Made by a program: the position numbers and the translations under genes. This document shows positions 1-64,000 of a stretch of 64,000 nucleotides of DNA, piece after piece. The DNA comes from Frankiales bacterium (lineage in GTDB: Bacteria > Actinomycetota > Actinomycetes > S36-B12 > CAIYMF01), in assembly GCA_016125335.1 (NCBI GenBank), contig WGLY01000002.1, positions 62,001 to 126,000 on the forward strand, given 5' to 3'. Below the pieces are notes generated by a model, which worked only from the letters and a program-made list of their open reading frames with translations, made no database searches and was not told where the DNA came from. Positions within the stretch are counted from its first letter, which is position 1; every line of letters begins with the position of its first letter.

Positions 1-435
1 GTGGGCCGGGCCGACGTCGTCACCGAGGCCGTGGTGGCCGAGCGCTACGGCATCCCCGGCACCGCCTACGCCGACTTCGCCGCGCTGCGCGGCGACCCCT
101 CCGACGGGCTGCCCGGCGTGCCCGGCATCGGCGAGAAGACCGCGGCCGCCCTCATCACGCAGTACGGGTCGCTCGCCGGCGTCGTCCGCGCGGCCGAGGC
201 GGGCGACCCGGGGGCGCGGGCCAGCGTGCTCGGCAAGGTGCTCGCGGCGCGCGACTACCTCGCGGTGGCGCCCACCGTGGTGCGCGTGGCCACCGACGTG
301 CCCCTGCCGGACCTCGACGATCGGCTCCCCGCCTCCCCCGCGGACCCGGACGCCCTGGCCGCGCTGGCCGACCGGTGGAACCTGGGGACGCCGGTGGCCC
401 GGCTCACCGCCGTCCTGGCCGCAGCTGCAGCCTGA
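1..435 (+). CDS. 5'-3' exonuclease, C-terminal part (truncated by window edge)
   Basis: The reading frame is open from the first base and ends in TGA at 433-435, so this is the 3' end of a longer gene. The visible 144 residues contain a helix-3-turn-helix DNA-binding motif (residues about 31-49, GDPSDGLPGVPGIGEKTAA) typical of the FEN1/Pol I 5'-nuclease superfamily. The metal-binding catalytic half would lie upstream of the window. The family acts on flap and RNA-primer structures in replication and repair. A free-standing 5'-3' exonuclease of this type next to helY is part of the conserved actinobacterial block (Rv2090 position in M. tuberculosis). The C-terminal tail is rich in Ala and Asp and shows no further domain. 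The family is clear; the true start is unknown. Confidence 0.85.
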   Translation: MGRADVVTEAVVAERYGIPGTAYADFAALRGDPSDGLPGVPGIGEKTAAALITQYGSLAGVVRAAEAGDPGARASVLGKVLAARDYLAVAPTVVRVATDVPLPDLDDRLPASPADPDALAALADRWNLGTPVARLTAVLAAAAA

Positions 436-675
436 CCTCCCCTGCCCACCACCCGCCGGGGACGACTCGTCGCGAGGAGGCGGCCCGGCTCGTAGCGGCC
501 CGGCGGGTAGGTCGCCCGACATCGGTCGGGATTGCGTCAATCGACTGCGCCTCGCAGCCTCCGCGGAGGAGCATGCGGGGCACCCGGCGGCCGGGACCAC
601 CTGGCCACGGCGTGGCAGCGGACGCTGCCTGACGGGCACGCCGATCCGCCGGTGGTACCTCCCGTCGGAGGCGAC
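436..675. other. intergenic region with short inverted repeats, no gene
   Basis: This 240-base stretch separates the exonuclease gene from the secreted-protein gene. It has several short dyads (for example CCGACATCGGTCGG near 518-531 and CCTCCGCGGAGG near 558-569) but no credible coding frame. It probably holds the terminator of the first gene and the promoter of the second. GGAGG at 667-671 is the ribosome-binding site of the downstream gene. Confidence 0.5.
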
Positions 676-1539
676 ATGAAACGAGTCCTGCTCGTCATCG
701 CATCGGTCGCGGCCCTCCTGATCGGCGCCAGTGCGCCGGTGGCCGCCCACCCGTCACCACCCGCCCTCACGTGCGCCGGCGGGGACTTCTCCACCGGCAC
801 GTTCACGCACATCCACTCCGGCGCCTACTCCAGCATCACCGTCACCGGCGCCTGCGACGTCGACCCGTACGCCACCATCACCGTGCTCGGGAACATCAAG
901 GTCGCGCCCGGTGGGGTCTTCGACGCGCAGACCGTGCCGTCGACCATCACCGTCGGGCACGACGTGATCGCCGGCGCCGGCGCTCTGCTGGGCCTGGGCT
1001 GCCAGCCGGACTTCCCGCACAACACCGGGCACGAGTGCGGCGCCATGTTCGACCCCGACGACAGCGATCCGACCGTCCCGGACCACGACTACCCGTGCGA
1101 CCCCAAGGTCGAGAACCCCTTCGGCTGCTCGGCCTCCGAGATCACGGTGAAGGGCAACATCACCGCTGTCCGGGCGAACACCGTGCTGCTCAACGGCGTC
1201 ACGGTGGTCGGCAACGTCACGCTGGTCGGCGGCGGCGGCGACATCCCCTGGTCGGTCAAGAACAACGCGATCGGGCGCAACCTCACCGCCGTCGGCATCA
1301 CCGCCGACTGGTTCGGCGCGCTGTTCAACCACGTGGACGGCAACGTGACCCTGGTCCGCATCACCGCGACCGACCCGGAGGACCCCGTCCCGCCCGTCTA
1401 CGTCGTGCGCAACGTCATCGGCCACAACCTGGCGTGCTTCGGCCTCGGGCCGGCGCTGTCGTTCGGCTTCTTCCCCGGGGAGGCCAACACCGTGGGGCAC
1501 CGGGCCCTCGGCCAGTGCGCGAACCCCGTGGCCGGCTGA
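676..1539 (+). CDS. secreted protein of unknown function, possibly beta-solenoid-like
   Basis: A 287-residue protein starting at an ATG with a good ribosome-binding site (GGAGG, 5 bases upstream). Residues 1-24 are a classical signal peptide (MKRVLLVIASVAALL..., cleavage after PVAA). The mature part has eight cysteines. It contains recurring short Gly/Asn/Val-rich strands of the type ITVxGNI, VVGNVTLV and DGNVTLVRI, each about 20-25 residues apart, as in parallel beta-helix or bactofilin-like folds. I recognise no catalytic motif and no named family. Export by Sec is likely; with eight cysteines, disulfides are plausible. It appears to be monocistronic and is followed by a strong inverted repeat. 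Function is unknown; an extracellular structural or surface role is only inferred from composition. Confidence 0.75.
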   Translation: MKRVLLVIASVAALLIGASAPVAAHPSPPALTCAGGDFSTGTFTHIHSGAYSSITVTGACDVDPYATITVLGNIKVAPGGVFDAQTVPSTITVGHDVIAGAGALLGLGCQPDFPHNTGHECGAMFDPDDSDPTVPDHDYPCDPKVENPFGCSASEITVKGNITAVRANTVLLNGVTVVGNVTLVGGGGDIPWSVKNNAIGRNLTAVGITADWFGALFNHVDGNVTLVRITATDPEDPVPPVYVVRNVIGHNLACFGLGPALSFGFFPGEANTVGHRALGQCANPVAG

Positions 1540-1557
1540 CGGCCGGGCGATGACGGC

Positions 1558-1596
1558 GTCCGCCTGCCACCCGCACGGCCGGGGTGGCAGGCGGAC
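1558..1596. terminator. perfect 14-bp inverted repeat, probable bidirectional terminator
   Basis: GTCCGCCTGCCACC at 1558-1571 is exactly complementary to 1583-1596, with an 11-base loop. It lies 19 bases after the stop of the secreted-protein gene and faces the convergent lipoprotein gene. There is no T-tract, as is usual in high-GC actinobacteria. Confidence 0.75.
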
Positions 1597-1710
1597 GACC
1601 CGCGCTGCTCGCGTGAGGCGGCAGAGCCTGACTCGCGACGCAGGTCGTGGGGGGGCCGGGCGCGAGGGCCGACGCCGCTGAGGCGGCCGGTGCCGGCCCG
1701 CGCCGCCGGC

Positions 1711-2370
1711 TCAGCCCGACGCGCTGCGCTGGATGTACTCGGTCGCGATCTGCTGCGCCGCCAGCATCCCCGTGGCCCACACGATCACGACGTCGTCGCC
1801 GTGCCACCACCCGATGGCCGCCGTCGTCGTGCCGCGCACCTGGTCGGCTATCGCGACGTCCTGGCCGGCGAGGGTGGACGCGGCCGGCACCACCTGCGCG
1901 AAGCCCTGCACCATGAGCGGCACGTAGGCCGCGCGGCCGCTCTGCGGCACCGTGGGCGCGAAGCGGTAGAGCTGCACCCCGCCGACGTCGGAGCCCTTGT
2001 AGACCAGCGTGCGGGCCACTCCCCCGAGGAACACCCGCGACACCGCGGGCGCGGCCCCCTGGGCGGCCATCTGGACGTCGGCGGTGGGGTCGCTGGCGTA
2101 GGTGAGCGGCGGCACGGGCGTGAGGACGGACTCGGGAAGCACGGCGAACCCGACGGCCGACGCCGACGCCGACGTGGGTCCGGGCACCGTCGGGCCGATC
2201 GCCGTTGGTGATCCCGCTGGGGCCGTGCTGGCCGCCGAGACGCCGGCGGAGGCGGGGCCGTTCGTGGACGTCGAGGAGGGACCGCCGCACGCCGCGAGCG
2301 ACAGGGACACCGCCGCCAGCGCCGCGGCGCGGCGCCGGTGCGAGGCGGTGCGGGTGGGTGTGCGGGTCAT
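1711..2370 (-). CDS. putative lipoprotein of unknown function
   Basis: A 219-residue protein with a twin-basic N-terminus, a hydrophobic segment and a lipobox (SLAAC, lipidated Cys at residue 28), followed by a Ser/Thr/Ala/Pro-rich linker of about 40 residues. The globular part, from about residue 75, has no motif I recognise; it includes a WWHGDDVVIVWATG strand-rich stretch near the C-terminus. The ATG at 2370 is preceded by GAGGAG at a suitable distance. It lies downstream of helY on the same strand with a 65-base gap, so it could be cotranscribed. The sequence suggests an anchored extracytoplasmic protein. Its position next to helY is similar to that of the membrane protein Rv2091c in mycobacteria, but I cannot claim homology. 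Confidence 0.75.
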   Translation of the reverse strand: MTRTPTRTASHRRRAAALAAVSLSLAACGGPSSTSTNGPASAGVSAASTAPAGSPTAIGPTVPGPTSASASAVGFAVLPESVLTPVPPLTYASDPTADVQMAAQGAAPAVSRVFLGGVARTLVYKGSDVGGVQLYRFAPTVPQSGRAAYVPLMVQGFAQVVPAASTLAGQDVAIADQVRGTTTAAIGWWHGDDVVIVWATGMLAAQQIATEYIQRSASG

Positions 2371-2435
2371 CGGGCTCCTCGTGGTCGCCGCGACGCTACC
2401 CCGGCGCCCGCGGCCGGTCGCACGGCGCTCCCCGC

Positions 2436-5207
2436 TCACACCGACGAGAAGGCCACGACGCCGCGCTTGACGGCGTCCACCGCGGCCCGGGCCGTGCGCG
2501 AGAGCGCCAGGCCGTCGGGGGTGCCCAGCGAGGCTGCGGCCTCGGCCACCTGCCCGAGCAGGTCGGCGAGCATCTTGCACCAGCGGACGAAGTCGCCGGC
2601 GGCGAGGTCGGCGTCGCGCAGCACCGGCTCGAGCCGGTTGCCCGACGCCCAGCGGTGGGCGGCCCAGGCGAAGCCGAGATCGGGCTCGCGCAGGAACGAC
2701 ACGCGCTCCTCGGCCTCGAGCGAGGACAGCTCGCCCCACAGGGTGACGGTCTCCGCGAGCACGTCGCGGACCCTCCCGGTGGGCAGGCGCGGCGGCACGG
2801 CGTCGTCGGACTGGCGCGCCTCGAACACCAGCACGGACGCCGCCGCCGCCAGCTCGGCCGGGTCGAGTCCGACCCACAGCCCGCGGCGCAGGCACTCGGC
2901 GGCCACGAGGTCCATGTCGTTGTAGAGCCGCTGGAGCATGCGACCGGCGTCGGTGACGCTGCCGGCGTCGTCGTCGGTCGTGAGGTAGCCGAGCCGGGTG
3001 AGGATCGCGCACACCCGGTCGAACTGGCGCGCGATGGAGTTCGTGCGGCTCTCCACGCGCCGCTCCAGGCCCCGGGTCTCGCGCGAGAGGCGGGCGTGCC
3101 GCTCGGCCCACCGGGCGTGCTGCTCGCGGTCGTCGCAGCCGTGGCAGGGGTGCTGCCGGATGAGCCGGCGCAGCTCGAGCACCTGCGGGTCGTCGCCCGT
3201 CCCGCTGCGCTGCTTGCGCGGCCGGTCCACCTGCACCTCGCCCATCGCCTCCTTCAGGCGCTGGGCCAGGTCGCGCCGGCTGTTGGCCGAGCGCGGGTTG
3301 AACCGCGCCGGGATGCGCAGGGTCTGCACCGGCTCCACCGGTGTCGGGAAGTCGACCACCGACAGCCGGCGCACCTGGCGGTCCATGGTGAGCACGGAGG
3401 GCCGGGGCTCGTCCCGCTCGTGCAGGCCGGGGTCGAGCACCACGGCCAGCCCGCTGCGCCGCCCGGCCGGCACCACGATGACGTCGCCGGGCTTGAGCGC
3501 CTCGAGCGAGCGCGCCGCCGCGGCCCGCCGGCGCACCGCCCCGTCGCGGGCGAGCTCCTTCTCGCGCTCGGTGAGGCGGCGGCGCAGCTCGGCGTACTCC
3601 GCGAAGTCGCCCAGGTGGCAGGTCATGGCCTCGCGGTAGCCCTCGAGCGCCTCCTCGTGCTTGCGCACCTGCGTGACCAGGCCCACCACGGCGCGGTCGG
3701 CCTGGAACTGCGCGAACGAGGTCTCCAGCAGCTCGCGCGCGGCGTGGTGGCCCACCGAGCCGACGAGGTTGACCGCCATGTTGTACGAGGGGTGGAACGA
3801 CGACCGCAGCGGATAGGTGCGGGTGGAGGCGAGCCCGGCGAGGGCCGACGGGTCGAACCCCTGGTGCCACACCACGACGGCGTTGCCCTCGATGTCGATG
3901 CCGCGTCGTCCGGCCCGGCCGGTCAGCTGGGTGTACTCGGCGGGCGTGACGTCGGCGTGGGTCTCGCCGTTCCACTTCACCAGCTTCTCGAGCACCACGG
4001 TCTTGGCCGGCATGTTGATGCCCAGCGCCAGGGTCTCGGTGGCGAACACCATCTTGACCAGCCCCTGCTGGAACAGCTCCTCCACGGTCTCCTTGAAGGT
4101 GGGCAGCATCCCGGCGTGGTGCGCGGCGAAGCCGCGCTCGAGGCCGTCGAGCCAGTCGAGGTAGCCGAGGACCACCAGGTCGTCCTGCGGGAGGTCGGCG
4201 CACCGCTGCTCCACGATCCCGCGGATGAGCAGCCGCTCCTCGTTCGAGGTCAGCCGCAGGCCGGCCGCCAGGCACTGCTCCACCGCGGCGTCGCAGCCGA
4301 TCCGGCTGAAGATGAAGGTGATGGCGGGCAGCAGGCGGTCGCGGTTGAGCCGCTCGACCATCTCGTAGCGCAGCGGCACGTGCACGTTGCGCGGGCGCCG
4401 CCCCCCGCGCCCGGGCCGTGGGCCGGGGCTGCGGTCGCCGTCGCGTCGCGCGTCGCGCGACATCTTGGCGATGCGGTCGTCCTCGCGGGCCAGCCGCACC
4501 AGCTCGGGGTTGACCCGGTGCTGCTCGTCGTCGACGAACAGGTCGAACAGCCGGTCGCCGGCCATCACGTGCTGCCAGAGCGGGACCGGTCGGTGCTCCT
4601 CCACCACCACCCGGGTGTCGCCGCGCACGGTGGCGAGCCACTCGCCGAACTCCTCGGCGTTGCTCACCGTGGCCGAGAGCGCCACGACGGCGACGTGCTC
4701 GGGGAGGTGGATGATCACCTCCTCCCACACGGCGCCGCGGAACCGGTCGGCGAGGTAGTGCACCTCGTCCATCACGACGTAGGAGAGGCCCTCCAGCGTG
4801 CGCGACCCGGCGTAGAGCATGTTGCGCAGCACCTCGGTGGTCATCACCACCACCGGCGCCTCGCCGTTGACCGTGTTGTCGCCCGTGAGCAGCCCCACCC
4901 GCTCGGGCCCGTACCGGTCGACCAGGTCGTGGTACTTCTGGTTCGACAGCGCCTTGATGGGCGCGGTGTAGAAGCACTTGCGCCCCTCGCGCAGCGCGAG
5001 GTGGACGGCGAACTCCCCCACGACGGTCTTGCCGGCCCCCGTGGGCGCGGCCACCAGCACCCCGGCACCGTCCTCGAGGGCCTCGCACGCGCTCACCTGG
5101 AACCCGTCGAGCGGGAAGGGGTTGAGCCCGCGGAACTCCTCGAGCGCCGGGTGCGCCGCCCTCGAGCGGCGGACCGCGGCGGCGTACTGGTCGGCCGGCG
5201 ATTCCAC
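2436..5207 (-). CDS. helY: HelY-type superfamily 2 RNA/DNA helicase
   Basis: A 923-residue Ski2/Mtr4-like DEAD/H-box helicase. Motif I is APTGAGKT (residues 54-61) and motif II is DEVH (147-150). Motif III is the SAT in VALSATVSNAEEF. Later motifs include AHHAGMLP, ATETLALGINMPAKTVV and the arginine-finger motif QLTGRAGRRG. The C-terminal third is the DSHCT-like helical region found in Ski2 and Mtr4. The family unwinds RNA or DNA 3'-5' with ATP; HelY itself is not well characterised biochemically. The start is GTG at 5207, with TAGCCT six bases upstream and no clear Shine-Dalgarno sequence, so a leaderless mRNA is likely. Its place beside tatC/tatA is the conserved actinobacterial arrangement (Rv2092c). 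Confidence 0.95.
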   Translation of the reverse strand: MESPADQYAAAVRRSRAAHPALEEFRGLNPFPLDGFQVSACEALEDGAGVLVAAPTGAGKTVVGEFAVHLALREGRKCFYTAPIKALSNQKYHDLVDRYGPERVGLLTGDNTVNGEAPVVVMTTEVLRNMLYAGSRTLEGLSYVVMDEVHYLADRFRGAVWEEVIIHLPEHVAVVALSATVSNAEEFGEWLATVRGDTRVVVEEHRPVPLWQHVMAGDRLFDLFVDDEQHRVNPELVRLAREDDRIAKMSRDARRDGDRSPGPRPGRGGRRPRNVHVPLRYEMVERLNRDRLLPAITFIFSRIGCDAAVEQCLAAGLRLTSNEERLLIRGIVEQRCADLPQDDLVVLGYLDWLDGLERGFAAHHAGMLPTFKETVEELFQQGLVKMVFATETLALGINMPAKTVVLEKLVKWNGETHADVTPAEYTQLTGRAGRRGIDIEGNAVVVWHQGFDPSALAGLASTRTYPLRSSFHPSYNMAVNLVGSVGHHAARELLETSFAQFQADRAVVGLVTQVRKHEEALEGYREAMTCHLGDFAEYAELRRRLTEREKELARDGAVRRRAAAARSLEALKPGDVIVVPAGRRSGLAVVLDPGLHERDEPRPSVLTMDRQVRRLSVVDFPTPVEPVQTLRIPARFNPRSANSRRDLAQRLKEAMGEVQVDRPRKQRSGTGDDPQVLELRRLIRQHPCHGCDDREQHARWAERHARLSRETRGLERRVESRTNSIARQFDRVCAILTRLGYLTTDDDAGSVTDAGRMLQRLYNDMDLVAAECLRRGLWVGLDPAELAAAASVLVFEARQSDDAVPPRLPTGRVRDVLAETVTLWGELSSLEAEERVSFLREPDLGFAWAAHRWASGNRLEPVLRDADLAAGDFVRWCKMLADLLGQVAEAAASLGTPDGLALSRTARAAVDAVKRGVVAFSSV

Positions 5208-5213
5208 TCCGAC

Positions 5214-5219
5214 AGGCTA
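5214..5219 (-). promoter_or_regulatory. -10 element TAGCCT for helY (leaderless)
   Basis: On the minus strand TAGCCT is followed by six bases and then the GTG start of helY, which puts the expected transcription start on the start codon. Confidence 0.55.
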
Positions 5220-5242
5220 TGTCCCCGACGGGCGACCGTCGC

Positions 5243-6196
5243 TCAGGCGGGGACGAGCAGGCGGACGGCGCCGGGGACGACGCGGACCTCGACGGGCAGC
5301 GGACCCACGCGCTCGCCGTCCGCGTAGGCCACCTGGCCCGGCGCGTCGAGCCGCACGGTGGTGGCCGCGTGCTCGTGCACCTCGGGGATGTCCACGTGGG
5401 TGCCGGCGAAGACCCGCGGGAACACGCGCAGGAACGTCGGGGTGGACACCTCGTCGAGGAAGATCAGCGAGAGCAGGCCGTCGTCGAGCAGCGCCCCGGG
5501 GCACACCTTCATGCCGCCGCCGTAGGAGGTCCCGTTGCCCACCGCCACGAGCATCCCGCGCTTGTCGACCCGCACCTCGGTGGGCAGGCCCTCGTCGACC
5601 ACCATCGTGTAGGGCACGGCCCGGAAGCTGCGCAGCTCCGCGAGGATCGCCCGCAGGTAGCGCGCCCTCCCGCTCGGCCAGGTCATGCGGTTGGCGCGCT
5701 CGTTGACCATGGAGTCGAAGCCGCTGGAGAGCACCGCGAGGTAGTAGCGCTCCACGCCGTCGGCGGAGGTGACGTGGCCGGCGTCCACCGTGCGCGCCTT
5801 CCCGGAGGCCAGCGCGTCGGCCACCACGTCGGCCGCCGCCACCGGGTCGTGCGGCACGCCGAGCAGGGTGGCGCTGTCGTTCCCGGTGCCGGTCGGGAGC
5901 AGGCCGAGCGGGACGTCCGTGCCGGCCACCGCCTGCAGGCACAGGTGCACCGTGCCGTCCCCGCCGCAGGCCACCACGGCCGCGGTGGGAGCGGCCTGCA
6001 GCGCGGCGCGCAGGCGGCGCGCGGCGTCGTCCGCGTCGTGGCCGACCACGACGACCACCTCGTGGCCGCGGTCCTGCAGGCGGGCCACGGCGAGCGGCGC
6101 GGCGGCGGAGGCGCGCCCCTTGCCCGACGTGGGGTTGAGCAGCAGGACGACCCGGCCGCGCCCGGCAGCGGGCCCGGCGGGCTCGGGTGTGGTCAC
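5243..6196 (-). CDS. diacylglycerol/sphingosine kinase-family lipid kinase
   Basis: A 317-residue DAGK catalytic-domain protein of the YegS/DgkB/LCB5 family. Signature motifs are NPTSGKG (residues 21-27), CGGDGTVHL and LPTGTGNDSA, the nucleotide-binding GGDGT core of this fold. A C-terminal beta-rich domain (about residues 160-317) carries GGGMKVCPGA and a YADGERVG stretch, as in YegS. Members phosphorylate diacylglycerol or related lipids with ATP at the membrane; the substrate here is not known. The GTG start at 6196 has TAGAGT eight bases upstream. It sits between tatC and helY on the same strand, as in many actinomycetes. The length matches the family. Confidence 0.9.
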   Translation of the reverse strand: MTTPEPAGPAAGRGRVVLLLNPTSGKGRASAAAPLAVARLQDRGHEVVVVVGHDADDAARRLRAALQAAPTAAVVACGGDGTVHLCLQAVAGTDVPLGLLPTGTGNDSATLLGVPHDPVAAADVVADALASGKARTVDAGHVTSADGVERYYLAVLSSGFDSMVNERANRMTWPSGRARYLRAILAELRSFRAVPYTMVVDEGLPTEVRVDKRGMLVAVGNGTSYGGGMKVCPGALLDDGLLSLIFLDEVSTPTFLRVFPRVFAGTHVDIPEVHEHAATTVRLDAPGQVAYADGERVGPLPVEVRVVPGAVRLLVPA

Positions 6197-6204
6197 GGCG
6201 CCGG

Positions 6205-6210
6205 ACTCTA
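6205..6210 (-). promoter_or_regulatory. -10 element TAGAGT for the lipid kinase gene
   Basis: TAGAGT on the minus strand ends eight bases before the GTG start at 6196, compatible with a leaderless or near-leaderless transcript. Confidence 0.4.
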
Positions 6211-6244
6211 GTGCCGCGCCGGCTCACGTGGGGCCGGGCGCCGC

Positions 6245-7156
6245 TCAGGTGATGTCGTCGTCGAGCCGGCTGGGCCGTTCGTCGGCGGGGTCGACGATGC
6301 GCTCGGGCAGGGCGGAGGCCTCGTCGTCGGAGAGCGGTCCGAAGCCCTCGCGCAGCGCCCGGCGGGCCCGGCGCCGGTCGTTGACGAGCATGATCGACAC
6401 GGCCACCGCGACGATCCCCATGAACGGCAGGGCCACGGCCAGCATCGTGAACGGGTCCGGCGTGGGGGTGGCCACGGCGGCGAACGTGAGCACGCCGATG
6501 ACCAGCCAGCGCCAGTGCCGCAGCAGCCGGGCCCCGGACAGCACGCCCGCGAAGTTCAGCATCACGAAGATCAGCGGGATGATCGCCCCGATGCCGAAGA
6601 AGAGCAGCACCTGGATCATGAACGCCAGGTACTCGTTGACGTGGATCAGGTTCGCGATGTTCTGCGGCGTGAACCCGAGCAGCAGCGTGAGCAGGTTGGG
6701 CATCGCCCAGTAGGCGATGGCCGCGCCGAACAGGAACAGCGGGGTGGCCGCGCCCACGAAGATGTAGGCCCACTTGCGCTCGTTGCCCTTGAGGCCCGGG
6801 GCCAGGAAGCGCCACAGCTGGTAGAGCCAGAAGGGCAGCGAGATGATCAGGCCCGAGACGACGACGACCTGCAGCTGGAGGGTGAACGCGTCGGTGACGG
6901 TGCTGAGCACGAGCTCGACGGTCTTGCCCTCGGCCCGGGCCTGCTCGACGACGCGCGTGAACGGGGCCTGGATGAACGCGAGGATCTGGTCGTAGAAGAA
7001 CCAGGCCACGGCCGAGCCCGCGAGGATCGCCAGCACGGAGCGGAAGAGCCGCACCTGGAACTCGCGCAGGTGCTCCCAGAGGGTCATCGCCCCCTCGGGG
7101 TTGGACGGGCGCCGGCCCCGCCGTCGGCGCCGGGCGCCCACGTCCTCGGTGACCAC
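6245..7156 (-). CDS. tatC: Sec-independent protein translocase subunit TatC
   Basis: A 303-residue integral membrane protein with the six transmembrane segments of TatC, the receptor for twin-arginine signal peptides. Family features include the N-terminal MTLWEHLREFQVRLFRS motif (the conserved HLxELR-type region), a large first periplasmic loop, and PFWLYQLWRFLAPGLKGNERKW, which contains the conserved cytosolic FxxPGL-like segment. The N-terminus is extended by about 22 Arg-rich residues and the C-terminus by an acidic tail, both common in actinobacteria. It lies 23 bases downstream of tatA and is probably cotranscribed with it. A GTG start at 7156 is used. No tatB-like second hairpin is present in this window; it may be encoded elsewhere. 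Confidence 0.95.
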   Translation of the reverse strand: MVTEDVGARRRRRGRRPSNPEGAMTLWEHLREFQVRLFRSVLAILAGSAVAWFFYDQILAFIQAPFTRVVEQARAEGKTVELVLSTVTDAFTLQLQVVVVSGLIISLPFWLYQLWRFLAPGLKGNERKWAYIFVGAATPLFLFGAAIAYWAMPNLLTLLLGFTPQNIANLIHVNEYLAFMIQVLLFFGIGAIIPLIFVMLNFAGVLSGARLLRHWRWLVIGVLTFAAVATPTPDPFTMLAVALPFMGIVAVAVSIMLVNDRRRARRALREGFGPLSDDEASALPERIVDPADERPSRLDDDIT

Positions 7157-7179
7157 GGGGGGTCGTCCTGCGGCCGCTG

Positions 7180-7521
7180 CTAGGCGCGCGGGGCGCCGTC
7201 AGCCGGCGGCGTCACCGGCTGGGCGAGGACCTGCTGACCCGTGACCGGGTCGACGAGGTAGCGGGGGCCCTCCGCCGCCGCGGGCGCCGCCTGCTGCGGC
7301 GCCGGCTGGGCCTGCGGGGCGGGCTGGGCCGGGGCGGCCGTCACGGCCGGGGGCGCGGGGGTCTCGCTGGAGGAGTCCGAGCGCAGGCCCTCCGTCTCGG
7401 CCTTGAAGATGCGCAGGGAGCGACCGACGCCGCGGGCGACGTCGGGAAGGCGCTTGGCCCCGAAGAGCAGGATCACCACGAGGATGACGATCCAGACGCC
7501 TGGCTCTCTCAGGAATGACAT
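7180..7521 (-). CDS. tatA: Sec-independent protein translocase subunit TatA
   Basis: A 113-residue TatA/E protein. One transmembrane helix (about residues 8-22, [13 protein letters not shown]) is followed by the FG hinge and the amphipathic helix [21 protein letters not shown], which is the signature of the pore-forming subunit. The rest is a long Ala/Pro/Gln-rich tail (about 60 residues) of low complexity, unusually rich in [12 protein letters not shown]-type repeats. It should oligomerise at TatC to pass folded proteins, including cofactor enzymes such as the molybdopterin protein encoded at 51971-53188. The ATG start at 7521 is preceded by AGGA. It forms an operon with tatC. Confidence 0.95.
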
Positions 7522-7710
7522 CGGGCGGTCCTCACTGACTGCGCGTTTCGCCCGGTACGTCCCCGGACGTGGTGGTCCACGATAACCCGCGCTGGCCGCC
7601 CGGGCCGAGGGGCGTGCCGAACTCCCGCGGCGTTCGTCACCGGTTCGTCACCGCTCCCCCGCACGCGGGGCGACCTCGCTGCGGGGACGACGAGCCCCCT
7701 CGGGCGCCCG

Positions 7711-8055
7711 TCAGCGGCCGAGGGTGAGGCCGACCTCCTCGGCGATCGCGTCGTGCGTCTCGAGGAAGAGCACCAGGTCGAGCAGGTCGTCGTAGCCGAT
7801 GGGGCCGCCGTCGTGGGGCTCGCGGGCCTCGGCGGGCACCGCCACGCGCTCCACGCGGACCCCGGCCGAGGTGAGCAGGCGCACGACCTCGTCGTCGGCC
7901 GGCTTCTCGACGTCGGTGCGGCACTGCGGGCAGCCGAACACGTAGCTGCTGCGCGAGTCGCACTCGCTGATCGCCTCGATGACGCGGACGCGGACCTGGC
8001 GCGGGGTGAGGTCGACGTCACCGCACATCGGACAGGTCGCCTTGATGGTGGCCAT
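7711..8055 (-). CDS. small zinc-ribbon protein of unknown function
   Basis: A 114-residue protein. The N-terminal half has CPMCGDVDL (starting at about residue 6) and FGCPQC (about residue 43), two CPxC knuckles separated by about 33 residues, so a zinc ribbon or rubredoxin-like knuckle is likely. The C-terminal half is acidic and helical (IGYDDLLDLVLFLETHDAIAEEV). Start choice: the ATG at 8055 has an excellent AGGGAGGA ribosome-binding site, whereas the upstream extension has none. It lies between pafC and tatA, 189 bases from tatA, on the same strand. I recognise no named family; a nucleic-acid or protein-binding role is a guess from the knuckles. Cytosolic. Confidence 0.8.
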   Translation of the reverse strand: MATIKATCPMCGDVDLTPRQVRVRVIEAISECDSRSSYVFGCPQCRTDVEKPADDEVVRLLTSAGVRVERVAVPAEAREPHDGGPIGYDDLLDLVLFLETHDAIAEEVGLTLGR

Positions 8056-8112
8056 CGGGCCCTCCTCCCTGCATGTCCCTCTCGGACCGACGCAGGGAGT
8101 CTCGGCACGACC

Positions 8113-8136
8113 CCCGGGGGTTCTTGAGCCCCCGGG
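8113..8136. terminator. hairpin upstream of the zinc-ribbon gene
   Basis: CCCGGGGG at 8113-8120 pairs with 8129-8136 around an 8-base loop. It is in the 227-base space between the end of pafC and the zinc-ribbon gene. It may end the pafBC transcript, or fold in the leader of the zinc-ribbon gene. Confidence 0.5.
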
Positions 8137-8185
8137 ACCGAGGTAAATGGCCACGGAACGGTCACGGACCCGCACGGACGACCCC

Positions 8186-8203
8186 GGCCCGGGCACCCGG
8201 GCC
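8186..8203. terminator. tight hairpin downstream of pafC
   Basis: GGCCCGGG at 8186-8193 and CCCGGGCC at 8196-8203 are exact complements with only two bases between. It is 80 bases past the pafC stop and is a candidate pafBC terminator. Confidence 0.45.
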
Positions 8204-8282
8204 ACGTCGCGGGGGACGGACGGAGGAGCCGCCGCGGGACCGTCGCCGGACCGGCGGCGGCGGGCGGAGGGCCCGCGCGGGC

Positions 8283-9254
8283 TCAGGCGTCGTAGGCGGC
8301 GAGGGCCGCGAGCGCCTCGTCGCGGACGCGTTCGACCAGGTCGGGCCGGTCGAGCACGGTGACGGCGTCACCCATCCGGAGCAGCAGCCGCACCAGCCAG
8401 CGCTCGTCGCCGACGGGCAGCGCCACCTCGAGGCTGCCGTCCGGGTGCTCGGTGACCCGCTCCACCGGGTTCTCCTCGGCGATCCAGGCCACCTGCGGCG
8501 CCAGGCGCAGGGTCACCAGCGGGCCCTCCGGGCGCAGCGCCCCGGCGCCGAGGTCGCGCGGGACGGCGTCCCCGGGCACCTCGGCGGGCAGGTCGAGCAC
8601 CGCGACCTCCTCGATCCGGTCCAGCCGGAAGGTGCGCACCGCCTCGGCGCGCCGGCACCACGCCTCGAGGTAGGTGCGCCCGTCGAGGGTGAGCACGCGC
8701 ATCGGGTCGACGTCGCGCTCGGTGGCCTCGTCGGTGGCCCCGACGTAGCGCAGGTGCATGCGGCGCCCCTCGGCCAGGGCCTGCGAGACGGCCTCGAGCA
8801 CGTGCGGGTCGCGCGAGGTGTCCACCGAGACGGCCAGCCCGTCGGCGGCGCGCAGGGCCTCCCCCGCGGCCGCCTCCAGCTTCGCGGTGGCCGAGGCCAG
8901 CGAGGCGCGGTCGTGGGGCCCGGGCACCTGGGCCAGCACGCGCAGCGCCACCAGCAGCGACGCCGCCTCGTCGGCGGACAGCCGCAGCGGCCGGTCGAGG
9001 GTCTGCGGGTCGACGACCGTGATGCGGCCGTCCTCCTCCCAGAACTGGATGTCGACGAGGTCGCCGTGCATGTGACCGGGCCGCCCGGTGCAGATGAGCA
9101 GCCACAGGTCGGCCTGCAGCTGGTCGGCGGTGACCCCGAAGTGGGCCGCGGCCTCGTCGATCGTGACGCCCTCGTGGGCGGAGAGCCAGGGCACCAGCGC
9201 GAGCAGCCGCGAGAGCCGCGTGGCGGCGGTGTCCGGCGCCGTGCGCACGCTCAT
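8283..9254 (-). CDS. pafC: PafC, WYL-domain transcriptional regulator subunit
   Basis: A 323-residue protein with an N-terminal winged-helix domain (about residues 10-90, with VTIDEAAAHFGVTADQLQADLWLL as the HTH), a WYL domain (about 140-235, with the TYLEAWCRR strand in place of WYL) and a WCX C-terminal extension. PafB and PafC form a heterodimer that activates the RecA/LexA-independent DNA-damage genes in mycobacteria; the name reflects the genomic link to pafA, not a role in pupylation. The ATG overlaps the pafB stop by four bases (ATGA), so the two are translationally coupled. The start is set by that overlap. A terminator-like hairpin follows the gene. Confidence 0.92.
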   Translation of the reverse strand: MSVRTAPDTAATRLSRLLALVPWLSAHEGVTIDEAAAHFGVTADQLQADLWLLICTGRPGHMHGDLVDIQFWEEDGRITVVDPQTLDRPLRLSADEAASLLVALRVLAQVPGPHDRASLASATAKLEAAAGEALRAADGLAVSVDTSRDPHVLEAVSQALAEGRRMHLRYVGATDEATERDVDPMRVLTLDGRTYLEAWCRRAEAVRTFRLDRIEEVAVLDLPAEVPGDAVPRDLGAGALRPEGPLVTLRLAPQVAWIAEENPVERVTEHPDGSLEVALPVGDERWLVRLLLRMGDAVTVLDRPDLVERVRDEALAALAAYDA

Positions 9255-10231
9255 GCCGCACCCCCTGCCGTCAGGCCCGCGGCCACCCGCAGGCGGCGCA
9301 CGACCGCGGCGCGCAGGGTCGGCGGCTCCAGCACGGTGACCGCCGCTCCGAGCCCCACGAGCTCGGAGGCCAGGGCCTCGTCGTCGCTGTAGGTGAGCAC
9401 CACGACGTCGGTGCCCTCCGCGGGGTCGACCGAGATCGCCCGGCGCCGCAGGCCGTTGCCGCGGCCCGGCGCCACCCGCAGGCGGGCGGTGAGCGCACCC
9501 ACGCGCCCGGCGGGCGAGGCCGCGATCGACCCGGCGAGGTCCACGCCCTCGGGGATCTCGTAGGCGCCGGCCGGGCCGACGAGCGAGGCCGTGCCGACGA
9601 CCCGCGAGAGGCGGAACACGCGCTCGGCGCCGCGGCCGGTGTCGCGGCCGATGAGGTACCAGTGCCCGCGCCGGGAGGCCACGCCGTAGGGCTCGACCTC
9701 GCGCGGGGCGGGCTCGGCGTCCTCCGGCTTGCGGTAAGCGAACCGGACCCGACGCCGGGTGCGCAGCGCCTCCAGGAGCACCGGGAACGCCGGCTCCGCG
9801 GTGCCGATGCGGGTCTCGATGCCTACCGGGCCGTCCACCACGGCGCCGGCGCCGGCCGTCTCGAGCTTGCGCAGCGCCCGCTGCGCCGCGGGCCCGAGGC
9901 TGGCCTGCTCCCACACCCGCGCGGCCAGGCCGAGCACCGCCAGCTCGTCCGCGGTGAAGTCCACCGCGGGCAGGGCGTAGTCGTCCGCGGCCACCCGGTA
10001 GCCCTCGATGCCCCCGACGCCGTCGGAGCCCTCGACGGTCTCGACCGGGACGCCCATGCTGCGCAGCTCGTCCTTGTCGCGCTCGAACATGCGCTCGAAC
10101 GCCTCGTCGGACGGGCTCTCGCGGTAGGCGTCGATCGCCTCCCGGAGCACGTGCTTGGGCACCGGCCGGGCGGACGCCATGAGCGCGAAGAGCAGGTTGA
10201 GCAGCCGCTCCGTGCGGTCCTTCTGGCTCAC
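9251..10231 (-). CDS. pafB: PafB, WYL-domain transcriptional regulator subunit
   Basis: A 326-residue protein that is the partner of PafC. The N-terminal winged helix (MSQKDRTERLLNLLFALM..., about residues 1-75) is followed by a WYL domain with the canonical RRGHWYLIGRD strand (about residues 180-195) and a WCX extension. WYL domains bind single-stranded nucleic acid or other ligands; in PafBC ssDNA binding is thought to signal DNA damage. The start is GTG at 10231 with GGAGG directly upstream. It lies 52 bases downstream of the small FKBP gene, on the same strand, and probably shares its transcript. It is not truncated. Confidence 0.92.
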   Translation of the reverse strand: MSQKDRTERLLNLLFALMASARPVPKHVLREAIDAYRESPSDEAFERMFERDKDELRSMGVPVETVEGSDGVGGIEGYRVAADDYALPAVDFTADELAVLGLAARVWEQASLGPAAQRALRKLETAGAGAVVDGPVGIETRIGTAEPAFPVLLEALRTRRRVRFAYRKPEDAEPAPREVEPYGVASRRGHWYLIGRDTGRGAERVFRLSRVVGTASLVGPAGAYEIPEGVDLAGSIAASPAGRVGALTARLRVAPGRGNGLRRRAISVDPAEGTDVVVLTYSDDEALASELVGLGAAVTVLEPPTLRAAVVRRLRVAAGLTAGGAA

Positions 10232-10283
10232 GGGTCCTCCCGCTGGTCGCGCCGTCGTGCCTCGTGCCCGGGGACCGGCCCGG

Positions 10284-10646
10284 TCAGCGCACCCCGAGCA
10301 GGTCGATCACGAACACGAGGGTCTTGCCGGAGAGCCGGTGGCCGCCGCCGGCGGGGCCGTAGGCCTGCTCCGGCGGGATGGTCAGCTGGCGGCGTCCGCC
10401 CACGCGCATGCCGGGGATGCCGTCCTGCCAGCCCTGGATCAGCCCGCGCAGCGGGAACTCGATCGGCTCGCCGCGGTCCCAGCTGGCGTCGAACTGCTCG
10501 CCGCTGTCGAACTCGACCCCGACGTAGTGCACCAGCACGGTGGCGCCGGCGACCGCCTCGGCACCCTCGCCGACGACGAGGTCGGCGATCTCGAGCTCGG
10601 TGGGCGCGGGGCCGCCCGGGAAGTCGATCTCGGGCTTCTCGCTCAT
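10284..10646 (-). CDS. cytoplasmic FKBP-type peptidyl-prolyl isomerase
   Basis: A 120-residue single FKBP domain with no signal peptide. The core has VLVHYVGVEFDSGEQFDASWDRG, FPLRGLIQGWQDGIPGMRVGGRR and IPPEQAYGPAG, the conserved active-site strands and the 80s loop. It catalyses cis-trans isomerisation of X-Pro bonds. The ATG at 10646 has GGAGG upstream. It stands between the FKBP lipoprotein gene and pafB on the same strand, giving three FKBP domains in a row in this locus. FKBP genes next to pafA are common in actinobacteria; a functional link with the proteasome has not been shown to my knowledge. Confidence 0.93.
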   Translation of the reverse strand: MSEKPEIDFPGGPAPTELEIADLVVGEGAEAVAGATVLVHYVGVEFDSGEQFDASWDRGEPIEFPLRGLIQGWQDGIPGMRVGGRRQLTIPPEQAYGPAGGGHRLSGKTLVFVIDLLGVR

Positions 10647-10735
10647 CGGTGCCTCCAGGGGGCGGGGCGGACGCCGGACGGGCCGGCGGGCGCGGTGGGG
10701 ACGTCGGGGTAGATGCTGCCGTGCCAGGGCCCCGG

Positions 10736-11743
10736 TCAGGGCACCGACACGAGATCGATCACGAACACGAGCGGCTCGCCGGCCTTGATGTCGAACCCGG
10801 TCGGCGGCTTGGCCCCGAAGCCGAGGTCGCCCGGCATCACGATGAGCCGGCGTCCCCCGACCTTCATCCCGGGCACGCCGTCGGCGATGCCGGTGATGAT
10901 CTGGGACAGGTCGAACTGCACCGGGGAGCCGTTCTTCCAGCTCGAGTCGAACACCTTGCCGGTCTGGCCGGCGACGCCGACGTACTGCACGGTGACCGTG
11001 TCACCGGGCTTGGCCTCGGCGCCGGTGCCGACGGTGATGTCGTGCACGGTGAGGTCCTTGACCGCCGCGGTCTCGGCCGAGACCGACACCGCCGGCTCCT
11101 TGCCCGCGTCGCCGGTCACGGTGACCCCGGCGGTGCCCTCCACGTGCGGGCCCACGGTCGGGACGACTGCGGGCACGGCGTCGACGACGAACACCAGCGC
11201 CTCGTTCGCGCCGATGTCGGCCGACGGCGGGTTGGCCCCGTAGGCCTGCGCGCCGGGGATCACGAGCAGGCGGCGGCCGCCGATCTTCATGCCGGGGATG
11301 CCGTTGGTCCAGCCCGGGATGACCTGGCTCAGCGAGAACTTCGCCGGCTGGCCGCGGTCCCACGAGGAGTCGAACTGCTTCTGGGACTGGGCGCCGATCC
11401 CGACGTACTGGGCGGTGATCGTCGAGCCCGCCGCCACGGCGTCGCCGGTGCCGACCACGAGGTCGCAGACGGTGAGCGCGGTGACGCCGGCGGCGGCGCT
11501 GCCCACGGTGACCTGGGGCTTGGCACCCAGGTCGCCGGTCACCGTCACCCCCGCGGTGCCGACGGTGTAGTCCGGGCTGGTGGGGGTGCCGGCGCACTCC
11601 CCCGCGGCGGCGCTGCCGCCGCTGCTGGAGGAGGCCGAGGGCGTCGTGTCCGACGTCGTCGACGAGCCGCAGGCGGCCAGGGCGAGGACGGCGGCCAGCG
11701 CGGCGGCCGCGGGCACGAGGGATCGGGCACGTCGGGGGGTCAC
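10736..11743 (-). CDS. lipoprotein with tandem FKBP-type prolyl isomerase domains
   Basis: A 335-residue exported protein. Residues 1-25 form a lipoprotein signal with lipobox LAAC (Cys25), followed by a Ser/Thr-rich linker. Two FKBP domains follow (about 80-195 and 225-335), each preceded by the same GTAGVTVTGD strand, so the unit has been duplicated within the gene. Domain 1 has IPGWTNGIPGMKIGGRR and IPGAQAYGANPP; domain 2 has ITGIADGVPGMKVGGRR and MPGDLGFGAKPP. Two more cysteines (near residues 50 and 92) could form a disulfide. It would fold or refold exported proteins at the outer face of the membrane. The GTG start at 11743 has TAGGGT eight bases upstream and no clear Shine-Dalgarno sequence. 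Confidence 0.9.
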   Translation of the reverse strand: MTPRRARSLVPAAAALAAVLALAACGSSTTSDTTPSASSSSGGSAAAGECAGTPTSPDYTVGTAGVTVTGDLGAKPQVTVGSAAAGVTALTVCDLVVGTGDAVAAGSTITAQYVGIGAQSQKQFDSSWDRGQPAKFSLSQVIPGWTNGIPGMKIGGRRLLVIPGAQAYGANPPSADIGANEALVFVVDAVPAVVPTVGPHVEGTAGVTVTGDAGKEPAVSVSAETAAVKDLTVHDITVGTGAEAKPGDTVTVQYVGVAGQTGKVFDSSWKNGSPVQFDLSQIITGIADGVPGMKVGGRRLIVMPGDLGFGAKPPTGFDIKAGEPLVFVIDLVSVP

Positions 11744-11751
11744 GAGGGACG

Positions 11752-11757
11752 ACCCTA
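11752..11757 (-). promoter_or_regulatory. -10 element TAGGGT for the FKBP lipoprotein gene
   Basis: TAGGGT on the minus strand ends eight bases before the GTG start; the gene could therefore be transcribed separately from pafA. Confidence 0.45.
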
Positions 11758-11841
11758 ACCCGCCGCGGGCGGTGTCCCTGACACAGCGCACCCGCCTGGC
11801 AGCCCGCTGGGAGCGGCCTGGCGCCCGGCCGGGAGCCGCAC

Positions 11842-13212
11842 TCACATGCTGGCGATGAGCTTGTCGACCCGGTCGTCCACGGCGCGGAAGGGGTCCTTGC
11901 ACAGCACGGTGCGCTGGGCCTGGTCGTTGAGCTTGAGGTGGACCCAGTCCACTGTGAAGTCCCGCCGGCGCTCCTGGGCGCGGCGGATGAAGTCGCCGCG
12001 CAGCTTGGCGCGGGTGCTCTGCGGCGGGACGGACTTGGCCTCGAACACGCCGAGGTCGGTCGCGACCCTGGCCACGGCGCCGCGCTGCTCGAGCAGGTAG
12101 TACAGCCCGCGCGAGCGGGTGATGTCGTGGTAGGCGAGGTCGAGCTGGGCGATCCGCGGGCTCGACAGCTCGAGGTCGTGCTTGGCCATGTAGCGCTCGA
12201 GCAGGCGCAGCTTGATCACCCAGTCGATCTCGCGCTCGACGAGCGACAGGTCGCCGGTGTCGACGGCGCGGACCGTGCGGCCCCACAGGTCGAGCACCCG
12301 GGCCGGGACGCCGGCCGGGTCGTCGAGCAGGCCCCGCCGCTGCGCGAAGTCCTGCGCGCGCTCGAGGAACTCGGTCTGGATCTGGAGCGCGGAGAGCTCG
12401 CGGCCGTTGGCCAGCTTCACCGTCTTGCGGCCGGTGGGGTCGTGGCTGATCTCGCGGATGGCCCGGATCGGGTTCTCCAGGGTCATGTCGCGCAGCACCG
12501 TGCCGTGCTCGAGCATCCGCAGCACGAGGTCCGTGGCGCCCACCTTCAGCATGGTGGTGGTCTCGCTCATGTTGCTGTCGCCCACGATGACGTGCAGCCG
12601 GCGGTAGCGCTCGGCGTCGGCGTGCGGCTCGTCGCGGGTGTTGATGATCGGGCGCGAGCGGGTGGTGGCGCTCGAGACGCCCTCCCAGATGTGCTCGGCC
12701 CGCTGGCTCACGCAGTAGACCGCCCCGCGGGGCGTCTGGAGCACCTTGCCGGCGCCCGCGACGATCTGGCGCGACACCAGGAACGGGATGAGGGTGTCGG
12801 CGAGCCGGGAGAACTCGCCGTGCCGGCCGACGAGGTAGTTCTCGTGGCAGCCGTAGGAGTTGCCGGCCGAGTCCGTGTTGTTCTTGAACAGGTAGACGTC
12901 CCCCGCGATGCCCTCCTCCTGGAGGCGCCTCTCGGCGTCCACCAGCAGGCCCTCGAGGATCCGCTCGCCCGCCTTGTCGTGCGTGACGAGGTCCGGGATG
13001 CGGTCGCACTCGGGCGTGGCGTACTCCGGGTGGCTGCCGACGTCGAGGTAGAGCCGGGCGCCGTTGCGCAGGAACACGTTGCTGGAGCGGCCCCAGGACA
13101 CCACCCGGCGGAAGAGGTAGCGGGCCACCTCGTCCGGCGAGAGCCGGCGCTGCCCGCGGAACGTGCAGGTGACGCCGTACTCCGTCTCGATCCCGAAGAT
13201 CCTGCGGTCCAC
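11842..13212 (-). CDS. pafA: Pup--protein ligase PafA
   Basis: A 456-residue carboxylate-amine ligase of the glutamine-synthetase-like Pup ligase family. It joins the deamidated C-terminal Glu of Pup to substrate lysines using ATP. It is told from Dop by its N-terminus ([20 protein letters not shown]), by the [31 protein letters not shown] segment with the catalytic Asp, and by the lack of the inserted Dop loop. Other conserved stretches are [18 protein letters not shown] and [28 protein letters not shown]. Length is normal. The start is GTG at 13212, with TAGGGT six bases upstream, so translation is probably leaderless. It follows prcA by 71 bases on the same strand. Confidence 0.96.
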
Positions 13213-13218
13213 GTCCTC

Positions 13219-13224
13219 ACCCTA
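13219..13224 (-). promoter_or_regulatory. -10 element TAGGGT for pafA (leaderless)
   Basis: TAGGGT on the minus strand is followed by GAGGAC and then the GTG start of pafA. The ligase gene may thus have its own promoter inside the proteasome cluster. Confidence 0.55.
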
Positions 13225-13283
13225 GGCACGGGCCGGGGCGCCCGCCCACCGGCGCGCCGCCGCGTGGGGCGCCGGCGTGCGGC

Positions 13284-14048
13284 TCAAGCGAGGTCGCCGC
13301 CGCCGTCGTCGCTGTCGTCGTCCACCTGGAGGATCTCGGCGAGGGCCTGGCCGGGGATGCGCCGGAACTTGCGGCGGGGCCGGTCGCGGTCGAGCACCGC
13401 CACCTCGAGCTGCCCCGGCGTGAGCACCCGGGGCCCGGCGTCCGTGCCGGGCCCGCCCCCGTTGGGGGCCGCAGCCGGGTCGGCCACGCCGAGCAGCTCC
13501 ACGGCCAGGCGCAGCGCGTCCTCGAAGGCCATGCCCTCGCTCCAGCGCTCCCGCAGGGCCGCGGTGATGGTGTCGGCCGAGCCGCCCATGGCCACGAAGC
13601 CGTGCTCGTCGCCGACGGAGCCGTCGAAGGTGAGCCGGTAGAGCTGGTCGTCGTGCGGGGTGTCGCCGACCTCGGCCACGACGATCTCGACCTCGTACGG
13701 CTTCTGCGTCTCGGTGAAGATCGTGCCGAGCGTCTGCGCGTAGGCGTTGGCCAGGCTGCGGCCGGTGACGTCGCGCCGGTCGTAGGAGTAGCCGCGCAGG
13801 TCGGCCAGGCGCACCCCGGCCACCCGGAGGTTCTCGAACTCGTTGTACTTGCCGACCGCCGCGAAGGCGATGCGGTCGTAGATCTCGGAGATCTTGTGCA
13901 GCGCCCGAGAGCGGTTCTCGGCGACGAACAGCAGGCCGCCCGCGTACTGGAGCACGATCACGCTGCGCCCGCGCGAGATGCCCTTGCGCGCGTAGTCCGC
14001 CTTGTCGCGGATGACCTGCTCGGGCGAGACGTAGAACGGGATGCTCAC
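13284..14048 (-). CDS. prcA: 20S proteasome alpha subunit PrcA
   Basis: A 254-residue alpha-type proteasome subunit. It starts with [27 protein letters not shown], the N-terminal gate and helix H0 region, and has no N-terminal catalytic Thr. Seven copies form each outer ring and the gate to which ARC docks. The core fold continues through [20 protein letters not shown] and [18 protein letters not shown]. The C-terminus is an acidic low-complexity tail ([12 protein letters not shown]) longer than in mycobacteria. The ATG at 14048 overlaps the prcB stop by four bases, so the two subunits are translationally coupled in fixed order. Confidence 0.96.
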
Positions 14049-14899
14049 GAGCGCTCCCCCGTGATCGGTGCGACCGGGCCGTCGGGCCGCACGGTTCGGG
14101 CCGCCACCACGGCGCGCGCGATCGGGTCGAGCTCACCCTCCGGCACCCGTCGGTAGCCGCCGGCGTCGACGACGGCCACCACGGGCAGGATGCCGCGGGC
14201 GAGGTCCGGGCCTCCGGTGGCGGAGTCGTCGTCGGCCGCGTCGTAGAGGCTCTCGATCGCGACCCGGACGGCCTCCTCGCGGCTGAGGTCGTCGCGCCAC
14301 AGCTTCTTGAGCGCGCCGCGCGCGAACAGCGAGCCGGAGCCGACGCCGTGGTGCCGGTGCTCCTCGTACCGACCGCCCGTCACGTCGAAGCTGAAGATGC
14401 GCCCGCCCGCGCTGTCGGCGTCGTAGCCGGCGAAGAGCGGCACCACGGCGAGTCCCTGCATCGCCATGGCCAGGTTGCCCCGGATGAGGGTGGCGAGCCG
14501 GTTGGCCTTGCCGTCCACGGACAGCTGCGCGCCCTCGATCTTCTCGTAGTGCTCGAGCTCGACCTGGAAGAGCTTGACCATCTCGACGGCGAGCCCGGCG
14601 GTGCCGGCGATGCCCACGCAGCTCCACTCGTCGGCGGGGAAGACCTTCTCGATGTCGCGCTGGGCGATGACGTTGCCCATCGTGGCGCGCCGGTCGCCGG
14701 CCATCACCACGCCACCGGGGTAGGTCAGCGCGACGATCGTGGTGCCGTGCACGGCCTCGACGGTCGCGCCCGGGGGCAGCGTGCGGCCGCCGGGGAGCAG
14801 GCTCGGGTCGTGGCCGGCCAGGAACTCGGCGAACGACGACGTCCCCGCGCGGAGGAACGCAGGCGGCAGGGACGCCCCCGCCGGACGGTGGTCGGTCAC
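14045..14899 (-). CDS. prcB: 20S proteasome beta subunit PrcB (with propeptide)
   Basis: A 284-residue precursor of the catalytic subunit. The propeptide covers residues 1-52 and ends in HG; autoprocessing would expose Thr53 of [21 protein letters not shown] as the N-terminal nucleophile. Lys in the GDRRAT/KVFP region and the GIAGTAG loop are as in other beta subunits. Seven copies form each inner ring and degrade pupylated proteins unfolded by ARC. The ATG overlaps the pup stop (ATGA), and the stop overlaps prcA. Length and motif order match the family. Confidence 0.97.
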
Positions 14900-15108
14900 T
14901 GGCCACCCTTCTGGACGAACCCGCGGACGAACTCCTCCGCGTTGGTCTCGAGCGCCTCGTCGATGTCGTCGAGGATCGCGTCGATGTCGGCGTCGAGCGC
15001 CTCCTTGCGTGCGGAGAGGTCGGACGACGGTGCCGCCGACTCCTCGACCTCCTCGGTCCCCTCCGTACGGGACCGGTGCTGCTGCTCGCCGCTGTCACGC
15101 GTGGGCAT
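14896..15108 (-). CDS. pup: prokaryotic ubiquitin-like protein Pup
   Basis: A 70-residue, intrinsically disordered, very acidic protein. The C-terminus is KGGQ, so the last Gln must be deamidated to Glu by Dop before PafA can ligate it to substrate lysines. The middle stretch (about residues 32-60, [30 protein letters not shown]) is the helix-forming region that binds the ARC coiled coils. The N-terminal 25 residues act as the engagement tail in known systems. The ATG at 15108 has GGAGG at 15114-15118. pup is the first gene of the coupled pup-prcB-prcA unit, with a TAGGGT hexamer about 47 bases upstream. Confidence 0.97.
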
Positions 15109-15155
15109 GTCGGCCTCCGAAGCTCCCGACCCGGCCGGCTGCCGGCGTCGTCACG

Positions 15156-15161
15156 ACCCTA
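15156..15161 (-). promoter_or_regulatory. -10 element TAGGGT upstream of pup
   Basis: GGGTAGGGTCG on the minus strand lies 47 bases before the pup start, leaving an mRNA leader of about 40 bases that contains GGAGG. It suggests a promoter for pup-prcB-prcA separate from dop. Confidence 0.5.
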
Positions 15162-15191
15162 CCCACGCGACCGTACGCCCGCCGGACGAGG

Positions 15192-15208
15192 CCCGGCGAC
15201 CCGCCGGG
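15192..15208. terminator. hairpin just after dop
   Basis: CCCGGC at 15192-15197 pairs with GCCGGG at 15203-15208 around a 5-base loop, 17 bases past the dop stop. It may be a terminator or attenuator between dop and pup. Confidence 0.4.
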
Positions 15209-15224
15209 TGCCGCGGACGCCCGC

Positions 15225-16745
15225 TCAGGGCTCGCGGTGCAGCGCGGCGAGCAGGTCGCGCGCGGTGGGCGACCCGTCGAGCAGGCGGCCCACGTGCGCC
15301 TGCGTGCCGCGCAGCGGCTCCAGGGTGGGCACGCGCTGCAGCGCCTCGTGCCCCGGCACGTCGAAGATCACCGAGTCCCAGGACGCGGCCGCGACCGACT
15401 CCGGGTAGCGGCGCATGCACTCCCCGCGGAACCACGCGCGGGTGTCGGTCGGGGGCGTCACCACCGCGGCGCGGACCTGCTCGTCGGTGGTGAGGCGCTC
15501 CAGCGCCCCGCGCGCCATGAGCCGCTGGGCCAGGCCCTTGTCCGGACGCACGTCGCTGTACTGGAGGTCCACGAGGTGCAGCCGGGCGTTGTCCCAGTCG
15601 AGCCCGTCGCGGTCGCGGAAGCCCTGGAGGACGGACAGCTTCGCGACCCAGTCCAGCTCGCCCTTGAGCAGCATGGGGTCGGTCTCGAGCCGGGTGAGCA
15701 CGGACTCCCAGCGGTCGAGCACGTCGGCGGTCTGCGGGTCGACGTCGGACCCGCTGCGGTCCTCGACGTACTTGCGCGCCTGCTCGAGGAACTCCAGCTG
15801 CATCTGCACCGCGGTGATCCGCCGGCCCGACCTCATGGTGACGAGGTGGCGCAGGCCCGGGTCGTGGGAGACCTCGTGCATCTCCCGCACCGGGTTGTCC
15901 ATCACCTGGTCGAGGTCGAGGAAGCCGTCCTCGACCATCGCGATCACGAGCGACGTGGTGCCGAGCTTGAGGTAAGTCGACACCTCCGCCAGGTTCGCGT
16001 CGCCGACGATGACGTGCAGCCGCCGGTACTTCTCGGGATCGGCGTGCGGCTCATCGCGGGTGTTGATGATCGGGCGCTTGAGCGTGGTCTCGAGCCCGAC
16101 CTCGACCTCGAAGTAGTCGGCGCGCTGCGAGAGCTGGTAGCCGTGCCGGCGCCCCTCCTGCCCGAGGCCCACGCGGCCGGACCCGGTGACCACCTGGCGG
16201 GAGACGAAGAACGGCGTCAGGTGCCGCACGATGTCGGCGAACGGGGTCGTGCGGCGCATGAGGTAGTTCTCGTGGGTGCCGTACGACGCGCCCTTGTTGT
16301 CGACGTTGTTCTTGTAGAGGTTCACCGGGTTGGCACCCGGGATCTGGGTGACCAGCTCCGCCGCGCGGGCCATGATGCGCTCCCCCGCCTTGTCCCAGAC
16401 GACGGCGTCGAGCGGGTTGGTGACCTCGGGGCTGGAGTACTCGGGGTGCGCGTGGTCGACGTAGAAGCGGGCCCCGTTGGTGAGGATGAGGTTGGCGAGA
16501 CCGAGGTCCTCGTCGGTGAGCTGGGTGGGATCGGCCTCGGCGCGGGTGAGGTCGAACCCCCGCGCGTCGCGCAGCGGCGTCTCCTCGTCGTAGTCCCACC
16601 GCGCCTGGAGCCGGGCCGGCAGCGTGACGGCGCTGCCGTAGGCGTTGACCACCTGAGAGCTGGTGAGCATCGAGTTGACGTGCGGGTGGCCCGGGACGGA
16701 GATCCCGTACTCCGTCTCGATCCCCATGACGCGGTGCACGGTCAT
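15225..16745 (-). CDS. dop: Pup deamidase/depupylase Dop
   Basis: A 506-residue paralogue of PafA. It deamidates the C-terminal Gln of Pup and also removes Pup from substrates. It is recognised by [16 protein letters not shown], by [19 protein letters not shown] followed by a short insert that corresponds to the Dop loop, and by the active-site segment [17 protein letters not shown] with the catalytic Asp. Other conserved parts are [19 protein letters not shown] and [28 protein letters not shown]. The ATG at 16745 has TACGCT six bases upstream. It is upstream of pup, the usual actinobacterial order. Confidence 0.96.
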
Positions 16746-16751
16746 GGCACG

Positions 16752-16757
16752 AGCGTA
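16752..16757 (-). promoter_or_regulatory. -10 element TACGCT for dop (leaderless)
   Basis: TACGCT on the minus strand is followed by six bases and the ATG of dop. Confidence 0.5.
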
Positions 16758-16809
16758 CGTCGCCCCGCCGCGGGCGGCGCCACCCGCGCGACCGACGCGC
16801 GGACGCGCG

Positions 16810-16835
16810 GCTGCCGGCCCGGGCGGCCGGGCAGC
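16810..16835. terminator. hairpin downstream of arc
   Basis: GCTGCCGGCC at 16810-16819 pairs with GGCCGGGCAGC at 16825-16835, with one bulged base and a 5-base loop. It is 13 bases past the arc stop and separates arc from dop. Confidence 0.55.
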
Positions 16836-16848
16836 GGCACGGCCGGCG

Positions 16849-18495
16849 TCAGAGGTACTGGCCGGTGGGCGCCACCGTGTCGATGCTGCGCCCCGCCTCG
16901 GTGCCCTGCTTGCCCTGGATGAGGGTGCGGATGAACACGATGCGCTCGCCCTTCTTGCCGGAGATGCGCGCCCAGTCGTCCGGGTTGGTCGTGTTCGGCA
17001 GGTCCTCGTTCTCGCGGAACTCGTCGACGCAGGCGGCCAGCAGGTGCTGCACGCGGATGCCGCGCTGGCCGGTGTCGAGCAGGTCCTTGATCGCCATCTT
17101 CTTGGCCCGGCTCACGATGTTCTCGATCATGGCGCCGGAGTTGAAGTCCTTGAAGTAGAGGGTCTCCTTGTCGCCGTTGGCGTAGGTGACCTCCAGGAAC
17201 CGGTTCTCCTCGCTCTCGGTGTACATCCGCTCGACCGCGCGCTGGATCATCCCGGCGCAGGTGGCCGCCGCGTCGCCCCCGTGCTCGGCGAGGTCGTCGG
17301 CGTGCAGCGGGAGGTCCGGGGTGAGGTACTTCGAGAAGATGTCGCCGGCACCCTGGGCGTCGGGACGCTCGATCTTGATCTTCACGTCGAGGCGGCCTGG
17401 CCGCAGGATCGCCGGGTCGATCATGTCCTCGCGGTTCGAGGCGCCGATCACGATGACGTTCTCGAGGCTCTCGACGCCGTCGATCTCGCTGAGCAGCTGG
17501 GGCACGATCGTGTTCTCGACGTCGCTGGACACACCGGTGCCGCGCGTGCGGAACAGCGAGTCCATCTCGTCGAAGAACACGATGACCGGCATGCCCTCGG
17601 ACGCCTTCTCGCGGGCGCGCTGGAACACCAGCCGGATGTGCCGCTCAGTCTCGCCGACGTACTTGTTGAGCAGCTCGGGGCCCTTGATGTTGAGGAAGAA
17701 CGAGCGGCCCTCGGGACGCCCCTCGACCTCGGCCACCTTCTTGGCCAGGGAGTTCGCCACGGCCTTGGCGATGAGCGTCTTGCCGCAGCCCGGCGGGCCG
17801 TAGAGCAGGATCCCCTTGGGCGGGCGCAGCTTGTGCTCGAGGAACAGCGACGCGTGCAGGTAGGGCAGCTCGACCGCGTCGCGGATCGCGTCGATCTGGG
17901 AGGCGAGGCCGCCGATGTCGGCGTAGTCGATGTCCGGGACCTCCTCGAGGACCAGCTCCTCGACCTCGGCCTTGGGGATTTTCTCGAACACGTACTGCGA
18001 GCGCGGCTCCAGCAGCAGGGAGTCGCCCGGGCGCACGCTGCTCCCGAGCAGCGGCGCGGCGAGGCGCACCACCTTCTCCTCGTCGGAGTGCGAGATGACC
18101 AGGGCCCGCTCGCCGTCCTCGAGCAGCTCCTTGAGCATCACGATCTCGCCGTGGCGCTCGAACTCCCGGGCGGCGACCACGTTCATGGCCTCGTTGAGCA
18201 CGACCTCCTGGCCGGGACGCAGCGACTCGGCGTCGACGTCGGGGCTGACGACCACGCGCATCTTGCGGCCGGAGGCGAACACGTCGACGGAGCCGTCCTC
18301 GAGCCGCTCGAGGAAGACCCCGTAGCCGCTGGGTGGCTCGGCGAGGCGGTCGACCTCCTCCTTGAGCGCCACGATCTGGTCGCGCGCCTCGCGCAGCGTG
18401 GCGACCAGTCGCTGGTTCTGGGCGGTCGCCGCCGCCAGCTCGGCCTGCAGGGCGGAGACGCGCAGGTCCTGTGCGCGGTCGTCGGAGTAGCTCAC
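16849..18495 (-). CDS. arc: proteasome-associated AAA ATPase ARC (Mpa)
   Basis: A 548-residue hexameric unfoldase that recognises pupylated proteins and feeds them to the 20S core. Domains in order: an N-terminal coiled coil that binds Pup (about residues 10-52), two OB domains (about 55-175), an AAA module with Walker A GPPGCGKT (233-240) and Walker [13 protein letters not shown], and a C-terminal GQYL (545-548) that inserts into PrcA pockets. The start is GTG at 18495, preceded by GGGAGGTGATC, an almost perfect anti-16S match. A TAGGGT hexamer lies at 18522-18527. It is transcribed away from trmI. Confidence 0.97.
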
Positions 18496-18521
18496 GTGCG
18501 ATCACCTCCCGGCTCTGCTCG

Positions 18522-18527
18522 ACCCTA
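18522..18527 (-). promoter_or_regulatory. -10 element TAGGGT for arc
   Basis: GGGTAGGGTCGAG on the minus strand lies 27 bases before the GTG of arc, leaving a leader of about 20 bases that carries the strong ribosome-binding site. Confidence 0.5.
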
Positions 18528-18654
18528 CCCACGTCGGGCGCGGGGGCGCTCGCGGTAAGCGGGCCCGCGCGAGTCGCAACCCAGCCGTAACACGCGACCT
18601 GTTCCCGTCCCGAGCGCACGTTCCGGGGGCGCCCGGACTCCGGTCGCGGCGCCG

Positions 18655-18675
18655 CCGTCCCGCGCGGCGGGACGG
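18655..18675. terminator. hairpin downstream of trmI
   Basis: CCGTCCCGC at 18655-18663 is exactly complementary to 18667-18675 with a 3-base loop. It is 48 bases past the trmI stop. Confidence 0.55.
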
Positions 18676-18722
18676 GCCCGGCGCAGGGCGACGCCGCCAG
18701 GTGCGGGAGCGGGGGCCGCGCG

Positions 18723-19637
18723 TCAGGAGGCCGGGGCCTCGTAGTCCTCGCCGTAGGCGCCCTTGGCGGGCCGGCTGCGCCGCGGCGGGAGCACGGTGCC
18801 GTCCGCGAGCCGGCGGGTGGAGACGAGGAAGCCGGTGTGGCCGTTCATCCGGTGGTCCGGGCGCACGGCCAGCCCCTCGAGGTGCCAGGTGCGCAGCAGG
18901 GTCTCCTGCGCGTGCGGCTCGGTCCACCTGCCGTCGGTGCGCAGCGCCTCGACCGTGCGCGACATCTGCGTGGTGGTAGCGACGTAGACCACCAGCACCC
19001 CGCCGGGCACCAGCGACTCGGCCACCACGTCGATGCAGTCCCACGGCGCGAGCATGTCGAGCACCGCGCGGTCGAACTCGAGGTCGTGCCCCTCCCTGCG
19101 CCGGGCCCGCAGCGTGGGCGTCAGGTCGCCGACCGTCAGCGTGTGGGCCGGGTGGGGGGCGCCGAAGAACAGCTCGATGTTCGAGGCCGCGACCTCGGCG
19201 AAGTCGGCGCGCCGCTCGTAGGACGAGACCCGGCCCGTGTCGCCGACCGCGCGCAGCAGGGAGCAGGTGAGCGCGCCGGACCCGACCCCGGCCTCGAGCA
19301 CGCGGGCGCCGGGGTAGACGTCGGCGAGGCCCACGATCGCGGCGGCGTCCTTCGGGTACACGATCGTCGCGCCGCGCGGCATGGCCAGCACGAAGTCCGA
19401 CAGCAGCGGGCGCAGCGCCAGGTAGGGCACCCCCTGCGTGGACGTGACGACGATCCCCTCGGGCCGGCCGATGAGGGCGTCGTGCTCGATGGCGCCCTTG
19501 GAGGTGTGGAACGACCGGCCCCGGCCCAGCGTGATCGTGTGCATCCGACGCTTGGGGTCCGTGAGCTGCACGCGGTCGCCCTCGCGCAGCTCGCCCCGGC
19601 GCATGTCGGCACCCGTGGGTGCGGGAGGCGTCGTCAT
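18723..19637 (-). CDS. trmI: tRNA (adenine-58-N1)-methyltransferase TrmI
   Basis: A 304-residue SAM-dependent enzyme that makes m1A58 in the T loop of tRNA, usually as a homotetramer. An N-terminal beta-domain (RRGELREGDRVQLTDPKRRMHTITLGRG, about residues 12-70) is followed by a Rossmann methyltransferase with motif I VLEAGVGSGALT. Further family marks are YERRADFAEVAASN and AVLDMLAPWDCI. The C-terminal tail is basic. I chose the ATG at 19637 because TATCCT lies eight bases upstream, fitting the leaderless pattern of the neighbourhood; an internal ATG at 19604 is the alternative. The gene is next to arc, as in M. tuberculosis (Rv2118c). Confidence 0.93.
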   Translation of the reverse strand: MTTPPAPTGADMRRGELREGDRVQLTDPKRRMHTITLGRGRSFHTSKGAIEHDALIGRPEGIVVTSTQGVPYLALRPLLSDFVLAMPRGATIVYPKDAAAIVGLADVYPGARVLEAGVGSGALTCSLLRAVGDTGRVSSYERRADFAEVAASNIELFFGAPHPAHTLTVGDLTPTLRARRREGHDLEFDRAVLDMLAPWDCIDVVAESLVPGGVLVVYVATTTQMSRTVEALRTDGRWTEPHAQETLLRTWHLEGLAVRPDHRMNGHTGFLVSTRRLADGTVLPPRRSRPAKGAYGEDYEAPAS

Positions 19638-19645
19638 GGCGGCCA

Positions 19646-19651
19646 AGGATA
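19646..19651 (-). promoter_or_regulatory. -10 element TATCCT for trmI
   Basis: TATCCT on the minus strand ends eight bases before the chosen ATG of trmI. Confidence 0.4.
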
Positions 19652-19669
19652 GGCGGGTGGCGACGCCGG

Positions 19670-20821
19670 CTACCGGTGGCCGGCGAGCACCCGCTCGACG
19701 TCGGCCCGCGCCAGCGTGCCGTACCACCCGCCCTGCGGGTCGATGACGAGGTACTGCGGGGCCTCGATCGCGAGCATTGCGTTGATGAGGTCCTCGCCGC
19801 GCAGGTCGCCGACGAGGACCGCACGGGCGTCGAGGTTGACGCACACCGACGACAGCGGGACCCAGGGCCGGCGCTCGGCCGGCACCGCCGCGAGCGCGGA
19901 CTCCTGCGAGACGCCGCGCGGGCGGCCCTCGGAGTCGATCGCGACCATCGAGCGGGCCCCGGCCTCCTCGCGCAGGCGCAGCGCCTCCGACAGCGGGGTG
20001 TCGTGCGCCATGGCCACGGCGGGCACCGCGAGCTCGCGCGCGGACAGCGTGGGGACCCGGCCCGCGATCCGGGCCTGGGCGAGCACCTGCGAGGCGCCCG
20101 AGTACAGGTAGCTGGAGATGAGCAGCCCGATGAGGATCGACCCGAGGTCCGGCGCACCGCCGCGCCGCCAGACCAGGTACTGCGGGACGAGGAACACCAG
20201 GACGGCGACCACGCGGCCGGCCCACGCGGCCACCACGGTGGAGCGGCGCTCGTCTCGGGTGACGCCCCACAGGACGGCCTTGAGCACCGCTCCCCCGTCG
20301 AGCGGCAGCCCCGGCAGCGCGTTGTAGATGCCGAGGATGACGTTGGAGAAGCCCAGCGCGTGCAGCACGACGTACACCCGCAGGTCGCCGTAGTACGTCG
20401 CGGACGCCGCCGCGTTGCAGGCGACCCCGATGAGCACCGAGCTGATCGGCCCCGACGCCGCGATCAGCGCCTCGCGGCCCGGGGAGGGCTCGCGACGCTC
20501 GTAGGAGGTGTAGCCGCCCAGGGCCCAGAGCGTGATGCTGCGCACCGGGAAGCCGGCCAGCCGTGCCGCCCAGGCGTGGGCGAGCTCGTGGCCGAGGATG
20601 CAGGCGTAGAAGAGCACGGCGAACACCAGCGCGAGCACCAGGGCCTGAGTGGGCTGGCTCGGGTCGATCTGGAAGGAGTCGAGCCACAGGAACGCGATGA
20701 TGCCGATGCCGACGAGCGTGCTCCACGGCATGAGCACCGGCACGCTCCCGAGCCGGAAGCCCAGCGTGCCGCCCCGGGTGCCCGCGGGCCCCTCGGGCTC
20801 GACGGCGCTCTCGCTGCTCAT
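19670..20821 (-). CDS. site-2 protease-family intramembrane metalloprotease with CBS domains
   Basis: A 383-residue membrane protein. The zinc motif HELAH (residues 78-82) lies in a transmembrane helix, and the second metal-ligand motif is NALPGLPLDGG (about residue 175). Five or six hydrophobic segments fill residues 30-250. A pair of CBS domains follows (about 255-383; VPAVAMAHDTPLSEAL... and LGDLRGEDLINAML-type segments), a common layout in S2P proteases that sense adenine nucleotides. The family cleaves membrane-spanning substrates such as anti-sigma factors; the substrate here is unknown. The ATG at 20821 has TAGGGT six bases upstream. It is divergent from the RecB-like gene with only 77 bases between. 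Confidence 0.9.
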   Translation of the reverse strand: MSSESAVEPEGPAGTRGGTLGFRLGSVPVLMPWSTLVGIGIIAFLWLDSFQIDPSQPTQALVLALVFAVLFYACILGHELAHAWAARLAGFPVRSITLWALGGYTSYERREPSPGREALIAASGPISSVLIGVACNAAASATYYGDLRVYVVLHALGFSNVILGIYNALPGLPLDGGAVLKAVLWGVTRDERRSTVVAAWAGRVVAVLVFLVPQYLVWRRGGAPDLGSILIGLLISSYLYSGASQVLAQARIAGRVPTLSARELAVPAVAMAHDTPLSEALRLREEAGARSMVAIDSEGRPRGVSQESALAAVPAERRPWVPLSSVCVNLDARAVLVGDLRGEDLINAMLAIEAPQYLVIDPQGGWYGTLARADVERVLAGHR

Positions 20822-20827
20822 CGCCTC

Positions 20828-20833
20828 ACCCTA
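20828..20833 (-). promoter_or_regulatory. -10 element TAGGGT for the site-2 protease gene (leaderless)
   Basis: TAGGGT on the minus strand is followed by GAGGCG and the ATG at 20821. Confidence 0.55.
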
Positions 20834-20886
20834 AGCGCACCGCCCGCCGCGACGGCGGGGCGAGGGCCCGTGTCACCGGTGCGCCG

Positions 20887-20892
20887 TAAGGT
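20887..20892 (+). promoter_or_regulatory. -10 element TAAGGT for the RecB-like gene (leaderless)
   Basis: TAAGGT is followed by GCCCGC and the ATG at 20899. Together with the element on the other strand it makes a compact divergent promoter. Confidence 0.55.
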
Positions 20893-20898
20893 GCCCGC

Positions 20899-21915
20899 AT
20901 GGCCGAGCCCGCCGTCGAGCACCCGCTGGCCGCCGCGGCACCGGTCGCGCCGGACCCGGACGCCACCGCGTCGACGCAGACCCCGCCGACCGGTCCCCCG
21001 TCGGGGTCCGCAACCGCGGCGGTGGACCCCGCCGAGGCATGGGAGACCGGACCGGCCCTGGTCGCCAGCCTCTCGCCCTCGAGGGCGGGCGACTTCATGA
21101 CCTGCCCGCTGCTCTACCGCTTCCGCACGGTCGACCGCATCCCCGAGCGGCCCAGCCCGGTCGCGGTGCGGGGCACGGTGGTCCACCAGGTCCTCGAGGA
21201 CCTGTTCGACCTGCCGCCCGGCCGGCGCACGCTCGAGCAGGCCGTGGAGCTGCTCCCCCACGCGTGGGACACCGTGCAGGAGTCGGAGCCGGGGCTGGCC
21301 GAGCAGCTGTTCGAGTCGGCCGACGAGGCCGCCGCATGGCTCGCGACGGCGCAGCCGCTGCTCGAGGCCTACTTCCGCCTCGAGGACCCGACCACCCTCG
21401 ACCCCGCCGAGCGCGAGCTGCGGGTGGAGACGACCCTCGACGACGGTCTCGTCCTGCGCGGCTACGTCGACCGGCTCGACCGCAACGCCGCCGGCGAGAC
21501 CCGCGTCGTCGACTACAAGACCGGCAAGGCCCCCGGCGAGGGGTACGAGCAGAAGGCGCTGTTCCAGATGCGCTTCTACGCGCTCGTGCTCTGGCGGGCC
21601 ACCGGGGTGGTGCCGCGGCTGCTCCAGCTGCTCTACCTCGGCAGCGAGCACGTGCTGCGCTACGCGCCGGACGAGGCCGACCTCGTCGCCACCGAGCGCA
21701 AGGTGCGCGCGCTGTGGGCGGCGATCCTGCGTGCCCACGAGACCGGCGACTGGCGTCCCTCCCCGTCCCGGCTCTGCGACTGGTGCGACCACCAGGTGCG
21801 CTGCCCGGCGTTCGGCGGCACCCCGCCGCCGCTGCCGGGCCCGGTGCCCGTGCGGCTCGCCCCGCCGGCGGCCCTCCCGCAGGAGCAGCCCGTCGCGGCC
21901 GACGACGTCTCCTGA
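20899..21915 (+). CDS. RecB-family PD-(D/E)XK exonuclease with Fe-S cysteine cluster
   Basis: A 338-residue stand-alone RecB/Cas4/AddB-like nuclease. After a 50-residue Pro/Ala-rich leader, the domain begins with SPSRAGDFMTCPLLYRFR, which has the first cluster Cys. The catalytic core is the strand VVDYKTGK (D205 and K207), and the other three cysteines are at the C-terminus in CDWCDHQVRC. One Cys plus C-x2-C-x5-C is the [4Fe-4S] pattern seen in Cas4 and AddB. The family cuts single-stranded DNA ends. It has no fused helicase. It sits in the Rv2119 position of the conserved block. A short Pro-rich tail ends the protein. Confidence 0.9.
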   Translation: MAEPAVEHPLAAAAPVAPDPDATASTQTPPTGPPSGSATAAVDPAEAWETGPALVASLSPSRAGDFMTCPLLYRFRTVDRIPERPSPVAVRGTVVHQVLEDLFDLPPGRRTLEQAVELLPHAWDTVQESEPGLAEQLFESADEAAAWLATAQPLLEAYFRLEDPTTLDPAERELRVETTLDDGLVLRGYVDRLDRNAAGETRVVDYKTGKAPGEGYEQKALFQMRFYALVLWRATGVVPRLLQLLYLGSEHVLRYAPDEADLVATERKVRALWAAILRAHETGDWRPSPSRLCDWCDHQVRCPAFGGTPPPLPGPVPVRLAPPAALPQEQPVAADDVS

Positions 21916-21976
21916 CCCGTCCTGCCGGCTCCCCTAGCCCTGGGGACGGGACAGGCGCCGCCACGGCGCGTCGGGT

Positions 21977-21982
21977 TAGCGT
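21977..21982 (+). promoter_or_regulatory. -10 element TAGCGT for the ABC exporter pair
   Basis: TAGCGT ends seven bases before the GTG at 21990, so the two-gene ABC operon probably starts with a leaderless mRNA. Confidence 0.5.
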
Positions 21983-21989
21983 GACCCCC

Positions 21990-22724
21990 GTGACCTCCGC
22001 CGCCCGAGCCGTCGCGCTCACCAAGGTCTACGGCTCCGGCGACACGCGGGTCACCGCGCTCGACGCGGTCGACGTCGAGATCGAGACCGGCCGGTTCACC
22101 GCCATCATGGGCCCCTCGGGCTCGGGCAAGAGCACGCTGATGCACTGCCTCGCCGGGCTGGACTCCATCAGCGAGGGCGAGGTCTTCATCGGCGACGTGG
22201 AGCTGTCCGCCCTCTCCGACCGGGCCCTCACCCGGCTGCGGCGCGACTCCGTCGGCTTCGTGTTCCAGGCGTTCAACCTGGTCCCCACGCTCACGGCGCT
22301 GGAGAACATCACGCTGCCCCTCGACATCGCCGGGCGCCGCCCGGACCAGGCCTGGCTCGACACCGTGATCGACACGGTGGGCCTGCGCGACCGCCTCCGC
22401 CACCGGCCCAGCGAGCTCTCCGGCGGTCAGCAGCAGCGCGTCGCCTGCGCCCGGGCGCTGGCCAGCCGGCCCACGATCGTGTTCGCCGACGAGCCCACGG
22501 GCAACCTCGACTCGCGCTCCGGTGCCGAGGTGCTCGGCTTCCTGCGCCGCAGCGTCGACGAGTTCGGCCAGACGATCGTCATGGTCACGCACGACCCGGG
22601 GGCGGCGTCCTACGCCGACCGCGTGCTCTTCCTCGCCGACGGCCGCATCGTCGACGAGATGACCGACCCCTCCGCCGACCGGGTCCTCGAGCGCATGAAG
22701 GCGTTCGAGGCCAGCCGGGGCTGA
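21990..22724 (+). CDS. ABC transporter ATP-binding protein (MacB/LolD type)
   Basis: A 244-residue ATPase with Walker A GPSGSGKST, Q-loop in FVFQAFNLVPTLTALENI, signature SGGQQQR, Walker B IVFADEPTGNLDS and the H-loop VTHD. The NLVPTLTALENI and DEPTGNLDS motifs are typical of the MacB/FtsE/LolD group that pairs with FtsX-like permeases. It would drive export or extraction of lipids, lipoproteins or peptides. The permease gene begins 3 bases after its stop. An alternative GTG at 21981 would add three residues; the chosen start fits the -10 spacing better. Confidence 0.93.
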   Translation: MTSAARAVALTKVYGSGDTRVTALDAVDVEIETGRFTAIMGPSGSGKSTLMHCLAGLDSISEGEVFIGDVELSALSDRALTRLRRDSVGFVFQAFNLVPTLTALENITLPLDIAGRRPDQAWLDTVIDTVGLRDRLRHRPSELSGGQQQRVACARALASRPTIVFADEPTGNLDSRSGAEVLGFLRRSVDEFGQTIVMVTHDPGAASYADRVLFLADGRIVDEMTDPSADRVLERMKAFEASRG

Positions 22725-22727
22725 GCG

Positions 22728-25283
22728 GTGCTCCGCGCGTCCCTGCGCTCCCTGCTGCAGCACAAGCTGCGGCTCGCGCTCACCCTCGTCGCTGTGGTGG
22801 TCGGCGTCGCCTTCGTCGCCGGCACCTACATCTTCACCGACTCGCTCAAGCGGTCCTTCGACGCGCTGTTCCAGGCGCCGCAGCCCGACGTCCAGGTGCG
22901 GGTCGAGACCGCGCTCGGCGGCCAGGGCGGCGAGGGCGGCGGCGGGCCGGCCACCAACGACCAGGTGCCCACCCTGCCGGGCTCGCTCGTCGCCACCGTC
23001 TCGGCCGTCGACGGCGTGGCCGCCGCCTACGGCACGGTCGGCGGCGACGCCGTGCTGGTGATCGGCAAGGACGGCACCGTCGTCGGCCGCGAGGGCACGC
23101 CCGCCCGGGGCGGCACGTTCGTCCCGGACCCGGCGATCAGCCCGATCTCGATCACCACCGGCCGCGCCCCGCGCGGGGGCTCCGAGGTCGCGCTGCTCGA
23201 GGCCACCGCGCAGGCGGCCGGCGTCGGCGTGGGCGACCAGGTGCGCATCGAGGGCCCGGCGTCCGGCGGCACGTTCACCGTCGTGGGCCTGCTCACCCGC
23301 GGCATCTCGGGCAGCGACGGCGGCACCTACGCGTCCTTCGACCTGCCGACGGCGCAGAAGGTGCTGCTCGGACCGGGCCAGGACCGCGTCACCGGCATCT
23401 CGGTGCGCGCCGCGCCCGGCGTCTCCCAGGACGTGCTGGCGCAGCGGGTGCAGGCCGTCCTGCCGCCGCAGGCGAGCACCCAGACCGGCGCCCAGCGCCA
23501 GGCCGACATCGCCGACCGGCTGGCCACGGCGTTCCAGTTCATCAACGTCTTCCTGCTCACGTTCGCCTTCATCGCGCTGTTCGTCGCGGTCTTCCTCATC
23601 TTCAACACGTTCTCGATGCTCGTGGCCCAGCGCACGCGCGAGCTCGCGCTGCTGCGGGCCGTGGGCGCCAGCCGGGGCCAGGTACGCCGCTCGGTCCTGG
23701 CAGAAGCGGTCGTGCTCGGGCTGCTCGCCGCCGCCCTCGGCGTCGTGGGCGGCATCGGCGTCTCGCAGGGGCTGCGGCTGCTGCTCAAGGGGTTCGGCGC
23801 CGACCTGCCCTCGGGCCCGCTGGTGATCGAGGCGCGCACGGTCGTCGTGTCGCTCGTGGTGGGCGTGCTCGTCACCCTGGTGTCCGCCTACGTGCCGGCC
23901 CGGCGCGCCGCCGTGGTGCCCCCGGTCGCCGCCATGCGCGACGAGGTCACCCTGCCCCAGCGGTCCCTGGTGACGCGCAGCGTCATCGGCGCGGTGCTGC
24001 TCGTGCTGGCGGTGCTCCTGGCGCAGCGGGCGCTGGCCACGCCCGACGACGCCACACGAGCCGCCCAGCTGGCCGGGCTGTCGGCGCTCAGCGCGCTCGT
24101 CGCCGTGATCGCGGTCGCCCCGATCGTCGGCCGGGGCGCGCTGCTCGTCATGGGCTGGCCCTTCTCCCGGCTGGTGGTGGGCCGGCTCGCGCGCGAGAAC
24201 GGCCGGCGCAACCCGCGTCGGACGGCCGCCACGTCCAGCGCCCTGGCCATCGGCCTGGCGCTCATGACCGCCATCGGCGTCATCGCGTCCTCGACCAAGG
24301 CCTCGGTGGCCGACGTCATCGACACCACGATCGGCGCCGACTACATCGTGTTCGGCGCCAAGTTCCAGCCCTTCTCCCCCGAGGTCTACCAGGCGGTGAA
24401 GGACACCCCGGGCACGTCGGCCGTCACCTTCGTGCGCCAGGTGCCGATCCAGGTCAAGGACGACAAGTCCCTGCTCACCGGCGTGCAGACCGACCAGTTC
24501 GGCACCGTGGTCGACCTCACGATGGTCAGCGGCTCGATCTCGGACCTCGCGCTCGGCCAGGTCGCCGTCGACGACAAGACCGCGGCCTCGCTCGGGCTCG
24601 CCGTGGGCGACCGCGTGCCGGCCACCTTCGTCAACGGCTCCTCCACCGTCGAGCTCGCGGCGGTCTACACCCAGGCCGGGCCCTACACGGGCTGGATCAC
24701 GAGCATCCCGACGCTGATGTCCATCGGCGCCCGCGAGCTCGACTCCGCGGTCTACGTGAAGGTGGCGCCCGGCGGCGACCCGGCGGCGGTGCGCGCCTCG
24801 CTCGACGCCGAGCTGGCCGGCAACCCCACAGTGACCGTGCAGGACCAGACCAGCCTCAAGGACCAGATCAACAGCCAGTTCGACCAGGTCTTCGGGTTCA
24901 TCTACGCCCTGCTCGCGCTCGCGGTGATCGTGGCCTTCCTCGGGATCGTCAACACGCTCGCCCTGTCGGTGCACGAGCGCCGCCGGGAGGTGGGCCTGCT
25001 GCGCGCCGTGGGCACGAGCCGCCCGCAGGTGCGCCGGATGGTCGTGCTCGAGGCCGTGCTCATCGCGGTGCTCGGGGCCGTCATCGGCATCGGGCTCGGG
25101 CTGGCCTACGGCGCCCTGCTCCAGAAGGTGCTGGAGCCGCAGGGCATCACCCGCCTCGCGGTGCCGGGTGGCCAGATCGTGCAGTTCCTGGTGCTGGCCG
25201 TCGTCGGCGGCGTCCTGGCCTCCCTGTGGCCGGCGTTCACCGCCGCCCGCCTCAACGTCATCCGCGCCGTCGCCTCGGAGTGA
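22728..25283 (+). CDS. ABC transporter permease, FtsX/MacB type, large two-module form
   Basis: An 851-residue membrane protein with two copies of the periplasmic-core plus FtsX layout. An N-terminal helix (about 15-38) and a long extracytoplasmic region lead into FtsX module 1 (about 270-410, with LALLRAVGASRGQVRR); a further hydrophobic region follows. Module 2 ends the protein (about 700-851), with REVGLLRAVGTSRPQVRRMVVLEA as its coupling helix. The periplasmic loop near residue 65-80 is Gly-rich. Export is inferred; the substrate is unknown. It starts with GTG 3 bases after the ATPase stop and is clearly its partner. Confidence 0.92.
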   Translation: MLRASLRSLLQHKLRLALTLVAVVVGVAFVAGTYIFTDSLKRSFDALFQAPQPDVQVRVETALGGQGGEGGGGPATNDQVPTLPGSLVATVSAVDGVAAAYGTVGGDAVLVIGKDGTVVGREGTPARGGTFVPDPAISPISITTGRAPRGGSEVALLEATAQAAGVGVGDQVRIEGPASGGTFTVVGLLTRGISGSDGGTYASFDLPTAQKVLLGPGQDRVTGISVRAAPGVSQDVLAQRVQAVLPPQASTQTGAQRQADIADRLATAFQFINVFLLTFAFIALFVAVFLIFNTFSMLVAQRTRELALLRAVGASRGQVRRSVLAEAVVLGLLAAALGVVGGIGVSQGLRLLLKGFGADLPSGPLVIEARTVVVSLVVGVLVTLVSAYVPARRAAVVPPVAAMRDEVTLPQRSLVTRSVIGAVLLVLAVLLAQRALATPDDATRAAQLAGLSALSALVAVIAVAPIVGRGALLVMGWPFSRLVVGRLARENGRRNPRRTAATSSALAIGLALMTAIGVIASSTKASVADVIDTTIGADYIVFGAKFQPFSPEVYQAVKDTPGTSAVTFVRQVPIQVKDDKSLLTGVQTDQFGTVVDLTMVSGSISDLALGQVAVDDKTAASLGLAVGDRVPATFVNGSSTVELAAVYTQAGPYTGWITSIPTLMSIGARELDSAVYVKVAPGGDPAAVRASLDAELAGNPTVTVQDQTSLKDQINSQFDQVFGFIYALLALAVIVAFLGIVNTLALSVHERRREVGLLRAVGTSRPQVRRMVVLEAVLIAVLGAVIGIGLGLAYGALLQKVLEPQGITRLAVPGGQIVQFLVLAVVGGVLASLWPAFTAARLNVIRAVASE

Positions 25284-25349
25284 CCCGGGGCGGCGCCGCC
25301 GCGTGAGACGGTGTCGGCGTCGTCCCGCCGCCACGCCAGGGAGGTCCCC

Positions 25350-25763
25350 GTGTTCGACGTCGAGGTCCGCAACGTCCACGGCTCCGTCACCGCCGTGGGA
25401 TCGGCCGGACCCTTCACCGTCGTGGTCGACCGGCCGGAGGCGGCCGGCGGCGGCGGGCACGGCTTCAACGGCGGCGAGCTGCTGCACCTGGCGGTGGCCG
25501 GGTGCGTCTCGAACGACCTGTTCCGCGAGGCGGCCGCACGCGGTATCGCGCTGACCCGCGTGGTGGTCACCGCGCACGGCGCGTTCGCCGGCGACCCCGC
25601 GGTGTCCACCGGCATCGGGTACGAGGTCGAGGTGGGCGGCCCCGCCCCGCGGGCGGACCTCGAGGAGCTGGTGCGCCACGTCGACCGGATCGCCGAGATC
25701 CCCGAGTCGCTGCGCCGCGGCACCGAGGTCCGCCTCGAGTCCGTGCGCGTGCTCGAGGACTGA
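25350..25763 (+). CDS. OsmC-like protein with a single cysteine
   Basis: A 137-residue protein of the OsmC/Ohr fold. It has the characteristic segment GFNGGELLHLAVAGCVSNDLFREAAARG, where the Cys begins the central helix. Classical OsmC and Ohr reduce organic hydroperoxides with two cysteines; here the second, resolving Cys is absent in the whole chain, so it may work with a partner thiol such as mycothiol or have a different role. The GTG at 25350 has AGGGAGG at a good distance. It follows the permease gene by 66 bases on the same strand and converges with the HAD gene. Confidence 0.82.
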   Translation: MFDVEVRNVHGSVTAVGSAGPFTVVVDRPEAAGGGGHGFNGGELLHLAVAGCVSNDLFREAAARGIALTRVVVTAHGAFAGDPAVSTGIGYEVEVGGPAPRADLEELVRHVDRIAEIPESLRRGTEVRLESVRVLED

Positions 25764-25788
25764 CGTCGCGTCGCTGCCGCCTCCCCTG

Positions 25789-25826
25789 ACCCGCGCCCCG
25801 CGGTCGTCGAGGGTCTCCGCGCGGGT
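25789..25826. terminator. inverted repeat between convergent genes
   Basis: ACCCGCGC at 25789-25796 is complementary to GCGCGGGT at 25819-25826 with a 22-base loop, between the OsmC-like gene and the HAD gene. Confidence 0.4.
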
Positions 25827-25831
25827 GCCGC

Positions 25832-26547
25832 TCAGCGCGCCGCGGCCCGCGGCGCCCACTCGTGCGACCACGCGCCGAGCAGCTCCGGGGTGAGGTCCTC
25901 CAGCGAGCCCACCACGCGCAGGCCCGCCTGCGGCTCGATCGGCACGAGCGAGGGGACGCCCACGACGAGGGCGCCCGACGCCATCCCGGCGGTGACGCCC
26001 GTGTGCGAGTCCTCGAGCACGACGCAGTGCGCCGGCTCCACGCCGAGCCGCTCGGCCGCGAGCAGGTAGGGGTCGGGGAACGGCTTGGTGCGCGGCAGCT
26101 CGCCGCTGGCCACCGTCGTCGCGAACACCCCGTGCCCGACCTCGTGCAGCACCGCGTCGCACACGGCGTCCACCAGGTTGCGCCACGAGGCGGACACCAG
26201 GGCGCAGGGCACCCCCGCCTGCTCGAGGGCCAGCAGCAGCCGCCGGGCGCCGGGCCGCCAGTGCACCGGCTCGGTGCGCATGAGCCGCTCCATCGAGGCG
26301 ACGAGCATCGCGAGCACCTCGGCGTGGGTGTGCGGCTCGCCCGCGTGCTCGACCATGTAGTCGACGGCCTTCTCCACCGGGCCGCCCACGAGCGCGGCCT
26401 GGTGCTCGGGACCCCAGTCGACCTCGAATGCCTCCATGATCCGCGTCTCCGCGGCGTACCAGATGTGCTCGGTCTCGACGAGCAGGCCGTCCATGTCGAA
26501 CAGCACGGCGGCGGGCAGCAGCGGCCCGGCGCCCGGCACGGGCCCGG

Positions 26548-26551
<4 letters not shown>
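25832..26551 (-). CDS. HAD-superfamily phosphatase (beta-PGM/phosphatase group)
   Basis: A 239-residue HAD hydrolase. Motif I is FDMDGLLVETE (nucleophile and acid/base Asp), motif II is the Ser in ALVSASW, motif III is the Lys in RTKPFPDPYLLAAERLG, and motif IV is VLEDSHTGVTAG. A helical cap domain follows motif I. Such proteins dephosphorylate small phosphosugars or nucleotides; the substrate cannot be read from sequence. The ATG overlaps the metH stop by four bases (ATGA), so it is translationally coupled to metH. A link with one-carbon or cofactor metabolism is only implied by that coupling. Confidence 0.88.
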
Positions 26552-30078
<3,527 letters not shown>

Positions 30079-30087
30079 AGGGGCATC

Positions 30088-30093
30088 AGCCTA
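30088..30093 (-). promoter_or_regulatory. -10 element TAGGCT for metH
   Basis: TAGGCT on the minus strand ends nine bases before the ATG of metH; a 5' leader of only a few bases is expected. Confidence 0.4.
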
Positions 30094-30219
30094 TCGGCCG
30101 CACCGGGCCGGACCGTCCGCGCGGCACTGGCGCAGCGGCCCGCCCGCTGGCGTAGGTTGGGCGGAGGCCCGGGCCCGCCGGAGGCGGCCGGGCGCCGGCT
30201 TCGGTGCGGAGGGTGACCG

Positions 30220-31086
30220 GTGATCGAGTACGAGGGCCTGCCCGGCGCGCTCCCCGACCTCGTCGACCCCGTCATGCTCTGCGCCTTCGAGGGTTGGAAC
30301 GACGCCGGCGACGCCGCCAGCGGCGCGGTGCTGCACCTCGAGGACGTCTGGTCGGCTACCCAGATCGCCGAGATGGACCCCGAGGACTACTACGACTTCC
30401 AGGTGAACCGGCCGGAGGTCGTGATCGAGGACGGCGTCCGCTCGATCACCTGGCCCACCACCCGGTTGTCCGTGGCCCGGATCCCGCTGGCCACCCGCGA
30501 CGTCGTGCTCGTGCACGGGATCGAGCCGTCGATGCGCTGGCGGTCCTTCACCCAGGAGCTGCTCGGGGCCGCGCGCGACCTCGGCGTCCAGATGGTGGTC
30601 ACGCTCGGCGCCCTGCTCGCCGACACGCCCCACACGCGGCCCGTGCCGGTCTCCGGCACCTCGAGCGACCGCGACCTCACGCTGCGCCTGGGCTACGAGC
30701 CGTCGACGTACGAGGGGCCCACCGGGATCGTGGGCGTGCTCCAGGACGCCTGCCAGGAGGCCGGGATCCCCGCGGTCTCCCTGTGGGCGGCAGTGCCGCA
30801 TTACGTCGCCCAGCCGCCGTGCCCGAAGGCAACGCTGGCGCTGCTGGCGCGCGTCGAGGACCTGCTCGACGTGCCGGTGCCGCTCGGCGACCTGCCGGAG
30901 GAGTCCCGCGCCTGGCAGATCGGCGTCGACGAGCTGGCCGGCGAGGACGACGAGATCGCGCAGTACGTCCGCCAGCTCGAGGAGGCCGTGGACACCGCGG
31001 AGCTGCCCGAGGCCTCCGGCGACGCCATCGCCCGCGAGTTCGAGCGCTACCTGCGCCGGCGCGCCTCCGAGCCCCCCAAGGCCTGA
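30220..31086 (+). CDS. PAC2-family protein
   Basis: A 288-residue protein of the PAC2 family, which is related to eukaryotic proteasome assembly chaperone 2 (Rv2125 position in M. tuberculosis). Marks of the family are AFEGWNDAGDAASGAVLHL near the N-terminus, DYYDFQVNRPEV, GIEPSMRWRSF and VTLGALLADTPHTRPVPVSGT. It folds like nucleoside-phosphorylase relatives but has no proven enzyme activity. Its gene is a few kilobases from the proteasome genes, but a role in proteasome assembly in bacteria has not been demonstrated. The GTG start has GGAGGG upstream. Confidence 0.9.
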   Translation: MIEYEGLPGALPDLVDPVMLCAFEGWNDAGDAASGAVLHLEDVWSATQIAEMDPEDYYDFQVNRPEVVIEDGVRSITWPTTRLSVARIPLATRDVVLVHGIEPSMRWRSFTQELLGAARDLGVQMVVTLGALLADTPHTRPVPVSGTSSDRDLTLRLGYEPSTYEGPTGIVGVLQDACQEAGIPAVSLWAAVPHYVAQPPCPKATLALLARVEDLLDVPVPLGDLPEESRAWQIGVDELAGEDDEIAQYVRQLEEAVDTAELPEASGDAIAREFERYLRRRASEPPKA

Positions 31087-31161
31087 CCCTCCGTCCCCGG
31101 TTCCAGGGCACCCGGGCGCTGCCGGCGGTCACGCCCGAGCACGGCCGGGCCGTGGTGCGGC

Positions 31162-31167
31162 TACGGT
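31162..31167 (+). promoter_or_regulatory. -10 element TACGGT for the GNAT gene (leaderless)
   Basis: TACGGT is followed by CGCGCC and the GTG start at 31174. Confidence 0.5.
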
Positions 31168-31173
31168 CGCGCC

Positions 31174-31590
31174 GTGCGCATCGTCGACCTCCCCGACCAC
31201 CTGCACGCGCAGGCGGTCGGCCTCTGGCACGAGACCGGACTGACCCGTCCCTGGAACGACCCGGACGCCGACCTGCGCCGCGCCCTCGACGGGCCGACGT
31301 CGACGGTGCTCGCGGCTCTCGACGCGTCGGGGGGCCTGGTCGGCACCGCGATGGTCGGCCACGACGGGCACCGCGGCTGGGTCTACTACCTCGCCGTGAG
31401 CCCGGGACGTCAGCGCGACGGGGTCGGCCGGGAGCTGATGCGCGCGTGCGAGCACTGGGTGCGCGCGCAGGGCGTGCCGAAGATCCAGCTCATGGTGCGC
31501 AGCTCGAACGCCGCGGTGGTGGGCTTCTACGAGCGCCTCGGCTACGTCGACCAGGACAGTGTCGTGCTCGGACGGTTCCTCGACGCGTGA
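31174..31590 (+). CDS. GNAT-family N-acetyltransferase
   Basis: A 138-residue GCN5-related acetyltransferase, similar in plan to E. coli YpeA. The acetyl-CoA pyrophosphate loop is in LAVSPGRQRDGVGRELM (the RxxGxG/A-type motif), and the C-terminal strand-helix is IQLMVRSSNAAVVGFYERLGY. The N-terminus holds the substrate side (HLHAQAVGLWHETGLTRPWNDP). The acetyl acceptor, an amine of a small molecule or protein, is unknown. The start is a GTG with no Shine-Dalgarno sequence but a properly spaced -10 hexamer. It follows PAC2 by 87 bases and converges with pgi. Confidence 0.88.
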   Translation: MRIVDLPDHLHAQAVGLWHETGLTRPWNDPDADLRRALDGPTSTVLAALDASGGLVGTAMVGHDGHRGWVYYLAVSPGRQRDGVGRELMRACEHWVRAQGVPKIQLMVRSSNAAVVGFYERLGYVDQDSVVLGRFLDA

Positions 31591-31650
31591 CCCCGGCGCG
31601 AGCGGCGCCCTGCGGACCCCGAGCCGCCGGAGGGCACCGGGCCGTGCGAG

Positions 31651-33309
31651 TCAGCGGTCGCGCAGGGCGCGGTAGCGCAGCGCGAGGGCGGCGGTGCTGG
31701 CGTCGAAGGCGGACAGGTCGGGGAGGTCGTCGGAGGTCAGCGCCGGCAGCAGGCGTCCGGCCATCTCCTTCCCGAGCTCCACGCCCCACTGGTCGAAGGA
31801 GTCGACGCCCCACACCACCCCCTGGGTCAGCACGACGTGCTCGTAGAGCGCGACGAGGGAGCCGAGGGCGTACGGCGTGAGGTGCTCGAGCATGAGGGTG
31901 GTGGACGGCCGGTTGCCCGGCATCACCTTGTGCGGCACGAGGTGCTCCGGGACGCCGGCGGCGCGGACCTCGTCGGCCGTGCGGCCGAAGGCGAGGACGT
32001 GCGCCTGCGCGAGCACGTTGGAGACCAGCTTGTCGTGGTGGTCGCCGACGGCGTTGACCGGCTGCGCGAACAGCAGGAAGTCCGCGGGCACGGGGGTCGT
32101 GCCCTGGTGGAGCAGCTGGTAGAAGCTGTGCTGGCCGTTGGTGCCCGGCTCACCCCACCAGATGGCGCCCGTGTCGACGCCGACGGGCTCGCCGCCGAGC
32201 GTGACCGACTTGCCGTTGCTCTCCATGGTCAGCTGCTGGAGGTACGCCGGGAACCGCTCGAGGTACTGCTCGTAGGGCAGCACCACGTGCGCCTGCGCCC
32301 CCCAGAAGTCGCGGTACCAGACGCCGAGCAGCCCCATGAGGGCCGGCAGGTTGCGGTCGAGGTCGGCACCGGCCAGGTGCTCGTCCATCGCGTGGAACCC
32401 GGCCAGCATCTCGTGGAAGGCCTCCGGACCGATCGCCAGCATGAGCGAGAGCCCGATGGCGGAGTCCATCGAGTAGCGGCCGCCCACCCACTCCCAGAAG
32501 CCGAACATGTTCGCGGTGTCGATGCCGAACCGCTCGACCTCCGCGGCGTTGGTCGACACCGCCACGAAGTGCTTCGACACGTCGGCGTCCGGGCCCAGTC
32601 CGGCCAGCAGCCACGACCGCGCCGTGAGCGCGTTGGTCATGGTCTCCTGGGTGGTGAAGGTCTTGCTCGACACGATGAACAGGGTCTCGGCCGGGTCGAG
32701 GTCGCCGGTCGCCTCGACGATGTCCGTACCGTCGACGTTGGAGACGAACCGGAACGCGATGTCGCGGCGCGACCGGTGCCGCAGCGCGCGGTAGGCCATC
32801 ACGGGCCCGAGGTCCGAGCCGCCGATGCCGATGTTGACCACCGCGCTGATCCGGCGTCCGGTGCTGCCCCGCCAGTCGCCCGAGCGCACCCGCTCGGAGA
32901 ACGCCGCCATGCGGTCCAGCACCGCGTGCACCTCGGCGACGACGTCGACCCCGTCGACGACGAGGCTCTCACCGCGCGGCATGCGCAGGGCCACGTGGAG
33001 CACGGAGCGGTTCTCGGTGGTGTTGATGCGTGCGCCGCTGCGCATCGCGGAGATGCGCTCGGGCAGGCCGCGCTCCTCGGCGAGGCGCACCAGCAGCCGC
33101 AGCGTCTCGTCGGTGACGAGGTGCTTCGAGAGGTCGGCGTGCACACCTGCGGCGTCGACGGTCAGGCGCGACGCCCGGCCGACGTCGGTCGCGAACAGCG
33201 AGCGGATGGTGCGGTCGCCCCACTGCGCCCGGTGCTCCGCGAGCGCGGCCCAGGCGGCCGACGCGGCCACCGGACCTCGGTCCCACGACGTCCCCGATGC
33301 TGCGCCCAC
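31651..33309 (-). CDS. pgi: glucose-6-phosphate isomerase
   Basis: A 552-residue phosphoglucose isomerase that interconverts glucose 6-phosphate and fructose 6-phosphate. Family signatures are [20 protein letters not shown] (substrate-binding loop), [42 protein letters not shown] with the catalytic region, and the C-terminal [13 protein letters not shown] with the active-site Lys. Length is normal for the bacterial form. The GTG start at 33309 has GAGGAG upstream. It is divergent from gnd with 130 bases between, which pairs the entry point of glycolysis with the oxidative pentose-phosphate step. Confidence 0.97.
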
Positions 33310-33439
33310 GACGTCCTCCTCGCCCCGTGGCCCGAGGACGTCGGATGTCCCCTAACCTCGCAGTACGACCCTAGCGAGGACCGCGAGGGCCACCACCAGC
33401 GGCGGCACCGCCGCCCCAGCGACCCGGAGGGCGCGCACC

Positions 33440-34474
33440 ATGGCCACGGACTCCCCGATGCAGCTCGGCATGGTCGGACTCGGACGCATGGGCGCGAACC
33501 TCGTGCGCCGGGCGATGCGCGACGGGCACACGTGCGTCGTGTACGACGTCAACCCGGACGCCGTGGCGGCCCTCGTGGCCGAGGGCGCCGTGGGCGCCAC
33601 GTCGTACGCCGATCTCGCCGCGCGCATGGACGCGCCGCGCAACGTCTGGGTGATGGTGCCGGCCGGCGAGATCACCGAGACCACGGTGGCCGGCGTCGCC
33701 GAGGCGCTCGAGCCCGGCGACACCGTGATCGACGGCGGCAACAGCTACTACCGCGACGACATCCGTCGCGCCCAGGAGCTGGGCGGGCGCGGCATCCACT
33801 ACGTCGACTGCGGGACGTCCGGCGGGGTCTTCGGCCTCGAGCGCGGCTTCTGCCTCATGATCGGCGGCGACGACGTCGCCGTGGAGCGGCTCGCCCCCAT
33901 CTGGCGGTCCATCGCCCCCGGGGTCGCGGCCGCCGACCGGACGCCCGGGCGCACCGGCGACGTGGCCCCCGAGGAGGAGGGCTGGCTGCACTGCGGCCCC
34001 GTGGGCGCGGGCCACTTCGTCAAGATGGTGCACAACGGCATCGAGTACGGCCTCATGGCGGCCTACGCCGAGGGCCTCAACATCCTGCAGAACGCCGACG
34101 AGGGGATGCGCGCGCGGGACAAGGACGCCGAGACCGCTCCCCTCGAGCACCCGGAGTTCTACCAGTACCAGATCGACGTGCCGGCGGTGACCGAGGTGTG
34201 GCGCCGCGGGTCCGTCGTCGCGTCGTGGCTGCTCGACCTCACGGCCGGGGCGCTGCACGAGTCGCCCGAGCTCGAGGGGTTCTCCGGCCGGGTGTCGGAC
34301 TCCGGCGAGGGCCGGTGGACCGCGATCGCCGCCGTCGAGGAGGGGATCCCCGCCCCGGTGCTCTCGGCGGCGCTGTTCGCGCGGTTCTCCAGCCGCGGCA
34401 ACGCCACGTACGGCGACAAGGTGCTCTCCGCGATGCGCCGCCAGTTCGGCGGCCACCACGAGAAGCAGGCCTGA
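33440..34474 (+). CDS. gnd: 6-phosphogluconate dehydrogenase, short (YqeC/GndA-like) form
   Basis: A 344-residue enzyme that oxidatively decarboxylates 6-phosphogluconate to ribulose 5-phosphate. The Rossmann motif is GLGRMGANLVRR, followed by GDTVIDGGNSYYRDD, CGTSGGVFGLERGFCLMIGG and the active-site stretch HCGPVGAGHFVKMVHNGIEYGLM. The chain is about 130 residues shorter than the classic NADP enzyme and resembles the short, often NAD-using type. An insert of about 14 residues (PGRTGDVAPEEEG) precedes the active-site segment. The ATG has GGAGGG upstream. The gene ends just before the large palindrome at 34490. Confidence 0.93.
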   Translation: MATDSPMQLGMVGLGRMGANLVRRAMRDGHTCVVYDVNPDAVAALVAEGAVGATSYADLAARMDAPRNVWVMVPAGEITETTVAGVAEALEPGDTVIDGGNSYYRDDIRRAQELGGRGIHYVDCGTSGGVFGLERGFCLMIGGDDVAVERLAPIWRSIAPGVAAADRTPGRTGDVAPEEEGWLHCGPVGAGHFVKMVHNGIEYGLMAAYAEGLNILQNADEGMRARDKDAETAPLEHPEFYQYQIDVPAVTEVWRRGSVVASWLLDLTAGALHESPELEGFSGRVSDSGEGRWTAIAAVEEGIPAPVLSAALFARFSSRGNATYGDKVLSAMRRQFGGHHEKQA

Positions 34475-34489
34475 CACCCCCAGCCGCTG

Positions 34490-34552
34490 CGTCGTTACAC
34501 GCCGAATGACCGGAAACCGTTGCGGTTTCCGGTCATTCGGGCAGTAACGACG
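34490..34552. repeat. 63-base two-tier palindrome between gnd and the diguanylate cyclase gene
   Basis: The inner arms 34502-34519 and 34523-34540 are perfectly complementary (18 bp) around a TTG loop. After three unpaired bases on each side, outer arms 34490-34498 (CGTCGTTAC) and 34544-34552 (GTAACGACG) add 9 bp. It lies between convergent genes and could terminate both. The element is visibly more AT-rich than its surroundings, and the long exact stem exceeds what termination needs, so it may be a mobile or dispersed palindromic unit. Confidence 0.8.
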
Positions 34553-34557
34553 GGGTT

Positions 34558-35913
34558 CTACTGGGAGACGCGGTTGCGGCCGGCCTGCTTGGCCCGGTAG
34601 AGGGCGGCGTCGGCGGCGGCCAGGATGCCGCCCGCCTCGCCGGTGCCGTCGTCGGTCACGAGGCCGATGCTGACGGTGGTGTTGGGCAGGCCGCCCGAGT
34701 CGTCCTCGCCCACGGCGCCGAGCAGCGCGTGGGCCCGCTTCTCGGCGTTCACCGGCTCGCGCAGCGAGGTGAGGATCACGAGGAACTCGTCGCCGCCCAG
34801 GCGCGCCACCACGTCGGTGTCGCGCAGCGCGGCCGTGAGGCGGTGCCCCACCTCCACGAGGAGGCGGTCGCCGGCGGGGTGGCCGTAGGTGTCGTTGACG
34901 TCCTTGAAGTGGTCGACGTCGACGTAGAGCACGCCGAGCCACCGCTCGGACTCCCGGGTGCGGCGCAGAGCCCGGTCGAGCGCTCGCAGCGCCGCGTCGC
35001 GGTTGAGCAGACCGGTGAGCGCGTCGTGCCCGGCGAGGTAGCGCAGCTCCTCGCGGCTGTCGACCTCGTCCTGGATGTCGCGCAGGGCGGTGAGGCTGCC
35101 GACGGTGCGGCCCGCGGGGTCGCGCAGCGGGCGCGACAACGCGCTCATCCAGCGCCAGCCGCCGTCGGCCGTGGCGTAGCGCAGCTCGAGCCTCGGGGCG
35201 ACACCGGTGCTGTCCTCCGCCAGCGCAGCCAGTCGCAGGTCGTTCGCGCGCTCGCGGTCGTCGGGGTGCAGCAGCGGCGCGAACGACTGGCCGAGCACCT
35301 GGGAGGGCTCCCACCCGAGCACCTCGCGCACCGACGGCGACACCCACACCCACCGGCCGGTGACGTCGGCCTGGATGACGACGTCCGCGGAGTTCTCGGC
35401 GAGCAGCCGGAACCGCGCCTCGTCCTCGGCGTAGGCGCGGGACACCTGCTGCAGCGCGTGGAGGACGGAGGCGGTGGCCCGGCGGCCCACCTCGGTCGCG
35501 GACACGTCGCGCAACGTGGTGGTGGCCCCGGCCACGGCCCCGGCGGCGTCGCGCACCGGGTAGGCGGCGACCTCCACCCACGAGAAGCGCCCGGTCGTCG
35601 TGGGTGACGCCGGCTCGACGCCCACCACCTCGCCGACGACGGGGAGGCCGGACTCGAGGGCGCGCACGACCGGGTCCTCGCGACCGGTCAGGACGTGCCC
35701 GTCGGTGCCGACGAGGCGCAGCCCGCCACCGGGTGCGCGCTCGAGCAGTGTCTGCGACTCGACGCCGAGCAGCGTCGCCGCGCCGTCGTCGGCGCCCACC
35801 ACGGCACCCGTGGAGTCCAGGACGACGACGGCGCTGTCGTCGCGCAGGTCGATCACGGCTGCGTCGCGCAGCGTCTCGGTCGCACTCGTCGACCAGCGGA
35901 CGTCACTCACCAC
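34558..35913 (-). CDS. PAS-GGDEF diguanylate cyclase
   Basis: A 451-residue signalling protein, apparently soluble. Residues about 20-140 are a first PAS-like sensor, about 165-290 a second PAS plus PAC (FRLLAENSADVVIQADVTGRWVWVSPSVREVLGWEP), and about 295-451 the cyclase domain. GGDEF is intact (residues 373-377) and is preceded by the inhibitory-site motif RDTD (364-367) at the standard five-residue spacing, so product inhibition by c-di-GMP is expected. The DHFKDVNDTYGHPAGD segment also fits an active cyclase. There is no EAL domain. The ligand of the PAS domains is unknown. The start is one of two adjacent GTG codons (35913 or 35910). Confidence 0.93.
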   Translation of the reverse strand: MVSDVRWSTSATETLRDAAVIDLRDDSAVVVLDSTGAVVGADDGAATLLGVESQTLLERAPGGGLRLVGTDGHVLTGREDPVVRALESGLPVVGEVVGVEPASPTTTGRFSWVEVAAYPVRDAAGAVAGATTTLRDVSATEVGRRATASVLHALQQVSRAYAEDEARFRLLAENSADVVIQADVTGRWVWVSPSVREVLGWEPSQVLGQSFAPLLHPDDRERANDLRLAALAEDSTGVAPRLELRYATADGGWRWMSALSRPLRDPAGRTVGSLTALRDIQDEVDSREELRYLAGHDALTGLLNRDAALRALDRALRRTRESERWLGVLYVDVDHFKDVNDTYGHPAGDRLLVEVGHRLTAALRDTDVVARLGGDEFLVILTSLREPVNAEKRAHALLGAVGEDDSGGLPNTTVSIGLVTDDGTGEAGGILAAADAALYRAKQAGRNRVSQ

Positions 35914-36026
35914 ACAGCCCGTTCTCCCACGACCCCGACCCCGACTCCCGACACGCTAGGGGCTCGGCAGGTCCCGGCGCGAGGACTTCGCACGGCGGGT
36001 CGTAGGACCCCCGAACCTTGGGGGAT

Positions 36027-36052
36027 GCGACCCACCCCCAGGTGCGGGTCGC
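36027..36052. terminator. hairpin downstream of mshC
   Basis: GCGACCC at 36027-36033 pairs with GGGTCGC at 36046-36052; CCCCC/GGGGG and GGGTC/GACCC dyads lie just beyond it. The cluster sits 13 bases past the mshC stop. Confidence 0.5.
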
Positions 36053-36065
36053 GGCGAGGGTCACG

Positions 36066-37304
36066 TCAGACCCGCACCCCGAGCAGCGCGCGCACCACGT
36101 CCGAGACCAGCGCTCCCGCGGACGCGTCCTGCGCCCCCGGCCCTCCGCCGCGCACGCGGGTCTCCTCGGCCCAGCGGTCGACCACCTCGAGGGCGCCCGG
36201 GGCGTCGAGGTCATCGGCGAGGTGGCGCCGGACGCCGTCGAGCACGCCCTGCGCCGACGGCGCCAGCGGCGCGCTCACCGCCGCGCGCCAGGCGGCCAGC
36301 CGGCGCTGCGCGGCGGCCAGGCCCTCGTCGGTCCAGTCCCAGTCCTCGCGGTAGTGGTGGGCGAGGATCGCCAGCCGGATCGCGGCGGGCTCGACACCGG
36401 CGCCGCGCAGCCGCGAGACGAACACGAGGTTGCCGCGCGACTTGCTCATCTTCTCGCCGTCGAGGCGCACCATCCCGGCGTGCGTGTAGTGCCGCGCGTA
36501 CGGCCACTGACCAGTGGCCACCTGCGCCTCGGCGGCACCCATCTCGTGGTGGGGGAACGCGAGGTCGCTGCCGCCGCCCTGCACGTCCAGCGGCGAGCTG
36601 AGGTGGTCCAGCGCGATCGCCGAGCACTCGATGTGCCAGCCCGGCCGGCCGCGCCCGTAAGGGCTGTCCCAGGCCGGCTCGCCCGGGCGCTCCCGCTGCC
36701 AGAGCAGGCAGTCCAGCGGGTGCTCCTTGCCGGGCCGGTCGGGGTCGCCGCCGCGCTCGGCGAACACGCGCAGCATCTGCTCGGCGGACAGGTTCGCGAT
36801 CGAGCCGAACCGCTCGTCGGAGTGCACGCGGAAGTACAGGTCGCCGTCGACGTCGTAGACCGCGCCGGCGGTCTGCAGCTTGCCGATGTAGTCGAGCACC
36901 GCGGGGATGGACTCCACCGCACCCACGTAGTGCTGCGGCGGCAGCACCTCGAGGGCCTCCATGTCCTCCCGGAAGAGCTGGGTCTCGCGGTCGGCGAGCT
37001 CCATCCAGTCGTCACCGGTCTCCAGCGCGCGCGCCAGCAGGGGGTCGTCGACGTCGGTCACGTTCTGGACGTAGGCGACGTCGTGCCCGGAGTCGAGCCA
37101 CACGCGCTGGACGAGGTCGAACGCGACGTACGTGGCCGCGTGCCCCATGTGCGTGGCGTCGTAGGGGGTGATGCCGCAGACGTAGATCTGCGCGACCGGC
37201 CCGGGCGCCGTCGCGCGGACCTCGCCGGACGCCGTGTCGTGCAGGCGCAGCGGGAGGCCCCGGCCGGGCAGCGACGGGACGTCCGGACGGGGCCACGAGT
37301 GCAT
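36066..37304 (-). CDS. mshC: mycothiol ligase MshC (Cys:GlcN-Ins ligase)
   Basis: A 412-residue class I cysteinyl-tRNA synthetase relative that joins L-cysteine to GlcN-inositol with ATP, the penultimate step of mycothiol synthesis. The HIGH-type motif is [14 protein letters not shown], the KMSKS motif is [10 protein letters not shown], and the zinc/cysteine-binding region includes [12 protein letters not shown]. It lacks the anticodon-binding domain of CysRS, which fits MshC. The ATG at 37304 gives the usual MshC length; TAGGAT lies seven bases upstream. The following SCO1664, DUF3090 and phosphatase genes are its usual neighbours. Confidence 0.95.
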
Positions 37305-37311
37305 GCCCGCG

Positions 37312-37317
37312 ATCCTA
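37312..37317 (-). promoter_or_regulatory. -10 element TAGGAT for mshC
   Basis: TAGGAT on the minus strand ends seven bases before the ATG of mshC. Confidence 0.5.
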
Positions 37318-37383
37318 TGCCGGGCCCCGCGTCGCGCCCGGCGAGCCGCACCGGGGGGCTCGGCGCGGCGACGGCGCACGCGG

Positions 37384-38211
37384 TCAGAAGGCGGGCCAGG
37401 GCAGCGACGGCCAGCCGTCGCCCGGGAGCGGGTAGGCCGCCTCGCGCACGCGCCGGGTCACCCGCTGGCGGGTGCGGGTGAGCTCGCGGCGCGTGAGCAG
37501 CTCGGCGAGCCGCACGGCGAGGTCGCCGTCGAGCGCGTCCCGCAGGCGCTCCAGGTCGTCGAGCGCCTCGGCGTCCAGGGGCTCGCCCGCCCAGCCCCAC
37601 AGCACCGTGCGCAGCTTCTCGTCCTCGCTGAACGTCACCCCGTGGTCGACGCCGAAGGTCGCCACCTCGGCGCCCGGCTGCAGCACGCCGCGCAGCACGT
37701 GTCCGCCCTTGCGGTCGGCGTTGTTGAGGATGCTGTCGAGCACCGCCATGCGCCGCAGGTCCGGGTCGTCGGCGTGCACGAGGGTGACGGGCTGCCCGGC
37801 CGCGCCGTGCGCGTCGAGCACCTCGCGCCAGCCCGCCGGTGTGGCGCCGCGCTCCACGACGTCGACGAGCCCACCGCCCAGCGGGACCTCCTCGCCGTCA
37901 GGACCGGACACCCACGCCTGCGCCATCCCGGCGCCGAAGGGGCCGTCGTCGCGCCAGGCGGTCGGCGGCACGAGGTGCCACCCGAGCGCCGCGGAGACCT
38001 CGTACGCGGCCACCTCGCGCAGCCCCAGCGTGCGGTCGGGGAAGTCCCACAGCGGCCGCTCCCCCGCGGTGGGCTTGTAGACGCAGCGCACCTCGACGCC
38101 GGAGAGCCGCACCGTGCCGAGCAGCGTGGCGTTGCTGGCGTCGACGAGCCGGCCCTCGACGGTGAGGTCGCCGCGCGAGAGCACCTCGAGCAGCTCGTCG
38201 GTGGCCAGCAC
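37384..38211 (-). CDS. SCO1664-family protein (PI3/4-kinase-like fold)
   Basis: A 275-residue protein of the actinobacterial SCO1664 family (Rv2133c neighbourhood). An N-terminal strand with a candidate nucleotide Lys ([18 protein letters not shown]) is followed by [13 protein letters not shown] and FGVDHGVTF, which resemble the catalytic N-x-D-R-x4-N/H and metal-binding D-H-G motifs of PI3/4-kinase-like and HipA-like enzymes. A phosphotransferase function is therefore possible but not shown. The GTG at 38211 lies 5 bases after the DUF3090 stop, indicating translation in series. The natural start could be slightly upstream; no better start codon is available before the DUF3090 stop. Confidence 0.82.
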
Positions 38212-38216
38212 GACGG

Positions 38217-38777
38217 TCAGCGCCGGTAGCCGTTGGCGCGGGGGCAGACGTGGCCGCTGGGCTCGAGCGGCAGGTTGCAGAACGGGCAGGGCGGGCGCCC
38301 CGCCGAGACCACCGCGAGCGCCCGCTTGGCGAAGGCGCGCGCCTGCGCGCCGGACAGCCGCACGCGCAGCACGGGCGGGCCCTCGTCCGGGTCCTCCTCG
38401 AGGTCGGGCACGTCGTCCTCGTCCTCGACCACCTCGTGCGCCTCGATGATGACCAGCTCGGTGTCGCCGTTCCAGCCCAGGGCCATCGCCCCGACGCGGA
38501 ACTCCTCGGACACCGGCATGTCGAGCGGCTCGAGGTCGTCGCTGCCCAGCGGCGCCGTCGCCGGCACCGTGGTGTCGCCGCCCGAGCGGCGCACGACCTC
38601 GTCGAGCAGGCCGTCGACCCGCTCGGCGAGCACCTGCACCTGCTGCTTCTCGAGCGCCACGCTCACGACGCGCGCGCCGTCGCGCGCCTGCAGGTAGAAC
38701 TGCCGCTCGCCCGGCTGACCCACCGTCCCGGCGACGAACCGGTCGGGCTGGTCGAAGAGGAAGACCTGTCGCGCCAC
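38217..38777 (-). CDS. DUF3090-family protein
   Basis: A 186-residue protein of the conserved actinobacterial DUF3090 family (YLBP-like). The N-terminus is MARQVFLFDQPDRFVAGTVGQPGERQFYLQ (given here in part), an all-beta beginning typical of the family. The C-terminus has CPFCNLPLEPSGHVCPRANGYRR, a C-x2-C...C cluster that could bind zinc. Function is unknown. It is always found between the histidine phosphatase and the SCO1664 gene, which points to a shared role. The GTG start at 38777 has TAGGGT six bases upstream, so it has its own leaderless promoter although it is only 21 bases from the preceding gene. Confidence 0.88.
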   Translation of the reverse strand: MARQVFLFDQPDRFVAGTVGQPGERQFYLQARDGARVVSVALEKQQVQVLAERVDGLLDEVVRRSGGDTTVPATAPLGSDDLEPLDMPVSEEFRVGAMALGWNGDTELVIIEAHEVVEDEDDVPDLEEDPDEGPPVLRVRLSGAQARAFAKRALAVVSAGRPPCPFCNLPLEPSGHVCPRANGYRR

Positions 38778-38783
38778 CCGGAG

Positions 38784-38789
38784 ACCCTA
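38784..38789 (-). promoter_or_regulatory. -10 element TAGGGT for the DUF3090 gene (leaderless)
   Basis: TAGGGT on the minus strand is followed by CTCCGG and the GTG at 38777. It is inside the 21-base gap after the phosphatase gene. Confidence 0.55.
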
Positions 38790-38798
38790 TCCCGGCGG

Positions 38799-39509
38799 TC
38801 AGGACCCGGCGCCCCCACCGACGGCGGCGTCCGACGACGGCCGGCGCGTGCGGCGGCGCGAGGGCCGGGGCACGAGGCCGGACAGGTCGCCGCCGGTGTC
38901 GTTGGTGCGCAGCACGAACGGGCGCAGGTCGGTGTAGCGGACGACGCTCACCGAGCACGGGTCCACCGTGATCCGCTGGAACCCGTCGAGGTGCAGGCCC
39001 AGGGCGTCGGCGAGCACGGCCTTGATGACGTCGCCGTGGGAGACCACGACGAACGTGGGGTCCGGGGCGCCGGGCTGCGCCAGCCGCGCGCCCCAGTCGC
39101 GCACGGCGCCCACGGCGCGTGCGGACATCTGGGCGAGCGACTCCCCCTCGGGCCCCGGGAAGACGGCGGCGCTCGGGTGCGACTGGACCACCTTCCACAT
39201 CGGGTCCTTGGCCAGCGACTTCAGCGGACGGTTCGTCCAGTCGCCGTAGCGGGCCTCCCCCACCCGCTCGTCGACGTGCAGCGGCGGAGCCTGCTCACGC
39301 ACGGCGAGGATGGCCTCCGCCGTCTCGCGGGTGCGCTCGAGCGGGCTGGTGACGACGGCCGCGAGCGGCACCGGTGCGAGCCGCTCGGCCACCGCGGCGG
39401 CCTGACGGCGTCCCTCGTCGTCGAGGTGCACCCCGGGGGTCCAGCCGGCCAGCACGCCGCTCGCGTTCGCCGCGGTGCGGCCGTGTCGGACCAGGATCAC
39501 CGTGGGCAC
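38799..39509 (-). CDS. histidine phosphatase-family protein (phosphoglycerate mutase-like)
   Basis: A 236-residue protein of the histidine phosphatase superfamily. The catalytic motif is VRHGRTAAN (His9), with the second conserved Arg in SPLERTRETAEAI and the C-terminal catalytic His in VVVSHGDVIKAVLADALG. The C-terminal 40 residues are a basic, Ser/Arg-rich tail. It belongs to the group near mshC in actinobacteria (Rv2135c position), often annotated as phosphomutase, but the physiological substrate is unknown. The GTG start at 39509 is preceded six bases upstream by TAGGGT. It is divergent from corA. Confidence 0.9.
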   Translation of the reverse strand: MPTVILVRHGRTAANASGVLAGWTPGVHLDDEGRRQAAAVAERLAPVPLAAVVTSPLERTRETAEAILAVREQAPPLHVDERVGEARYGDWTNRPLKSLAKDPMWKVVQSHPSAAVFPGPEGESLAQMSARAVGAVRDWGARLAQPGAPDPTFVVVSHGDVIKAVLADALGLHLDGFQRITVDPCSVSVVRYTDLRPFVLRTNDTGGDLSGLVPRPSRRRTRRPSSDAAVGGGAGS

Positions 39510-39515
39510 AGCGCG

Positions 39516-39521
39516 ACCCTA
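39516..39521 (-). promoter_or_regulatory. -10 element TAGGGT for the histidine phosphatase gene (leaderless)
   Basis: TAGGGT on the minus strand is followed by CGCGCT and the GTG at 39509. Confidence 0.55.
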
Positions 39522-39579
39522 CGGCGTGCCACGCGGCGCGGCACGCCGCGTCACCGCTGGGTGCTGACACGATGGGGCC

Positions 39580-40602
39580 GTGATCCGCGGTTTCGGGCTC
39601 TACAGCGACGGCGAGCCGCGCCACGACCTGGTGACGACGGTCGAGCGCGGCACGCGCCTGAGCCGGGAGAAGGTGCCCGAGCTCCGGCGCGCGTGGGATC
39701 AGGCCCGCGACGGCGGTCCGGACAGCTTCGTGTGGCTCGGGCTGCGCGACTGCGCGCTGGCGGAGTTCGAGCGGGCGGCCGGCGTGTTCGGGATCGACGA
39801 GCTCCAGGTCGAGGACGCCATGTCCATCGGCCAGCGCGCCCGCGTGGAGGTGCAGGGCGACCACGTGTTCGCGGTGTTCAAGGTGCTCGGCTACGTCGAC
39901 GCCACCTCCGACGTCGAGACCGGCCAGATCGCCGTCTTCGTCGGCCCCTCCTACGTCCTGTCCGTGCGGCTCGGCCAGCCGGGCGACCTCTCGCGGCTGC
40001 GCACGCAGCTCGAGAGCGACGCGGACATGCTGCGCTGCGGACCGATGGCCGTGCTGCACGGGATCCTCGACGTCGTCGTCGACGGCTACCAGGCGGTGGT
40101 CGACGAGCTCGCCATCGACATCGAGCAGATCGAGGAGCAGGTGTTCTCGCCCGAGCGCACCGACGACGCGCCGACGATCTACAAGCTCAAGCGGGAGAAC
40201 CTCGAGGTCCGCCGGGCGCTCGACCCGCTGCGCCCCGTCGCGGACCGGCTCATCGGCCAGCAGCTCGTGGCCATCCCCGACGACCTCGCCCCCTACTACC
40301 GCGACCTGGGCGACCACCTGCTGCGGGTGCAGGAGCAGTCCGCCCAGCACGACGCCCTGCTCGGCACCGTGCTCGAGGCCTCGCGGTCGCGGCAGGCCGT
40401 CCAGCAGAACGACGACATGCGCAAGATCTCGGCCTGGGTCGCGATCGCCGCCGTCCCCACGATGATCGCCGGCATCGAGGGCATGAACTTCAAGTTCATG
40501 CCCGAGCTCGACCAGCCGTGGGGCTACCCGGTCACCCTCGCCCTGATGCTCGTGATCTGCCTGCTGCTCTACCGCGCGTTCAAGCGCAGCGGCTGGCTCT
40601 AG
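39580..40602 (+). CDS. corA: CorA-family magnesium/divalent-cation transporter
   Basis: A 340-residue CorA protein. A large cytoplasmic N-terminal domain (about 1-270) includes the long stalk helix (DNxxQN-type region, QQNDDMRKISAWVAI). Two C-terminal transmembrane helices follow; the first ends in the selectivity motif GMN (residues 301-303) and the protein ends with the basic RAFKRSGWL. Pentamers pass Mg2+, Co2+ or Ni2+ down the membrane potential. The GTG start at 39580 has only a weak -10-like CACGAT six bases upstream. Length and topology are typical. Confidence 0.95.
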   Translation: MIRGFGLYSDGEPRHDLVTTVERGTRLSREKVPELRRAWDQARDGGPDSFVWLGLRDCALAEFERAAGVFGIDELQVEDAMSIGQRARVEVQGDHVFAVFKVLGYVDATSDVETGQIAVFVGPSYVLSVRLGQPGDLSRLRTQLESDADMLRCGPMAVLHGILDVVVDGYQAVVDELAIDIEQIEEQVFSPERTDDAPTIYKLKRENLEVRRALDPLRPVADRLIGQQLVAIPDDLAPYYRDLGDHLLRVQEQSAQHDALLGTVLEASRSRQAVQQNDDMRKISAWVAIAAVPTMIAGIEGMNFKFMPELDQPWGYPVTLALMLVICLLLYRAFKRSGWL

Positions 40603-40611
40603 GAGCCCGCG

Positions 40612-41433
40612 TCACGTCGCGGCGAGGTGACCGCCGTACACCAGCACCAGCACGAGCGCCCCGAGCGCGACGCGGTAGACGCCGAACACCAGCATCGAGT
40701 GGCTGCCCAGCCAGCGCAGCAGCCACGCGATGGACGCGTAACCGACGACGAAGGCGGCCAGGGTGGCGAGGACTGTGGGGCCCCAGGCGGGACCGCCCGC
40801 CTCGCCCACCTTGCGCGCCTCGAAGAGCCCGGAGAGCACCACCGCGGGCACGGAGAGCAGGAACGAGAAGCGCGCGGCGTCGGCCCGGGTGTAGGTGAGG
40901 GCGCGACCAGCCGTGATCGTCGCCCCGGAGCGCGACACCCCGGGCACCAGCGCCAGCGACTGCGCCAACCCGTAGAGCAGGCCGTCGCGCAGGTGCAGGT
41001 CCGCGATCGTCTTGCGCTGCGGGAACATGCGGTCGACCGCCCAGAGGACGATGCCGAACAGGATCAGCACCCACCCGATGAGGCGCAGGTCGCGCGCGCC
41101 CGTCTCGATCTGGTTGCGGAACGCCAGGCCCAGCACCGCGATCGGGATGGTGCCGTACACGAGGTACCAGCCGAGCCGGACGTCGAGCGTGCCGCGCGGC
41201 TCGGGCTGGTAGAGCGCACGCACCCAGCTCGACGCGATGCGCCACAGGTCGCGCCAGAAGAACACCAGCACCGCGGCCATCGTGCCCAGCTGCACGACGG
41301 CGGTGAACGCCGCACCGGGGTCCCCCCACCCGACGAGGGCCGGCACGATCCGCAGGTGGGCGGTGGAGGAGATGGGCAGGAACTCGGTGAGCCCCTGGAC
41401 GATGCCGAGGACGAGGGCCTCGAAGTAGCTCAC
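40612..41433 (-). CDS. uppP: undecaprenyl-diphosphatase UppP (BacA)
   Basis: A 273-residue integral membrane protein with about eight hydrophobic segments. It dephosphorylates undecaprenyl pyrophosphate to recycle the lipid carrier for peptidoglycan. Signature motifs are GIVQGLTEFLPISSTAHL and PGVSRSGATITAGRAL. Start choice: GTG at 41433 has GGGGGAG five bases upstream; the GTG at 41439 would overlap the preceding stop (GTGA) but has no spacing for that site. It follows the F420-type oxidoreductase gene directly and converges with corA with only nine bases between. Confidence 0.95.
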   Translation of the reverse strand: MSYFEALVLGIVQGLTEFLPISSTAHLRIVPALVGWGDPGAAFTAVVQLGTMAAVLVFFWRDLWRIASSWVRALYQPEPRGTLDVRLGWYLVYGTIPIAVLGLAFRNQIETGARDLRLIGWVLILFGIVLWAVDRMFPQRKTIADLHLRDGLLYGLAQSLALVPGVSRSGATITAGRALTYTRADAARFSFLLSVPAVVLSGLFEARKVGEAGGPAWGPTVLATLAAFVVGYASIAWLLRWLGSHSMLVFGVYRVALGALVLVLVYGGHLAAT

Positions 41434-41435
41434 GC

Positions 41436-42485
41436 TCACTCCCCCAGTCCCGAGGCGTCGAGCACCTCGGTCATGGTCCGCAGGGTGGCCACGCGCTGCT
41501 CGATGGTGCCGGCGTAGGTGGCGAGGGTGAGGGTGGTGACGCCGGCCTCGGCGTAGGCGTGCAGGCGCTCCTGGATGCGCTCGCGCGGCCCGATCAGCGC
41601 CGTGCGGTCGATGAACTCCAGCGGCACGGCCGCGCCGGCGCCGGCGTAGTCGCGGGCGAGGTACTTCTCCTGCACCTCCGCGGCGGCGTCCTCGTAGCCC
41701 ATCCGCGAGACCAGGCGGTTGTAGAAGTTCTTCTCGCGGCTGCCCATGCCCCCGATGTAGAGCGCGCTGTACGCACGGACGGCGTCGGCGCACGCGGCGA
41801 CGTTGTCGCCGATCACCACCGGCACCGTGGGCACGACGTCGAAGCCCTCCATGGTGCGACCCGCGCGAGCGCGCCCCGCCGCGAGCGAGGAGGTGAGCTC
41901 CTCGGCGAACTCGGGGGCGAAGAACACGGCCAGCCAGCCGTCGGCGATCTCGCCGGTGAGCTCGAGGTTCTTCGGGCCGATGGCGGCGATGTAGATCGGG
42001 ATGCGCTCGCGGACGGGGTGCACGGTGAGCGTCAGCGCCTTGCCGGGGCCGTCGGGCAGCGGCAGCGTGAAGAACTCGCCGTCGTGCACGACCTTCTCCC
42101 GGGCCAGCGCCTTGCGCACGATCTCGACGTACTCGCGCGTGCGGGCCAGGGGCTTGTCGAACCGGACGCCGTGCCAGCCCTCGGACACCTGCGGTCCCGA
42201 GACGCCGAGGCCGAGCCGGAACCGGCCGCCGGACAGGGTGTCGAGGGTCGCGGCCGTCATGGCCGTCAGGGCCGGGGTGCGGCCGGGGATCTGGAAGATC
42301 GCCGAGCCGACGTCGATCTGCTCGGTCTGCGCCGCGATCCAGGCGAGCACCGTGGCGGCGTCGGAGCCGTAGGCCTCTGCGACCCACGCGACGGAGTAGC
42401 CGAGGCGGTCGGCCTCGCGGGCGAGCTCGAGGCTCTCGGCGTCGTTGCCCGCCCCCCAGTAGCCGAGGTTGACTCCCAGGCGCAT
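41436..42485 (-). CDS. LLM-class F420-dependent oxidoreductase
   Basis: A 349-residue luciferase-like TIM-barrel protein. MRLGVNLGYWGAGNDAESLELAREADRLGY starts the barrel (in part), with ATLDTLSGGRFRLGLGVSGPQVSEGWHG as the cofactor-binding part of the family. Members use reduced or oxidised deazaflavin F420 (less often FMN) to move hydride between F420 and organic substrates. The substrate is unknown; the gene is a standard neighbour of uppP in actinobacteria. The ATG has GAGAGAGG upstream. It is divergent from the aldo/keto reductase gene, 79 bases apart. Confidence 0.92.
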   Translation of the reverse strand: MRLGVNLGYWGAGNDAESLELAREADRLGYSVAWVAEAYGSDAATVLAWIAAQTEQIDVGSAIFQIPGRTPALTAMTAATLDTLSGGRFRLGLGVSGPQVSEGWHGVRFDKPLARTREYVEIVRKALAREKVVHDGEFFTLPLPDGPGKALTLTVHPVRERIPIYIAAIGPKNLELTGEIADGWLAVFFAPEFAEELTSSLAAGRARAGRTMEGFDVVPTVPVVIGDNVAACADAVRAYSALYIGGMGSREKNFYNRLVSRMGYEDAAAEVQEKYLARDYAGAGAAVPLEFIDRTALIGPRERIQERLHAYAEAGVTTLTLATYAGTIEQRVATLRTMTEVLDASGLGE

Positions 42486-42550
42486 GGACTGACCTCTCTC
42501 GTGGCGGCGATCCCCGCGGAGCCTAGCCCTCGTGGCGCCGCCGTCCCGGA

Positions 42551-42556
42551 TAGGGT
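42551..42556 (+). promoter_or_regulatory. -10 element TAGGGT for the aldo/keto reductase gene
   Basis: TAGGGT ends eight bases before the ATG at 42565. Confidence 0.5.
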
Positions 42557-42564
42557 CTCGCGCC

Positions 42565-43542
42565 ATGGAGCAGCGTCCCCTCGGCCGGTCGGGCCTGCAC
42601 GTCTCCCGGCTCGCGCTCGGCACGATGACCTGGGGCCGCGACACCGACCGGCACGAGGCCCGCGACCAGCTGCTCGCCTTCCTCGAGGCCGGCGGCACGC
42701 TGGTCGACACCGCGGACGTCTACGCCGACGGCATGTCCGAGGAGGTCCTCGGCGCGCTGCTCGACGAGGTGGGCCGCGACGCGGTCGTGGTCGCCACCAA
42801 GGCCGTCTCCCGCCCGGGGACGGCCCGGCGCCTCGACGCCTCGCGCGGGCACCTGCTCGCTGCCCTCGACGCCTCGCTGCGCCGGCTGCGGGTCGACCAC
42901 GTCGACCTCTGGCAGCTGCACGCCTTCGACCCGGCGACACCCCTCGAGGAGACCCTCTCGGCGCTCGACGCCGCGGTGCGCTCGGGCAAGGTGCGCTACG
43001 TCGGCGTCTCCAACTACTCGGGGTGGCAGACCGCCAAGGCCGCCGCGCTGCAGGCGGCGCGCTCGCACGCGGCGCCGCTCGTCAGCACGCAGGTCGAGTA
43101 CTCCCTGCTCCAGCGCGGGATCGAGCGCGAGGTCGTCGACGCGGCGGCGGACGCGGGCCTCGGGATCCTGCCGTGGTCGCCACTGGGCCGCGGCGTCCTC
43201 ACGGGCAAGTACCGGCACGGCACGCCGGCCGACTCGCGCGCGGCCTCCTCGCACTTCGCGCGGTTCGTCTCCCCCTATCTGGACGACACCTCGCGCAGCG
43301 TCGTCGACGCCGTCTGCACCGCCGCCGAGGGGCTCGGCGTGGCGCCCCTCGAGGTGGCCCTGGCGTGGGTGCGCGACCGCCCCGGGGTCGTCGCGCCGAT
43401 CCTCGGGGCGCGCACCGCGGCCCAGCTGCGGGGCGCGCTCACGGTGGAGGAGCTCGAGCTGCCCGACGAGATCGTCACGGCGCTCGAGGACGTCTCCGCG
43501 CCGGCCCTGGGCTACCCCGACCACCCCGGGGCGTCGCGCTGA
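42565..43542 (+). CDS. aldo/keto reductase
   Basis: A 325-residue (alpha/beta)8 NADPH-dependent oxidoreductase. The AKR signature starts with LGRSGLHVSRLALGTMTWG; catalytic Asp and Tyr are in LVDTADVYADG, Lys in VATKAVSR, and the later region has HVDLWQLHAFD. The cofactor part is GILPWSPLGRGVLTGKY and GARTAAQLRGAL. It would reduce aldehydes or ketones, or act on a Kv-beta-like substrate. The ATG is preferred over upstream codons because it starts the conserved domain and has the -10 element at the right distance. It leads directly into the RecD-like gene, with 8 bases between. Confidence 0.94.
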   Translation: MEQRPLGRSGLHVSRLALGTMTWGRDTDRHEARDQLLAFLEAGGTLVDTADVYADGMSEEVLGALLDEVGRDAVVVATKAVSRPGTARRLDASRGHLLAALDASLRRLRVDHVDLWQLHAFDPATPLEETLSALDAAVRSGKVRYVGVSNYSGWQTAKAAALQAARSHAAPLVSTQVEYSLLQRGIEREVVDAAADAGLGILPWSPLGRGVLTGKYRHGTPADSRAASSHFARFVSPYLDDTSRSVVDAVCTAAEGLGVAPLEVALAWVRDRPGVVAPILGARTAAQLRGALTVEELELPDEIVTALEDVSAPALGYPDHPGASR

Positions 43543-43550
43543 ACGCCGCC

Positions 43551-44555
43551 GTGGAGCTCCTGCTCGCCGCCTCGGCAGCGGGTCACACCGTGCTGCCCTA
43601 CGAGATCGTCACCCGCCTCTGCCCGGCGGACGCCGTCGGCGACGCGATCGACGCCGGCGAGGTCACCGAGCTCCCGTGGCGCGGGGCCCGGGCCGTGGCC
43701 CTGACCGACCTCGCCGAGGACGAGGAGCTGCTGGCCGAGGGGCTCGCCGCGCTCGCCGCGGAGAACCGCCTCGCGGTCGTCACCGGCTCGCAGCCGCAGG
43801 CGCGTCGCCGGAAGCTGGACGCCGCCCTGCCGCCCGGGATGCCGTGCGTGGTCCTCGACGACGCGCACCTCACCACGGTGGAGGACGCGGCGGCCGCCGT
43901 GGAGGACCTGCCCGAGGACGCCGTCCTGGCGTTCTCGCTCGACCACGCGCTGCCCCTCGGGCCGGGCCCGGGGGCGGTGGCGCTCGACCTGGCGGCCTCC
44001 GGCGTGTGCCCCGTGCTGCGCGCCGACGAGAGCCCCGGCCCGCGGCTGCTCGACCAGGCGCGCGAGGAGGTCGCCGCCGGGCGCTGGCCCTCCGGCGAGG
44101 GCGCCGGCGAGGACCGGTCGTGGGTGACGGTGCCGGTCGCCTCGCCGGACGAGGCCGTCCGGCGCGTTCACCAGCTGCTCACGACGTCGATCCCCCGCGC
44201 GTTCGGCGTGCCCGCCGCCGAGGTGGGCGTGCTGCTGGCCGAGGGCGCGCTCGAGCCCGCGCAGGTCGTCGACGGCCTGGACGGGACCCCGCCGCAGGTG
44301 GTGCCGCTCGCGGGTGTGCCGGCCCAGGCCTGGCGCGCCGTGGTGATCGTGCTGCCCGGCAGCGCCCCCGCCTCGCTCACCCGCGCCGTGCTCTACGCCG
44401 GGATGCGCGCCGGCACGGAGCACGTCAGCGTGGTGCACGGCATGGGCACCGCTGCGCTGACCCAGCTCGTGGCGGGCACGACCGACCGGCCCCGCCGCAC
44501 CCGGCTGGTCGAGCTGCTGCACTGGGCGAGCGGGGCCGGCCCGGCCCTGGTCTGA
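43551..44555 (+). CDS. degenerate RecD2-like protein, predicted pseudo-helicase
   Basis: A 334-residue protein whose order of segments follows RecD-type superfamily 1 helicases but whose motifs are eroded. Residues 1-65 resemble the RecD2 N-terminal winged-helix region (TVLPYEIVTRLCP ... VALTDLAEDEELLAEGL). RLAVVTGSQPQARRRKL stands where RecD has its Walker A (GGPGTGKTT). VVLDDAHLTT replaces DEAxM, and LDHALPLGPGPGAVALDLAASG matches the RecD GDxxQLPxVGPG-VLxDL motif without its Asp/Gln. The C-terminal AQAWRAVVIVLPGSAPASLTRAVLYAGMRAGTEHVSVV resembles UvrD_C_2 with the TRA motif lost. It should not hydrolyse ATP. The GTG at 43551 is the first usable start; it follows the aldo/keto reductase gene by 8 bases. 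Confidence 0.65.
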   Translation: MELLLAASAAGHTVLPYEIVTRLCPADAVGDAIDAGEVTELPWRGARAVALTDLAEDEELLAEGLAALAAENRLAVVTGSQPQARRRKLDAALPPGMPCVVLDDAHLTTVEDAAAAVEDLPEDAVLAFSLDHALPLGPGPGAVALDLAASGVCPVLRADESPGPRLLDQAREEVAAGRWPSGEGAGEDRSWVTVPVASPDEAVRRVHQLLTTSIPRAFGVPAAEVGVLLAEGALEPAQVVDGLDGTPPQVVPLAGVPAQAWRAVVIVLPGSAPASLTRAVLYAGMRAGTEHVSVVHGMGTAALTQLVAGTTDRPRRTRLVELLHWASGAGPALV

Positions 44556-44625
44556 GGCACGATTGCGACCTCGCACCGGGAGGGTCTCGCCCTGCCCAGG
44601 GCGGCCCGGGCGCACAATGTCGCGC

Positions 44626-44826
44626 ATGACGGCGGCCCGGAGCTCCACCTGGGAGTACCGCGACATCACCCTGCCCCGGGGCACCCCGCGCGACGCCGCC
44701 CGGGCCGCCCTCGTCGAGCTGGCCGAGCACGGCTCGTGGGAGCTGGCCCGGCTGCGCCTCTACCCGGACGGTCGCCGCCGCGTGCGGCTGCGCCGCCGCG
44801 TGCTCCGCGCGGTGCGCACGGCCTGA
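44626..44826 (+). CDS. small DUF5703-family protein
   Basis: A 66-residue basic protein. It has TWEYRDITLPRGTPRDAARAALVELAEHGSWELARLRLYPDGRRRVRLRR (in part), which matches the short actinobacterial DUF5703 family: a conserved WEYR opening, an amphipathic helix, and an LxLYPDGxRxVxLRRR end. Cytosolic, function unknown. The ATG at 44626 is used; an in-frame ATG at 44617 would add MSR. CACAAT seven bases upstream may act as a -10 element. It follows the RecD-like gene by 70 bases and converges with the M20 peptidase gene. Confidence 0.75.
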   Translation: MTAARSSTWEYRDITLPRGTPRDAARAALVELAEHGSWELARLRLYPDGRRRVRLRRRVLRAVRTA

Positions 44827-44851
44827 GCCTCCTCCGGGTCGCGGCCGGGCG

Positions 44852-46201
44852 TCACACGGCGCGCAGGAAGCGCCCGAGCACCCGGGTGCCGAAGTGCAGC
44901 GCGTCCACCGGCACGCGCTCGTCGACGCCGTGGAACAGCGCGCCGAAGTTGAGCGCCGGGGGCAGCCGCAGCGGCGCGAAGCCGTAGCAGCGGATGCCCA
45001 GGGTGGAGAACGCCTTCGCGTCCGTGCCGCCGGAGAGCATGTAGGGCACCGGCACGGCGTGCTCGTCCTCCGCGCGCAGCGCCGCCGCCATGAGGTCGAT
45101 GCTCGGGCCGTCGAAGGTGGTCTCCACGGCGATGTCCTGGTGCACGAACTCCCGGACGACGCCCTCCCCGAGGGCGGCGTCCACAGCGGCCCACATCTCG
45201 TCCTCGTGCCCCGGCAGGTACCGGGCGTCGACGTGCGCCTCGGCCTCGCCGGGGATGACGTTCACCTTGTAGCCGGCGGAGAGCATCGTGGGGTTCACCG
45301 TGTTCTTCAGCGTCGCCCCGACCAGCGTGGCCATGGGACCGAGCTTGGCCAGGGTCGCGTCCATGTCGTCGGGGTCGAGGTCGGCCCCGGTCGCCTCGGA
45401 GAGCACGGCGAGGAAGTCGCGCACCGCCGGCGTGACGTGCACCGGCAGGTCGAGCCGGCCGAGCCGGGCGACCGTCTCGCACAGGGCCGTGACGCTGTTG
45501 TCGTCGTTGAGCATGGACCCGTGGCCGGCGCGCCCCGTGGCGCGCAGGCGCAGCCAGCCGATGCCCTTCTCCGCCGTCTGCACCAGGTAGAGCCGCAGGT
45601 CGTCGCGGACGGTCAGGGAGAACCCGCCCACCTCGCCGACGGCCTCGGTCACGCCCTCGAACATCTCGGGTGTGTGCTCGACCAGCCAGTGGGAGCCGAT
45701 CTCCCCACCCGCCTCCTCGTCGGGCAGGAAGTTCACCACGATGTCGCGCTCCGGCACGATCCCGGCCCGCGCCCACGAGCGGACGACGGCCAGGGTCATG
45801 CCGCACATGTCCTTCATGTCCACGGCCCCACGGCCCCAGACCATGGGCACGCCCAGGTCGTCGTCGACCTCCGCGGCGAAGGGCGGCCGCGACCAGTCCT
45901 CGGCGCGGGCGGGCACGACGTCTAGGTGCCCGTGCACCATGAGCGCGCCGCGGGAGGCATCGCGGCCGGGGATGCGGACGACGACGCCGTCGCGCCGGGG
46001 CCCGCACGAGTACCGCTGCGGGTCCAGTCCCACCTCGCGCAGGCGGCCCTCGACGTACTCCGCGGCCTCCGCCTCGCCCGGCCCGGAGCCGTCGCCGTAG
46101 TTCGACGTGTCGATCCGGATCAGGTCGCGGACCAGCTCGACCACCTCGGCCTCTGCGTCCGGGAGCGGTGCGGGCAGCGCGGCGGCGGTGGTCTCGGTCA
46201 C
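44852..46201 (-). CDS. M20-family metallopeptidase
   Basis: A 449-residue di-zinc hydrolase of the M20/ArgE/DapE/CPG2 family. Metal ligands and catalytic residues are in LMVHGHLDVVPA, WGRGAVDMKDM, LPDEEAGG and the C-terminal GALFHGVDERVP. A dimerisation domain (about 210-330) contains GRAGHGSMLNDDNS. It removes N-terminal or N-acyl groups from small substrates; specificity is not readable. The start was chosen as GTG at 46201, which begins VTETTAAALP, because CAGGAT lies six bases upstream and the longer frame would nearly touch the tRNA gene. It is divergent from tRNA-Leu. Confidence 0.92.
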   Translation of the reverse strand: MTETTAAALPAPLPDAEAEVVELVRDLIRIDTSNYGDGSGPGEAEAAEYVEGRLREVGLDPQRYSCGPRRDGVVVRIPGRDASRGALMVHGHLDVVPARAEDWSRPPFAAEVDDDLGVPMVWGRGAVDMKDMCGMTLAVVRSWARAGIVPERDIVVNFLPDEEAGGEIGSHWLVEHTPEMFEGVTEAVGEVGGFSLTVRDDLRLYLVQTAEKGIGWLRLRATGRAGHGSMLNDDNSVTALCETVARLGRLDLPVHVTPAVRDFLAVLSEATGADLDPDDMDATLAKLGPMATLVGATLKNTVNPTMLSAGYKVNVIPGEAEAHVDARYLPGHEDEMWAAVDAALGEGVVREFVHQDIAVETTFDGPSIDLMAAALRAEDEHAVPVPYMLSGGTDAKAFSTLGIRCYGFAPLRLPPALNFGALFHGVDERVPVDALHFGTRVLGRFLRAV

Positions 46202-46207
46202 CCGGCC

Positions 46208-46213
46208 ATCCTG
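46208..46213 (-). promoter_or_regulatory. -10-like element CAGGAT for the M20 peptidase gene (leaderless)
   Basis: CAGGAT on the minus strand is followed by GGCCGG and the GTG at 46201. The same hexamer and spacing precede the ABC-F gene at 63108. Confidence 0.4.
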
Positions 46214-46252
46214 GCGCAGGTCGTCGGTTTCGTCCCGCGTCGGGGACGGTTG

Positions 46253-46258
46253 TATGCT
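46253..46258 (+). promoter_or_regulatory. -10 element TATGCT for tRNA-Leu
   Basis: TATGCT lies 37 bases before the mature tRNA 5' end, compatible with a short 5' leader removed by RNase P. Confidence 0.45.
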
Positions 46259-46294
46259 CTGCGGGTCGTCCGGCGAGGTGATCGCCGTGCGCAC

Positions 46295-46381
46295 GTCCGG
46301 GTGGCGGAATAGGCAGACGCGCTAGCTTGAGGTGCTAGTGCCCGAAAGGGCATGGGGGTTCAAGTCCCCCCTCGGACACCA
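46295..46381 (+). tRNA. tRNA-Leu (anticodon GAG)
   Basis: An 87-base class II tRNA. The acceptor arm GTCCGGG pairs with CTCGGAC (one G-U), the anticodon stem CTAGC/GCTAG encloses the loop TTGAGGT with anticodon GAG at 46329-46331, a long variable arm TGCCCGAAAGGGCA follows, and the T arm is GGGGG-TTCAAGT-CCCCC. CCA is encoded at the 3' end (46379-46381). It reads CUC and CUU codons. Confidence 0.97.
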
Positions 46382-46386
46382 CATCT

Positions 46387-46425
46387 CGATGATCGCCCCA
46401 GGTACTCCGCCTGGGGCGATCATCG
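46387..46425. terminator. 16-bp perfect hairpin after tRNA-Leu
   Basis: 46387-46402 and 46410-46425 are exact complements around a 7-base loop (TACTCCG). It lies 5 bases after the tRNA and 10 bases from the end of the convergent membrane-protein gene, so it probably terminates both. Confidence 0.8.
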
Positions 46426-46434
46426 TTGCGGGGC

Positions 46435-48885
46435 TCAGAGGTAGCCGCGGTTGCGCAGGCCCTTGAGCGCGACAGCGCCGTAGATCGGCGGGATGTAGAA
46501 GGTGGCGGCGCGGTAGACCAGCGCCGTCGAGAGCGCCACCACTTGGTCGACGCCGATGGCGACCAGGCCCGCGGTGAGCGCCGCCTCCGACACCCCGATG
46601 TTGCCCGGGATCGGCATCAGCCCGGCGAACAGCGCGACCAGCGTGTTGATGAGGATGAGCTCCGCGAAGGTCGCCTCGCCGCCGAACGCGCGCAGCGAGG
46701 TGCCGAGCACCATGGCGGCGACCACGTTCCACACCACGCTGCCGACGACGATGAGCAGCACCTTGCGCGGGGAGCGCAGCACCCGCAGCGCCACGCGGGT
46801 GTCGGCGGTGCGGGCCCGGATGAAGCCGCGCACGCGAGGGATGGCGAGCGCGATGAGCACCGCGGCCAGGGCCAGCAGCACGACGATGACCAGCACCTTG
46901 CCCCAGTCGACGCCGGCCAGCGCCTGCCGCAGCGACGGCTCGTCGGTCTGCGCGGGCGGAGTGAGCGACACCAGCCCCGACACCAGCGTCACCAGGATGA
47001 CGGCGATCTGCACGAGCAGGCCGCCGATCGTGTTGATGAGGCTGATGGTCACCGCGGCGGTCGGGTTGCTGCCCACGAGCTGGAAGAACCGGATCGTCAG
47101 CGCGATGCGCCCGGCCGACGACGGGACGGCCAGGCCGATGAACGCGATCGCGTACTGGAGGCCGAGCAGCGGGCCGAAGCGCAGCTTGGTGGTCGAGGCA
47201 CCCAGCGTCGCGACCGCCTGGCCGACCTGGATCACGGGAGCCAGCAGCACCGCCGCGAGCACCCAGCCCCACTGCGCACCTTGGAAGGACTGCACGATCG
47301 TGCTCAGCCCGATGCCGGCGACCGCCGAGATGAGCGCGTAGGCCACCAGCCCGAGCACGAGCACCATGCCCACCGAGGCGAGGGTGACCCGGCGCAGCTT
47401 CTCCAGCGGCGGCGCCTCGACGCCGGTGACCTCGACCACCGCGGCGCGCAGGTCCTCCATCGACCACGGCGCGGCCTTCGCCGAAGCACGCGTGTCCGGG
47501 TCGAGCGCGGCCGGCTGGAGGTAGGCGACCAGGGCGACGAGCCTTTCCTGCGGCAGCGCCGCGTGGGCGGCCGCGACGGCGGTCGCGACGTCGGTGGCCG
47601 CCGCGGTGCACACGAGAAGCTGCGCGTCGTCGGCCGCCAGCTCGGCCCCCGCCGGGCCGGTGGACCCCGAGGACAGGTCCGCGAGGGCGTAGCCGTCGTC
47701 CCGCACCACCAGCGAGCGGGGGCGCACGCGGCCGTGGCTGAGCCCGGCCGCGTGCAGCGCGCCGAGAGCCGCCCACAGCCCCGCCAGGACCTCGGGCGTC
47801 ACCTCGTCGCGGTCGAGGTCGGCGAGGGTGCGGCCCTCGTCCCACCGCGCGAGCAGCGCGTCGCGGCCGAACGCCGTCCCCGCCGTGATGACGGGCTGCA
47901 CGGGCACGCCGGCCCGCTCGGCCACCAGGGTGAGGAACGCCTCGTGCTCCACCTGGGTCTGGCGCCCGACGCGGGTCGAGAGGACGCCGCCGCGGTACCA
48001 CAGCCGCGACCACAGGCTCGTCAGCAGCGAGCTCTCCGACGCGTCGCGGCCGTAGATGCGCACGAGCACCCGGCGTCCGGCGTCGTCGCGGCCCACGGCC
48101 GTCATGACGCCGCGCGGGTCGGCCGGCGCGTGCTCGAGACCGGTCACCGACGCCCCGAGGTCGGCGAGCTCGGCGGCGACCAGGTCGAGCGGCACCCGCC
48201 CCCCGGGCGAGCCGATGGCCAGGTGCACGAGGGCGGCCGACCCGGCGCCCACCACCACCCCGGTCGCGATCCCGAGCACCGTGTCGATGCCGATGGCGAC
48301 ACCGGCCACGGCGCCGCCGAGCACGAGGGTCCACCCCGTGCGCCGCAGCGGGCGTGACACGTACGGCGCCGACACCGCGACGACGGCCAGCACCACGGCC
48401 AGGCGGATGGCCGGGTAGGTGGCCGAGGCCTCGGACGAGCCGAGGGCCGAGCCGATCTGGCCCCACGTGGCCCCGCCCCCGAGCGCCAGCGCGCTCGCGG
48501 CGAGCGCGGTGAGCAGCGCCACGGCCACCTGCGCGCCCAGCAGCCGCCGGCGGCCGCGGGAGGACGCCGCGAGCAGCACGAGCAGGACGGCCCAGATCAG
48601 CGCCAGCGCGTACGCGGTCTCCCAGAACCAGCCGAGCAGGCCGGGCAGGGCGTCGATGAGCGAGGACGCCGCGTCGTCGACCGTGGTGGGCCCCGGAGCC
48701 GCGATCGAGAGCAGCGCGACCGCGGCCAGGCACAGCGCCAGCAGCACGGCGTCGGTGGGGCGGCGCTCGAACGGGGCGTCCGCGGCCGAGGACCAGAGGG
48801 AGACGCCGGTGATCCGCCGGCGCAGGCGGGAGGTGGCCTCAGGCGTCGTCGACGCCGGGGGCGGGCCCGCAGCCTCGATGCTCAC
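46435..48885 (-). CDS. flippase-like membrane protein with fused pseudokinase-like domain
   Basis: An 816-residue protein with three parts. An N-terminal membrane region (about 45-250) has six or so hydrophobic segments. The cytosolic middle (about 255-470) resembles a protein or aminoglycoside kinase: VLVRIYGRD in place of the ATP-binding Lys strand, QVEHEAFLTLVAERAGVPV as the C-helix, HGRVRPRSLVV where HxDxxxxN is expected, and YALADLSSG for DFG. The catalytic Asp and Asn are lost. The C-terminal part (about 485-816) is the UPF0104/lysylphosphatidylglycerol-synthase transmembrane domain with LAVPSSAGRIALTIRFFQLVG, as in MprF flippases. A role in moving an envelope lipid is inferred. The start is GTG at 48885. 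Confidence 0.85.
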   Translation of the reverse strand: MSIEAAGPPPASTTPEATSRLRRRITGVSLWSSAADAPFERRPTDAVLLALCLAAVALLSIAAPGPTTVDDAASSLIDALPGLLGWFWETAYALALIWAVLLVLLAASSRGRRRLLGAQVAVALLTALAASALALGGGATWGQIGSALGSSEASATYPAIRLAVVLAVVAVSAPYVSRPLRRTGWTLVLGGAVAGVAIGIDTVLGIATGVVVGAGSAALVHLAIGSPGGRVPLDLVAAELADLGASVTGLEHAPADPRGVMTAVGRDDAGRRVLVRIYGRDASESSLLTSLWSRLWYRGGVLSTRVGRQTQVEHEAFLTLVAERAGVPVQPVITAGTAFGRDALLARWDEGRTLADLDRDEVTPEVLAGLWAALGALHAAGLSHGRVRPRSLVVRDDGYALADLSSGSTGPAGAELAADDAQLLVCTAAATDVATAVAAAHAALPQERLVALVAYLQPAALDPDTRASAKAAPWSMEDLRAAVVEVTGVEAPPLEKLRRVTLASVGMVLVLGLVAYALISAVAGIGLSTIVQSFQGAQWGWVLAAVLLAPVIQVGQAVATLGASTTKLRFGPLLGLQYAIAFIGLAVPSSAGRIALTIRFFQLVGSNPTAAVTISLINTIGGLLVQIAVILVTLVSGLVSLTPPAQTDEPSLRQALAGVDWGKVLVIVVLLALAAVLIALAIPRVRGFIRARTADTRVALRVLRSPRKVLLIVVGSVVWNVVAAMVLGTSLRAFGGEATFAELILINTLVALFAGLMPIPGNIGVSEAALTAGLVAIGVDQVVALSTALVYRAATFYIPPIYGAVALKGLRNRGYL

Positions 48886-48962
48886 GCGGCGGTCTCCAGG
48901 GACGGGGCGGCCAGGTCGGACGCACCGTATGCCCTGGCGCCCCGCGGCGTCCCGGCGACGCG

Positions 48963-49015
48963 ACGGCCCGCGTCACGCCGTTCGTCGGCGTCGTACCGGC
49001 CGGCCCGCGGGCCGT
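48963..49015. terminator. nested hairpins after the small membrane-protein gene
   Basis: ACGGCCCGCG at 48963-48972 pairs with 49006-49015, and inside it ACGCCG (48975-48980) pairs with CGGCGT (48986-48991). The structure starts 11 bases past the stop of the minus-strand gene ending at 49026. Confidence 0.5.
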
Positions 49016-49025
49016 GCCGCGACGC

Positions 49026-49325
49026 TCAGTCCTCGCGGGGCTCGGACTCCGCCGGGTGCCCGTCGACGGCGGCCGCCTGCTCGAGCATCGACGACAGCGC
49101 GAGGATGCCGGCCCGGGCCTGGCGACGGACCGCCACCAGGTGCCGGCGCAGCAGCATGCCGTAGGTCGTGACGACGCCGGCGCCGAGCGCCAGCCCGGTC
49201 ACGAGGCCGGCGAGGACGCCCCACCGCAGCCCCGCGAGCAGGGCCACGAGCGTCGCGACCACGCCGGCCAGGATGGCCACCTGCGCGAGGTCCCAGGGAT
49301 GACCGTGTCGTGCTCGCCTCCACAT
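49026..49325 (-). CDS. small two-helix membrane protein of unknown function
   Basis: A 99-residue protein: a basic N-terminus (MWRRARHGHPWD), two adjacent hydrophobic helices (about 14-32 and 35-55) and a charged C-terminal half with a short amphipathic helix. The ATG at 49325 has GGAGGG upstream, which sets the start against the longer open frame. I recognise no family. It is divergent from the SpoIID-domain gene with 289 bases between. Confidence 0.7.
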   Translation of the reverse strand: MWRRARHGHPWDLAQVAILAGVVATLVALLAGLRWGVLAGLVTGLALGAGVVTTYGMLLRRHLVAVRRQARAGILALSSMLEQAAAVDGHPAESEPRED

Positions 49326-49614
49326 GTGCCCTCCAGGTGCCGCACCGAGTCGCTGAAGGGCGCGCGTACCCCTCGCGGGCCCAGGAAAACGTCCCGGCGG
49401 CGCGGGGTCGCCCCAGACCTGTCCAGGACCCGGACCAGATCCGTCGGGGTGGCCGCCCGTGTCCCGCAAGGCGGCACGGCAGCCGACTGCCGTCCTTCTA
49501 TCGGACGCATGGGACGTCGGACCCGCGCACCCTCCCGCCGCCGCTTCAGCCCGGCGCGCGGGCGGCCGAGGCACTGGGTATGGCGACGACGATCCCGACG
49601 ACCCCGGCCACCGC
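49326..49614. other. divergent intergenic region, possible long leader of the SpoIID gene
   Basis: This 289-base space separates two divergent genes. It contains a purine patch (CAGGAAAACG near 49380) and several GC dyads. No clear -10 element close to the 49615 start and no strong Shine-Dalgarno sequence were found. A structured leader is possible but I could not match a known riboswitch. Confidence 0.35.
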
Positions 49615-51573
49615 ATGAGCGCACGACGTCTCGCCCGGTGGTCGGTCGTCGCGCTCACGGCGGGCGCGGTGGGCCTGGTCGGCTTCCCCGCGCTCAGCTC
49701 CGTCGCGTCCGCGGCGGGCGGCCTGCCCGCGCTGCCCGCCGGCTACGTCTCCTCGGCCGTCCCCTCGAGCGGCGCGTTCCCGATCACCGGCCGCAGCTGG
49801 GGGCACCGCATCGGCATGTCGCAGGTGGGCGCCCAGTACGCCGGCCGCGCCGGCTTCACGGCCGCGCAGATCCTGTCGCACTACTACCCCGGCACCACCA
49901 ACTCCGTGGTCGCCCCGACCAGCTGGCAGCGCTTCTGGCCGGGCACCCCGGCCGGCGCGACCCGGCCGGTGCTGCGCGTCTACGTCGAGGCGAACGACGG
50001 TCTCAAGCTCGCGGTCACCACCAGCCCGAAGCTGCGCCTGGCCTCCCCCGACGGCCAGGTGCTCGCGCTGCCGGCGGCCCCGTCGCCGCAGCGGTGGCGG
50101 ATGATCCCCTACAACAAGGGCAACCCGTCGCTGGGGCTGCGCCTGCAGTACCAGGGCGCCGGGACGCCGTGGCGCAACCTGAGTGTCGTGCCCTACGGCA
50201 CCGGGTTCACCGAGTCCGACGGCGTGCGCATCGAGCTGGTCAACGGCACGACGCGCACCGAACCGAGCACCGTGGCCCTGCGCACGACCACCGCGACGTC
50301 CCACTCGTGGATCACCGTGTCGATGGTCGACCCCGAGGCCTACCTGCCGTCCGTGGTCGCCTCGGAGATCGGGCCGTCGTCGGCACCGGCCACGCTCCAG
50401 GCCCAGGCGATCGCGGCCCGCTCCTACGCCGCGCGGCTCGCCTACGTGTACGGCGGCTCGCGCAACTACGACGTGTGCGCGGCGACCTGCCAGTACTACC
50501 CGGGGGTCGCGACGGGCACGGTGGCCGGCGGCCGCAGCAAGGACGTGCCGCGCGGCTACGCCTCCACGACGGCGGCCGTCACGGCCACGCGCGACCGCGT
50601 GCTCACCTACCGCGGCGCGCCGGCGCTCACCATGTTCGCGGCGGCCAACGGCGGCTACTCGCGCAGCGGCGGGATGCCCTACCTGCCGGCCCAGGCCGAC
50701 CCGTGGGACGCGCTGTCGAAGTCGTCGAGCCACGCGTGGTCGGCCAGCCTGCCGGTGAGCGTGCTCACGCGGTTCATCCCGTCCGGCGACCGGCTCACGT
50801 CGATGGCGATCGGCGGTCGCGACGGGCTCGGCGACCTCGGGGGCACCCCCACCGTGGTCGTGCTCGACTCCGTGTCGCCCACCGGCGACCTGCACCGCAC
50901 CACGACGTCGCCGTCGGCGCTGCGCTCGGCGTGGTCGTGGCCGGGTGCGTCCTCCGGGCTGCGCTCGACGTGGTTCGCGGTCGTGGGCGCGACCCCGGCC
51001 CCGACCCCCACGCCCACCCCGACCCCGACCCCGACACCCACCCCGACGCCGACACCGACGCCCACGCCGCCCCCGAGCGCGTCCCCGTCGCCGACGTCGA
51101 CGCCGGCAGCGTCCAGCACGCTGCGCCCGGCCGTGCTGCGGCTGGGCATGAGCGGCCCGGCGGTGAAGGCGCTGCAGCAGCACCTCGGCGTCACGCCCAC
51201 CGGCTACTTCGGCCCGCTCACGAAGTCCTACGTGGCGCGCTGGCAGTCGCGCCACGGCCTGACCCCGACCGGGTACGTCGACAACGCGCTCTACCGGCGG
51301 ATGCGCCTGCCGGTGCTCACCCCGTCGACGCCGACCGCGCCCGTCGTCTCGGCCACCCCGCGGCTGCGGCCCGCGGTGCTGCACCTGCGCTCGCGCGGCG
51401 CGGCCGTGAAGGCCCTCCAGCGCCAGCTCAAGGTGACGCAGTCGGGCTACTTCGGCACGCAGACCCGGGCCGCCGTCATCCGGTTCCAGTCGCGCCACGG
51501 CCTGCGGCCCACCGGCTACGTCGACCACGCCCTCTACCGCCGGCTGCGGCTGCCCGTCTCGCTGCTGCGCTGA
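49615..51573 (+). CDS. secreted SpoIID/LytB-domain protein with two peptidoglycan-binding domains
   Basis: A 652-residue exported protein. Residues 1-33 are a signal peptide (cleavage near SVASA). A SpoIID/LytB domain covers about 55-440: the characteristic GHRIGMSQVGAQYAGRAGFTAAQILSHYYPGT, then EAYLPSVVASEI and QAQAIAARSYA. A Thr-Pro repeat (about 460-485, DNA 50991-51070) and a Ser/Pro linker follow. Two PG_binding_1 domains end the protein (about 505-560 and 585-645), each with LRLGMSGPAVKALQQHL-like and GYFGPLTKSYVARWQSRHGL-like halves. SpoIID cleaves glycan strands or stimulates amidases; in a non-sporulating setting a role in wall remodelling is likely. The last 40 bases overlap the convergent gene. 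Confidence 0.9.
   Translation: MSARRLARWSVVALTAGAVGLVGFPALSSVASAAGGLPALPAGYVSSAVPSSGAFPITGRSWGHRIGMSQVGAQYAGRAGFTAAQILSHYYPGTTNSVVAPTSWQRFWPGTPAGATRPVLRVYVEANDGLKLAVTTSPKLRLASPDGQVLALPAAPSPQRWRMIPYNKGNPSLGLRLQYQGAGTPWRNLSVVPYGTGFTESDGVRIELVNGTTRTEPSTVALRTTTATSHSWITVSMVDPEAYLPSVVASEIGPSSAPATLQAQAIAARSYAARLAYVYGGSRNYDVCAATCQYYPGVATGTVAGGRSKDVPRGYASTTAAVTATRDRVLTYRGAPALTMFAAANGGYSRSGGMPYLPAQADPWDALSKSSSHAWSASLPVSVLTRFIPSGDRLTSMAIGGRDGLGDLGGTPTVVVLDSVSPTGDLHRTTTSPSALRSAWSWPGASSGLRSTWFAVVGATPAPTPTPTPTPTPTPTPTPTPTPTPPPSASPSPTSTPAASSTLRPAVLRLGMSGPAVKALQQHLGVTPTGYFGPLTKSYVARWQSRHGLTPTGYVDNALYRRMRLPVLTPSTPTAPVVSATPRLRPAVLHLRSRGAAVKALQRQLKVTQSGYFGTQTRAAVIRFQSRHGLRPTGYVDHALYRRLRLPVSLLR
50991..51070 (+). 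repeat. (Thr-Pro)n coding repeat
   Basis: Imperfect six-base repeats of ACCCCG/ACGCCC type encode about 13 Thr-Pro pairs that form the wall-spanning linker of the SpoIID-domain protein. Such tracts tend to vary in copy number. Confidence 0.75.
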
Positions 51574-51974
51574 TCCCGACGGGACCGGCGCACGACGACG
51601 GCGGCCGCCACCACCACGGCGACCACTCCGGCGAGCAGCACCAGGTTGCGCAGGTAGGGCTGGGTGAGCAGCGTGCCGCTCTCGCCGCCGCGGGCTGGCG
51701 AGAGCGCGAACGGCAGCGCCACCAGCGCCAGGCCGGTCAGCACGACGAGCCCCGCCTGCACCGGCGGGCGGGCCGAGCCGGGGACCGTGCGGCGCAGCAG
51801 CCAGCCGACGCCCAGCGCCACCGGGACGAGCACGACGTCGTCGAGCACCACCATGGCCACCAGGAACGCCGCGAGGCCGAAGGGCGAGGCGGCATCCCAG
51901 TTGGTGACGACCTCGAGCACGCCCACGAGGATCGCCAGGACGCCGATGCCGCCCACCACCCGCCGGCCGGTCAC
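51534..51974 (-). CDS. small four-helix membrane protein coupled to the Mo-oxidoreductase
   Basis: A 146-residue protein with about four transmembrane helices (about 6-22, 30-52, 73-93, 105-127) and a basic Ser/Arg-rich C-terminal tail. No family recognised. The GTG at 51974 overlaps the stop of the oxidoreductase gene (GTGA), so the two are translationally coupled and probably work together, for instance as an extra membrane or quinone-side subunit. Its C-terminal 13 codons overlap the convergent SpoIID-domain gene by 40 bases. Confidence 0.75.
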   Translation of the reverse strand: MTGRRVVGGIGVLAILVGVLEVVTNWDAASPFGLAAFLVAMVVLDDVVLVPVALGVGWLLRRTVPGSARPPVQAGLVVLTGLALVALPFALSPARGGESGTLLTQPYLRNLVLLAGVVAVVVAAAVVVRRSRRDQRSSETGSRSRR

Positions 51975-53188
51975 ACGACCTCGATCCGGGAAACCCACTT
52001 GGTCTGGAGGACGCCCGGGCGGTCCGGCGCGATCAGCCGCACCGGGTAGCCGTGGTCGAGCGTGAGCGGCGCGCCGGCCAGCCGCAGCGCCAGCAGGGTG
52101 TCCTCGTGCCGCGCGAACTGCGGCGGCACCTCTGCGGTGGCGTAGAGGCCGTCCGTCTCCAGCGACACGACGCGCACGGTGGAGCCGCCGTCGACCCCGC
52201 ACAGGTCGAGCACGTCGCGCAGGCGCACCCCGCCCCAGGTCGCGACGGCGCTCCAGCCCTCGACGCAGGCCAGCGGCAGCTCCACCTCGTGCTGCGGGAG
52301 GGCGGCGAGGTCCGCGAGGGCGAACGAGCGCGGCGTCGGTCCGTGGACGGTCAGCGCGTACCCGGTGTGCTGCGCCGCCGGGACGACGCCGGCGTCCACG
52401 GCGGTGCGGTTGACCGGCACGCCGAGCGGCACGTCCTGCGGCGAGCGCGGCGCGAGCAGCCCGGCCCAGCCCAGCGGTCGCAGCGTCTGGCCCACGGTGA
52501 CGGCGGCGACGGCGGCCGACCCCAGCAGCGCGGCGCCGAGCACGCCGCGGCGGGAGAGGACCCGGCTCCCGTCCAGGGCCCCCTCCCCCGGCGGGTCGTC
52601 GTCCGCCGGTCCCCCGCCGGCGCGCGCGTGCCACGCCTCGACGACCAGGGGCCACTTGACCGCGAGGTGGATCAGCACCGAGCCCAACACCACCCACGCG
52701 ACCGCGTAGTGCGCGACCGGGAACAGGAACGACCACAGGTAGAGGTGCGCGAGGTTGAGCGTGCCGGTCACGAGCTCGAAGGCGGTGGCGGCCGCGAGCA
52801 GCCCCACGCTGAGCCGCTCCAGCGCGTGGCCGGCGGAGCGCACCGGTGGCCACGCCCACAGGCGCGGGTACACCGACCACAGCTTCAGCCCCAGCAGCGG
52901 GATCGCGGCGAGCCCGGTCGTCACGTGGATCCCCTGGGTGAGCCGGTAGCCCCACGCCGGGTCCGGCGGCAGCGGGAGCCAGGCCACCGGGTGCTGGTGC
53001 AGGTGGCTCACGAGACCGGTGAGGAAGCACACCGAGATGGCCGTGGCGAGCAGCGCCCCGGCCCGCGTGACCAGCCACGCGTGGCGCAGCGGGCTCGGGA
53101 ACGCGTCGTCGGCGAACACGGGCAGGTCCGGCGGCGCCCCCGCATCCCGCACGGGTCGCACCCGCCGCCGGGGCCCGGTCGCCGTCAC
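51971..53188 (-). CDS. membrane cytochrome b-like / molybdopterin oxidoreductase fusion
   Basis: A 405-residue protein. The N-terminal half has about five transmembrane helices with paired His (LVSHLHQHPVAWL, HVTTGLAAIPLLGLKLW, AHYAVAWVVLGSVLIHLAVKW), as in di-haem cytochrome b561-like anchors. A sequence SRRGVLGAALLGSAAVAAVTVG then resembles a twin-arginine signal lying inside the chain. The C-terminal half (about 250-405) is a sulfite-oxidase/YedY-type molybdopterin domain, with the Mo-ligand Cys in LACVEGWSAVATWGGVRLRDVLDL. It would exchange electrons between the membrane pool and an extracytoplasmic substrate. The GTG overlaps the methyltransferase stop. Confidence 0.87.
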   Translation of the reverse strand: MTATGPRRRVRPVRDAGAPPDLPVFADDAFPSPLRHAWLVTRAGALLATAISVCFLTGLVSHLHQHPVAWLPLPPDPAWGYRLTQGIHVTTGLAAIPLLGLKLWSVYPRLWAWPPVRSAGHALERLSVGLLAAATAFELVTGTLNLAHLYLWSFLFPVAHYAVAWVVLGSVLIHLAVKWPLVVEAWHARAGGGPADDDPPGEGALDGSRVLSRRGVLGAALLGSAAVAAVTVGQTLRPLGWAGLLAPRSPQDVPLGVPVNRTAVDAGVVPAAQHTGYALTVHGPTPRSFALADLAALPQHEVELPLACVEGWSAVATWGGVRLRDVLDLCGVDGGSTVRVVSLETDGLYATAEVPPQFARHEDTLLALRLAGAPLTLDHGYPVRLIAPDRPGVLQTKWVSRIEVV

Positions 53189-53871
53189 GGCCGCCCGTCC
53201 AGCGCCACGAAGCAGCGGCCGCCGCTGCGCCAGACGTCGGCCACCCGCCAGCCGGCGGCCGCCGCGTGGTCGGCCACCTGCTCGACGGTGACGAGCGCCC
53301 AGGGGAACCAGTCCGACAGCAGGCCGCGGTGGGCCACGCGGATCAGGCGGCTGCGCACCGGGACCGGCTCGGGCCAGGCCTCGAGCAGCACCCGGCCGCG
53401 CGGCCCGGTCAGCTCGCGCACGCGGCGCAGCAGCCGGTCCGGGTCGCCGCCGATCCCCACGTTGCCGTCGAGGAGCAGCGCCGTCGACCAGCGCCCGGCA
53501 CCCGGTACCGCGCCGAAGACGTCGACGCGCCCGGCAGCAGCACCGCGGGCGCGTGCCGCGCGCACCGCCGCCGCGCTCACGTCGATGCCGAACGCGGGGA
53601 CGTGGCGCGACCGCAGGGCCTCGAGGATCCGGCCCGGCCCGCACCCGATGTCGAGCACCGGCCCCACGGCCCGCTCGAGCACCGAGAGGTCGGCGTCGTC
53701 GGCCGCCGCGTGCCACCGGGCCACGTCGACGCCGTACGCGCTGCCGGTGTCGGTGTGGATCGTGACCGTGCGGCGGTGCCGGGACGTGCTGCCCAGCAGT
53801 GCGTCGGGCCACGCACCGGCCACCACGGCCGTGCTCACGCCCGCCGCCCGTCGGGTCCGCGCCACGCGCAC
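53185..53871 (-). CDS. class I SAM-dependent methyltransferase
   Basis: A 228-residue Rossmann-fold methyltransferase. Motif I is VLDIGCGPGRILEAL, followed by an acidic strand end (AFGIDVSAAAVRAAR) and ALLLDGNVGIGGDPDRLLRRVREL. The substrate is unknown; the YGVDVARWHAAADDAD segment before motif I is typical of the type-11/25 group that methylates small molecules. It is the first gene of the leftward operon and overlaps the oxidoreductase gene by GTGA. Two GTG codons (53871 and 53865) are possible starts; neither has a strong ribosome-binding site. Confidence 0.85.
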   Translation of the reverse strand: MRVARTRRAAGVSTAVVAGAWPDALLGSTSRHRRTVTIHTDTGSAYGVDVARWHAAADDADLSVLERAVGPVLDIGCGPGRILEALRSRHVPAFGIDVSAAAVRAARARGAAAGRVDVFGAVPGAGRWSTALLLDGNVGIGGDPDRLLRRVRELTGPRGRVLLEAWPEPVPVRSRLIRVAHRGLLSDWFPWALVTVEQVADHAAAAGWRVADVWRSGGRCFVALDGRP

Positions 53872-54064
53872 CTCGGCCCGCGCGGCGCTGCGTCCACCTC
53901 GTCGTCTCGCACCCTCGTCACGCTAGGGACGGCGCCGCGGAGCCGGACCGGCCACGCGCTTACGGACTCGTGACGTCGCGACGCCCGGCACCGGGACCGC
54001 GGCGCAGGTGCTACGGATCCCTTACGTGCCCGCGCGAGGCCTGGGAGCCGGTCGCACCGGCACC

Positions 54065-54070
54065 TAGCGT
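54065..54070 (+). promoter_or_regulatory. -10 element TAGCGT for the glycosyltransferase operon
   Basis: TAGCGT ends seven bases before the GTG at 54078, the first gene of the rightward four-gene operon. Confidence 0.5.
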
Positions 54071-54077
54071 CGAGGAC

Positions 54078-55601
54078 GTGCTGCTCACCCGACCGCGCCC
54101 CGGCGCGCGCCCGGACGGCACGACGGGGCTCGCGCCGCGCTCACCCGCAGCGGTCGCGGTCGGCGCCGTGGGCGTGGGAGCGGTGCTGGCCTACGTGCTC
54201 ACAGCGCTCGCGCGCATCGGCTACCCCTACGAGCTCCAGTACTTCGAGGGCAGCACCGTGGAGGTGTCGGCCCGGGTCACCGAGGGGCTCCCGCTCTACG
54301 CGGCCCCCACCACCGGCTTCACGCCCTGGCCGTACCCGCCGCTGTACTTCTGGGTCACCGGCGAGCTGGCCCGGGTCACGGGGCTGTCGCTGCCCACGCT
54401 GCGCGCCGTCTCGTTCGTGGCGAGCCTCGCCGCCCTGGCGCTGGTCGTCCTCGTGGTGCGGCACGTGTCCGGCTCCCTCGCCGCGGGGCTGGGTGCGGCC
54501 GGGCTGTTCGCCGGCACCTACTGGGTCAGCGCCGCGTGGTTCGACGCCGCCCGGGTCGACTCGCTGCTGCTCGCGCTCGTGCTGGGCGCCGCCTACGCCG
54601 CCCTGCGCGCGCGCACCTGGCGCGGCGGTCTCCTCGTGGGCGCGCTGTTCCTGCTCGCGTTCCTCACCAAGCAGAACGCGCTGGCCGTGGCCGCCCCCGT
54701 GCTGGCCTGGCTGCTCTGGCGGCGGCGCTCCGCGGGCGTCGCGGCGTCCGCCCTCCTCGCGGGCGGGGCGGTGGGGTCGGTGCTGCTCGGCGACGCGCTC
54801 ACCGGGGGCTGGTACTCGCCGTACGTCGTGGGCCAGCTGCTGGGGCAGGGGGCGGACCTCCAGTGGCTCGCGGCCTTCTGGGTGGTCGACGTCGCCCTGC
54901 CCTTCGCCGTCGTGCTGCTCGGCGCGCTCCTGCTGTGGGTGCACCGCGGCCGGCCGTGGCCGCGTCGCCCCGGCGAGGACACGCAGCTCGTGCTCGCCGC
55001 GTGCCTCGGCCTCGCGCTCGCCGCGCTCGCCGGGCGGCTGCACGACGGCGGCTACGTCAACGTCGCGATCCCGGTGCACGCCGCGACGGCCGTGCTGCTC
55101 GGCCTCGGCATCGCCGCGGTGCTGCGCACCCGGCGGGCGCTCGTCGGGCTCGGCGCGGCCGCGTTGGTGGCGCTCCAGGTGGTCGTGATGACGCGCTGGC
55201 ACACGGGGCTGGTCCCGACCGCCGCCGACCGCGCGGCCGGCGACGCGCTGGTCGCGCAGCTCTCCCGGCTCCCCGGCCCCGTGCTCGTCCTCTCGCACCC
55301 CTACTACGCACGGCTGGCCGGCGCGCCGCCGCACGCGTCCCTCATCGCGGTCGACGACCTGCTGGCCACCCGGCCAGGGCCGGCCCGGGACGCGCTCGCG
55401 GCCCAGCTGCCGTGGTCCCTGGACGGCGTCGACGCCGTCGTGCTCGACAGCCCCGAGCACGCAGCGCTGTTCGGCGGCCGGCTCGAGCGCGACTTCACCC
55501 TCGTCACGACCGACCTCGTGCCCGGGGACGTGTTCCTCCCCCCGACCGACGTCGCGACCAAGCCCGCTCTGCTCTACGTGCGCAAGGAGTCCCAGCCGTG
55601 A
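54078..55601 (+). CDS. GT-C-like integral-membrane glycosyltransferase
   Basis: A 507-residue membrane protein with about ten transmembrane helices. The first extracytoplasmic loop has YPYELQYFEGSTVEVSARV, with acidic residues at the position of the GT-C catalytic base, and later WPYPPLYFWVTGELARVTGL, as in ArnT/PMT and DUF2029-like mannosyltransferases. FLTKQNALAVAAP is a conserved cytosolic loop of the family. The C-terminal 120 residues form a soluble extracytoplasmic domain. GT-C enzymes use polyprenyl-phosphate sugars, which a GT2 such as the next gene product can make. The stop overlaps the GT2 start (GTGA). Confidence 0.85.
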   Translation: MLLTRPRPGARPDGTTGLAPRSPAAVAVGAVGVGAVLAYVLTALARIGYPYELQYFEGSTVEVSARVTEGLPLYAAPTTGFTPWPYPPLYFWVTGELARVTGLSLPTLRAVSFVASLAALALVVLVVRHVSGSLAAGLGAAGLFAGTYWVSAAWFDAARVDSLLLALVLGAAYAALRARTWRGGLLVGALFLLAFLTKQNALAVAAPVLAWLLWRRRSAGVAASALLAGGAVGSVLLGDALTGGWYSPYVVGQLLGQGADLQWLAAFWVVDVALPFAVVLLGALLLWVHRGRPWPRRPGEDTQLVLAACLGLALAALAGRLHDGGYVNVAIPVHAATAVLLGLGIAAVLRTRRALVGLGAAALVALQVVVMTRWHTGLVPTAADRAAGDALVAQLSRLPGPVLVLSHPYYARLAGAPPHASLIAVDDLLATRPGPARDALAAQLPWSLDGVDAVVLDSPEHAALFGGRLERDFTLVTTDLVPGDVFLPPTDVATKPALLYVRKESQP

Positions 55602-56251
55602 CGGTCGACGTCGTGCTGCCGGTGCTCGACGAGGCGGCGGCCCTCCCCTGGGTGCTCTCGCGCATGCCCGACGGGCACCGGCCGGTAGTGGTCGACAACG
55701 GCTCCACCGACGGCTCGGCCGAGGTCGCGCGCAGGCACGGAGCCCACGTCGTCGTGGAGCCGCGGCGCGGCTTCGGCGCGGCGTGCTGGGCCGGCCTGCT
55801 CACCTGCACGGCGGACGTCGTGGCGTTCCTCGACGCCGACGCGAGCCTCGACCCGGTCGAGCTGCCGCGGGTGACGGGCCCGGTGGCCGACGGCACGGCC
55901 GACCTCGTGCTCGGGGCGCGGGCGGGCGGGGGCGACGCCTGGCCCTGGCACGCCCGGCTGGCCAACCGCTACCTCGCCCACGAGGTGCGCCGGCTCGCGG
56001 GGGTCGCGGTGAGCGACCTCGGGCCGATGCGCGCCGCGCGCCGAGAGTCCCTGCTGTCGCTGGGGATCCGCGACCGGCGCTTCGGCTGGCCGCTGGAGAT
56101 GGTGCTGCTGGCCGGCCGGGCCGGGTGGCGCGTGGAGGAGGTGCCCGTGGCCTACCGGCCGCGGATCGGGCGCTCGAAGGTGACCGGCACGCTGCGCGGC
56201 ACCGCGCGGGCCGGGCGGGACATGTCGCGGCTGCTGCGGGAGGCGGGATGA
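55598..56251 (+). CDS. GT2-family glycosyltransferase (polyprenyl-phosphate sugar synthase-like)
   Basis: A 217-residue GT-A fold enzyme. VDVVLPVLDEAAALPWVLSRMPDG begins the nucleotide-sugar domain, VVVDNGSTDGSAEVA is the GT2 signature, and FLDADASLDPVELPRV supplies the DxD metal motif. RFGWPLEMVLLAGRAGWRVEEVPVAYRPRIGRSKVTG matches the end of dolichol-phosphate-mannose synthase-like proteins. No membrane helix is present. It probably makes a lipid-linked sugar for the GT-C enzyme. It is coupled at both ends by 4-base overlaps. Confidence 0.9.
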   Translation: MTVDVVLPVLDEAAALPWVLSRMPDGHRPVVVDNGSTDGSAEVARRHGAHVVVEPRRGFGAACWAGLLTCTADVVAFLDADASLDPVELPRVTGPVADGTADLVLGARAGGGDAWPWHARLANRYLAHEVRRLAGVAVSDLGPMRAARRESLLSLGIRDRRFGWPLEMVLLAGRAGWRVEEVPVAYRPRIGRSKVTGTLRGTARAGRDMSRLLREAG

Positions 56252-56886
56252 GGGTCCTCGTGATGGCCAAGGAGCCGGTGCCGGGCCGGGTGAAGACGCG
56301 CCTGTGCCCGCCGCTGGACCCCGCCGGCGCCGCCGAGGTGGCGGCAGCCGCGCTGCACGACACCCTCGACGCCGTGCTGGCGAGCGGCGCGGAGGAGTGC
56401 GTGGTGGCGCTCGACGGCACGCCGGGACCGTGGCTGCCCCGCCGGGCCCACGTCGTCGCGCAGCGCGGTGGCTCGTTCGCCGAGCGGCTGGAGAACGCGT
56501 GGGCGCACATGCGCGGGCCCACGCTCCAGATCGGCATGGACACCCCGCAGCTCACGGCAGCCGGAGTCGACGAGGCGCTGCGGCTCGCCGAGCACGGTCC
56601 GGCCGCCCTCGGCCCGGCGGAGGACGGCGGCTGGTGGGCGCTCGCGGTGCGCGAGCCGCGGCGCGGCATGTTCGCCGGCGTCCCCATGAGCGACGCGAGC
56701 ACCGGCGAGCGTCAGCGCCGGCGGCTGCGCGCGCTCGGGCTCGAGCCCGAGCCGCTGCCCACGTTGCGCGACGTCGACCGCTGGGACGACGCGCTCGCCG
56801 TCGCCGCGCTGGCGCCGCAGGGCCGTTTCGCCGCGACCGTCGCCCGCCTCGCCGGCGCGGCCGTGACCCGGGCGGCGCGCGCATGA
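56248..56886 (+). CDS. DUF2064/TIGR04282-family nucleotidyltransferase-like protein
   Basis: A 212-residue protein related to CofC/MobA-type nucleotidyltransferases. The N-terminus RVLVMAKEPVPGRVKTRLCPPL is the family signature (PxPGxVKTRL), with LQIGMDTPQLTAAGVDEAL as the metal-binding strand and LGPAEDGGWWALAVREP as the substrate loop. Family members are thought to activate a sugar or phospho-acid with a nucleotide, but the reaction is not established. In operons like this it is usually beside a GT2 gene, as here. Starts by ATGA overlap with the GT2 gene. Confidence 0.88.
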   Translation: MRVLVMAKEPVPGRVKTRLCPPLDPAGAAEVAAAALHDTLDAVLASGAEECVVALDGTPGPWLPRRAHVVAQRGGSFAERLENAWAHMRGPTLQIGMDTPQLTAAGVDEALRLAEHGPAALGPAEDGGWWALAVREPRRGMFAGVPMSDASTGERQRRRLRALGLEPEPLPTLRDVDRWDDALAVAALAPQGRFAATVARLAGAAVTRAARA

Positions 56887-57980
56887 GGGTGCTCGTCACC
56901 GGCGGCGCCGGCTTCATCGGCTCGCACGTGGTCGACCTGCTGGTGGCCGACGGCCACGACGTCGTGTCCCTCGACTCGGTGTCGCCCGCGGCGCACGCCG
57001 TCGAGCCCGACTACCTCCATCACGGCGCGGAGCACCGGCGCGCCCGCGTGGGCGACCTCGACGCGGTGCTGGACGCCGTGCGAGGCGCCGACGCCGTGTG
57101 CCACCAGGCCGCACGGGTGGGCCTCGGCGTCGACTTCGGCGACGTCCGCCACTACGTCGAGGACAACGCGCTGGGGACGGCGACCCTGCTGGAGGCCATG
57201 CACCGCAACGGGTTCCGCGGTCGACTCGTGCAGGCGTCGAGCATGGTCGTGTACGGCGAGGGCGCCTACGACTGCCCTCGGCACGGCCGAGTGGTGCCGG
57301 CACCGCGCCGGCGGCAGGACCTGGACCGCGGGATGTTCGAGCCGCCGTGCCCGACGTGCGGCGCTCCCCTGACGCCGGCGCTGGTGACCGAGGACGCGCG
57401 AACCGACCCGCGCAACGTCTACGCCGCCACCAAGCTGCACCAGGAGCACCTGGCCGCGGCGTACGCCGACGCGACCGGGGCCGACGTCGTCTCGCTGCGG
57501 TACCACAACGTGTACGGGCCGCGGATGCCGCGCGAGACGCCCTACGCCGGCGTCGCGAGCATCGTGCGCAGCGCCTGCGAGCGCGGCGAGGCGCCGCGCG
57601 TGTTCGAGGACGGCGGCCAGCGCCGCGACTTCGTGCACGTGCACGACGTGGCCCGGGCCAACGTCCTGGCCCTCACGGCGCCCGGGCGCGTCGGCGGCGC
57701 CTTCAACATCGCCTCCGGCCACGTGTGCACGGTGCGCGAGATGGCCGAGGCGGTCGCGGCGGGATGCGGGCCGGGCGCACCGGCGCCGGTGGTGACCGGC
57801 GAGCACCGCGTGGGCGACGTCCGGCACGTCACGGCCTCCCCGGCCCGCGCGGCCGAGGCCTTCGGCTTCCGCGCACTCGTCGCCCCCGCCGAGGGCTTCC
57901 GCCGGTTCGCCACCGACCCCATGCGCGCCCCGCTACGGCGCGATGTCACTGGCGGAACGGTCGCTTCCCGGGCCGGGTGA
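56883..57980 (+). CDS. NAD-dependent sugar epimerase/dehydratase with zinc-knuckle-like insert
   Basis: A 365-residue extended short-chain dehydrogenase acting on nucleotide sugars. The Rossmann motif is VLVTGGAGFIGSHVVDLL; the catalytic set is QASSMVVYGE (Ser/Thr) and NVYAATKLHQEH (YxxxK). Between the two, at about residues 125-170, is an insert with CPRHGRVVPAP and PPCPTCGAPL, which could bind zinc; ordinary GalE-type epimerases lack it. The C-terminal 13 residues (RDVTGGTVASRAG) are encoded by one arm of the palindrome at 57941-58003. It may make or modify the sugar used by the glycosyltransferases upstream. Starts by ATGA overlap. Confidence 0.9.
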   Translation: MRVLVTGGAGFIGSHVVDLLVADGHDVVSLDSVSPAAHAVEPDYLHHGAEHRRARVGDLDAVLDAVRGADAVCHQAARVGLGVDFGDVRHYVEDNALGTATLLEAMHRNGFRGRLVQASSMVVYGEGAYDCPRHGRVVPAPRRRQDLDRGMFEPPCPTCGAPLTPALVTEDARTDPRNVYAATKLHQEHLAAAYADATGADVVSLRYHNVYGPRMPRETPYAGVASIVRSACERGEAPRVFEDGGQRRDFVHVHDVARANVLALTAPGRVGGAFNIASGHVCTVREMAEAVAAGCGPGAPAPVVTGEHRVGDVRHVTASPARAAEAFGFRALVAPAEGFRRFATDPMRAPLRRDVTGGTVASRAG

Positions 57981-58003
57981 CGACCGTTCCACCAGTGACG
58001 TCG
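57941..58003. repeat. 23-bp near-perfect inverted repeat overlapping the epimerase stop
   Basis: 57941-57963 and 57981-58003 are complementary at 21 of 23 positions (one difference is a G-U pair in RNA) around a 17-base loop that contains the stop codon. The right arm recurs exactly at 58949-58971. It sits between convergent genes and can act as a terminator. Confidence 0.8.
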
Positions 58004-58013
58004 GGTCTGGGGG

Positions 58014-58805
58014 TCAGCCGGCGTCGGCGGCGCAGGCGCAGACCACCGGCGCGCCGCCCAGGCCGGACGCCGCGGCCAGGAGCACGGAGCGCAGCCGGTC
58101 CGTGCTGCGCGCGAACTCGGCCATCACCTCGTCGACGCTGACGCCCTCTCCCTCGGCGAGCCCGGCGTCGAGGTCGGTGACGAGCGCGACCGGCGCGTAG
58201 CAGAGACCGAGCTCACGGCACAGCACGGCCTCGGGGTGGCCCGTCATGTTCACGAGCAGCCAGCCCTGCGCGGCGAAGAAGCGCGACTCGGCGCGCGTGG
58301 AGAAGCGCGGACCCTCGATCACCACCATCGCTCCCCCGTCCACCGGGTCCCACCCGCTGCCGCGCGCCGCCGCCAGCGCCGCGGCGCGCACGGTGGGGCA
58401 GTACGGGTCGGCGAACCCCGGGTGCACCGGTCCGTGCTCGAACACGTCGTGGAAGGTCTGCACGCGACCCCGCGTCATGTCCACCAGCTGGTCGGGCACC
58501 ACGAGCGACCCCGGCCCGACGTCGGAGCGCAGGGAGCCGACCGCGCACGGGGCGAGCACGCGCCGCACGCCCAGGCTATGCAGCGCCCACGCGTTCGCCC
58601 GGTAGTTCACCCGGTGCGGCGGGTGCTGGTGGCGCAGCCCGTGCCGGGCCAGGAAGGCCACGCGCGTCCCGTCGACGTCGGCCACCGTGACCGGGCTCGA
58701 CGCCGGCCCGTAGGGCGTGTCGACCTCCACGGTCTCGCCGCCCTCGAGCAGCGAGTACAGCCCCGAGCCGCCGATGACCCCGATCTCCGCGCCCGCCGTC
58801 GCCAC
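58014..58805 (-). CDS. S-methyl-5'-thioadenosine phosphorylase-family enzyme
   Basis: A 263-residue purine nucleoside phosphorylase-superfamily protein of the MTAP/MTIP branch. It has EIGVIGGSGLYSLLEGGE (phosphate loop), ARHGLRHQHPPHRVNYRANAWAL, VVIEGPRFSTRAESRFF and NMTGHPEAVLCRELGLCYA, all family signatures. It would cleave methylthioadenosine or methylthioinosine with phosphate, salvaging purine and sulfur. The base-specificity segment reads VTDLDAG, differing from the TDYD of typical MTAP, so the exact nucleoside is uncertain. The GTG start at 58805 has a GGACGGAG-like site upstream. Confidence 0.88.
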   Translation of the reverse strand: MATAGAEIGVIGGSGLYSLLEGGETVEVDTPYGPASSPVTVADVDGTRVAFLARHGLRHQHPPHRVNYRANAWALHSLGVRRVLAPCAVGSLRSDVGPGSLVVPDQLVDMTRGRVQTFHDVFEHGPVHPGFADPYCPTVRAAALAAARGSGWDPVDGGAMVVIEGPRFSTRAESRFFAAQGWLLVNMTGHPEAVLCRELGLCYAPVALVTDLDAGLAEGEGVSVDEVMAEFARSTDRLRSVLLAAASGLGGAPVVCACAADAG

Positions 58806-58948
58806 GTCCGCTCCGTCCTGTCGCCCCGCCCGCGCCGCGTGGCGGCCGTCGTCCTCGCGCCCAGCGTGCCACGAGCCGGGTCGCGCCCGCGGCGCGCCAC
58901 GAGGCGCCGGATGCCACCGGTGCGACGGCTGCGCCCGGGCCCGGGCGG

Positions 58949-58971
58949 CGACCGTTCCACCAGTGACGTCG
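58949..58971. repeat. second copy of the 23-base repeat arm
   Basis: An exact copy of 57981-58003 lies between the MTA phosphorylase and SGNH hydrolase genes. No complementary arm lies nearby, so this is a half-element. The 189-base intergenic space around it holds no gene. Confidence 0.8.
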
Positions 58972-58994
58972 CCGGGGCGGGACCCGGGCGAGGA

Positions 58995-59699
58995 CTACAC
59001 CGTGGCGGCGCGGGCGACGTGCGCGACCAGGCGCGCGTACGCGCGGCAGCCCTCGGGCCGCAGGTGGATCCCGTCCGCCCACAGCCACTGGCTGCGGTGC
59101 GGCTCCGAGACGGCGTTCCAGTCCGCCATCCGGGCGTTGGGGTACCGGCGGACCACGGCGCGGATCGCCGCGTTGCTGCTGTCCTCGTAGCTGTAGCGCG
59201 CGTAGTCGTTGCGCAGCTGGAGCGTCACCCACACCACGCGCCGGCCGTGGCCGAGCGTGCGCATGATCGTGTCGATCCACGTGCGGTCGATGCCGCCGTT
59301 GGTCCCCAGGTGCACCACGACGACGTGGGGCAGGTGCGACCGCCGGGCCGCGAGCAGGGCAGCGCCCTGCCAGGCCTGCCGGTTGCCCCGCGCGTCGGCC
59401 TCGATCCGGTACGCCGGCAGGCAGCGCAGCGCGCCGAGCATCACCGAGTCGCCCACGGCGAACACCGGGCCGGTCCACGGCAGCGGCAGGCGCCGGTGGT
59501 GGGCCCCGGCGGGCGCCGGGTCGCGCGGGGGCAGCGCCGGGCTCCCCGCATCCGCGGCGGGTCCGGCCGACGCGTCCGTCGGACCGACCGTCGGGGCGGG
59601 CCGCGCCGTCGCCGGCAGGACCGCGCCGTACGCCGCACCGGGGCCGAGGGGCGGCACCACCACCGCGACGAGGGCGAGCACGAGCGCGGCGCGGCGCAC
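58995..59699 (-). CDS. secreted SGNH/GDSL-like hydrolase
   Basis: A 234-residue exported protein. A signal peptide (MRRAALVLALVAVVVPPLGPGAAYG) is followed by an Ala/Pro-rich linker of about 50 residues and the SGNH domain from about residue 80: FAVGDSVMLGAL (nucleophile Ser), HLGTNGGID (block III Asn) and ADGIHLRPEGC (catalytic Asp and His). This form, with a lone domain, resembles the extracellular domains of acyltransferase-3 proteins and peptidoglycan or glycan O-acyl esterases. Start choice: GTG at 59699 is nine bases from GGAGG, better placed than GTG at 59708, and begins the basic n-region. Confidence 0.87.
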   Translation of the reverse strand: MRRAALVLALVAVVVPPLGPGAAYGAVLPATARPAPTVGPTDASAGPAADAGSPALPPRDPAPAGAHHRRLPLPWTGPVFAVGDSVMLGALRCLPAYRIEADARGNRQAWQGAALLAARRSHLPHVVVVHLGTNGGIDRTWIDTIMRTLGHGRRVVWVTLQLRNDYARYSYEDSSNAAIRAVVRRYPNARMADWNAVSEPHRSQWLWADGIHLRPEGCRAYARLVAHVARAATV

Positions 59700-59708
59700 C
59701 TCGGCCAC

Positions 59709-59991
59709 CTCCTCCGTACGGCGCGGCTCACGCTAGCCGCGGCCCTGCGTGCGCGCCCGGTACTCCCGGAAGGATCCGGCCCGACCCGTCGCCACGGAAC
59801 CCGGCCCGGACGGCGCGACCGGCCGGCCCGGCCCGACGACCCCGAACCGACGCGGGCCGCCCGGCGGGACGCCCGTTCGCCCGGGGCGGCGGGCCGCCGT
59901 CCGGCAGGATGGGTGCGCGCTGGTGCGGGACCCGGCGGCGGCCTCGCCCCGCCCCGCCCGCCGGAGGGGCGGAAGGGAGGAGGTGGACGTC
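59709..59991. other. divergent intergenic region, no gene seen
   Basis: A 283-base GC-rich space between the SGNH hydrolase gene and the alpha/beta-hydrolase gene. It holds the ribosome-binding sites of both (GGAGG near 59711 on the minus strand; GGGAGGAGG at 59975-59983) and several GC dyads. I see no other feature. Confidence 0.4.
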
Positions 59992-62022
59992 ATGGCGCGG
60001 TTCGAGCCGAGGCTCACCGAGGCCCGGCGCGCCGGCCTGCTCGCCGCCAGCGCCGTCTACCCGCTCAGCCGGCTGGCCGGCACCCTGCCGCGGCCGCCGT
60101 TCGACCGCGCCCTGGTGTCCGGCGTCAGCATGGCGGTGGCCTTCCAGGCCGCGCGCCTGTCCACGGCCGCGCTGCGCACGAGCCAGGGTCTCGGCGACCC
60201 GTCCCGGGTCCGGCAGTCGGTGCGCACCGCTGTCGTCGCCGGCGCCGTCACGGCGGGCTCGGCGGTGCTCGCCGCGCGGGTGCGCTCGACGGCGTCGACC
60301 CTCGCCGGCAACGGCGAGCGCATGCCCCTCGGCGAGGCGGCGCTCGGTGCCGGGGCGGAGCTGCTCACGGTGGCGGCGGGCGCCACCACGCTCGTCTCGG
60401 TCGGCGACGCCACACTGCTGACCCTGCCCGGGCCCTGGCGCGCGACCCACCCCGCCGTGCGCGGGGTCGGCGTGGTGCTCGCCGGGGCGGTGCTCGGCGC
60501 GGGAGCTCGGCACCCCCGCATGGTCGAGTGGCTCTCGCTGCCCCCGACACCCGGCGCCCGGGTCGCACCGCCCGCCTTCCAGGAGGGCGCCAACCTCCCG
60601 ATGGCGCTGGCGAGGTCCGCCGCCGTGGCCGGGGCGACGGTGGCCGGCCTCGCGGTCGACCGCGCCGCCGCCGTCGCGCTCGCCAAGTTCTTCACCGGCT
60701 CGCAGGACCCGCCCACGGCCGCGGTCGCGGGCGGCCACGCCGTGCTCGTCGGAGGCGTGCTGCTCGCCGGGGCCGCCGGCTTCGCCTTCTACTCCTCGCG
60801 CGTCGCCGTGCAGGAGCGGCTGCTCGAGGCCGCGTACGCCGCGGTGCCCTCGCGGCCCGGGGTCACGGGCGGCATCAGCTCGGCCTACGAGTTCGCCGAC
60901 CTCGGCCGCGAGGGCCGGCGCTTCGTGTCCCAGGCGTACTCGGCCGAGGAGCTCGAGCAGGTGCTGGGACGCCCGTGCACGGACCCGGTGCGCGCCTGGC
61001 TGCCCTACGAGGCCCTCAGCGGCGACCCCGAGAAGGACGCCCGGTCCCTCGTGGAGGAGATCGAGCGCCTCGGCGGCTTCTCGCGCTCGCTGCTGGTGCT
61101 CGCCGCGCCCACCGGCGACGGCTACGTCTCCTACGTGCAGACCGAGAGCGCCGAGCTGCTCACCGCCGGCGACTGCACGACCGCCGCCGTGCCCTACGCG
61201 AACGTCCCCTCCGCCGTCGCGATGCCCCGCCGGGCCCGCGCCTCCGCCGCCTTCGCCGTCTACGCGCGGGCCGTCGCAGCCCGCGCGGCCGAGGTCAACC
61301 CCGCGATGCGGCTGGTGACGTTCGGCGAGTCGCTCGGGTCGATCATCGCCCTCGACGCGTTCGGTCCCGGCCTGGTCGACGAGCTGGGCTCGCTCGGCTT
61401 CTCCGGCGGCCTGTACTGCGGCGTCCCCGTGTACAGCCGCACCGACCGCGCGCTGCGGCCGCGCCACCCCGAGGTGCTCACGAGCGGGGGCCTCCAGTAC
61501 GTGGGCGGGCGCGAGCAGGCGCTGTCGGCCGACGCCGGCCACGTGAACGTGACCCACCCCACCGACCCGGTCGCCGTCGCCGACCCGACGACGCTGGTGC
61601 GCCACGCCACGGACTACTGGGGCCGGCCGCACGGCACCCACGTGCCACTGGTGTCGTTCCTGGTGCACCTGTTCGACGTGAAGAACGCGATGAACCTGCG
61701 CCCCGGCGACTTCGCCCCCTCCCCCGGGCACGACTACCGCTACGACACGGCGGCCGGGGTGTCGCGCGCGTACGGCCTGCCGTTCGACGACGAGGAGCTG
61801 GTCGAGGCTGCGCTGCGCGAGCGCGAGCTGTCGTGGTCGGTGCGCCGGCTGCTGAGCAAGCGGCTCGACGACGCGCGCGAGAGCGCGCTGGCGAAGCTCA
61901 CGTCGTGGGGCGTCGACCCGGAGACGGTCGCGACCCGGTTCCACATCGACCCCGCCTCGCTGCCCTCGTGGCTGACGTCGTCGCGCGAGGAGGAGGACAC
62001 CGAGGAGGACTACCTCGGCTGA
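59992..62022 (+). CDS. membrane alpha/beta-hydrolase of the Abhydrolase_9 family
   Basis: A 676-residue protein. Its N-terminal 290 residues carry four or more hydrophobic stretches and match the Abhydrolase_9 N-terminal domain. The C-terminal half is an alpha/beta-hydrolase with the nucleophile elbow TFGESLGSIIALDAF (GESLG) and a later GVPVYSRTDRALRPRHPEVL segment. This two-domain family is common in actinobacteria, including mycobacteria, and is membrane-bound; the substrate is unknown but lipids or esters are likely. An acidic tail (EEEDTEEDYLG) ends the protein. The ATG has GGGAGGAGG upstream. Confidence 0.87.
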   Translation: MARFEPRLTEARRAGLLAASAVYPLSRLAGTLPRPPFDRALVSGVSMAVAFQAARLSTAALRTSQGLGDPSRVRQSVRTAVVAGAVTAGSAVLAARVRSTASTLAGNGERMPLGEAALGAGAELLTVAAGATTLVSVGDATLLTLPGPWRATHPAVRGVGVVLAGAVLGAGARHPRMVEWLSLPPTPGARVAPPAFQEGANLPMALARSAAVAGATVAGLAVDRAAAVALAKFFTGSQDPPTAAVAGGHAVLVGGVLLAGAAGFAFYSSRVAVQERLLEAAYAAVPSRPGVTGGISSAYEFADLGREGRRFVSQAYSAEELEQVLGRPCTDPVRAWLPYEALSGDPEKDARSLVEEIERLGGFSRSLLVLAAPTGDGYVSYVQTESAELLTAGDCTTAAVPYANVPSAVAMPRRARASAAFAVYARAVAARAAEVNPAMRLVTFGESLGSIIALDAFGPGLVDELGSLGFSGGLYCGVPVYSRTDRALRPRHPEVLTSGGLQYVGGREQALSADAGHVNVTHPTDPVAVADPTTLVRHATDYWGRPHGTHVPLVSFLVHLFDVKNAMNLRPGDFAPSPGHDYRYDTAAGVSRAYGLPFDDEELVEAALRERELSWSVRRLLSKRLDDARESALAKLTSWGVDPETVATRFHIDPASLPSWLTSSREEEDTEEDYLG

Positions 62023-62081
62023 CCCGGGCAGGGCGGCGGCGCGAGGTCCGATACCCGCCGGTCGTCGTCGGTGCCGGGTCG

Positions 62082-62087
62082 TAGGCT
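62082..62087 (+). promoter_or_regulatory. -10 element TAGGCT for the EamA transporter gene
   Basis: TAGGCT ends seven bases before the ATG at 62095, so a leaderless transcript is likely. Confidence 0.5.
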
Positions 62088-62094
62088 CCGGCGC

Positions 62095-63048
62095 ATGAGC
62101 ACCTCGGTCGGTCCCGGTGAGGGCGCGCCGTCGTCCGCGTCGGGCGCTGCCGCCATGTCGCCGCGGGCGTGGGCGCTGTTCGCCGCCATGGGCGTGATCT
62201 GGGGCATCCCCTACCTGTTCATCAAGATCGCCGTCGTCGAGCTCTCGCCGGTCACGATCGCGGGCCTGCGCACGCTGCTGGGCGCCCTCGTGCTGCTGCC
62301 GCTGGCCGCGCGGGCCGGCGCCCTGCGTCCGGCGCTGCGCGCCTGGCCCTACGTCGTCGCGTTCGGCCTCATGGAGATGGCCGTGCCCTGGGTGCTGCTC
62401 GGCCACGCCGAGCAGCGCGTGCCGAGCGGCTTCGCCGGGCTGATGCTCGCCGCCGTCCCCATCGTGGGCACCGTCGTCGCGTGGCTGCTCGGCGAGCGGC
62501 ACGCGCTCACGCCGGTCCGCCTCGCGGGCCTGGCGGTCGGCGTGCTCGGCGTCGCGGGTCTGGTGGGCCTCGACCTCGCGGGCGGCACCATCGACCTGCT
62601 GAGCGTGGTGGAGCTGCTCGCCGTCGCCACGCTCTACGCCGTGGCCCCCGCGATGGCCGCGCGCCGGCTGGCGCACGTGCCGTCGGTGGGCGTCATCGCG
62701 GGCTCGCTCGGCGTCGTGGCCGTGCTGTACCTGCCCTGGACCTTCCTCGGCCTGGCGCCCGGGCTGCCCTCGACCGAGGTGGTCGTCTCGGTGCTCGTGC
62801 TGGCGTTCGTGTGCACCGCGCTGGCGTTCGTGCTCTTCTTCGCGCTCATCGCCGAGGCCGGCCCGGTGCGCGCCACCGTCATCACCTTCGTCAACCCCGC
62901 GGTCGCCGTCGTCCTCGGCATCGTGGTGCTCAGCGAGCCGCTCACCGTGGGCACGCTCATCGGGTTCCCGCTGGTGCTGCTCGGCTCGTTCTGGGCCACC
63001 CGGGCGCCGTCGTCGCGGGTCGCGGCCGCGGAGCCCGCCGCCGCCTGA
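62095..63048 (+). CDS. EamA/DMT-family transporter
   Basis: A 317-residue membrane protein with ten hydrophobic helices in two EamA repeats (about 20-155 and 165-305). Repeat marks are GVIWGIPYLFIKIAV with SPVTIAGLRTLLGALVLLPLAAR, and later AEAGPVRATVITFVNPAVAVVLGIVVLSEPLT, which is the canonical end of the second repeat. Members export or import metabolites such as amino acids or nucleosides; the substrate is not readable. A Ser/Gly/Ala-rich leader of about 20 residues precedes the first helix. Monocistronic by spacing. Confidence 0.93.
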   Translation: MSTSVGPGEGAPSSASGAAAMSPRAWALFAAMGVIWGIPYLFIKIAVVELSPVTIAGLRTLLGALVLLPLAARAGALRPALRAWPYVVAFGLMEMAVPWVLLGHAEQRVPSGFAGLMLAAVPIVGTVVAWLLGERHALTPVRLAGLAVGVLGVAGLVGLDLAGGTIDLLSVVELLAVATLYAVAPAMAARRLAHVPSVGVIAGSLGVVAVLYLPWTFLGLAPGLPSTEVVVSVLVLAFVCTALAFVLFFALIAEAGPVRATVITFVNPAVAVVLGIVVLSEPLTVGTLIGFPLVLLGSFWATRAPSSRVAAAEPAAA

Positions 63049-63095
63049 CCGCCCGCCACGCCCAAACCTCGGCGTGCGCACCGGCGTCCCCGGTG

Positions 63096-63101
63096 CAGGA
63101 T
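63096..63101 (+). promoter_or_regulatory. -10-like element CAGGAT for the ABC-F gene (leaderless)
   Basis: CAGGAT is followed by GCTCCG and the GTG start at 63108. Confidence 0.4.
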
Positions 63102-63107
63102 GCTCCG

Positions 63108-64000
63108 GTGAGCGCGACGATCCAGGCCCGGGGCGTGTCCGCCGGCCACGGCGACCGGGTGCTGTTCTCCGGCCTGGACCTGGTGGTGGCCGAGGGCGAC
63201 GTCATCGGCCTCGTCGGTCCCAACGGGGCGGGCAAGTCCACCCTGCTGCGGATCCTGGCCGGGCTGCGCGCCCCCGACTCCGGCACGGTGGTGCTCACGC
63301 CGCCCACCGCCCACGTGGGCCACCTGAGCCAGGAGCCCGAGCTGGTCGCCGGCGAGACCGTCCGCGACCACCTGGCGCGACGCACCGGCGTCGCGCCGGC
63401 GCACCGGGCGCTCGACGCCGCCGCGCACGCGCTCGCCGAGGGCGCGAGCGGTGCCGACGTCGCGTACTCCGACGCGCTGGACACCTGGCTCGCCCTGGGC
63501 GGAGCGGACTTCGACGAGCGGCTGGCCGTCGTCGTCGACGACATCGGGCTCGACATCGACCTCGATCTGCCCACGACGGCGCTCTCCGGCGGTCAGGCGG
63601 CCCGCACGGGTCTGGCCGCCCTGCTCCTGTCCCGGTTCGACGCCTACCTGCTCGACGAGCCGACCAACGACCTCGACGCCGACGGGCTCGACCTGCTCGA
63701 GGAGTTCGTCGCGGGTCTCGAGGCCCCGGTGGTCGTGGTGAGCCACGACCGCGAGTTCCTGGCCCGCACCGTGACGACAGTCGTCGAGATCGACCGGAGC
63801 CTGCAGCGGATCACCACCTACGGCGGCGGCTACGAGGCCTATCTCGACGAGCGCTCCGTGGCCCGCCGTCGCGCCCGGCTCGCCTACGAGGAGTACGCCG
63901 GGCGCCGGGCCGAGCTGGAGGCCCGGGCGCGCAAGCAGCGCGCCTGGATGGCCAAGGGGGTCAGGAACGCCCGGCGCAAGGCCCGCGACAACGACAAGAA
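63108..64000 (+). CDS. ABC-F family ATPase, N-terminal part (cut by window edge)
   Basis: The frame is open from GTG at 63108 to the window end (297 codons visible). The first ATPase domain has Walker A GPNGAGKST, the signature SGGQAAR, Walker B AYLLDEPTNDLD and the H-loop VSHD. The linker YGGGYEAYLDERSVARRRAR... leads to KQRAWMAKGVRNARRKARDNDK, the basic inter-domain helix that enters the ribosomal E site in ABC-F proteins. The second ATPase domain would lie beyond the window. There are no membrane helices. ABC-F proteins act on ribosomes, some giving antibiotic resistance; the subfamily here resembles the actinobacterial resistance type but this is not certain. Confidence 0.92.
   Translation, partial: MSATIQARGVSAGHGDRVLFSGLDLVVAEGDVIGLVGPNGAGKSTLLRILAGLRAPDSGTVVLTPPTAHVGHLSQEPELVAGETVRDHLARRTGVAPAHRALDAAAHALAEGASGADVAYSDALDTWLALGGADFDERLAVVVDDIGLDIDLDLPTTALSGGQAARTGLAALLLSRFDAYLLDEPTNDLDADGLDLLEEFVAGLEAPVVVVSHDREFLARTVTTVVEIDRSLQRITTYGGGYEAYLDERSVARRRARLAYEEYAGRRAELEARARKQRAWMAKGVRNARRKARDNDK

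Follow-up and report, generated by a model that had tools for sequence, protein, structure and literature searches.

A half-length RecD2 derivative without recognisable ATPase motifs in a conserved gene slot of Actinomycetes

RecD2 is a 5'-3' helicase of superfamily 1B (TIGR01448; PDB 3e1s, 3gp8 and 3gpl), in which motif Ia and the SH3 domain contribute to the grip on single-stranded DNA. Elsewhere, helicase folds are found that do no motor work: RecC carries a dead helicase domain with a recognition role. PriA of Deinococcus radiodurans belongs to another helicase superfamily, SF2, and is not cut to half size. This bacterial helicase homologue is reported to be a pseudohelicase (PMC4504706), and another report describes the helicase-like domain of AddAB as a dead helicase domain with a recognition role (PMC4824097). 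RecD2 itself has been found typical of genomes without RecBC, including two Streptomyces genomes then sequenced (PMC1193525).

We analyzed a window of 64,000 nucleotides from a Frankiales bacterium (contig WGLY01000002.1, positions 62,001 to 126,000), which encodes a small relative of these proteins. The protein resembles RecD2 in its descent, in its segment order and in having a winged helix and two RecA-like cores, and it further shares with RecD2-like helicases found in the same gene slot of other genomes a SIPR block and a basic C-terminal tail. It differs from RecD2 in being about half as long and in lacking the HHH domain, motif Ia, the SH3 (2B) domain, Walker A, the conserved catalytic Glu and the motif VI Arg. 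With RecC and AddB it would have in common an SF1 helicase fold that is dead and serves recognition in place of motor work, but those proteins belong to a stable helicase-nuclease complex in which a partner supplies a live motor, whereas the window protein has no known partner of this kind. Our main reading, to which we assign a probability of roughly 0.7, is that it derives from RecD2, is ATPase-dead and has been retained for a role other than that of a motor. The original prediction, made from the same stretch of DNA, had proposed a retained pseudo-enzyme, and this proposal is supported by the eroded motifs that ten relatives share and by purifying selection on the gene.

The gene lies on the + strand, as do all features below unless stated otherwise. 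Directly ahead of it, as had been predicted, is an aldo/keto reductase (AKR) gene (42532-43542; PF00248, 6.5e-68), and it is followed by a gene for a DUF5703 protein (44626-44826; PF18963, 5e-22) and, convergent on the - strand, one for an M20 family peptidase that ends the slot (44852-46294; PF01546, 7.6e-27). The AKR gene is directly upstream in every relative whose contig covers that side, with DUF5703 and the convergent M20 peptidase gene downstream. This order is common to intact helicases and to short dead forms in the slot; the long dead forms are AKR-adjacent. At L062:1030-3456 (order member G022) the slot is occupied instead by a large, unrelated ORF of about 800 aa, phosphoketolase-like by eye.

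A 334-residue frame at 43551-44555 had been proposed for the gene. From GTG 43551 it reads open throughout, and that part of the claim stands; its start probably does not. In the relatives, where checked, the homologous start is a 4-bp ATGA, GTGA or CTGA overlapping the AKR stop, with CTGA prevailing in the window's genus and present also in L128 and L102, and ATGA or GTGA in L129, L113, L108, L126 and others; two further relatives begin at the homologous place with ATGAGC (L008) and GTGAGC (L010). Because the relatives start in this way at the AKR stop, the real start here is probably CTG 43539, which forms a CTGA overlap of 4 bp with that stop (43539-43542) and gives a protein of 338 aa encoded at 43539-44555, stop included. 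A GGAG-type sequence precedes the CTG by 6-7 bases in several relatives, and in L003 neither the 60 bases ahead of the CTG nor the 50 behind it contain an ATG, GTG or TTG in frame. A conserved non-standard CTG start codon at the AKR/pseudo-helicase overlap appears likely, and the overlap of start and stop suggests that translation is coupled to that of the AKR gene. The opposite strand carries an antisense ORF of 390 aa (43512-44684, - strand) that spans the whole gene and is a by-product of the 75% G+C.

Taken alone, the window protein matches no Pfam or NCBIfam family above cut-off, as is also true of other single members of the ten; it gives no match to TIGR01448, membership of which takes more than 500 bits, and a phmmer search with it against the PDB returned only CTCF (E 0.25). 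Comparison of profiles is far more informative. When the ten short relatives were aligned by hhalign with five intact RecD2-like helicases from the slot, the match had E 1e-30 over 324 columns; with the intermediate short forms it had E 5.6e-49, both values referring to a single comparison and not to a database search. In the former alignment long gaps in the short form fall at the N-terminal, Walker A/Ia and SH3 stretches of the helicases. Four intermediates match TIGR01448 directly (L017, 2.5e-27; L020, 3.5e-22; L011, 3e-18; L018, 5.6e-11), and the profile of the ten-member alignment (A1) has a sole match in the PDB, RecD of RecBCD (1w36_D, E 0.0075), in the UvrD_C_2 region. The long proteins of the slot contain HHH_RecD2, AAA_30, SH3_13 and UvrD_C_2 domains; the intact forms reach 423-442 bits against TIGR01448, one of those used for hhalign scoring 438, all below its curated cut-off of 500, and their profile matches PDB 3e1s at E 2e-86. 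The predicted RecD-like order of segments is borne out by the 324-column alignment and by a joint alignment with the intact forms, and common descent with the RecD2 of TIGR01448 follows from the hhalign comparison (E 1e-30). The gene is a positional homologue of an RecD2-like SF1B helicase, and we regard its descent from RecD2 as virtually certain.

It could be argued that the gene has nothing to do with RecD2 and either encodes an orphan protein or is a chance frame lying across from the antisense ORF at 43512-44684, given that its ten members fall into no Pfam or NCBIfam family above cut-off, that the 390-aa antisense frame exists and that the window protein alone shows a weak match to Smr (PF01713; E 0.0025, 18.4 bits). 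That match is below the gathering cut-off of 25.7 bits and recurs in none of nine relatives, and the hint of Smr/MutS2 was dropped. The three codon positions of the + frame mismatch at 0.28, 0.26 and 0.52, an excess at the third that marks this frame, rather than the antisense ORF, as the coding one. Nor is the gene a product of chance, given relatives at 46-58% identity in other genomes. Since hhalign, the intermediates that match TIGR01448, the shared slot and the fold search all lead to RecD2, a lack of relationship is very improbable and at the homology level is already refuted.

The fold search used an AlphaFold2 model built from five sequences (mean pLDDT 69.9), with values of 80-93 for residues 1-130 and lower ones beyond, the C-terminal half being poor (31-57 from residue 261 on). 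Crystal structures of RecD2 were its best matches: the top PDB entries in Foldseek were 3gp8 (E 6e-6) and 3e1s (E 7e-6), both at probability 1.00, and VIA-align gave Z 8.5-8.8 to 3e1s, 3gpl and 3gp8 over model residues 1-165, middling scores that by that program's own note may arise by chance but that here place three RecD2 entries in the lead, with TraI and RecD next. Residues 1-165 align with 222-491 of 3e1s, and for this part the predicted model has the fold of RecD2, the C-terminal half being too uncertain to judge. The first 57 residues (43539-43709) form the N-terminal winged helix that in RecD2 precedes the ATPase core, modeled as H-H-H-E-E at pLDDT 80-93.

The losses from the catalytic core had been read off correctly in the original prediction, which named GSQPQARRRK, LDD, LDHALPL and a missing TRA in place of the ATPase motifs; their positions match the joint alignment. 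Comparing the window protein with an intact helicase (L032), TVLHGGPGTGKSRTVAAVV of the latter faces AVVTGSQPQARRRKLDAAL, VVVDEAS faces VVLDDAH, VGDPAQLPSIGPG faces SLDHALPLGPGPG and YTALTRAQRHLSIVH faces YAGMRAGTEHVSVVH. In the joint alignment the former Walker A (motif I; 43785-43814) reads GSQPQARRRK, with Arg at the Lys position and the glycines gone. The former Walker B (motif II; 43848-43868, in both A1 and the joint alignment) reads VVLDDAH; its first Asp is invariant in the close group, and the position of the catalytic Glu is D, E or N. The motif III region, VLAFSLDHALPLGPGPGAVALDLAASGVCPVL from GDPAQLPSIGPGRVLGDVLDSG (43923-44018, joint alignment), has lost its Gly and has an Asp and ALPL that are invariant in ten close relatives. 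In the UvrD_C_2 remnant (motifs V-VI; 44325-44441), placed by hhalign, the joint alignment and the match of A1 to 1w36_D, VHRAQGSEWP is lost and YTALTRAQ has become YAGMRAGT, without the motif VI Arg. Across the short forms, GxxGxGK[ST] is missing in all 19, as are the motif Ia and SH3 (2B) stretch, which is deleted, and the HHH domain; HHH_RecD2 and SH3_13 are present in the intact L032 and L098, SH3_13 under Pfam's own cut-off. We consider it almost certain, judging from these residues, that the protein is ATPase-dead.

What has been kept is equally consistent. It comprises the winged helix, the Walker B Asp (in close relatives), the backbone of motif III, a QLxxxSIPRAF block, an HxSxV strand and a tail of the form RPRRTRLxxLL. 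The best kept block, SPDEAVRRVHQLLTTSIPRAFG (44142-44207, joint alignment), is shared with the intact helicases and marks the start of domain 2A, and the basic C-terminal tail, DRPRRTRLVELL (44484-44519; A1 and joint alignment), is found in intact forms too and is nearly invariant in A1.

The degenerate motifs are common to all ten close relatives, and the gene has an omega far below 1. Pairwise codon models gave omega 0.036-0.12 for the usable pairs (0.02-0.06 for AKR), and likelihood-ratio tests against omega 1 yielded statistics of 104-239. Most dS values exceed 2, near or past saturation, which makes the omega values rough while neutrality is firmly rejected, and two pairs with dS near 80 (window-L007 and L006-L008) were unusable. 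Omega of 0.04-0.12 with statistics above 100 indicates that this is not a recent wreck, and we hold it very likely that the gene is retained by purifying selection.

Retention is not universal. Nine of the 11 genomes of the window's genus carry the gene, counting its own, and so does a single genome from a different genus of the same family, these relatives being 46-58% identical to the window protein; a 37% relative is found in another family of the order. A class-wide search with that relative returned short and long proteins in 156 of 394 genomes. No RecD2-like match was seen in any of 40 further slots read in the order, or in 21 of 40 slots read in the class (two more were cut by contig ends), and scanning the gaps in L100, L110, L115-L117 and other slots with the short-form profile disclosed no hidden members. 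Since most slots of the order and two genomes of the genus itself do without the gene, it is dispensable. Elsewhere in the window's own genome there is no RecD2 match above the family cut-off. The gene also evolves faster than its neighbours: its copies are about 52-59% identical to the window gene, whereas AKR from these same genomes stands at 80-88%.

Empty order slots, the two genomes of the genus without the gene and fast protein evolution would suit a slowly dying gene, a useless shrunken helicase whose frame survives only for want of time to decay or thanks to a start shielded by the AKR overlap. Such a gene would not be expected to show omega far below 1 and statistics above 100 in every pair tested with synonymous sites near saturation, nor length conserved and blocks invariant to the very C-terminus in ten species, nor a short form that is old and spread over six families. 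The selection test already largely refutes slow death, and we judge it quite unlikely.

The slot itself records how the present form may have arisen. Nine of the proteins read from it have intact Walker motifs (L032, L036, L042, L098, L101, L118, L126, L127 and L132), the intact helicases being of 620 aa. Others are of full length without Walker motifs: L108, L109, L111 and L112, and each of the nine proteins that could be recovered when 20 more slots were searched, of which f24 supplied eight and f22 one. In f24, one large single-genus family with genomes of 6-11 Mb, every copy read (L108, L109, L141-L143, L146, L149, L152, L156 and L160) is without Walker A and has a HTGGEAARAEPA-type sequence instead, with an HTGGEA-type sequence where the P-loop was. 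These full-length proteins of f24 and f22 resemble the window protein in adjoining the same AKR gene and in having lost Walker A, and differ in their length of 575-820 aa and in still possessing HHH_RecD2 and the segments between motifs. Short Walker-less forms come from six families: the window's genus with L010 (f1), L011 (f3), L113 (f11), L018 and L102 (f26), L024, L130 and L131 (f34), and L017 and L020 (f36). In L011 the sequence GPAGRGRT is a P-loop with Lys changed to Arg, and L017 has GPQGAVRD, yet YTAVTRA is still there.

In a tree from which the motif I columns were left out, the 19 short forms make up one side of a branch with support 100/99 and all Walker-less forms, long and short, one side at 83/88, values to be read with the caution that fast-evolving rows can attract each other and that L113 is a long branch. 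The latter support makes a single loss of the Walker motifs in long and short dead forms possible, and the short form is, as the tree has it, one old group. The loss thus reads as one in stages within a single slot: intact, full-length dead, half-length dead and empty. The original prediction had held that orthologues with intact Walker motifs would mark this copy as just decaying; intact ones exist, but in other lineages, and because the short motif-less form is one old, well-supported group, decay does not fit. What is new here is that the window protein does not stand alone: it marks the short end of a helicase's disarmament, old and graded, within one slot. A literature search for actinobacterial proteins that resemble RecD2 but lack the Walker motifs brought up nothing relevant, which is weak evidence with subscription journals mostly outside its scope. 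The series of intact, full-length dead, half-length dead and missing genes in one slot is a natural one on what a helicase fold is worth without ATP, and RecD-like or HHH-containing annotations in these bacteria may not mean helicases.

In an old actinobacterial lineage, a RecD2-like SF1B helicase has lost the Walker A lysine and other catalytic residues. Missing too are HHH at the N-terminus, the segment with motif Ia and the 2B (SH3) domain; there remain a winged helix, two RecA-like cores in shrunken form, the SIPRAF block and a basic tail at the C-terminus. As for the role itself, which we infer to be structural or regulatory, we can offer a rough proposal. The resulting protein would hydrolyse no ATP and unwind no DNA. 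It would instead be a rigid adaptor, with the winged helix and residual core surface binding nucleic acid or a former partner of RecD2. The conserved parts, namely winged helix, SIPRAF block and basic tail, offer surfaces to which DNA or a partner could bind. The loss of motif Ia and SH3 argues against a simple clamp on single-stranded DNA, and the dead helicase domains with recognition roles in RecC/AddB and the PriA pseudohelicase favour an adaptor. Even so, this ATP-independent pseudo-helicase scaffold is a tentative proposal, one we would rather bet against than on.

Alternatively, the protein might be a DNA-binding regulator, perhaps of the AKR operon, with an active winged helix and a dead core that serves as a dimerisation or ligand-sensing body. 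Residues 1-57 do match MarR-type winged helices (Z about 4-6), and the gene overlaps AKR, but a winged helix is an ordinary part of RecD2 too (3e1s, in the same rows) and the best conserved blocks lie outside it, which leaves a regulator of this kind unlikely. On the broadest form of our main reading, that of a retained non-motor derivative, these ATPase-dead SF1B helicases would make up a family of their own, ancient and as yet unnamed, whose translation follows on from the end of the AKR gene and which carries out an ATP-independent cellular task across much of Actinomycetes, possibly in all members of the largest genus; we think this conceivable, at somewhat under even odds. Shared translation may be all that connects the gene with AKR, and the AKR gene directly precedes intact, dead and empty slots alike.
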